DNA of 34,249 nt, from assembly GCA_944391335.1 (NCBI GenBank), contig CALXTF010000013.1:1-34249 (forward strand), in the 5' to 3' direction. Every line of letters begins with the position of its first letter. Position 1 is the first letter of the stretch. Below the pieces are notes generated by a model that had not been told where the DNA came from, ran no database searches, and saw nothing but the letters and a program-made list of their open reading frames with translations. Both the position numbers and the translations under genes were made by a program. Of the stretch, positions 1 to 34,249 are shown in pieces. This DNA is from an uncultured Alphaproteobacteria bacterium. Lineage in GTDB: Bacteria; Pseudomonadota; Alphaproteobacteria; RF32; CAG-239.

Positions 1-124
1 CACCAAAATAACGCGCTATTTCCAATGACGCGGCCACTGCCACGGTACATACTGCACAAGCCGGATTCGCATATGCGTTTGATGAAAAAAATATGCTAGA
101 GATAAATAAAATTGTTATTAACAT
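1..124 (-). CDS. Exported protein, N-terminal part only (runs off left edge)
   Basis: Only the first 41 codons are inside the window. The ATG is at 124-122 on the minus strand, with an AAGGA ribosome-binding site 8 bases upstream. The peptide starts MLITILFISSIFFSSNAYA, a good Sec signal peptide with likely cleavage after AYA. It continues NPACAVCTVAVAASLEIARYF, with a CxxC pair just after the predicted cleavage site followed by a hydrophobic stretch. I do not know a named family; the Cys pair could bind metal, form a disulphide or be lipidated. A consensus-like promoter lies directly upstream, so it is probably transcribed separately from the polysaccharide operon behind it. That it is a gene is well supported; its function is unknown. 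Confidence 0.7.
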   Translation of the reverse strand, partial: MLITILFISSIFFSSNAYANPACAVCTVAVAASLEIARYFG

Positions 125-160
125 TTAGTTTTTCCTTATGTATTAGATTTAATATATGTA

Positions 161-189
161 TTAATAATGATATATATTAAAATTGTCAA
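161..189 (-). promoter_or_regulatory. Sigma-70-type promoter for the left-edge exported protein
   Basis: On the minus strand there is a perfect -35 TTGACA (189-184), a 17-base spacer and a -10 TATTAA (166-161). Transcription would start near 154, giving a leader of about 30 bases before the ATG at 124. It sits in the very AT-rich gap after the FrhB-fusion gene, so chance matches to the -10 are easy, but the full -35 and ideal spacing make it convincing. Confidence 0.6.
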
Positions 190-252
190 GTAAAAATATA
201 AATAATTTATTGAAAAAAATAATATTATAATCTTTCTATTAAATAAAATAAA

Positions 253-2616
253 TTAATTGTTGTTTTTTAATTGTTTTTTTAGATTTCGAATTTGTTCCTT
301 TAATTCTTCTTTTTGTTTCTTATATCGTTTATGTCTTTTACCAAAAGAAAAAAAAGTTTTAATTTTATATTTTATATATTTACGTTTTAATTCTTTTAAT
401 AATATTCGATTATATAAAATTTTTTGTTCTTTTTGTAACTCTATATTTTGGCATCGTATTACTTCAGCTATTTCCATAAACCTTTGTTGTTCCGTAGAAT
501 ATTGTCTTTGAGGAGAGTTTATTGCATCTTCTAACCATTTTAAACAACGTTGACGTTCTTTATCCAAAATCTTGTTAATTGTTTTATAATCAATATCTGT
601 AAATAAATCTTTATATTCTTTTATGTCATCAAAATTATCAAAACAACGGTTCTGTAAACCAAGCATTTCTAAAAGTGAACGAAAACGTGAATATCCTCTC
701 GATTTATTCGCTAAACAGATAAAAGGTTTGTTAAAAATAATTGCAAAACAGAGACCGTGAAATGAATCAGTAATAAAAAAGCGACAGTTCTTAATATAAT
801 AGAGCCAATCTTCCACGCTAATATTTGTTTTATTTCGCGATGCATTAACCATATTAACAACACGTCTATTGCCTAATTGTTCACATACATAATCAATTGT
901 TTGAATACTATCAGAAGATTTATCTAAAACATATGAAGCTATATAATTTTGTTCATGACAATTGCTGTTGTCTAATAATCGCTGCCATCTATCCATAGTA
1001 GTTAAAAAAACAGGATCGAGAACATGTGTCGCTTCTTGCCCAAAGGTGTTGCGGCAAATATCAACCCCATCATCTTCGCGAACAGAAATATGATCAAATC
1101 GTGAAATATAATATTTCGTTAATAAAGTGTCTTCATAACCGCCTTCCCAATAATCTAATCCGAAACTTGCTGCATAAGCAATTTTTTTAGCATTAAGAGG
1201 TACAAAGTTTAATTGATATATGTTTTTACCGAATACTTGCATATATTTATGACGCCAGACTTGATCAGAACCAACTATAAAAGTATCGGTTCTTTGGGTT
1301 AATTGATGCAAATCGTAAATGTCTTTACATTGATGGGTCATATCTAAATATTTTTCTGAAAAATATTCAGATATGGTGTTTGATATTGTTATTTTAGGCG
1401 GAACATAATTGATAACTTTAGGTATATAACCAAGATCTTTAATACTTTCTTGTAAAGCATAGCAAGTCAATAATGCACCATAATTACTACTAAACCAAAA
1501 ATTTAAAATAGCACAATCATAGAGTAATCCTTGACAATATAAAACGTTTTTAGAAAATGATGTTCGTTGTAAACGTGCAAAAAAATCTTTGCGTTTCGGA
1601 TGGGATAGTGATGGTGATACTAATGATGAATTTTCTTTTATAGCATATTTGATAGGAACTTTTTGATAAAATTTTAAGTGAGGGATAATATCATTAAAAT
1701 ATTTTTCTCCTTTTTTTGAATTTAGCAAAACAAGTGATGTTCCTAATTCGTCATTTAATTTAGGATTAACCTTTTCAATAAGCCAGAAATCCCCAAGAGT
1801 AATATCCCCTTGACGAGGAAAACGTGAAAAAGGACATTGAGAGCAAGATTGGCGTAAATTTAAATTTTTAAGGAAGGCACATATATATGGATTTTGCTTA
1901 TTGCTGGAAGAATATGTGTTTTTGTTCGTTTGTATGGTGAAATAATATGATGTCCAACCTTCTTTTTTATCTCGAAAGTTAATAGATGTTATTTTTTCAT
2001 TTTTTTCTTTTAACAAATCTGATGTATATTTTTCAAAACTACTTGGAGAAGGTACTCCATGGCAAATAATATCAACAGTTAATAAATTTTCATAATCTTT
2101 TTGTAAAAACGAATATAGACCTGCAACTTGACATGGGGTACCCGAAAATAAAACATATTTGTTTTGTTGAAGAAGGTCTTTTATGTTACAAAAGCAATTA
2201 CCTAAATCGCTTTGAACATATTTTGAACCTTTTAATTTTGATAAATCTTGTATATTATCAATAATAATGTGGTTTAGTTTGTTTCTTTCATCAAAAGCAG
2301 CACCACATATATATCCTTTATTCTGCAGAATCAATTCGGACAATAGAGGAAAAATTGCACCAGAAGAACTTTCTTTCCTTAAATTGTCTTTAGCACCGGC
2401 CGCAAGGCATAAAGGACGTTTTTTATTTTTGTATGATAGATGTTCTGTCGGGCAAATTTTTAAACATAAACCACAATGAATACATAGATTTGTGTTTATA
2501 TGCGGATAGAAAAATCCTTCATTGTTTAATTCCATTTTAATCGCATTTTTAGGGCATATATTTAAACATGCGCTGCAACCTGTGCAAATTTTTGTTTTTA
2601 CAATTGTGTTTTCCAT
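253..2616 (-). CDS. Ferredoxin/FrhB domain fused to polysaccharide pyruvyl transferase
   Basis: A 787-residue fusion. Residues 11-21 and 45-55 carry two CxxCxxCxxxCP motifs for two [4Fe-4S] clusters. Residues ~65-340 resemble the coenzyme F420 hydrogenase/dehydrogenase beta subunit (FrhB) family, with SGTPCQV at 158-164, CHGVPSP at 185-191, a CSQCPF pair at 258-263 and GDFW at 275-278. Residues ~366-690 match the polysaccharide pyruvyl transferase family (GSDQVW at 449-454, DSFHG at 617-621). The last ~80 residues are a Lys/Arg-rich coiled coil. Known members of the second family put pyruvate ketals on surface sugars; FrhB-type proteins do flavin/Fe-S redox chemistry. The start lies 1 base after the preceding stop codon, so it is coupled to the PP-loop gene and belongs to a surface-glycan operon. 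Its electron donor and sugar substrate cannot be read from sequence. Confidence 0.88.
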   Translation of the reverse strand: MENTIVKTKICTGCSACLNICPKNAIKMELNNEGFFYPHINTNLCIHCGLCLKICPTEHLSYKNKKRPLCLAAGAKDNLRKESSSGAIFPLLSELILQNKGYICGAAFDERNKLNHIIIDNIQDLSKLKGSKYVQSDLGNCFCNIKDLLQQNKYVLFSGTPCQVAGLYSFLQKDYENLLTVDIICHGVPSPSSFEKYTSDLLKEKNEKITSINFRDKKEGWTSYYFTIQTNKNTYSSSNKQNPYICAFLKNLNLRQSCSQCPFSRFPRQGDITLGDFWLIEKVNPKLNDELGTSLVLLNSKKGEKYFNDIIPHLKFYQKVPIKYAIKENSSLVSPSLSHPKRKDFFARLQRTSFSKNVLYCQGLLYDCAILNFWFSSNYGALLTCYALQESIKDLGYIPKVINYVPPKITISNTISEYFSEKYLDMTHQCKDIYDLHQLTQRTDTFIVGSDQVWRHKYMQVFGKNIYQLNFVPLNAKKIAYAASFGLDYWEGGYEDTLLTKYYISRFDHISVREDDGVDICRNTFGQEATHVLDPVFLTTMDRWQRLLDNSNCHEQNYIASYVLDKSSDSIQTIDYVCEQLGNRRVVNMVNASRNKTNISVEDWLYYIKNCRFFITDSFHGLCFAIIFNKPFICLANKSRGYSRFRSLLEMLGLQNRCFDNFDDIKEYKDLFTDIDYKTINKILDKERQRCLKWLEDAINSPQRQYSTEQQRFMEIAEVIRCQNIELQKEQKILYNRILLKELKRKYIKYKIKTFFSFGKRHKRYKKQKEELKEQIRNLKKQLKNNN

Positions 2617-2617
2617 T

Positions 2618-3835
2618 TTATTTCTTTTTTTTATGTTTGAATGATATTTTAATAAATCCTAAGTTTAATTTAATGTGTTGTTTCGTAATCATAATAGGCA
2701 TATATTTATACAATTTCTGAAAATAATAATATAATTTTATTTTTATTGTTATTTCTTTTTTTAATAAGTTATAAGTTGGATTATTCATAACATCATGATT
2801 TTTGTGGGAGGCATAGAGCCATAGTAAATATTCTTTTTTATGTTTTTTATAGTATTGTAGATCAAAGACTTTGGAAAATTTATCTAATTTACCAAGAGCA
2901 TCAAGGCAAAGTATTGTTCTTCTGCATTTAGAACAAATTCCGCAGTTGTTGTTTTGTTGTGTGCAAACATGAAGATATTGGTGGGCTATGTTATAATCGG
3001 CAATCATTACTGTTTTTTCTAAACGACTTTCCGCTCCGCCTTCTGAATATATCTTTAAACAACGTGTGCTAAAACAGTTGAGGGAAAGTAGCTCATATAA
3101 AGAACAATCTTTTTGAGCGTGATTAGTTAAAGTAAATGAATTAAAATCATAACCGCTTGAACCATAAAAGTAGGTTTGCCATAATTTTTGCATACAAAAA
3201 ACGGCAAACATTGAGGAATATGTATGGGTTAATAAATGATTTTGTTTAAAAGTAGTTTGAAAATTAGAATCTGTAGTTATAATCGGCAATCCTATTTCTG
3301 CTGCTGCTTTTTGGGCAATTTCATAACGTTCTTTCCGTATATGGTCAATTCCATATTTTTGATAGCAGTTATTGAAGGCTCCAACATTATTAATACATAA
3401 ATGAGTTAATTTATGTGAAGGATAAGAACAATTAAGATGCTTATAAATTGCGTGCAATGAGTCAATACCGCATGAAAGACCTGTGCCAACGCCGCCTTCG
3501 TTCGGTAAAGTTTCATTCGTTATCGGGGCGTGTATTTTAACATCATGAAAGTCAGGTGCATATTTAATCAGTGATGGAATAAGATATTCATTTAGGTTAA
3601 ATAGTAAATCTTCACTAACGGGTGTTTTGCATGTGATATCATGATGTGTACGCATAGCCCAATTTAGAAGACCAATTATATATGCATCGCTTCTTTCTGT
3701 ACATAAATATTTTTCATATTTTTCATCAACTTCAAACCATATTGTTTGTTTTTCTGTTTGATCTATATTGATATTACATACAAGACGACTTTTATTTTGA
3801 TTCTTTTCAATATATGGTTGATCTATGAAGAGCAT
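2618..3835 (-). CDS. PP-loop ATPase-like protein of a polysaccharide cluster
   Basis: A 405-residue protein with GTGLSCGIDS at 117-126, a variant of the SGGxDS pyrophosphate-binding loop of the N-type ATP pyrophosphatase / asparagine synthetase / QueC superfamily; the second position is Cys here. A Cys cluster CGICSKCRRT (C298, C301, C304, with C291 nearby) looks like a metal site. Such enzymes adenylate a carbonyl or carboxyl and then transfer nitrogen or sulphur, so a sugar- or lipid-modifying amidation or thiolation is possible, but I do not recognise a characterised family. No signal peptide. The gene starts inside the end of the upstream glycosyltransferase gene (13-base overlap), with AAGGA before its ATG, and ends 1 base before the FrhB fusion. 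The C-terminus is basic and repeats a motif seen in the glycosyltransferase. Confidence 0.75.
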   Translation of the reverse strand: MLFIDQPYIEKNQNKSRLVCNINIDQTEKQTIWFEVDEKYEKYLCTERSDAYIIGLLNWAMRTHHDITCKTPVSEDLLFNLNEYLIPSLIKYAPDFHDVKIHAPITNETLPNEGGVGTGLSCGIDSLHAIYKHLNCSYPSHKLTHLCINNVGAFNNCYQKYGIDHIRKERYEIAQKAAAEIGLPIITTDSNFQTTFKQNHLLTHTYSSMFAVFCMQKLWQTYFYGSSGYDFNSFTLTNHAQKDCSLYELLSLNCFSTRCLKIYSEGGAESRLEKTVMIADYNIAHQYLHVCTQQNNNCGICSKCRRTILCLDALGKLDKFSKVFDLQYYKKHKKEYLLWLYASHKNHDVMNNPTYNLLKKEITIKIKLYYYFQKLYKYMPIMITKQHIKLNLGFIKISFKHKKKK

Positions 3836-4896
3836 TTTGTTTTCCTTGGGTATTTTAATTTAAATCCTAAAATTTTAATACTTACATTTTTTTTTGATGT
3901 TTTTTTAGGAAAATAATAAAGAAGTTTGAATGTTAAATAATTTTTAGCTATCAGTAGGGAATATAAGAATCTTCGCAATGTTTTGTTATTAATAATCCAA
4001 TCAGTCGATGGCGAATATCGGGTATAAAAATCATGAGCTTTTTTATAAAATTGTTGTCGGAATTGTTTGTTTATTCCTTTCCATAGTTTAAATGAGTAAT
4101 TTACTGTTGAAAAAAGCCATGTGTCGATTTGTTTTTGGGAAATTTCATAACTTTTTATCAGATTGTATATTTGGGCATTAATTGTGAACCAGTCAAGATA
4201 ATGATAGCCGCCGTTGTTGACTGTACTTTCCATATGTCCTCGATGAAAATAGAGTTGGCTTCGGTTAATTCCTATTTTATCGGTCTTGAATAAGGCTTGC
4301 TTAAAAAACAAACAATCTTCAAATTTAAGATGTTCAGGAAAAAACAGTTTATTTTCTATTAAAAAATTTCTGTTATATAAGGTAAGAGGAGCTGTTGGCG
4401 CAAATTCCCACCAATGTTGCATATATTCTTTTCTGGTTAATATTAATCTTTCATTTTTATTTTCTAACCAATAAAAGTTATAAAAAGGTTCTTTTATATA
4501 CTCTTTTTTATTTTCTATATAACTAGTTGCCGCCATTGTGAGCATATCCAATTGATCATCTTCCGCTTGTTGATATAATATTTGACAACAATCGTTAGTA
4601 ATCCAATCATCGGCATCTACCAACTGAATATATTTTCCCTGAGCTATTTTTAGACCTTGATTGCGCGCAATGCTTTGACCTGAGTTATTTTGATTTAAAA
4701 CAATTATTCTCGGATCTTTTTGTTTATATTGTTCAAGAATCGTTAAACTGTGATCGGTTGAGCCATCGTTCACGCATATAATTTCAATATCTGAAAGTGT
4801 TTGTTCGATTAAACTGTCCAGACATTTAGGTAAATATTTTTCTGTATTATATATAGGAACAATAATGCTAACCTTAGGAGAGATATTTGTAGTCAT
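3823..4896 (-). CDS. Family 2 glycosyltransferase (GT-A fold)
   Basis: A 357-residue protein from the chosen ATG. It opens with VSIIVPIYNTEKYLPKCLDS, then NDGSTD (43-48) and LVDADDW with the DxD metal-binding residues at 94-97: the standard GT2 nucleotide-sugar site that adds a sugar to a growing O-antigen or capsule unit on the cytoplasmic face. The reading frame also opens at a TTG at 4908, but I prefer the ATG at 4896 because GAG lies about 7 bases upstream and TTG starts are rare; the choice adds only four residues. The C-terminal ~25 residues are basic, containing SIKILGFKLK. It sits between rlmH (about 80 bases away) and the overlapping PP-loop gene. The donor and acceptor sugars cannot be predicted. 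Confidence 0.9.
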   Translation of the reverse strand: MTTNISPKVSIIVPIYNTEKYLPKCLDSLIEQTLSDIEIICVNDGSTDHSLTILEQYKQKDPRIIVLNQNNSGQSIARNQGLKIAQGKYIQLVDADDWITNDCCQILYQQAEDDQLDMLTMAATSYIENKKEYIKEPFYNFYWLENKNERLILTRKEYMQHWWEFAPTAPLTLYNRNFLIENKLFFPEHLKFEDCLFFKQALFKTDKIGINRSQLYFHRGHMESTVNNGGYHYLDWFTINAQIYNLIKSYEISQKQIDTWLFSTVNYSFKLWKGINKQFRQQFYKKAHDFYTRYSPSTDWIINNKTLRRFLYSLLIAKNYLTFKLLYYFPKKTSKKNVSIKILGFKLKYPRKTKCSS

Positions 4897-4979
4897 ATAT
4901 TTACTCAATAGTGATTTTAATCTTTAATCTTTATTTTTATTATATACATAATTTTTTAGCAATAGTTTTTTGAATATTT

Positions 4980-5420
4980 TTATTCTCTATGGTAAGGGTG
5001 ATGGTTGATAATTGTTTGAATTCTATATATTTGTTCTGTTAATACGGCGCGCATTAACATATGGGGTAGTGTTAGCCTGCCAAATGAGAGGATTAAATCG
5101 GCTTGTTCTCTTGTTTGTGGAAGATGACCATCTGCGCCTCCGATAAGAAAACAAACTTCTGAACAACCTTCAAGCATCCATTTTTCTATTAGGGCGGCAA
5201 GTTCTAGTGATTTAATATTTTCTCCTCGTTCATCTAAAACCACGATTTTGGCGTTGGGTGAAACAGAAGAAAGAAGGAATTTGGCTTCTTCTTCTTGATT
5301 GGCGTTTTCATGTTCTTTTATATTTATATTCCAACCGGATCGTTTTATATATTCATCAATAATTTGTTTTTCCGGTGAATTTTTTTTACACTTACCGATA
5401 GCTATGATTGTCGCTTTCAT
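4980..5420 (-). CDS. rlmH: 23S rRNA (pseudouridine-1915 N3) methyltransferase RlmH
   Basis: A 146-residue protein with the small SPOUT methyltransferase layout. LDERG is at 62-66, FLIGGADGH at 91-99 forms the knotted S-adenosylmethionine site, and the family-typical end HPYHRE closes the protein. RlmH methylates pseudouridine 1915 in helix 69 of 23S rRNA on the assembled 70S ribosome. Its length fits the family (about 155). The start is ATG at 5420 with GGAA 6 bases upstream. It lies 28 bases downstream of the SDR gene in the same direction. rlmH is often next to rsfS, which is not seen here; instead it leads into glycan genes. Confidence 0.95.
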   Translation of the reverse strand: MKATIIAIGKCKKNSPEKQIIDEYIKRSGWNINIKEHENANQEEEAKFLLSSVSPNAKIVVLDERGENIKSLELAALIEKWMLEGCSEVCFLIGGADGHLPQTREQADLILSFGRLTLPHMLMRAVLTEQIYRIQTIINHHPYHRE

Positions 5421-5448
5421 TTGATTTCCGTATTAGAATTATGAATAA

Positions 5449-6213
5449 TTACACTTTATATGGGAGTTTAGAACATATAAAACTACTTATGCAGTTGGGT
5501 AAAACGGATAATAACCAAACGCCAAATCTCATCGGCCACGGAAAGGCTATTAAACCAATGTTTTTTTCTAAACGATCGCCTATAATTGATGCTGCTTTTT
5601 CTGTTTCTAAGAAAAACGGCATAGGGCAGGTGTTTTTGTCTGTCAAACGGGAACGTACAAAACCTGGGCAGATAATATTAACTTGTATATTCTTGGGAGC
5701 TAAGTAAACGCGCAAGGCTTCACCATAGGCTTTTATACAAGCTTTACTGGCACTATATGACGGACAACCTGCCAGACCGTGATAACCGGCGATAGAGCTA
5801 AGCATGGCTATGGCTTTTATGCTTGAGCCTCGTCGTTTCGAAAATAAATTAATCGCAGGCAAAACCGTGTTTAATACGCCAAAGATATTGGTATTGAATG
5901 TATTATATATATTTTCATCTATTTCTTGTGTTGTTGCTATGCCTGCGTTAGCCAAAACCAGATTTAGCGGAGCTTTTTTATTGCTTTGGATAATCCACGC
6001 CTGCATTTTTTCTTTGTCATTAACATCAATGAGTGATATAAATACTTTAGCACCGAATTGTTCGCATTTTTGTTGAACATTTTCAAGTCTTTTTTTATTA
6101 CGTCCGCAAAGAAAAAGATTCTTACTACCGGAGGCGGCATAATAAAGAGCCATGGCTTCTCCAATTCCTGAAGATGCGCCGGTTATCAGTACATTTGTAA
6201 ATTTTGTTTCCAT
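5449..6213 (-). CDS. Short-chain dehydrogenase/reductase (SDR)
   Basis: A 254-residue classical SDR. The Rossmann cofactor motif TGASSGIG is at 11-18, NAG at 89-91, and the catalytic Ser/Tyr/Lys are S140, Y153 and K157 (YSASK). Arg38 after the second beta strand (LFLCGRN) suggests NADP(H). The C-terminal segment from about residue 222 is hydrophobic (FGVWLLSVLPNCISSFIC) and may sit against the membrane, which would fit a lipid or lipid-linked substrate, but the substrate is unknown. The ATG is preceded by AAAGGAAAG. It is the first gene of the minus-strand run and is divergent from gmk, with a 169-base gap to the gmk start. No convincing promoter was found for it. Confidence 0.9.
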   Translation of the reverse strand: METKFTNVLITGASSGIGEAMALYYAASGSKNLFLCGRNKKRLENVQQKCEQFGAKVFISLIDVNDKEKMQAWIIQSNKKAPLNLVLANAGIATTQEIDENIYNTFNTNIFGVLNTVLPAINLFSKRRGSSIKAIAMLSSIAGYHGLAGCPSYSASKACIKAYGEALRVYLAPKNIQVNIICPGFVRSRLTDKNTCPMPFFLETEKAASIIGDRLEKNIGLIAFPWPMRFGVWLLSVLPNCISSFICSKLPYKV

Positions 6214-6284
6214 TTTTACTTTCCTTTAATGAAGAATTATTAATATTCATATAATATCTAAAAAAATAAATTTGAGGAGATTTT

Positions 6285-6313
6285 TTTACAAATATCCAAA
6301 AACGGATCATTAT
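6285..6313 (+). promoter_or_regulatory. Promoter for gmk-lptG
   Basis: TTTACA (6285-6290), a 17-base spacer and CATTAT (6308-6313). Predicted transcription start is near 6320, leaving about 63 bases before the gmk ATG. The -10 sequence is the same as in the proposed rpoB promoter. Support is sequence similarity only. Confidence 0.45.
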
Positions 6314-6370
6314 TAAAATTGTAAACCTTAAATACATACATGAGAAATTGTGTGGATAAAGGCAAAATAT

Positions 6371-6385
6371 GGAGTAAAATTTATG
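6371..6385 (+). promoter_or_regulatory. Ribosome-binding site that fixes the gmk start
   Basis: GGAG at 6371-6374 lies 8 bases before ATG 6383-6385. The reading frame is open from an earlier ATG at 6350, but that codon lacks a Shine-Dalgarno match and would add an 11-residue unconserved tail. Confidence 0.65.
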
Positions 6386-7057
6386 GAAGATGTTATTAAT
6401 TATTTGCGTAAGGTTCGGCGAGGAGCAATGTTTGTGATTGAAGGCCCTTCTGGTGCGGGGAAAGGAACGGTTATTAAAGAAATTCTTGCTCGGGATCCAA
6501 ATATTAAATTTTCTGTATCCGTTACGACGCGTCAACCTCGTTACAATGAACAAAATGGTGTGGATTATTATTTTATAAGTGATGCGGAATATGATAAACT
6601 TAAAGAAGAAGGTGCTTTTTATGAATATGTCGATTCTCAATACGGAAGTCGCTATGCCACACTTCGTTCCGAGGTTGATCGTTTTATTAATGTCGGTGAA
6701 GATGTCGTCTTTGATTTAGATTGGATGGGGGCGCGGCAAATGAAAGAAAAAGCTGGTCAAGACGTTGTCACTATTTATCTTTTACCACCTTCAATCAAAG
6801 AAGTTCAGTCACGATTAGAAGGGCGTGGAACCGATAGTCAAGAAATTATCAAAAAAAGAATGAACCTCGTACTCGAAAAAATCAGCCATTGGAATGAATT
6901 TGATTATGTCGTTGTTAATGCTCAATTAGAAGATACTGTCGAAAAAATCAGACGGATTATATCCGGTGAACGCATGAAACGGGTTCGACAATTAGACGGT
7001 TTACAAACTTTTGTTAATGATTTAATAAATGAAGCTCATAATTTACAAAAAATATAA
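6383..7057 (+). CDS. gmk: Guanylate kinase
   Basis: Converts GMP (or dGMP) and ATP to GDP and ADP in the cytoplasm. The 224-residue protein from ATG 6383 carries the P-loop GPSGAGKGT at 21-29, then SVTTRQPR and NGVDYYF for GMP binding, and the kinase-type helical C-terminus. Length fits the family (about 205-220). A start at ATG 6428 (MFVIEGPSG) would give an even more usual length, but the ribosome-binding site favours 6383. The next gene, lptG, starts 61 bases later and is probably co-transcribed. Confidence 0.95.
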   Translation: MEDVINYLRKVRRGAMFVIEGPSGAGKGTVIKEILARDPNIKFSVSVTTRQPRYNEQNGVDYYFISDAEYDKLKEEGAFYEYVDSQYGSRYATLRSEVDRFINVGEDVVFDLDWMGARQMKEKAGQDVVTIYLLPPSIKEVQSRLEGRGTDSQEIIKKRMNLVLEKISHWNEFDYVVVNAQLEDTVEKIRRIISGERMKRVRQLDGLQTFVNDLINEAHNLQKI

Positions 7058-7118
7058 TTGATAAAAATTATTTTTTTGATTATGCTTAGCACCAGTTTTT
7101 AAAACGAAAGTGCAAAAA

Positions 7119-8225
7119 ATGAAACCAGGCTCTATTCTCGGACGATATATGATTAAACAGCTGCTGATTAATTTTATAGCTGTGTTGCTTATGGTGACAG
7201 GTATTATTTTGATGTTTGAGATAATTGAACTCTTGCGTCGAACGGCAGACAGACCCGATGTTGATTTCATTTTTGTTATGAAAATGGCACTTTCTAAAAT
7301 GCCGCGAACTTTTGATATGGTATTCCCTTTTATTATGATGATTGCGGCTATGGTTACTTTTTGGAAAGTCAGTCGTAGTAATGAATTTGTTATTATTCGC
7401 GCCGCCGGTGTTTCTATTTGGGGATTTTTAGCACCTTTACTCGGTGCGGTGTTTATTGTTGGATTAATTAATATTTCTATTCTTAATCCCATATCTTCTT
7501 ATTTATATGAAGTTTATGAAACACTTGATTATCGTTTTAAAACCAAAAATCCCAAAGCCGTTCTTTTTTCGAATAAAGGGTTGTGGATTAGAGAAGCTGT
7601 AGATGAGAACACCTTTTTAGTCCTTGAAGCAAAGTCTGTTCGTCAAGAAGGAAATGTATTGTTATTGCGCAAGGTCAGTGTATTGGAAATGGACCGCCAA
7701 TCCCAACTAGTCAAAAGAGTTGAAGCTTATGCGGCAGAATTAAAAGATCATAAAATTGAATTAAAAGATGTCCGCATATATGAGGCGGGACAACCGGTTG
7801 TTAGTGTTAATAATGTAGATTACCAAACGACACTTACAATTGATAGGATTAAAGAAAATTTTATTGATCCCGAGGCCATTTCTTTTTGGAATCTACCGGA
7901 TACCATTCGTTTTTATGAAATGTCAGGCTTTTCGGCTTTGCGTCATCAAATGCGGTATATGTCTTTATGGAATTCGCCGTTTTTATTATGTGCCATGTTG
8001 TTGGTGGCTGCCGTTTTTGCCCTACGACCGAATAATCGTCGTGGTGGGGTTATGTTTTTAATTGTTGGCGGTATTTCAACCGGATTTCTTGTTTATTTTC
8101 TTTCTCAAGTCATCTATACTTTTGGTATTAACGGGTATATTCCACCGCTTTTGGCTGTATGGACGCCGACTTTAATTGCCATGATGATTAGCGTGTCTAT
8201 TTTAATCCATCTTGAAGATGGATAA
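7119..8225 (+). CDS. lptG: LPS export permease LptG
   Basis: A 368-residue inner-membrane protein of the LptF/LptG (YjgP/YjgQ) family, which with LptF and the LptB ATPase extracts LPS from the inner membrane and passes it to the LptC/LptA bridge. Hydrophobic segments lie near residues 12-35, 57-80 and 95-118, then a periplasmic beta-rich domain (~120-265), then three more C-terminal segments: the expected six-helix plan. SFWNLPDTI and the RRGG loop after the fourth helix favour LptG over LptF. ATG 7119 is chosen because GAAAG lies 8 bases upstream; a GTG at 7110 would add three residues. LptF usually sits directly beside LptG in related bacteria but is not in this window. The gene ends only 26 bases from the convergent Sel1 gene. 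Confidence 0.88.
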   Translation: MKPGSILGRYMIKQLLINFIAVLLMVTGIILMFEIIELLRRTADRPDVDFIFVMKMALSKMPRTFDMVFPFIMMIAAMVTFWKVSRSNEFVIIRAAGVSIWGFLAPLLGAVFIVGLINISILNPISSYLYEVYETLDYRFKTKNPKAVLFSNKGLWIREAVDENTFLVLEAKSVRQEGNVLLLRKVSVLEMDRQSQLVKRVEAYAAELKDHKIELKDVRIYEAGQPVVSVNNVDYQTTLTIDRIKENFIDPEAISFWNLPDTIRFYEMSGFSALRHQMRYMSLWNSPFLLCAMLLVAAVFALRPNNRRGGVMFLIVGGISTGFLVYFLSQVIYTFGINGYIPPLLAVWTPTLIAMMISVSILIHLEDG

Positions 8226-8251
8226 TATTATCAGATTTCAATACGTTTATT

Positions 8252-9460
8252 TTAGTCGTTTATTAATTTAAGCGGTTGTTGAGGTTGCGTTTTAGGTTTA
8301 GGCTTTTTAGAAGCGTCTATTCCCATTTTTTTATCAATATAGCTGCCAAGATCTTGACCAAATGTTTGTTTAATATAAGAAGTCATTTCTGTCGGTTGAG
8401 GATGAAATGTTTCCGCAGCTGCTTGGGCTTGCAGAATTTCTTCTATTTGAAGTTTCTTTTCTAAAAAATCACGTTTTTGCGCGGATTCTTCTATTCCATA
8501 CACGGAAGCTATATTAAACCAAATATAAGCTTGGTATTCATTTTTTTGATAAGCCGTACCTTTGGCCAAAATATTTCCAAGTTCATTCATGGATTTGACA
8601 TGTCCCTGAAGAGCTGCTTGTTTTAAAAATTTAACCGCGTTGCCGTAATTACGAGGCGTGCCTTCCGCGTTTATGTATCGTTGCGCCAATTCATATTGAG
8701 CCTCGTCATAAGATACTGCGGCTTGATTAAATAATTCAAAAGCTTTATGAAAATCTTTGGAAACAACGTAACCACGGTAATATGCGTATCCCATCATATA
8801 GGTTGCTGTAATATTACCTGTTTGAGCGGCTTGCTTAAGTAAGTCGACAATTTTTTTATCAGAAGCGTTGGGTACGGATGTTAAATAAATAAAAGCTAAA
8901 TTAATAGCAGCTTCACCATTACCTAATTGAGCCGATTTATCAAACATTTCTATTGCTTTAACAATATTTTTTTGTGTGCCGATGCCGCTGTAATAGAGAC
9001 TTCCGAGATTGTTAATGGCAATATTATCTCCTTGTGACGCGGCCATGGAGTAATAACTAAATGCTTTTTCTTCGTCTTGTTTAACACCGTTTTCACCATA
9101 AAGATACATATATCCTAAGGTTAAGCAGGCGTCGATATTTCCTTCATCAGCCATACGCGTTACGCGTTCAAGAAAATTTTCTTGAGTTTCTTCTTTTTGT
9201 TTGGAAAATTCTTCCGCTTTTTCTTTATCTTTTAAAAATGAAAAATTAAAAAAAGAAAACATACCTTCATCTTCATCGGTATTATTTTCTTTAGTTGTCT
9301 GAGAACTCTTAGTTTTAGAAAGAGAATTTTCTTTTTTTTGCACTTCTTCTTTTTGCGCTTCTTCGCCAAACAAGTCTATCATAGATATTTCTTTATCGGC
9401 TGCGTTTGCGACAAAAGAAAGTAGGGAGCATGAAGCAAGCAATATCAATATTTTCGGCAT
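8252..9460 (-). CDS. Exported Sel1-like repeat protein
   Basis: A 402-residue protein. The first 20 residues (MPKILILLASCSLLSFVANA) form a Sec signal peptide with an ANA cleavage site. A charged, low-complexity linker (~25-105) follows, then about six Sel1-type alpha/alpha repeats (~110-330), each with the pattern LGxxYxxG...KAxxxxxxAAxxG. The tail is Pro/Lys/Gln-rich. Sel1 repeats are protein-protein docking scaffolds; exported ones occur in envelope and virulence functions, but nothing here specifies the partner. LASC at residues 8-11 resembles a lipobox but is too near the N-terminus. GGAA precedes the ATG. It lies 59 bases downstream of the HExxH gene, with a possible promoter of its own. 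Confidence 0.85.
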   Translation of the reverse strand: MPKILILLASCSLLSFVANAADKEISMIDLFGEEAQKEEVQKKENSLSKTKSSQTTKENNTDEDEGMFSFFNFSFLKDKEKAEEFSKQKEETQENFLERVTRMADEGNIDACLTLGYMYLYGENGVKQDEEKAFSYYSMAASQGDNIAINNLGSLYYSGIGTQKNIVKAIEMFDKSAQLGNGEAAINLAFIYLTSVPNASDKKIVDLLKQAAQTGNITATYMMGYAYYRGYVVSKDFHKAFELFNQAAVSYDEAQYELAQRYINAEGTPRNYGNAVKFLKQAALQGHVKSMNELGNILAKGTAYQKNEYQAYIWFNIASVYGIEESAQKRDFLEKKLQIEEILQAQAAAETFHPQPTEMTSYIKQTFGQDLGSYIDKKMGIDASKKPKPKTQPQQPLKLIND

Positions 9461-9495
9461 TTTTATAATTCCGCTGTTTCAAACAAGTTTATTTT

Positions 9496-9523
9496 ATCAT
9501 ATACGAAAAAATTTTTTATTCAA
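9496..9523 (-). promoter_or_regulatory. Possible promoter for the Sel1-repeat gene
   Basis: On the minus strand, TTGAAT (9523-9518) overlaps the stop codon of the upstream gene, followed by a 16-base spacer and TATGAT (9501-9496). The start would be near 9489, about 29 bases before the ATG. It rests on sequence match only. Confidence 0.4.
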
Positions 9524-10884
9524 TAACTGTTTTGCTTTTTTGATTGCATCATCTGTGAGGGGATGTTGTTATTTTGCAAATTTTGGTTAGATTGCTTAGA
9601 AAAGACTTTATCTGGGTTTTTGCGTCCGGTAAGCAATTCTATAAGATGACGATTTTTTTGTTTATCCGTACGACCGCGTATGTTGTCACTTATATAGTCG
9701 CGTGTCTCAGGTGAGAGATTATTTCCCCATTTTATAAAATCATCAATAGCTTGTTGTACCGCTTGTGTTAGGCCCATTTGTTCTTCCGGTAGATAGCGGC
9801 TTAGGTTTAGAGGCGATTTGACACCATTTTTCCGGCTGTAGTTGTTGTTGTTAATATTGTCAAATATCATATTTATTCTTTTTTGCAGTTCTTTTTCATT
9901 ACCGATAATAAGGCTGGCAGCATCCGTGTTAAAACTCCCCTTACTAGCTATTTGAAGAATTTGTTCCGTATAGGGTTCTTGATACTTTTTCTGCCACATA
10001 TTAATGGTGCCTTGAACCATCAATTTTCGCCCTTCTTTGCTATCGGGATCCAAACCTTGGGCTAATGCTTCTTTATAAAAAGTGTAATCTTTTTGATAAT
10101 CATTATCAAATACTTGTAAAGCTTCGTCTTTAGATTTTCCTTCCTTTAAGGCTTTTTTATAGTCGGTGATGTAGCTGTTTAGCTCGGCAATTTTTGCACT
10201 ACACTCATCATATTGATTTAAAATACCATATTGTTCGGGTGAAAGTCCCGGCGCGTAAATTCCAAGTTTGTCATTGGTGCGGTGTTGTTCTTCGTGGATT
10301 CTTGTGTCTTTAAGGTTTTTATTATGGTTTGATATCGCATTCCATGCCATTTGTATTTGACTATCTTCATATTCGTCGCTGTAATATTCTTCGAATTCGT
10401 TAAAAGTGATGTCAAACTCGTGTAGAGTGATATTTTTCTCTGAATGCGAGTAGGAACCAAGAGCGCGTATTTCTCCGGGATCTGTAATCGTTATAATTTG
10501 ATCCGGTCCAGCTTCTTTAAAATCTTGTGCTTCTTCTTGACGCCATTGCCTTGATAATTTTTTGGGGCGGGTTTCATCTAGATTATAATTATATTCATCA
10601 CCATTAAAATTAAGTGTATATTTTTGGTTTTTACTGTCATATGTAACGGGATAAAAATCTACTCTTGCATCATATGTTGTAGAGTTTTCGTAAATGATAC
10701 GGTTGGGAGATTGTGTTTGTTCGACCAATGTTTTGTTTGTGTCGTTATCTTGAATTTTTTGCTCGCCTGCCATCGAAGGAAGAGCGGAAGTTGCACGCAC
10801 AGTTTCAGATAACGCCGCTTTGAGATTCGTCTGCGCTTTTTCTTTAATCCGATTTATTCGTTCTTTTATATTGTTTGACGGCAT
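9520..10884 (-). CDS. Unrecognised protein with HExxH motif (possible metalloprotease)
   Basis: A 454-residue protein that I cannot assign to a family. It has no signal peptide or membrane segment. Residues ~1-60 are polar and predicted mostly helical or disordered; residues ~70-170 hold short beta-like segments (a YTLNFNGDEYNY stretch and ITITDPGEI). The centre contains RIHEEQHRTN with HEEQH at 197-201, which fits the HExxH zinc-peptidase motif. Acidic residues E227 and E234 in YDECSAKIAEL could supply the third ligand as in gluzincins. The C-terminal third is helical and ends in an Asn/Gln-rich tail. AGAGGA precedes the ATG. It lies upstream of an exported Sel1-repeat protein on the same strand. 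A secreted or effector role is conceivable but unproven; the peptidase idea rests on one motif. Confidence 0.7.
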   Translation of the reverse strand: MPSNNIKERINRIKEKAQTNLKAALSETVRATSALPSMAGEQKIQDNDTNKTLVEQTQSPNRIIYENSTTYDARVDFYPVTYDSKNQKYTLNFNGDEYNYNLDETRPKKLSRQWRQEEAQDFKEAGPDQIITITDPGEIRALGSYSHSEKNITLHEFDITFNEFEEYYSDEYEDSQIQMAWNAISNHNKNLKDTRIHEEQHRTNDKLGIYAPGLSPEQYGILNQYDECSAKIAELNSYITDYKKALKEGKSKDEALQVFDNDYQKDYTFYKEALAQGLDPDSKEGRKLMVQGTINMWQKKYQEPYTEQILQIASKGSFNTDAASLIIGNEKELQKRINMIFDNINNNNYSRKNGVKSPLNLSRYLPEEQMGLTQAVQQAIDDFIKWGNNLSPETRDYISDNIRGRTDKQKNRHLIELLTGRKNPDKVFSKQSNQNLQNNNIPSQMMQSKKQNSY

Positions 10885-10912
10885 ATTATCCTCTATGAAA
10901 CTGATTTATCTA

Positions 10913-10940
10913 ATTATAATTTATCATAATTTTTTGTTAG
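10913..10940 (-). promoter_or_regulatory. Possible promoter for the HExxH gene
   Basis: On the minus strand a perfect -10 TATAAT (10918-10913) is preceded, 16 bases upstream, by CTAACA (10940-10935), which matches four of the six -35 consensus bases. The gap is AT-rich, so the -10 alone could be chance. Confidence 0.4.
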
Positions 10941-11017
10941 GATAAAGTGAAATTTTTGTTTCATTTTTTGTGGTTTTGGATATAAAACGCATATGTGTTT
11001 GAAAGGAATAATTCATA

Positions 11018-12835
11018 ATGTCGGTTTTTGATCCGCCAATTTATACGATTAAAGGTGCAAAAATTCGTTTTGGCAGTAAACAACTGTTTGAAAATGTGGA
11101 GTTTTATATTAATCGCGGAGATAAAATTTCTCTTGTCGGCCGCAACGGATCAGGTAAATCAACTTTGTTGAAAATTATCGCCGGACTTATTGAGGCAGAT
11201 GAAGGAGAAATTTTTATTCAACCTGGAATTAAAATTGGTTATATGCCGCAGGAAACGGATTTATCTTCGTTTCATACTTTGCAAGAAGTGGTGTCTTCCG
11301 GACTGCCGGCCGATGGTGGAGAAGACTATAAAGTGCAAATGTGGATAAGAGAATTGGAAATTGATGCTAAAGCCGATCCTAATACAGCTTCCGGCGGAGA
11401 ACGTCGAAAAGCGACATTGGCGCGCGCGTTAATTAATGAACCGGATATTTTGCTTTTGGATGAACCGACAAATCATTTAGATATGCCGACAATTGAAAAA
11501 TTGGAAAAAATTATCGGCGGTTATCAAGGAGCGGTCGTTGTTATCAGTCATGATCGATGCTTTTTGTCAAATATATCGCGTACGACTTTTTGGCTTGATC
11601 GCGGCGTCTTGCACCGGAATAATAAGGGTTTTGGATTTTTTGAGGAATGGCAGGATCAAATCATTGAACAGGAAATTATCGCCCAAAAATACCTTAATAA
11701 AAAAATTGCAGAAGAAACACAATGGCTGCATAAAGGCGTTACAGCCCGTAGAAAACGTAATATGGGACGTTTGCGACGTTTAATCGCACTGCGTCAGGAA
11801 CGACGGGAACAAGTCAAACAGACCGGTTCCGTCAATATGGAAATTGAAAATACCGTCTGGCGGTCCAAATTGGTTATTGAAGCAAAACATTTGTGCAAAT
11901 CTTTTCAAACAAAATCTATTGTTAATGATTTTTCCATAAAAGTCATTCGCGGCAATAAAATAGGTATCGTCGGTCCGAATGGCGCCGGAAAAACAACATT
12001 AATAAAATTGTTGACAAAGAAAATAGAGCCTGATTCCGGTTTTGTTCGAATCGGTAAAAATCTTGAAGAGGCGTATTTCGATCAGAATAGAGTGTCTCTT
12101 GATCCGAATAAAACTTTATGGAAAACATTGTGTGATGAAGGTGATCATATATGGGTTCATGGCGCTTATAGACATGTCGTGGCTTATTTGAAAGATTTTT
12201 TGTTTACGCCGGAACAAGCAAAATCTCCGGTTTCCGCTCTTTCCGGCGGAGAAAAAAACCGTTTAATGTTGGCAAAAGTTTTAGCACTGCCTTCGAATTT
12301 TTTGGTTCTTGATGAACCTACAAATGATCTGGATATGGATACTCTTGATCTTTTGCAGGAAATGATTAGCGATTATGACGGTACAGTATTAATAGTAAGT
12401 CATGATCGTGATTTTTTGGATAAAATCGTAACTTCCATTATTTATATGTCTGGTAACGGTAAAGCTGAAGAATATGTCGGCAGTTATAGCGATTTCTTAC
12501 TCAAACAAACGGAAGAAAAAATAAATGCCAAAAATAATACGGCGGAAATAAAAAATAAAACATCTCTAAAAGATGAAAAAAAATCATCTTCCCGCAGAAT
12601 TTTAAGTTATAACGAACAAAGATTGCTTACCGTTTTACCCGAACAAATATCACAAACAGAAAAAGAAATCGAAAAAATAAAAAAACAACTAGATAATTCT
12701 AATCTTTATCAGCAAGATCCCGCTTATTTTGTGCAATTAACTAAAAAACTCGAAGAATTGGAAGCTAAAAAAGAAGATGATGAAAATCACTGGTTGGAAA
12801 TATCTCTTAAAGCAGAAAAAAATTCTCTTCATTAA
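11018..12835 (+). CDS. uup: ABC-F ATPase, Uup type
   Basis: A 605-residue soluble protein with two ABC ATPase domains and no membrane segments. The first Walker A is GRNGSGKS (41-48), its signature ASGGERRK and Walker B LLLDEPTNHLD. The second has GPNGAGKT, LSGGEKNR and LVLDEPTNDLD. The last ~75 residues match the Uup C-terminal coiled-coil domain (RRILSYNEQRLL ... EKEIEKIKKQL ... HWLEI). ABC-F proteins act on ribosomes; Uup has also been linked to DNA repair and transposon excision in E. coli. The ATG is preceded by AAAGGA. A weak TATAAA (10981-10986) may be its -10. No terminator is visible after it, so some read-through into rpoBC is possible. Having uup immediately upstream of rpoB is unusual. 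Confidence 0.93.
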   Translation: MSVFDPPIYTIKGAKIRFGSKQLFENVEFYINRGDKISLVGRNGSGKSTLLKIIAGLIEADEGEIFIQPGIKIGYMPQETDLSSFHTLQEVVSSGLPADGGEDYKVQMWIRELEIDAKADPNTASGGERRKATLARALINEPDILLLDEPTNHLDMPTIEKLEKIIGGYQGAVVVISHDRCFLSNISRTTFWLDRGVLHRNNKGFGFFEEWQDQIIEQEIIAQKYLNKKIAEETQWLHKGVTARRKRNMGRLRRLIALRQERREQVKQTGSVNMEIENTVWRSKLVIEAKHLCKSFQTKSIVNDFSIKVIRGNKIGIVGPNGAGKTTLIKLLTKKIEPDSGFVRIGKNLEEAYFDQNRVSLDPNKTLWKTLCDEGDHIWVHGAYRHVVAYLKDFLFTPEQAKSPVSALSGGEKNRLMLAKVLALPSNFLVLDEPTNDLDMDTLDLLQEMISDYDGTVLIVSHDRDFLDKIVTSIIYMSGNGKAEEYVGSYSDFLLKQTEEKINAKNNTAEIKNKTSLKDEKKSSSRRILSYNEQRLLTVLPEQISQTEKEIEKIKKQLDNSNLYQQDPAYFVQLTKKLEELEAKKEDDENHWLEISLKAEKNSLH

Positions 12836-12870
12836 ATTTTGTTTGATCTATAAAAAAATAATTTTTTTAC

Positions 12871-12899
12871 TTGCCAGAAATATAAATGTGAGTCATTAT
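12871..12899 (+). promoter_or_regulatory. Promoter for rpoBC
   Basis: TTGCCA (12871-12876), a 17-base spacer and CATTAT (12894-12899). Transcription would begin near 12906, giving a leader of about 180 bases before the rpoB ATG. Everything between uup and this box is AT-rich with no gene. Confidence 0.55.
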
Positions 12900-12905
12900 C
12901 CCGCT

Positions 12906-13086
12906 TGAATTTAGTTGCGAATCGCAACAATTGCATGCAATTATTTTATCTTTCTCATCAAGAGGAGCTTGTCTCCGCGGGTTTGATGAGGTATTTCGTT
13001 TTTTTAATCAATTAACCTTCTGCGGTCGGGGTTCAACAAGTTTGATAGCATTGTCGCAGAATTTAACCATAAAGGAATCAGGTAAG
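12906..13086 (+). promoter_or_regulatory. Structured 5' leader of rpoB
   Basis: The leader holds four perfect inverted repeats in order. TTGCGAATCGCAA is at 12915-12927 and TTGCATGCAA at 12931-12940. CTCATCAA (12954-12961) pairs with TTGATGAG (12983-12990), enclosing a smaller GGAG/CTCC hairpin (12964-12967 with 12973-12976). TTCTGCG (13018-13024) pairs with CGCAGAA (13055-13061), ending 10 bases before the AAAGGA ribosome-binding site. This is much more structure than surrounding gaps show. It could control rpoBC expression by attenuation or protein binding. I do not recognise a known leader class. Confidence 0.5.
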
Positions 13087-16000
13087 ATGAAGGAATCTTA
13101 TACGAGCAAACGACGTGTAAGAAAGAATTTCGGCAAAATCGACTCCGTGTCTGAAATGCCGAGTCTAATTGAAGTGCAAACCGGATCATATCGTGACTTT
13201 ATCGAAAATAAAAATTGTGAATTCGGTTTGGAAGAAGTTTTTAAATCTATTTTCCCTATTAAAGATTTTTCCGGTACCGGCGAACTCGATTTCGTAAAAT
13301 ATGAACTCGAAGAACCAAAATATGACGTTGATGAATGTATTAAACGTGATATGACTTACGCCGCACCGATAAAAGCTACTTTGCGTCTCGTGGTTTGGGA
13401 CGTCGATGAAGCAACCGGAGCTAAATCTATCCATGATATTAAAGAACAAGATGTTTATATGGGAGATATTCCGTTAATGACAGATAAAGGTACCTTTATC
13501 GTTAATGGAACAGAACGTGTGGTCGTATCGCAAATGCACCGCTCTCCCGGTGTTTTCTTTGATAATGATAAAGGAAAAACAATTGCTTCCGGTAAATATT
13601 TGTTTGCCGCCAGAGTGATACCATATCGCGGTTCATGGCTCGATTTTGAATTTGACGCCAAAGATTTAGTCTATGCTCGTATTGACCGCCGTCGTAAATT
13701 ACCGGTTACTTCTATCCTTTATTCCCTTTATTCCAAGGAAACAGAAGAAAAAATAAAAGAATTGGCTAAAGAAGGTAAAAAATTAGATCGTTTTGAAATT
13801 AAAGGAATGGATAAAGAAGAAATCCTCTCTTACTTTTATGACGTCGATACATATATCGGTGATAAAAAAGGTTGGAAAGCTAAATTCCTTCCGGAACGTT
13901 TTCGAGGCGTTAAACTCAGTTTCGATTTAATCGACGCTAAAACCGGTAAAATCGTTTTTGAAGCCGGTAAAAAAATTCCCGCCCGTACAGCCCAAAAACT
14001 CGTCGATGAGGGATTGGAATTTTATCGCGTTGATGAAAATAGTTTATTAGGCAAATTCTTGGCAACAGCCCTTGTCGAAAATAAAACAGGAGAAATACTC
14101 GCAGAAGCCGGTGCCGAAATTAATCAAGATCTCTTAAATAAAATTAAAGAAACAAAACTGAATGAGTTAAAAGTTCTTTATATTGATAATATTAATGTCG
14201 GCCCTTATATTCGCAATACTCTGGAAGCCGATAAAAATCACAACCGAGAAGAAGCACTGTTTGATATTTATCGCGTTATGCGCCCAGGCGAACCACCTAC
14301 ATATGAAACAGCCGATGCCTTATTTAAAGCTTTGTTCTTTGATAACGAACGTTATGATTTATCATCCGTCGGTCGTGTTAAAATGAACACCGCTTTGGAT
14401 ATCCCTTTTGAAGAAGCACCCGATACATATCGCACTTTGCGTAAAGATGATATTTTACGCATTGTAAAACGTTTGGTCGAATTACGCGACGGTCATGGCG
14501 AAGTCGATGATATCGATCACTTGGGAAATCGTCGTGTCCGTTCCGTCGGTGAATTGATGGAAAATCAATATCGGATGGGCTTGCTTAGAATGGAAAGAGC
14601 TATTCGTGAAAGAATGAGTTCTGAAGTTCTAAATAACGTTAAACCTCAAGATTTAGTTAATGCTAAACCTATTGCTTCCGTTATCAGAGAATTTTTCGGT
14701 TCATCACAATTGTCCCAATTTATGGATCAAAATAACCCTTTGTCCGAAATTACTCATAAACGTCGTTTATCTGCGTTGGGACCAGGTGGTTTAAGTCGTG
14801 ATAGAGCCGGTTTTGAAGTTCGTGACGTTCACCCGACACATTATGGTCGTATCTGCCCGATTGAAACACCTGAAGGTCCAAATATCGGTTTGATTAACTC
14901 TTTGTCTACCTATGCCCGCATTAACAAATACGGTTTTATTGAATGTCCATATCGCAAAATCGTTGATGGTCGTGTTACTGATGAAGTCGTTTATTTGTCC
15001 GCAGATCAAGAAGGTAAGTACATTATTGCGGAAGCTAATGCGGAAGTTCGTGAAGATGGTACTTTCGTTAAAGATACTATCGCTTGCCGAAAAGCCGGTG
15101 AATTTGAGCTTCATGCTCCTGAAGAAATCAATTTTATTGACGTTTCTCCAAAGCAATTGGTATCTGTCGCAACAGCTCTTATTCCATTCCTAGAAAACGA
15201 TGATGCTAACCGTGCTTTGATGGGAGCAAATATGCAGCGTCAAGGCGTTCCGCTGCTTCGTTCCGAGGCTCCTCTAGTTGGTACCGGTATGGAAGCAACC
15301 GTAGCAAAAGATTCCGGCGCAACAGTCGTTTGTAAATATGACGGAGTGGTCGATGCCGTTGATGCAAATCGTATCGTGGTACGGTCAATGAATAAAAATT
15401 CGGCTGATGTCGGTGTCGAAATTTATAAATTGCAAAAATTCCGTCGTTCAAACCAAAATACCTGTATTAACCAAATTCCACTTGTTAAAGTCGGCGATGT
15501 GGTTAAAGCCGGAGATATTATGGCTGATGGTCCATGTACCGATATGGGCGAATTGGCTTTAGGTAAAAATATGCTCGTGGCCTTTATGCCATGGAACGGT
15601 TTGAACTATGAAGACGCTATCTTGTTGTCTGAACGTGTATCGCGTGATGATGTGCTGACTTCTTTACATATTGAAGAATTTGAAGTCATGGCGCGTGATA
15701 CTAAACTCGGTCAGGAAGAAATTACCCGTGATATTCCAAATGTCGGTGAAGAAGCTTTGCGTAACTTGGATGAGGCCGGTATCGTTTATATCGGCGCAGA
15801 AGTTAAAGCCGGTGATATTTTGGTCGGTAAAGTCACACCTAAAGGTGAATCTCCGGTTACTCCGGAAGAAAAATTGCTGCGTGCTATTTTTGGTGAAAAA
15901 GCTTCCGATGTTCGCGATACTTCTTTGCGCGTACAACCCGGTATTGAAGGTATTGTTGTCGATGTACACGTCTTCTCACGCCGCGGCGTCGAAAAAGATG

Positions 16001-17250
16001 AACGCGCCTTGGCTATCGAACAACAAGAAATTTCTCAACTCGCTAAAGACCGTGATGATGAAATAGCTATTATTCGAAAAGTGTTCGATGCACGCTTGAA
16101 AGAAATGTTAATTGGACAAATCGTCGTCGACGCTCCTAAAGGAATAGCAAAAAAATCCGTTCTTACAGAAGATATGTTGGCAGAAATTCCTTCTTCACAA
16201 TGGCGTAAAATCGTCGTTCAAGATGAAGAAACTATGGCAAAAATAGAAGAATTGGTTCTTTCCTATGAACTTCGCGAAAAAGGCGTTAAAGAACATTTTG
16301 ATAATAAAGTTGAAAAAGTTCAACGCGGCGATGATTTGTTGCCAGGTGTTCTAAAAACAGTTAAAGTCTTTATTGCTACCAAACGTAAAATGCAAACCGG
16401 TGATAAAATGGCTGGTCGTCACGGAAACAAAGGTACTGTTTCCCGAGTATTGCCTTTGGAAGATATGCCTTATACCGAAGACGGTACACCTGTCGATATC
16501 GTGTTAAATCCACTCGGCGTGCCTTCGCGTATGAATGTCGGACAAATTTTGGAAACACACCTCGGTTGGGCGGCTAAAGAACTTGGTAAACAACTTAATG
16601 AAATGTGCGAACAATATAAACGCGGTGAAAAGACGGTGGAAGAGCTTAATAATAAACTCAAAGAAATCTACGGTGAAAAACAGTATATTCGCGAAATCGC
16701 CGATTTGACTACTGCTGAAAAAGTAGAAATGATTTCTAATGTCAAAAACGGTATTCCGGTTGCTACGCCAGTATTCGACGGTGCTCATGAAGAAGATATT
16801 AATCATATGCTAGAAATGGCCGGTTTGCCGACATCAGGTCAAATCGATCTCTATGATGGCCGTACCGGCGAAAAATTTGACCGCAAAGTTACAGTCGGTG
16901 TCATCTATATGATTAAATTACACCACATCGTTGATGAAAAAATGCACGCCCGTTCGGTTGGACCATACAGTTTGGTTACTCAACAACCTTTGGGTGGTAA
17001 AGCTCAATTCGGTGGACAACGTTTCGGTGAAATGGAAGTTTGGGCTTTGCAAGCATATGGTGCAGCCTATACCTTGCAAGAAATGCTTACGGTTAAATCT
17101 GATGATGTTAGCGGACGTACAAAGGTTTATGAAGCTATCGTTCGTGGCGAAGAAGGTTTTGAAGCCGGTGTTCCCGAATCATTCAACGTTTTGGTTAAAG
17201 AAATCAAGTCGTTGTGCTTAAATTTAGAATTGCAGAACGAAGCCGTTTAG
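13087..17250 (+). CDS. rpoB: RNA polymerase beta subunit
   Basis: Catalytic beta subunit of RNA polymerase, 1387 residues, a normal alphaproteobacterial length. The start is ATG 13087 ([19 protein letters not shown]) with AAAGGA at 13071-13076; the frame is open back to 12931, but that part lies in the leader and has no family resemblance. The rifampicin-binding cluster runs from G538 ([20 protein letters not shown]); the positions matching E. coli D516, H526 and S531 (here D547, H557, S562) are wild type. The motif [13 protein letters not shown] is intact, as is the C-terminal clamp region with [19 protein letters not shown]. rpoC follows 16 bases later. rplJ and rplL, normally just upstream, are not here. 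Confidence 0.98.
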
Positions 17251-17266
17251 AATTGGAGATAAAAAA

Positions 17267-20200
17267 ATGAATGAAATTATGAAATTTTTTGGTCAGCAGC
17301 CAGCTACCGGAGATTCTTTTGATGAAATCAAAATCTCTATCGCTTCTCCTGAACAAATCCGTTCTTGGTCTTATGGTGAAGTTAAAAAACCAGAAACCAT
17401 TAACTATCGTACTTTCAAACCGGAAAGAGACGGCTTGTTTTGTGCAAGAATCTTCGGACCGGTTAAAGACTATGAATGTTTGTGCGGTAAATATAAACGT
17501 ATGAAATATCGCGGTATCGTCTGCGAAAAATGCGGTGTTGAAGTTACCTTATCAAGCGTGCGTCGTGAAAGAATGGGACATATCGAATTGGCTGCTCCGG
17601 TCGCACATATTTGGTTCTTAAAGTCACTGCCAAGCCGTATTTCAATGTTGACCGATATTCCGGTAAAAGCTTTGGAAAGAGTACTTTATTTCGAAAGCTA
17701 TATCGTTATTGAACCGGGATTAACTCCGTTGTCAATGCATGAAATGTTGTCAGAAGAACAATATCAAGAAGCTATTGATGAATATGGCGAGGATTCTTTC
17801 CGTGCCGGTATCGGTGCCGAAGCTATCAGAGAAATCTTAGCTTCTATCGATTTGGAAGAAGAAAGAAAAAATATTCGTGCCGAACTCAAAGATAACGCAT
17901 CAGAAGCTAAACGTAAAAAGTTGGTTAAGCGTTTGAAAATTATTGAGTCATTTATCGACTCTAATACCAAACCTGAATGGATGATCTTAACCGTACTGCC
18001 CGTTATCCCTCCTGAATTACGTCCTTTGGTTCCTTTGGACGGCGGTCGTTTTGCAACGTCTGATTTAAACGATTTATATCGCCGTGTCATTAACCGTAAC
18101 AATCGTCTAAAAAGATTACTCGAATTGCATGCACCGGATATTATCATCCGCAACGAAAAACGTATGTTGCAAGAATCTGTTGACGCGTTGTTTGATAACG
18201 GTCGTCGTTCCCGCGCCATTACCGGTACCAACAAACGTCCTTTGAAATCTTTGTCCGATATGCTCAAAGGTAAACAAGGTCGTTTCCGTCAAAACTTGCT
18301 CGGTAAACGTGTCGACTATTCCGGCCGTTCGGTTATTACCGTTGGTCCTGAATTGCGTTTACAGCAATGTGGTTTGCCTAAAAAAATGGCCCTCGAATTG
18401 TTCAAACCGTTCGTCTATGCTAAATTGGAACTCTATGGACACGCAACAACCATTAAGGCGGCTAAGCGTATGGTCGAAAAAGAACGTCCGGAAGTTTGGG
18501 ATATCTTGGAAGAAGTTATACGCGAACACCCTGTGCTATTAAACCGTGCGCCGACTTTACATAGATTGGGTATTCAAGCTTTTGAACCGGTTTTAGTCGA
18601 AGGTAAAGCCATCCATTTGCACCCACTCGTTTGTACCGCGTTTAACGCAGACTTCGATGGTGACCAAATGGCCGTCCACGTTCCTTTATCGGTTGAGGCT
18701 CAACTCGAAGCTCGTGTCTTAATGATGTCCACCAATAACATCTTGTCGCCGGCTTCCGGTAAACCTATTATCGTACCGACACAAGACATGGTTTTGGGTA
18801 TTTATTATTTGACATATGATGCAGACGGCTTAAAAGGCGAGGGATCAATCTTTGCCGATTATAATGAAGTGCTGTTGGCTTTAGATGCAAAAGTTATTGA
18901 TCTGCATAGCAAAATTAAATGCCGTGTCAATTATATTGATGATAATGGTGATTCTCAATATGGCTTGGTAGAAACAACAGCTGGTCGCTTAATGGTTGCC
19001 GAAATTCTACCTCAAAATAAAGATGTTCCATTCTCTTTGGTTAATCGTCTGGTTAAGAAAAAAGAAATCGGGGAAATCATTGATATTATTTATCGTCATT
19101 GCGGTCAAAAAGAAACGGTTATGTTCGTTGACCGTTTGATGACACTTGGTTTCCAAAACGCTTGTAAGGCAGGTATTTCATTCGGTAAGGATGATCTTAT
19201 CGTTCCTGAAGCTAAAAAAGAATTAATCGCCGAAACCGAAAAACAAGTTAAAGAATTTGAACAACAATATCAAAATGGTTTGATTACTAAAGGTGAGAAA
19301 TATAATAAAGTTATTGATATTTGGGCTGCTTGTACAGATAAAGTTGCCGATGAGATGATGAAAAATATTTCTAAAACCGAAAACGGCTATATCAATTCCG
19401 TATACATGATGGCTCACTCCGGAGCGCGCGGTTCCGCCGCTCAAATGCGCCAAGTCGCCGGTATGCGTGGTTTGATGGCAAAACCAAGCGGAGAAATTAT
19501 TGAACAACCAATTATTTCAAACTTTAAAGAAGGCTTGACTGTGCTTGAGTATTTTAACTCAACCCACGGAGCCCGTAAAGGGTTGGCCGATACCGCTTTG
19601 AAAACCGCTAACTCAGGTTATTTAACACGTCGTTTGGTCGATGTTGCTCAAGATGTGGTTATTACTGAACAAGATTGCGGTACAGAAAAAGGTATTATTG
19701 TTCGTCCTGTGGTCGATGGCGGTAATGTCATCGTCTCCATTGGTGAACGCATCTTAGGTAGAACCATTCAAGAGGATATTGTTCATCCTGAAACAGGTGA
19801 CATTTTAGTCAAAAAAGGAAAACTGATTACCGAAGATGATGTCGATGTCGTTGAAAAAGCAGGTGTCGAACAAGTTAAAATTCGATCAGTCTTGACTTGT
19901 GAATGTAAAAATGGGGTTTGCGCCGCTTGTTATGGTCGTGATTTGGCAAGAGGTACACCGGTGAATATAGGTGAAGCGGTTGGTGTTATCGCTGCCCAAT
20001 CTATTGGTGAACCAGGTACTCAGCTGACAATGAGAACCTTCCATATCGGTGGTGCGGCTTCTAAATCTGCAGAACAATCAACAATTGAAGTTCCTTTCGC
20101 CGGAACTTTGAAACTCGAAAATAATCATACCGTTACAAATTCTGAAGGACATATGATCGTTCTTTCTCGTAACTGTGAAATTGTAATTGTTGATGGAAAC

Positions 20201-21451
20201 GATCGAGAAAAATCCCGTCATAAAATTCCTTATGGTACCAAGGTTTTGGTAGCTGAAGGCGCTAAGGTTAAAAAAGGACAAAAAGTTGCTGAATGGGATC
20301 CGTTTACTGTTCCGGTTATTACCGAAAAAGCCGGTCGCGCTGAATGGGTCGATTTAATCAACAATATTTCTTTGGAAGAACGTGTCGATGAAACCACCGG
20401 CGTTGTTGATAATGTCGTTATCGATTGGCACTCAGGTGCAAATGCAGCTAACCTCAAACCGGGAATTTTACTTAAAGATGAAAACGGTAATCCTGTTGTA
20501 TTTGATAATGGTAAAGAAGTTCGTTATTATTTATCTGTTGGAGCTATTCTAACCATTGAAAATGGTGCTGAAGTTAAAGTCGGTGATGTGGTCGCGAGAA
20601 TTCCAAGAGAAAGCTCTAAAACTAAAGATATTACCGGCGGTTTGCCTCGCGTGGCTGAACTCTTTGAGGCTCGTCATCCTAAAGATCAGGCTATTATTTC
20701 TGATATTGACGGTATTGTAGAATTTGGTAAAGACTATAAGGCTAAACAGCGTATTACCGTTGTACCTCAAAAAGGCGAGGCTGTCGAATATCTGATTCCA
20801 AAAGGACGTCGGTTAGTCGTTCAAGAAGGTGATGTGGTTAAAAAAGGTGATATGTTGGTTGAAGGTACACCTGCACCACATGATATTTTGCGTGTTTTAG
20901 GCGTCGAAAAATTGGCTGAATATTTGGTTAAAGAAGTTCAAGACGTATATCGTTTGCAAGGTGTGAAAATTAACGATAAACATATTGAAGTTATCGTTTC
21001 GCAAATGTTGCGTAAAGTGGAAGTTCGTGTGCCAAATGATACAACTTTCTTAGTCGGTGAACAAGTCGACCGAGATGTTTTCGAAGCTGAAAACGAAAAG
21101 ACAATTGCTGACGGCGGTGTTCCCGCTGAAGCAGATCCTGTACTTTTGGGTATTACAAAAGCTTCATTACAGACTAAATCATTTATCTCCGCCGCTTCCT
21201 TCCAAGAGACTACCCGCGTCTTAACCGAAGCTGCAGTTGAAGGTAAGGTCGATCACTTAACCGGCTTAAAAGAAAACGTTATTGTCGGACGCTTAATTCC
21301 AGCCGGTACAGGTACGGTTTTGCGCAACTTGAAGCGTGTCGCCGCGCAAAATGATAAAGAAATTTTGGCATTGCGTGAAGCGGCTAACGCTGAAAAAATT
21401 GAAAATGATCAGAGTGAAACTCCTGTCATTCAAGAACAAACAGCCGAATAA
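17267..21451 (+). CDS. rpoC: RNA polymerase beta' subunit
   Basis: Catalytic beta' subunit, 1394 residues, full length for the group. The N-terminal zinc site has C71, C73, C86 and C89 (CLCG ... CEKCG). The active-site motif NADFDGDQ has the three Mg2+-binding Asp residues at 462, 464 and 466. The second zinc site includes C878, C885 and C888 ([15 protein letters not shown]), and the trigger-loop/bridge region around [14 protein letters not shown] is intact. The last ~20 residues are acidic and variable. It is preceded by GGAG 16 bases after rpoB and followed directly by a strong intrinsic terminator, so rpoBC end their transcript here. Confidence 0.98.
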
Positions 21452-21469
21452 ACTGTTAGGCTAAAACTA

Positions 21470-21503
21470 AAAAAGTCGTCGATATTATGTCGACGGCTTT
21501 TTT
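21470..21503 (+). terminator. Rho-independent terminator after rpoC
   Basis: GTCGTCGA (21475-21482) pairs with TCGACGGC (21490-21497) around a 7-base loop, with one G-U pair. The stem is preceded by an A-run and followed by six Ts (21498-21503). It begins 19 bases after the rpoC stop codon. Confidence 0.9.
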
Positions 21504-21556
21504 AAATTTTATCATTTTAACTTAAGCCCATTTATTTATTATTATAAAAAAATAAA

Positions 21557-21585
21557 TTGACTACTGATTTAAGGCTTGTTATCTT
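21557..21585 (+). promoter_or_regulatory. Promoter for the small lipoprotein gene
   Basis: TTGACT (21557-21562), a 17-base spacer and TATCTT (21580-21585), placed between the rpoC terminator and the lipoprotein ATG at 21629. The leader would be about 37 bases. The preceding terminator makes an independent promoter necessary. Confidence 0.55.
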
Positions 21586-21628
21586 TTAAGGGTAATCTAT
21601 TAAAAAAACAACTTAAAGGAAACTTAAT

Positions 21629-22021
21629 ATGACTAAAATTTTATTTTTTGTAGGATTATGCTTATTGCTATCAGCTTGTCAGTCTTTAACTTATCATGAG
21701 CAACGTCAATTAACCGAATTACAGTATAAAGGTATAACTATTGACAGACCAGTCGGGGAGTGGGAAAAACCTGCAAGTCCGTTAGTGGCCGGATTACTAA
21801 ATATACTTCCCGGTATTGGAAATTTCTATCTCGGTAATGGACGCGCAGCTCAGTCTGAACAAAACCTTTATGGATTACTCAATCTTGTAACTTGGCCGAT
21901 TTCAATTTTGTGGGGTATCCCAGAAGCAGCCATCGATGCCAATACCATCAATAAACGTGATTTGTTAATGTATTATCAATATGATGAACGAGGAAAGAAA
22001 TTCTATAATGACATAAAATAG
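21629..22021 (+). CDS. Small lipoprotein of unknown function
   Basis: A 130-residue protein. MTKILFFVGLCLLLSAC is a lipoprotein signal peptide with lipobox LSAC and the lipidated Cys at residue 17. Ser at +3 rather than Asp at +2 suggests transfer to the outer membrane. The mature part has two hydrophobic stretches, around GLLNILPGIGNFYLGNG and LLNLVTWPISILWGIPEA, with Gly/Pro-rich turns between them; these resemble membrane-inserting hairpins of the TM2-domain kind, but that link is loose. AAAGGA lies ahead of the ATG. It appears to be a single-gene transcript between the rpoC terminator and a convergent gene. Confidence 0.82.
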   Translation: MTKILFFVGLCLLLSACQSLTYHEQRQLTELQYKGITIDRPVGEWEKPASPLVAGLLNILPGIGNFYLGNGRAAQSEQNLYGLLNLVTWPISILWGIPEAAIDANTINKRDLLMYYQYDERGKKFYNDIK

Positions 22022-22108
22022 TTTTTTCTTAACCTTTATTTGTTCAAATTAAAAATTTGATATAGGTTTTGATTTTATAGCTGTTATATGAGATGTGTTT
22101 ATGATTTT

Positions 22109-22151
22109 TTCTCTATGATATTGTAAGTTCATTTTCCAATATCATAGAGAA
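22109..22151. repeat. Perfect 15-bp inverted repeat between convergent genes
   Basis: TTCTCTATGATATTG (22109-22123) is the exact reverse complement of CAATATCATAGAGAA (22137-22151), with a 13-base loop. It lies between the lipoprotein gene and the convergent DEAD-like gene, ending 11 bases from the latter's stop codon. Neither strand has a T-run after the stem, so it is not a standard terminator, though it could stop or protect transcript ends from both sides. Confidence 0.7.
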
Positions 22152-22162
22152 CTTAATTTATT

Positions 22163-22939
22163 TTATTCAATATTGGCTAATTCCGCTTTATTTAGCAAAA
22201 ATTGAGGCGTTTTATCTTGAAAAGTATGATATTTTTTACTTAAAGCCAGTGCTTCTGGATCAAGCATGGCTTTTTTAACCGCACTATTGCTTAATGATGT
22301 GCTGTTTTTTATATCTTTTGGTGTCGGAGCGGCTAAAGCGGCTTCTTGTTCTTTATTTTTATTAACTTTAATTTCTTCCGGTGCTTTTAAAATTTTATCA
22401 AGAATATTTTGTGTTTCTTTAGAACGTCGGTTTGTATAAACAATATTTTGTTTATCAGTCGGCATCATCTCAAGTAGTTTTTCCATATTTTTTATTTGTT
22501 TGTTTTTTTTGATGAGATTTATGTCGTCAACCACTAAAATATTGATTTCGGAAAGTTGAATTTGTCCTTCTGTGGTCAGATCAATGAGTAAATCAGGAGA
22601 ACCGATGATAACATCACAACTATTGCATCCATCGCTATCGTTTTCTTTTTCTTCATGAAAACGGCTTAAACGAGCTAATTGATCGGAAATCATAACTGAC
22701 TTTTGCGAATCGGAGGTCATAATTAAAATATTTCTCTTTTCGGGACGGCTGATAATATCGATTAAAGGTAAAACATATGACATTGTTTTACCACAGCAAC
22801 CGGGAGCAATGGTGAAAATATCTTTTCCTTCTAAAATGGCGGGAATAACATCAATTTGTACAGTGGTTGGTTTTTCGATACCATATTCGTTAATTGCTTT
22901 AACGGTTTGTTTGCTTAAGCCCAAATCTAGAAAATTCAT
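22163..22939 (-). CDS. Degenerate single-domain DEAD-box-like protein
   Basis: A 258-residue protein matching only the first RecA-like domain of DEAD-box RNA helicases. It starts MNFLDLGLSK with the Q-motif Gln at 28 (PTTVQ). Motif I is A45-PGCCGKT (Lys51 and Thr52 kept). Motif II is VDDIN (138-141) instead of DEAD, so the catalytic Glu is Asp and the last two residues differ. The motif Ib position reads GSPDLL and the SAT motif is YTN. There is no second RecA domain; a charged linker and an unrelated tail replace it. RNA unwinding is unlikely; nucleotide or RNA binding may remain. I chose ATG 22939 over an upstream GTG at 22978, because that GTG lies inside a promoter -10 box and GGGA precedes the ATG by 8 bases. 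Confidence 0.8.
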   Translation of the reverse strand: MNFLDLGLSKQTVKAINEYGIEKPTTVQIDVIPAILEGKDIFTIAPGCCGKTMSYVLPLIDIISRPEKRNILIMTSDSQKSVMISDQLARLSRFHEEKENDSDGCNSCDVIIGSPDLLIDLTTEGQIQLSEINILVVDDINLIKKNKQIKNMEKLLEMMPTDKQNIVYTNRRSKETQNILDKILKAPEEIKVNKNKEQEAALAAPTPKDIKNSTSLSNSAVKKAMLDPEALALSKKYHTFQDKTPQFLLNKAELANIE

Positions 22940-22970
22940 TTTTTTTATCCCATTAATTATGTTTGTTCGC

Positions 22971-22998
22971 ATTATCACTTATTTCATTAAAGAGTCAA
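22971..22998 (-). promoter_or_regulatory. Promoter for the DEAD-like gene
   Basis: On the minus strand, TTGACT (22998-22993), a 16-base spacer and GATAAT (22976-22971). The start would be near 22964, which puts the upstream GTG codon outside the transcript and supports translation from ATG 22939 (GGGA at 22951-22948). Confidence 0.55.
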
Positions 22999-23032
22999 TT
23001 ATTATTACACATATTAAAATTGAAAAACTTTT

Positions 23033-23395
23033 TTATATGCGTCCATAAATATCTTCCAGACGAACAATATCATTTTCATCTAAATTATCACCGGCTTGAA
23101 CCTCAATAAATATCACATCGTCTGTTGTTTTATTTTCAATTCGATGTTTGACGCCAATAGGAATAAATATATGATCATTTGTTTTTTTAGGTAATATTTC
23201 TTCTCCTAAAGTCACTAAAGCCGAACCTTGAACAATAATCCAATGTTCTGCGCGATGATGGTGTAATTGAAGCGAAAGTTTTGAACCTGGGGTTACTTTA
23301 ATTCTTTTAACACAATATGTTTCGCCACAGTCAAGAACTTCCCATGTTCCCCATGGACGGGTATCTTTCTGCCCTCGTTGATAATTATTTGACAT
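23033..23395 (-). CDS. Stand-alone ManC/AlgA-type mannose-6-phosphate isomerase cupin
   Basis: A 120-residue single cupin. It matches the C-terminal isomerase domain of the bifunctional mannose-1-phosphate guanylyltransferase/mannose-6-phosphate isomerases: RPWGTWEVL at 13-21, the metal-site segment SLQLHHHRAEHWIIVQG (H45, H47, E50, H51) and H84 in IPIGVKHRIEN. Such enzymes interconvert fructose-6-phosphate and mannose-6-phosphate on the route to GDP-mannose for surface sugars. The nucleotidyltransferase half is absent, so it is either a stand-alone isomerase or a cupin with a related role. AAGGA precedes the ATG. It is transcribed divergently from ptsP across a nested inverted repeat. Confidence 0.85.
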   Translation of the reverse strand: MSNNYQRGQKDTRPWGTWEVLDCGETYCVKRIKVTPGSKLSLQLHHHRAEHWIIVQGSALVTLGEEILPKKTNDHIFIPIGVKHRIENKTTDDVIFIEVQAGDNLDENDIVRLEDIYGRI

Positions 23396-23418
23396 TTTAT
23401 ATTTCCTTGAAAACTTAA

Positions 23419-23480
23419 ATCTATACCATAAACACTATGCTAATCAATTAAAATAGTCAATTGATTAAAATGGTATAGAT
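23419..23480. repeat. Nested inverted repeat between the cupin gene and ptsP
   Basis: The outer arms ATCTATACCAT (23419-23429) and ATGGTATAGAT (23470-23480) are exact reverse complements over 11 bases. Inside them TAATCAATT (23441-23449) and AATTGATTA (23459-23467) form an exact 9-bp inverted repeat with a 9-base loop. The left spacer is 11 bases and the right 2, so the arms do not make one continuous hairpin. The site overlaps the proposed cupin promoter and lies just upstream of the ptsP one, as a shared operator would. Confidence 0.65.
23420..23447 (-). promoter_or_regulatory. Promoter for the cupin gene
   Basis: On the minus strand, TTGATT (23447-23442), a 16-base spacer and TATAGA (23425-23420), the latter with the extended -10 TG one base upstream. 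The start would be near 23413, about 18 bases before the ATG. Both boxes are made from arms of the nested inverted repeat. Confidence 0.5.
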
Positions 23481-23492
23481 GCTATTTTGTAC

Positions 23493-23521
23493 TTGATGAA
23501 AATAAATATACGTCTTAAAAT
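23493..23521 (+). promoter_or_regulatory. Promoter for ptsP and the downstream run of genes
   Basis: TTGATG (23493-23498), a 17-base spacer and TAAAAT (23516-23521). Transcription would begin near 23528, 25 bases before the ptsP ATG. It lies 13 bases beyond the nested inverted repeat, close enough for a bound protein to affect it. Confidence 0.5.
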
Positions 23522-23552
23522 AATATGAAATTTTATTCAAATAGGTCGTTTT

Positions 23553-25820
23553 ATGCAATCACCAACAATTAAACAAGCTTTTGGCTTACTTAAACAAATA
23601 CAGCAAATTATGAAAAAACCGACAAGTATGTCGGAACGACTTGAGTGTGTTCTTAAAACTATAATCGATAAATTAAACGCAGATGCGGCAACTTGTTATT
23701 TTACAATTGATGATAAATATTTGGAGTTATTGGCAATATACGGTTTTTATCAGCCCGCTAAATACCGCTTGCGCCTCGGATATGATGAAGGAATTATTGG
23801 TGATGTAGCAGAAAATAAGCGTTCCTTAATTATTGACAATATATGGCTGTATCCTAAATATGCCTCAAAACCGGAATTATCTAAAGAACAGGATTTTACT
23901 TCATTCATTGGTGTTCCTATATTACAATGGAATCATGTCATTGGCGTGTTGGCTCTTTATAATAAAAATAAAATGCAGCGGCAACAAGAAGATGTCGAAC
24001 TTCTTGAAACAATAGCTATGATGTTGGCGGAAATCTTGCTTTCAGAAGAAGTCAGTCTATATAAAAAATCACTTATAAAAGCACGAGGAATATCTTCAAG
24101 AGAAAAAATTAAAGGTGTTTGCTTAAATAAAGGCTATGGAATAGGTTCCGCAATACTGCATCGCCGCCGACAATTCGTTACAAACATATTTGCTCAGGAT
24201 AAAGAAAAAGAATTACGTCGATTGGAATTCGCTCATCATCAGATGAATGTTGATTTGGAGGCAAAATTTAATTCAACCAAACTCGGAATCGGAGAACATA
24301 TTGATATATTAGATACATATCGTATGTTTGCTAAAGATAAAGGTTGGTATTCTAAAATCGCCGATAATATTAAAAGCGGCTTGGCTGCAGAAGCAGCCGT
24401 TGAGAGAGCCTATGAAGATATGTGGAGCCGATTGTCGGTAAGTTCAGATAGTTATCTACGGGAAAAATTGCATGACTTAAGAGATGTCGCCGATCGTTTA
24501 CAATCTTATTTAACCGGTTCCACTAATCAATATGAAAATAATGATGCAAAAGATATTATCGTTATCGCTCAAACAATGGGACCAGCAGAGTTAATGGATT
24601 ATGATTATTCCCGAATACGGGGATTAATCTTAGAAGACGGAACACCAACAATGCATGTCGCTATTGTGGCTAAAGCCTTAAATATTCCAGTTTTGGCCAA
24701 AATTAAAGGTATTTACAGCGAAATACAAAATGGGCAAACAATAGCTATCGATGGTAATGAAGGTTATGTCTATGTTAATCCATCCCCGCAAATCGAAGAT
24801 GATTTTCGTCGCCGAATCGCTAAGCGAAAAGATTTACAAAATAAATTAGATGCTTTGCGCCATCTTCCCACTAAAACTCTAGACGGTGTTCCTGTCGGTC
24901 TTTATCTAAATGTCGGTTTACCATTAGATTTTGACTATATCGAAAGTACTAATTGTGATGGTGTCGGCCTTTATCGAACCGAAATTCCTTTTATGACAGC
25001 AGACACGATGCCCGATGTGGCAAAACAAGTTTCTTATTACAAAGATCTTCTTAATCGTTGCGGAGATAAAAAAGTTATATTTCGAAGCCTTGATGTTGGT
25101 TCAGATAAATTACTGCCTTATTGGGCTTATGCCGGTGAAGCCAATCCCGCTATCGGTTGGCGTTCAATTCGCATCACCTTGGATCGTAGAGCTATTTTGC
25201 GCAAGCAAATCAGAGCCTTTTTAATTTCCGCCGTCGGTAAAGAATTAAATGTTATGTTTCCTATGATTTCAGATTTGGCAGAATTTGAAGATGCGCGGGA
25301 AACATTGATGATTGAATTGGATAAAGATAAAAACCGCGGCTTGCCTGTGCCTAAAAAAGTTAATGTCGGTTTGATGATTGAAGTTCCATCAGTTATTTTT
25401 CAACTTGATGATATCCTTTCTAAAGCCGATTTTATCTCTGTCGGAACAAATGATCTGGCTCAATTCATATTCGCTTGCGATCGTGGAAATCCAAAACTTT
25501 CCGAACGCTACGACGTCTTGTCCGCTCCTTTCCTTAATGTTATGAAAATGATCGTCGATAAAGCAAATAATGCCGGCGTTTATTGTTCCGTTTGCGGCGA
25601 AATGGCAAGTAATCCTATCGAAGCATTGGCTTTACTCGGATTGGGATATCGAAATCTCTCAACAACCAGTGCCGCTTTTTTGCGCGTGAAAAGTATGATA
25701 CGTTCTATAAATGTTGAAAATGTCGCCGATTATATGCAACTTCTGCTAAAATCTACGCGTAATACCCTAAGACCTCAATTAATTGCATATGCTTATGATC
25801 ATGGTATTGAAATTTATTAA
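23553..25820 (+). CDS. ptsP: PTS-Ntr enzyme I (PtsP) with GAF domain
   Basis: A 755-residue phosphoenolpyruvate-protein phosphotransferase that starts the nitrogen-related PTS phosphorelay (PtsP to NPr to EIIA-Ntr) in the cytoplasm. An N-terminal GAF domain (~17-165; in well-studied members it senses the nitrogen state) precedes the HPr-binding helical domain (~185-320), the swivelling phospho-His domain with His368 in PTMHVAIVAKALNIPV, and the PEP-binding TIM barrel (SLDVGSDKLLPYW, the conserved Cys near 680 in CGEMASNP). The usual Ser before the active His is Met here. AGGT lies about 8 bases before the ATG. NPr and EIIA genes are not in the window. In alphaproteobacteria ptsP often lies near prfA, as it does here. 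Confidence 0.95.
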   Translation: MQSPTIKQAFGLLKQIQQIMKKPTSMSERLECVLKTIIDKLNADAATCYFTIDDKYLELLAIYGFYQPAKYRLRLGYDEGIIGDVAENKRSLIIDNIWLYPKYASKPELSKEQDFTSFIGVPILQWNHVIGVLALYNKNKMQRQQEDVELLETIAMMLAEILLSEEVSLYKKSLIKARGISSREKIKGVCLNKGYGIGSAILHRRRQFVTNIFAQDKEKELRRLEFAHHQMNVDLEAKFNSTKLGIGEHIDILDTYRMFAKDKGWYSKIADNIKSGLAAEAAVERAYEDMWSRLSVSSDSYLREKLHDLRDVADRLQSYLTGSTNQYENNDAKDIIVIAQTMGPAELMDYDYSRIRGLILEDGTPTMHVAIVAKALNIPVLAKIKGIYSEIQNGQTIAIDGNEGYVYVNPSPQIEDDFRRRIAKRKDLQNKLDALRHLPTKTLDGVPVGLYLNVGLPLDFDYIESTNCDGVGLYRTEIPFMTADTMPDVAKQVSYYKDLLNRCGDKKVIFRSLDVGSDKLLPYWAYAGEANPAIGWRSIRITLDRRAILRKQIRAFLISAVGKELNVMFPMISDLAEFEDARETLMIELDKDKNRGLPVPKKVNVGLMIEVPSVIFQLDDILSKADFISVGTNDLAQFIFACDRGNPKLSERYDVLSAPFLNVMKMIVDKANNAGVYCSVCGEMASNPIEALALLGLGYRNLSTTSAAFLRVKSMIRSINVENVADYMQLLLKSTRNTLRPQLIAYAYDHGIEIY

Positions 25821-25868
25821 AAATTGTGATTGTATGTGTTCATCTTAATTTTTTACTAAAGGATAAAA

Positions 25869-26828
25869 ATGGTGATAAAAGAAACTAATAATGAAAAAGT
25901 TAAAAAATCCTCGGAAAATAATGAAAATATTTCTGTATCTGAAAATATAAATGAAGAAACATGTCGAGTTGGTGATTTACTCCATCATGAAAGACAAAAA
26001 AAAGGTTTGGATCTGGAAACCGTTTCTCAAGTCTTATGTATAAGAAAAGTCTATCTCGAAGCTATAGAAAATGGTAATTATGTCGAATTGCCTTCATTAC
26101 CATATTCTGCAGGGTTTGTAAATTCATATGCTAAATATTTGGGACTAAATAATGTCCGGATTACACAATTGTTCCGAGAAGAATTAGATGCTAAACCAGT
26201 GGATAAAAAAGTGTTCTTACCTGAAGATATGGCCGCTGAAGCCAGCCTTCCAAGTAAAAAATATGTTATCGGCGGTTTAATTGCTTTGGTCCTTATTGCT
26301 TGTGTGTGGGCCTTATGTTCCGGTGAAGATCAAAATGAGCAAAATATTGATAATAATACTTTGGCAGATGAAATGTCTATCGGTGAAATCGAATATTTTT
26401 CCCCAATGCAGGAAAATCAATATATCCAACAAGGTTCGGAAACTCAAAATGAAGCACCAACAGAGGTTGTAAATATATCTGAAACAACTGACAAAAATTC
26501 CTTAATAGAACCTCAAAAATCAGATGTTATTGAACAAAATAATGAGGCTTCGTTGAATGAGCAAAAAGTAGAAATACCGGCAAAATTCGTCATAAAAATC
26601 AAGCAAGAAGAAACATGGATAGAAGTTCGTGATGCAAATAAAATTTATTTTAATAAAATTATGAAACCAGGTGAAAGTTATGTTGTGCCGGAAGGAAAGG
26701 GAATGATACTATCTGCCGGAAAATATCATAGTGTTGAAGTCTATGTCAATGATCAATTAACCCCTGTCGTTAAACCAAACAAAAAAATGAATATCCCTCT
26801 TGATCCATTTGCCGAGACAAATGAATAA
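25869..26828 (+). CDS. rodZ: RodZ-like membrane-anchored helix-turn-helix protein
   Basis: A 319-residue protein in the order seen in RodZ. A polar N-terminal tail precedes a Cro/CI-type HTH (~35-100: VGDLLHHERQKKGLDLETVS, then PYSAGFVNSYAKYLGL). One transmembrane helix follows at 132-150 (VIGGLIALVLIACVWALC), then an acidic Asn/Gln-rich linker (~151-235) and a beta-rich C-terminal domain (~238-319) of the DUF4115 type (IKIKQEETWIEVRD). RodZ links MreB to the envelope and helps set cell shape; its HTH binds MreB rather than DNA in E. coli. AAAGGA precedes the ATG. It lies 48 bases after ptsP and 47 before hisS. Alphaproteobacteria carry several such HTH proteins, so the symbol is likely rather than certain. 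Confidence 0.82.
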   Translation: MVIKETNNEKVKKSSENNENISVSENINEETCRVGDLLHHERQKKGLDLETVSQVLCIRKVYLEAIENGNYVELPSLPYSAGFVNSYAKYLGLNNVRITQLFREELDAKPVDKKVFLPEDMAAEASLPSKKYVIGGLIALVLIACVWALCSGEDQNEQNIDNNTLADEMSIGEIEYFSPMQENQYIQQGSETQNEAPTEVVNISETTDKNSLIEPQKSDVIEQNNEASLNEQKVEIPAKFVIKIKQEETWIEVRDANKIYFNKIMKPGESYVVPEGKGMILSAGKYHSVEVYVNDQLTPVVKPNKKMNIPLDPFAETNE

Positions 26829-26875
26829 ATTGATCTTTAAATAACTGTTCTTTTTGTTTTTAAGAAAGGATTAAA

Positions 26876-28111
26876 ATGGTAAAATTACAAACCGTGCGCG
26901 GAACATATGATTTATATGGCAGTCGTAAACAGAAAATGAAACAAGTACTGGCAATTGGTGAAAACGTTGTTGAAAATTATGGTTTTGAGGAAATAGAAAC
27001 ACCAATTTTTGAATTTACGGAAGTTTTTGCTCGTAATTTGGGTGATACCAGTGATATTGTAACGAAAGAAATGTATTCTTTTGAAGATAAAAGCGGTGAA
27101 AGTTTAACGCTTCGTCCAGAAGGAACCGCAGGTATTGTGAGAGCTTTTGTTTCTAACGGAATGCAACAAAATTTACCGGTAAAACTTTATTATCATGGTC
27201 CTATGTTTCGATATGAACGTCCTCAAAAAGGCCGTCAACGTCAATTTACTCAGTTCGGCGTCGAATTATTAGGTGTTGATACACCGCAAGCAGATATTGA
27301 AGTTATTGCCATGGCTTATGACTTTTTACAAAAATTAGGACTTAGTCATCAAGTGACAGTAGAAATCAATTCTTTAGGCGATAAAGAAAGTCGAGATAAT
27401 TATCGGCAAAAGTTAGTAGACTATCTTCAAAACCATATTGATGAATTGTCTGAAGACAGTCGTGTTCGTTTAGATAAAAATCCCTTGCGGGTTCTTGATT
27501 CAAAAGAACAATGCGATAAACAAGTTATTGAAAACGCTCCTCTTTACGCAGACAGTCTTAATGAAACATCACAAAAGTTTTTTGCACAAGTGTTGGCGGG
27601 ACTTGACCTTTTGGGAATAAAATATCACGTTAATAATAGATTGGTGCGTGGACTTGATTATTACAATCATACCGTCTTTGAACTCGTTACCGATGAACTT
27701 GGCGCACAAGGAACAGTACTGGCCGGCGGTCGTTATAACGGATTGGTCGAACAAATGGGCGGAGATAATATTGCCGGTATAGGATGGGCTTGTGGTGTTG
27801 AAAGATTATCAATGCTCCTTGATAAAGAACCGGATGTAAAACGTCCTATCGCTATTATTCCTATCGGTGAAAAAGCCGAGAAAAAATCTCTGGAAATAGC
27901 ATATCAATTACGATGCGCCGGTTTGAAAATAGATCAGAGTTATACCGGTAATCTAAAAAAACGTATGATAAAAGCTAATAAAATCAATGCACAATCCGCT
28001 ATTATACTTGGTGATGATGAATTGGCACAAGGAGAAATCGTCGTTAAAAATTTAGATAGCGGTGAACAAAAAAAGATTGCTTTGAAAAGATTAATTGAGG
28101 AATTTAAATAA
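26876..28111 (+). CDS. hisS: Histidyl-tRNA synthetase
   Basis: A 411-residue class II aminoacyl-tRNA synthetase that charges tRNA-His. Motif 1 lies in ETPIFEFTEVFARNLG, motif 2 in GPMFRYERPQKGRQRQFTQF, with LRPEGTAGIVRA just before it. The HisS-specific histidine-binding segments are LVRGLDYYNHTVFEL and AGGRYNGLV. The C-terminal anticodon-binding domain covers ~325-411. The length is typical. AAAGGA lies ahead of the ATG. Its stop codon is immediately followed by the prfA ATG (TAAATG), so the two are translationally coupled. Confidence 0.97.
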   Translation: MVKLQTVRGTYDLYGSRKQKMKQVLAIGENVVENYGFEEIETPIFEFTEVFARNLGDTSDIVTKEMYSFEDKSGESLTLRPEGTAGIVRAFVSNGMQQNLPVKLYYHGPMFRYERPQKGRQRQFTQFGVELLGVDTPQADIEVIAMAYDFLQKLGLSHQVTVEINSLGDKESRDNYRQKLVDYLQNHIDELSEDSRVRLDKNPLRVLDSKEQCDKQVIENAPLYADSLNETSQKFFAQVLAGLDLLGIKYHVNNRLVRGLDYYNHTVFELVTDELGAQGTVLAGGRYNGLVEQMGGDNIAGIGWACGVERLSMLLDKEPDVKRPIAIIPIGEKAEKKSLEIAYQLRCAGLKIDQSYTGNLKKRMIKANKINAQSAIILGDDELAQGEIVVKNLDSGEQKKIALKRLIEEFK

Positions 28112-29185
28112 ATGAGTTTTGCAGAAAATTTAGCTAATGTGGTTAATCGTTATGAAGAAATTTCTTCTTTATTGTCTTCTCCCGACGTAACTCCGGAAAA
28201 TCTCGTTAGAATGAATAAAGAATTAGCTGAGTTGGAACCAGTGGTCGATGCTGTTCATCATTACCAAAAAGCACAAAAAGATATGACAGAGGCTCAAATA
28301 ATGATGGATGATGCTTCTCTTGATAAAGAAATGCGGGAAATGGCGCAAACAGAATATTATGATTTGAAAAATCAATTACCTGAATTGGAAAAACAAATCA
28401 AAATCTTGCTGTTGCCCAAAGACAGCGAAGATGAAAAAAATGCTATTTTGGAAGTTAGAGCCGGTACCGGCGGTGATGAAGCTGCTTTATTTGCTGCCGT
28501 ATTATTTGAAATGTATCAACGTTATGCGCAAAAACAAGGTTGGAAATTTGAAATCCTTGATGCAGATGAAAACGGATTGGGTGGCTATAAAGAAGCTTCT
28601 GCCAAAATTGTCGGTAAAGATGTTTTTTCAAAATTAAAATTTGAATCAGGCGCGCATCGTGTTCAACGCGTACCTGTAACCGAATCTCAAGGACGTGTTC
28701 ACACTTCTGCCGCAACCGTCGCCGTTTTGCCCGAAATTGAAGAAGTCGATATGTATATTAATCCGGCAGATTTAAAAATAGATGTTTATCGCGCTTCAGG
28801 TGCAGGTGGACAACATGTTAATCGTACGGAATCAGCTGTAAGAATTACACATATTCCTACAGGAATCGTTGTTCAATGTCAGGATGATCGTTCACAATTT
28901 AAAAATAAAGAAAAAGCTCTAAATCATTTGCGGGCTAAACTTTACGATCAACAAAAATCAGCTATTGATGCCGAATATTCTCAACGCCGTAAGTTGCAAG
29001 TCGGCAGCGGCGACCGTTCCGAAAGAATAAGAACTTATAATTATCCGCAAGGACGTGTAACGGATCATCGTATCAATCTGACTTTATATAAATTGGATGA
29101 TATCGTTTCCGGTGACGCTTTAGGTGAAATTATAGACGCTTTAATAGCAGAAGATCAAGCTCAACGTCTGGCAGAATTGGAATAA
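28112..29185 (+). CDS. prfA: Peptide chain release factor 1
   Basis: RF1 ends translation at UAA and UAG. The 357-residue protein has the stop-codon-reading tripeptide P188-V189-T190 (the PxT of RF1, not the SPF of RF2) in [17 protein letters not shown]. The catalytic GGQ is at 232-234 in [15 protein letters not shown]. Length and domain order are normal. It starts directly on the hisS stop codon, with GAGGA inside the end of hisS. prmC, which methylates the GGQ glutamine and commonly follows prfA, is not next to it; an Asd-like gene comes 33 bases later. Confidence 0.97.
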
Positions 29186-29208
29186 CTTTCTTATTAAATG
29201 AAAAATAA

Positions 29209-29221
29209 AGAGGATAATATG
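29209..29221 (+). promoter_or_regulatory. Ribosome-binding site that fixes the Asd-like start
   Basis: AGAGGA (29209-29214) lies 4 bases before ATG 29219. An in-frame ATG at 29198 would add MKNKEDN, which has no Shine-Dalgarno and no family resemblance. The fold begins directly after 29219 with KKIAVIGV. Confidence 0.65.
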
Positions 29222-30223
29222 AAAAAAATCGCAGTTATTGGTGTTTTAGAAAGTGTCGGTAGAGAAGTCTTGGCTTTTTTGGCCGATGGCGGTTATAAAC
29301 TTTCCGAAGTCGCGGCTCTGGATGTCAAAGCTCCTTTGGGAACACAGGTCTCTTTCGGTGAAGAAAATGATATTGATGTATATAATCTAGATGATTTTGA
29401 TTTTTCAACAGTCGAAATTGCCGTTTTTACCACTACAGAAGAAATTTCACGCCGCTACGCGCTTAAAGCGGCACAAAAGGGATGTAAAGTTATAGATTGC
29501 AGCGGTGCTTTTTTTACGGATGGCGATGTTCCCATGATTATTGCCGGAGTTAATAATGAAAAACTCACTAAGGCTCCAAAAAATATTGTCAGCGTGCCTT
29601 CGGCAATCGTGACACAAATATTACTCCCTCTTAAAACCGTTGATGATTTGTATAAAATTAAGCGATTAATCATTTCAACTTATACATCAACTTCCGCTTA
29701 TGGAAAAGACGCCATGGATGAATTATTTAATCAAACTCGAAAAATATTTATGAATGAGAGTTTGGTCGATAATCAAAAAGTCTTTGATAAACAAATTGCT
29801 TTTAATGTTATTCCCCAAGTAGAGGATTTTATCGGAGAAGAAACTCGTTGTGAATGGATTATTAATGCTGAAAGTAAAAAAGTGCTTGATCGTGATATCA
29901 AGGTTCATGCAAATTGTGCTTTTGTTCCCGCTTTTATTGGAAATGCGGCTTATGTCAATGTCGAATGTCAACATGAAGTCGATGTCGATGAAGTGCGAAA
30001 ATTAATGAAACAAACAGAAGGGGTTATTGTTTTTGATAAAAATGTAAAAGGGGGATATGTTACCTTAAATGATGTGCAAGGTGAAATAGAAGTATATATT
30101 AGCCGCTTAAGACAAGATGCCTCTATTGAAAACGGCTTTAGTTTTTGGTCCGCAGCCGATAATTTTCGGTTCGGTCTAGCTGGTAATATCTATAAAATTA
30201 TACAATTATGGCAACAAAATTAA
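29219..30223 (+). CDS. Aspartate-semialdehyde dehydrogenase homologue lacking catalytic residues
   Basis: A 334-residue protein alignable end to end with Asd, which reduces aspartyl phosphate to its semialdehyde in lysine/threonine/diaminopimelate synthesis. The frame is recognisable: KKIAVIGV, ALKAAQKGCKVIDCSGAF, ISTYTSTSAYGKDAMDEL and the end SRLRQDASIENGFSFWSAADN. The key residues are changed. The GATGxVG cofactor loop reads GVLESVG. The nucleophile Cys of PNCxxxQ is Ala129 (PSAIVTQ). The active-site Gln of TYQ is Thr156. The RVP...GH segment reads FVPAFIGN, replacing Arg with Phe235 and His with Asn242. It should therefore not be an active Asd. A regulatory, scaffolding or new role is possible. 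The reading frame is intact, so this is not simple decay. Confidence 0.85.
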   Translation: MKKIAVIGVLESVGREVLAFLADGGYKLSEVAALDVKAPLGTQVSFGEENDIDVYNLDDFDFSTVEIAVFTTTEEISRRYALKAAQKGCKVIDCSGAFFTDGDVPMIIAGVNNEKLTKAPKNIVSVPSAIVTQILLPLKTVDDLYKIKRLIISTYTSTSAYGKDAMDELFNQTRKIFMNESLVDNQKVFDKQIAFNVIPQVEDFIGEETRCEWIINAESKKVLDRDIKVHANCAFVPAFIGNAAYVNVECQHEVDVDEVRKLMKQTEGVIVFDKNVKGGYVTLNDVQGEIEVYISRLRQDASIENGFSFWSAADNFRFGLAGNIYKIIQLWQQN

Positions 30224-30238
30224 TTTAATTCTCGCGTT

Positions 30239-30254
30239 AAGGAGGTGTAAAATG
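30239..30254 (+). promoter_or_regulatory. Full-length Shine-Dalgarno of the MscS-family gene
   Basis: AAGGAGGT (30239-30246) lies 5 bases before ATG 30252. This is the longest Shine-Dalgarno match in the window; other genes use 4-6 base versions. It suggests efficient initiation inside the long transcript. Confidence 0.7.
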
Positions 30255-32759
30255 AAAATTTACCAATTATGGAAAATAATCGCATTTTTAATGATGTTTG
30301 TCTTTCAAACAGCTTATGCCTCCGGTAATACAGTAAATAATGATTATCTTGGATTAAATTATGAGACAATTACAAAAGAACTCAATAAAATTGAAGAAAA
30401 TTTGAAATCTGGTAAAACTGATGCTCAAATAATTAATGAATATGTTTCTTTTTTAGGTGAAATACGCTCTCGTTTACATGAAATTCAACCTTATTTAGAA
30501 GTGAAATTAAAAAATATTAATAAAAGAATAGAAACATTAGGTGAAGCACCGGCAGAAGGTGAAGAAGAACTTCCTCTTATAGCCGAAAAACGAAAAGAAT
30601 ATAATGAAGAAGCTGTTCATCAAAAAGGACGAATAGCTGAAAATGATCTGCTTATTAATCGTATTGATGAATTAACCGGATTAATTGTTGCGGTACGGAA
30701 TAAGATCTTGTTTGGTAATTTGTTTATATATCAGACACCTCTCATCTATCCTTCTATTTTCTTAAAAACAACACGTTTATTTTTTGATTTTTGTTTTAAA
30801 ATCATAAAATCTCCAATCGATTGGTATCAGGAATTATCTCAACAACAAAAACAAACGGTTCATTCTAATTTATTACCTGTTTTGTTGGCTATTATTATTA
30901 CTTTTGCTTTCGCTTATATGCTCAGAGTGCTTATTCTTAAATATCTTGGTTATAAAAAAAATGTAACGGAAATGCCTCCTTATGTTACAAGAGTTATGGC
31001 AGCTTTTTTTGTTGCTTGCGCATATGGTATTATACCTGCTATTTTACTGGGTAGTTTTTTAGTATGGGCTGTTCATACTCAGATTTTAGTCATAGGCTTT
31101 TTTGGTATAACATTATCAAGTGTTTTATATTATTTATTATATATTCTCTTGGCTAACGCCGTTGTCCGCGTTGTGTTCGCTCCATATAACAGTATGTGGC
31201 GGTTAATTAATATTGATGATGCTAAAGCCAAACAAATGACGGGGACTTTCTATTTTAGCTTTTTCTGTATCGGCATTAGCGGAATGTTGTTACATATTGC
31301 TGAACAAGCCGGATTGTCTTCTGAACTCTTATATTTTTTATCTTTTGTTAATAGTACCATAAAAGCGGCTTGTCTTGTCTTGATCGTTAAAAGTGTTTTT
31401 GGCGATGATGCAGCTTTAGTTGAAAATATGAATGAGGATGAAGCCGATATTGCCGATACTAAAGCAAGAACCGCTTTTCGTCTTATTTTCTTAACATCAA
31501 TATTCGCCGTCGTTATTGCCGGTATTTCTTTGTTTGGTTATCCTCGATTGGCTGCTTTTATTATTAATCGATTTTTAATATCCTTATTGATTATCGGTGC
31601 GTTTATTGTAATTAATAAATCAGTTTTTGAGTTAATTAAACGGATTCTATTATTTAATTTTTGGATTAAAACTTTACATATGCGACGCCGTTTAATTGAA
31701 AAAGTAGATTTTTGGTTAAATGTTATTTTAAATCCTTTGTTTGTTATTCTTACCATTTTAGTTATTTTATCTTTATGGGGGGTATCAACAGATTTATTAC
31801 TGCAAAGTATTTCAAAACTTTTGTTTGGTTTTAAAATCGGCGGTATTGAGATTTCCTTATTATCAATTTTATTAGGAATAGCGGTCTTTTTCGCTTGCAT
31901 TAGTCTTGTCAGAATTATGCGGCGTAAACTTTTTGATAATATATTGTCTCATGTTGAAATGGATGATGGAATACGCCATTCTTTAGCCTCTGGTTTTGGT
32001 TTCGTTGGTTTTGTGCTTGCGGTTTTTCTTGCAATAGCCGTTATGGGTGGAGATTTAAGTAATATTGCTTTGGTCGCCGGTGCTCTTTCTGTTGGTATTG
32101 GACTTGGTTTGCAAGGCGTCGTTAATAATTTTGTATCCGGAATTATCTTGTTATTTGAACGTCCCGTTAAAGTGGGTGACTGGGTGATTATTAATGGTGA
32201 GGAAGGACAAGTTAAGCAGATTAATATTCGTTCAACAGAAGTCGAAACATTTAAAAAATCAAGCGTTATTATTCCTAATGCCACTTTACTTTCAACATCA
32301 GTAACTAATTTGACACATAGTAATAATTGGGCTAGGCAATCTGTAACTGTTGGTGTCGCTTATGGAAGTGATGCTAAAAAAGTAAGTGATATATTATTGG
32401 AATGTGCCAAAAATAATCGTAAAGTATTAAAAAATCCGGCTCCTTATGTTTTATTTCAAGATTTTGGCGCAAGTAGTTTAATTTTTGAGCTGCGCTGTTA
32501 TACCAGTGATATTTGGACCGGATGGATGATACCAAGTGAACTGCGTTTTGAAATCGATAGACGTTTCCGTGAAGAAGGTATTGAAATTCCATTTAATCAA
32601 CTTGTCGTTCACCGCGGTGGTGAAGTTAGTGAAGAGTCTCAATCCCAATTCTATGCAAAACGTTTGATTGCTGAACATAATCTGAATAATGAAAAAAATG
32701 TTGAAAATGTGGAACATTCAAAAATTGTGACCAAAAAGGATAAAAGTAATGTTGATTAA
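30252..32759 (+). CDS. Large MscS-family mechanosensitive channel
   Basis: An 835-residue inner-membrane protein. The first 23 residues are a signal peptide (cleavage after AYA). Residues ~30-150 form a periplasmic coiled-coil domain like that of the large MscK/YbdG-type relatives. About eight or more hydrophobic segments follow between ~205 and ~625. The MscS core is at ~600-720: the pore-helix segment GIGLGLQGVVNNFVSGI, then ERPVKVGDWVIINGEEGQV, then VIIPNATLLSTSVTN of the beta domain. The cytoplasmic vestibule follows, then a variable charged tail. Such channels open under membrane tension to release solutes in osmotic downshock. It starts 28 bases after the Asd-like gene and overlaps the next gene by 11 bases. 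Confidence 0.92.
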   Translation: MKIYQLWKIIAFLMMFVFQTAYASGNTVNNDYLGLNYETITKELNKIEENLKSGKTDAQIINEYVSFLGEIRSRLHEIQPYLEVKLKNINKRIETLGEAPAEGEEELPLIAEKRKEYNEEAVHQKGRIAENDLLINRIDELTGLIVAVRNKILFGNLFIYQTPLIYPSIFLKTTRLFFDFCFKIIKSPIDWYQELSQQQKQTVHSNLLPVLLAIIITFAFAYMLRVLILKYLGYKKNVTEMPPYVTRVMAAFFVACAYGIIPAILLGSFLVWAVHTQILVIGFFGITLSSVLYYLLYILLANAVVRVVFAPYNSMWRLINIDDAKAKQMTGTFYFSFFCIGISGMLLHIAEQAGLSSELLYFLSFVNSTIKAACLVLIVKSVFGDDAALVENMNEDEADIADTKARTAFRLIFLTSIFAVVIAGISLFGYPRLAAFIINRFLISLLIIGAFIVINKSVFELIKRILLFNFWIKTLHMRRRLIEKVDFWLNVILNPLFVILTILVILSLWGVSTDLLLQSISKLLFGFKIGGIEISLLSILLGIAVFFACISLVRIMRRKLFDNILSHVEMDDGIRHSLASGFGFVGFVLAVFLAIAVMGGDLSNIALVAGALSVGIGLGLQGVVNNFVSGIILLFERPVKVGDWVIINGEEGQVKQINIRSTEVETFKKSSVIIPNATLLSTSVTNLTHSNNWARQSVTVGVAYGSDAKKVSDILLECAKNNRKVLKNPAPYVLFQDFGASSLIFELRCYTSDIWTGWMIPSELRFEIDRRFREEGIEIPFNQLVVHRGGEVSEESQSQFYAKRLIAEHNLNNEKNVENVEHSKIVTKKDKSNVD

Positions 32760-34098
32760 TGATTTGAAAAATAAAAAAATCGCCGTGTGGGGATTAGGGG
32801 CAGAAGGTCAACAAATTGTTCAATATTTACAAAAACATAAAATTACTCAAAATATTATTTTGCTAAATGATGATATAATTAAATTACCAGTTTGGGCTCA
32901 AGAATATTCATTATTTTATGGTGAAAATCTTGTCGAAGGGCTTAATCAAGCGGAAATTGTCATAAGATCTCCGGGGGTAAGTATTTATCGTGATGAAATT
33001 ATAGAGGCTAAGAAAAACGGAACAATAATAACTTCCGTTACGGATTTATGTTTAAACGAGTTTTTAAAACGACCTAATTGTAAAGTAATTGGTATTAGCG
33101 GTTCAAAAGGTAAAAGCACGAGTGCCAGTGTTCTGGCTTATATTTTACAAAATATGGGATATAAAACAGCTTTGGGCGGAAATATAGGAACACCTATGAT
33201 TGAATTGCTTGATGGTGATTATGAATATGTAGTTGAAGAATTTTCAAGTTATCAAGCTTCTGATTTAACAGCTTCACCTCATATTGCCATGTTTACTAAC
33301 TTGTATTATGTCCATAGTGATTGGCATCATGGGCATGAAAATTATTGTCGTGATAAAATTCATTTAATTGCTAATCAAACAAAGGGTGATGTATATTTTG
33401 CAAATTTTCAAAACCCTCAATTGTTATTATATACAAAGCCTTATGAAACAAATCGTCGTTGGTATAACACAGTCGAAGGATTTTATGCGCAAAATGGCAT
33501 ATTATATCATCGGAAAAATAAAATAGTTGATATTAGACAATTAAAGATAAATGGTTTTCACAATATGGAAAATTTAGCAGGTGTTTTTTCAATTCTAGAA
33601 TATCTGGGGATGGATATTGATAAAGCAGCTCAATTATTAAAAGATTTTGAACCTTTGCCTCATCGTCTGCAAAAGGTTCTAATTAAAGATAATGTTTGTT
33701 TTATTAATGACAGCATTTCAACAGCACCGGAAGCGGCTATAGGGGCGATTAATAGTTTTGACGGTAATATTGTCCTTATCTCCGGAGGTCAAGACAATCA
33801 ACAGGATTATCGTCCTTATGCTCAAGCTGTAGAAGAAAATCAAAAGGTTAAAATGGTATTAACTTTGTTTCAAACCGGACCCAAAATTGCTTCTTTCCTT
33901 CGTCAATATGTGAAAAGAAAGGACTTTGAGTTAGTTGAAGTTGATAATTTAGAACAGGCTGTGAAATTAGCTTATCAAAAGTTAAAAGTTATTGGAGGGG
34001 GAACGGTCTTATTTTCTCCAACAAGTCCGAGTTTTGGATATTATCATAACTTTATGGAACGTGGAAACCATTTTATTAAAATTGTTCATGCTTTATAA
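32749..34098 (+). CDS. murD: MurD-family UDP-MurNAc-L-Ala:glutamate ligase, MurD2-like
   Basis: A 449-residue Mur ligase that adds glutamate to UDP-MurNAc-L-alanine in the cytoplasm during peptidoglycan synthesis. An N-terminal Rossmann domain (KKIAVWGLGAEGQQ) precedes the ATP loop GSKGKST (118-124), Lys203 of the Y..DK segment, and the C-terminal ligand domain. Several signatures differ together from standard MurD: GSKGKST for GTNGKST, SSYQ (166-169) for SSFQL, DWH (191-193) for DRH, NDSISTAP for DSKATN, and SPTSPSFGYYHNFMERG for SPACAS...ERG. This set resembles, from memory, the MurD2 type that uses L-glutamate in Xanthomonas. Function as a Mur ligase is secure; glutamate stereochemistry is uncertain. 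It begins 11 bases inside the channel gene, with AAGGA upstream. Confidence 0.88.
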   Translation: MLINDLKNKKIAVWGLGAEGQQIVQYLQKHKITQNIILLNDDIIKLPVWAQEYSLFYGENLVEGLNQAEIVIRSPGVSIYRDEIIEAKKNGTIITSVTDLCLNEFLKRPNCKVIGISGSKGKSTSASVLAYILQNMGYKTALGGNIGTPMIELLDGDYEYVVEEFSSYQASDLTASPHIAMFTNLYYVHSDWHHGHENYCRDKIHLIANQTKGDVYFANFQNPQLLLYTKPYETNRRWYNTVEGFYAQNGILYHRKNKIVDIRQLKINGFHNMENLAGVFSILEYLGMDIDKAAQLLKDFEPLPHRLQKVLIKDNVCFINDSISTAPEAAIGAINSFDGNIVLISGGQDNQQDYRPYAQAVEENQKVKMVLTLFQTGPKIASFLRQYVKRKDFELVEVDNLEQAVKLAYQKLKVIGGGTVLFSPTSPSFGYYHNFMERGNHFIKIVHAL

Positions 34099-34145
34099 AA
34101 ATAAAGCTTGTGTTTTATAGAATATTATTATAGGGTAAATCCTAT

Positions 34146-34221
<76 letters not shown>

Positions 34222-34249
34222 GTTTAGAAAAACAGCAACAATTTAGAGA

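Follow-up and report, generated by a model that had tools for sequence, protein, structure and literature searches.

Why would a bacterium keep an intact gene for a protein that looks like aspartate-semialdehyde dehydrogenase (Asd, or ASADH) and has none of the residues with which that enzyme works? Such a gene lies at positions 29219–30223 of the window, i.e. the whole stretch of 34,249 nucleotides that was analysed. The features that surround it are as follows.

28112..29185, plus strand: prfA, the upstream neighbour in the gene's own genus only
29209..29214 (approximate to a base or two), plus strand: AGAGGA, resembling a ribosome-binding site, just 5' of the ATG at 29219 (read from the sequence)
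29219..30223, plus strand: Asd-fold pseudoenzyme (334 aa) without catalytic or phosphate-binding residues
29600..29605, plus strand: codons 128–129 of this gene, Ser-Ala in place of the Asn-Cys (catalytic Cys) of canonical Asd, by alignment
30224..30251, plus strand: intergenic gap of 28 nt with the ribosome-binding site AAGGAGGTG
30252..32759, plus strand: MscK/MscS-type mechanosensitive channel by Pfam match (835 aa), with a signal-peptide-like N-terminus
32749..34098, plus strand: murD, found 3' of the channel in the same genus and in some other genera (G020, G018)

The window also encodes, on the minus strand (22163–22978), a short DEAD-box-like protein of 271 aa, which seemingly consists of the first RecA-like domain only; its P-loop is unusual (APGCCGKT), and its motif II reads VVDD.

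The Asd-fold protein and its active-site positions

The reading frame runs through 334 codons without an internal stop. A longer version starting at 29198 is unlikely, because the AGAGGA motif sits just before the ATG at 29219. The protein aligns over its whole length with ASADHs of solved structure (E = 3e-48 for the Vibrio enzyme, 2qz9) and scores 272 bits with the PRK14874 profile (NF011456), the cut-off of which is 223. A structural model, one of the checks suggested with the original prediction, was made with AlphaFold2 (pLDDT 88) and superposes on ASADH 2r00 with a VIA Z of 42.9 and an rmsd of 2.0 over 326 residues. As modelled, the Asd fold is intact, and the claim of full-length homology to Asd is borne out by alignment, profile score and fold match alike.

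The original prediction had also listed the replacement of the catalytic Cys by Ala129, of the active-site Gln by Thr156, of the substrate-site Arg and His by Phe235 and Asn242, and of the nucleotide loop GATGxVG by GVLESVG, all of which are correct. The alignment extends this list to the oxyanion-site Arg (position 99, now Phe), Asn128 (Ser) and the substrate Glu and Lys (positions 211 and 214, now Cys and Ile), so that the catalytic Cys and His, the active-site Gln, the substrate Arg and Glu, and the phosphate-binding Arg/Lys are all missing. In the cofactor site G11 (P-loop), S36, S39, G73 and N126 are lost, and G8, G14 and N323 are retained. The roles of the Cys, His, Arg, Glu and Lys residues in ASADH have been described, and single mutants of the H. 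influenzae enzyme keep less than 0.01% (C136S), 1% (H277N) or 0.1% (R270K) of its activity (PMC3276109). It is nearly certain that the window protein is catalytically inactive.

Three other compromised Asds also pass the NF011456 cut-off (L059 with 324 bits, L060 with 325 and L029 with 238), and a fourth, L032, lies just under it with 217.5 bits. Automatic annotation would mislabel such proteins as Asd because they score above the NCBI equivalog cut-off, and metabolic models of their genomes could credit a dead pathway step.

Loss of the aspartate pathway and conservation of the gene

The pseudo-Asd is the only Asd homologue in its source genome, which is 99.9% complete; a second, canonical asd was looked for, as had been proposed, and there is none. 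LysC, DapA, DapB, DapF and homoserine dehydrogenase (Hom) are absent from this genome as well, which leaves Asd with neither a substrate nor a consumer, and the pathway context of an ASADH (aspartokinase upstream, DapA or Hom downstream) is missing. Searches of family f1 found no DapF or homoserine dehydrogenase, no DapA outside G024 and no aspartokinase outside G024 and G026, both of which carry lysC; for DapB, again with G024 excepted, they found only weak matches to frames of 300–390 aa. G024, alone within f1, has a catalytic Asd with its Cys, Gln, Arg and His in place, encoded in a separate, compact lysC-dapA-asd-dapB cluster, and it has kept the dead asd–mscS pair too. The cluster (L067 5277–8746, G024:C1), whose catalytic Asd is divergent, is perhaps a re-acquired pathway. 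As only G024 has a catalytic Asd, most of f1 contains no true Asd to regulate. The suggestion that the protein regulates or partners the true Asd finds no support in a genome that has no other Asd and none of the pathway enzymes named above.

The distribution of MurE in f1 is patchy: it occurs in most g1 genomes and in several other genera, and was not detected in complete f1 genomes such as G011, G014–G017, G022, G025 and G028–G031. The MurE of the source genome (G000:C20:14156–15541, L126) keeps the DAP-type DDNPR motif; since the genes for DAP synthesis were not found, DAP has to be supplied externally or via an unrecognised route. Mpl, which would provide a route for salvaged murein tripeptide, gave no match over the cut-off. 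We tentatively take the family to be host-associated, from its apparent fit to small-genome gut Alphaproteobacteria such as the order RF32.

An orthologue of the pseudo-Asd occurs in 32 of the 33 f1 genomes (15 genera, 53–100% identity), the sole exception being a genome that is 70% complete. The orthologues are nearly uniform in length (329–344 aa), and all 32 genomes have lost the Cys, Arg235 and almost every other catalytic residue, a shared loss that can be due neither to chance nor to a single decayed copy. When compared to a reference set of 29 canonical alphaproteobacterial Asds, in which 103 positions are invariant, f1 has lost 27 of these (the canonical residue being found in fewer than 10% of f1 rows), including 8 of the 8 known active-site positions (enrichment of active-site positions among the lost ones, Fisher p = 9e-6). 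Another 58 positions are conserved in both groups. The dN/dS ratio is 0.026–0.036 in three close f1 pairs with usable dS and 0.09 in a fourth; many other pairs are saturated in dS, and for distant pairs the larger ratios are unreliable. Conservation of the pseudo-Asd under strong purifying selection is near certain in f1, and the original description of a conserved pseudoenzyme is upheld by the shared residue loss and by this selection (omega of about 0.03 in the closest pairs). That the window copy is a decaying outlier is rejected by the full-length orthologues and the low omega across f1. In the orthologues proposed as a check, the loss of Cys and His is shared, and the residues that have replaced them at positions 129 and 242 vary.

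The variation extends to the pocket as a whole. Positions 129, 156, 214, 235 and 242 have entropies of 1.1–2.9 bits and carry mixed, largely non-catalytic residues, and nine positions (D53, P137, D184, N216, F272, D285, Q287, Q299 and S302) are invariant in f1 only. Because the pocket positions vary freely while others have become newly invariant, the gene is under selection, though not for catalysis.

The neighbouring channel gene and the origin of the locus

The gene downstream of the dead asd encodes a channel protein with matches to the Pfam domains MS_channel_2nd (5.9e-23) and MS_channel_3rd (8.5e-20), the closest solved relative of which is MscK. Wherever enough of an f1 locus is available, an MscS-type channel gene directly follows the dead asd, at a distance of 4–41 nt. 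In the window, the short gap of 28 nt, the channel's own ribosome-binding site and the lack of any terminator found within this gap suggest that the two genes are co-transcribed. The upstream side is variable. The prfA gene precedes the dead asd in 12 of 12 g1 loci and in none outside g1; in other f1 genera this place is taken by rimM-trmD-rplS, a deoA-like gene or unrelated genes. The operon with prfA and peptidoglycan genes that had been proposed is thus real locally, but it does not hold family-wide, and as a conserved context this linkage is rejected in favour of the downstream channel, which is the constant neighbour.

The same asd–channel pair is found in f23 (G054 and G185), where Pro or Ser stands in place of the Cys. 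It also occurs in the sister family f2 (G033), where the Cys has become Ser and the channel N-terminus lies at the end of a contig, with the remainder at the start of another. At 21 canonical asd loci covered with wider flanks, asd never adjoins an MscS gene; canonical relatives have an orthologous channel on other contigs or far from asd. The source genome encodes a second, diverged MscK-like channel (G000:C4:62321–64597, L119; 36% identical). This second paralogue, which some relatives also have, has no adjoining asd, so the channel type as such does not need an asd partner.

The dead asd occupies the ancestral asd locus, since relatives show rplS-asd or rplS-leuB-like-asd arrangements, and the rimM-trmD-rplS-leuB-asd position is still visible. 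The pseudo-Asd is a vertical descendant of the gene at this rplS-leuB-asd locus and not a paralogue. In trees, f1, f2 and f23 group together against canonical Asd, with long branches that blur the inner order, and none of the alternatives put to AU tests was rejected; as far as the sequences go, the trees would be compatible with a single loss of catalysis or with several. The Asd of G033 represents an intermediate state of active-site erosion: it keeps Arg99, Asn128, Gln156 and Glu211 and has lost the Cys, Arg235, His and Lys214. The leuB-like gene directly 5' of asd in this genome is split into two overlapping frames (L060 2153–3503), possibly by a frameshift; the asd itself is intact. G054 (f23, L059; 87% complete) has DapA, DapB, DapF and MurE, no match to LysC or Hom, and a sole Asd that is catalytically compromised. 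Together, a vertically inherited gene, a vanished pathway, an active site eroded stepwise and a fold under selection make up a clean example from nature of an enzyme exapted as a pseudoenzyme.

A possible channel partner among known systems

An asd that has been stripped of its catalytic residues and always lies directly before a channel gene suggests re-use as a channel partner. Judging from gene order, we give even chances to the pseudoenzyme having been recruited to the MscK/MscS-type channel, either as an ancillary soluble subunit or as a regulator, which makes this channel a specific candidate partner. The asd pathway would have been lost as the lineage became auxotrophic for diaminopimelate and the threonine family, and the soluble Asd-fold protein, freed from catalysis, would have been kept as a dedicated partner of the channel encoded downstream. 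Co-translated with the channel and most likely still an Asd dimer, it could bind the cytosolic channel face, e.g. the cage or a cytosolic loop, and thereby set how the channel gates or how stable it is, in the way that the oxidoreductase KefF acts on KefC. Binding, an effect on gating and any ligand are inferences; gene adjacency is evidence of co-expression, not of binding. In its own genus the pseudo-Asd may also be co-expressed with growth genes, because the operon contains prfA and murD.

The main rival to a channel partner is a conserved pseudoenzyme with a channel-unrelated function (a ligand sensor, a scaffold or a partner of some other protein) that is merely co-transcribed with mscS. 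This is possible, if somewhat doubtful: the same conservation and inactivity data fit it, and USG-1 proteins, related members of the Asd fold in which residues have likewise been lost, are encoded in an unrelated operon (PMC6358828), but the genes upstream differ from genus to genus, with the channel always next in line downstream, and the pair recurs in f2 and f23. A new enzyme, with a pocket that performs non-covalent chemistry on another substrate, is improbable. The nine positions invariant in f1 only speak for it, but one would expect conservation of any newly fixed active site, whereas the pocket positions drift, and the nucleotide-site residues are lost as well (G11, S36, S39, G73, N126). 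Decay of a relic into a pseudogene agrees with the loss of both pathway and catalytic residues; it is largely refuted, and very improbable, given a full-length gene in 15 genera, identities of 53–84% among the orthologues, an omega of about 0.03 in the closest pairs and the expectation that small genomes delete useless genes. Hardly credible at all is an Asd still active via other residues, for even though the protein scores above the equivalog cut-off, its nucleophile, acid–base His, and substrate and phosphate ligands are all missing, and the pathway has no kinase upstream and no consumers downstream.

How does a channel-linked pseudo-Asd compare with known proteins? Profile and fold searches assign the window protein to ASADH (asd; PRK14874/TIGR01296), with which it shares full-length sequence homology, the fold and the ancestral locus. 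Unlike ASADH, the f1 protein has no catalytic, substrate or phosphate residues, its P-loop is eroded, it has no aspartate pathway around it, and it is linked to a channel. Its sequence indicates an Asd by descent that fails the defining features of the enzyme by function. In the alignment, another Asd-fold relative, USG-1 or Usg (P. aeruginosa, 2hjs), also shows Ala where the Cys would be and Asp in place of the His. Usg hosts keep a true Asd. The window protein scores 184.7 bits with the Usg profile PRK05671 (cut-off 284) and 196.3 bits with PRK08040 (cut-off 273), and the dead-asd loci show no neighbourhood of the pdxB-usg-truA type, which is that of the Usg operon (pdxB-usg-truA-dedA, PMC6358828). 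Membership in Usg is rejected on both scores and on locus; Usg is a separate family, whereas asd proper was the ancestor of the f1 gene. A limited literature search that paired ASADH with pseudoenzymes and with USG-1 found no paper, and one for MscS accessory subunits gave nothing relevant.

The closest likeness in gene arrangement is to KefF. This oxidoreductase, whose gene lies immediately 5' of kefC, is required for KefC to be fully active, but its own enzymatic activity is dispensable for KefC activation (PMC10224563). Here, too, the gene of a soluble, oxidoreductase-like protein lies directly 5' of a membrane ion-transport gene in a putative single operon. The likeness is one of gene arrangement alone: KefF is an active quinone reductase of ~20 kDa on the KTN domain of a CPA2 antiporter, whereas in f1 a catalytically empty Asd fold is paired with an MscS/MscK channel. 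Kv-beta of animal K+ channels is a comparable case. The window channel matches the large MscS-type channels MscK and MscM over their C-terminal channel core, and to our knowledge no MscS-family channel has been described with a dedicated dehydrogenase-fold subunit. If an ancestral biosynthetic dehydrogenase has indeed, after its pathway was lost, become an obligate part of an MscK/MscS-type channel, as a regulatory or a structural subunit, which we put at slightly less than an even chance, it would be the first Asd-fold channel subunit, possibly with multiple origins (f1/f2 and f23).
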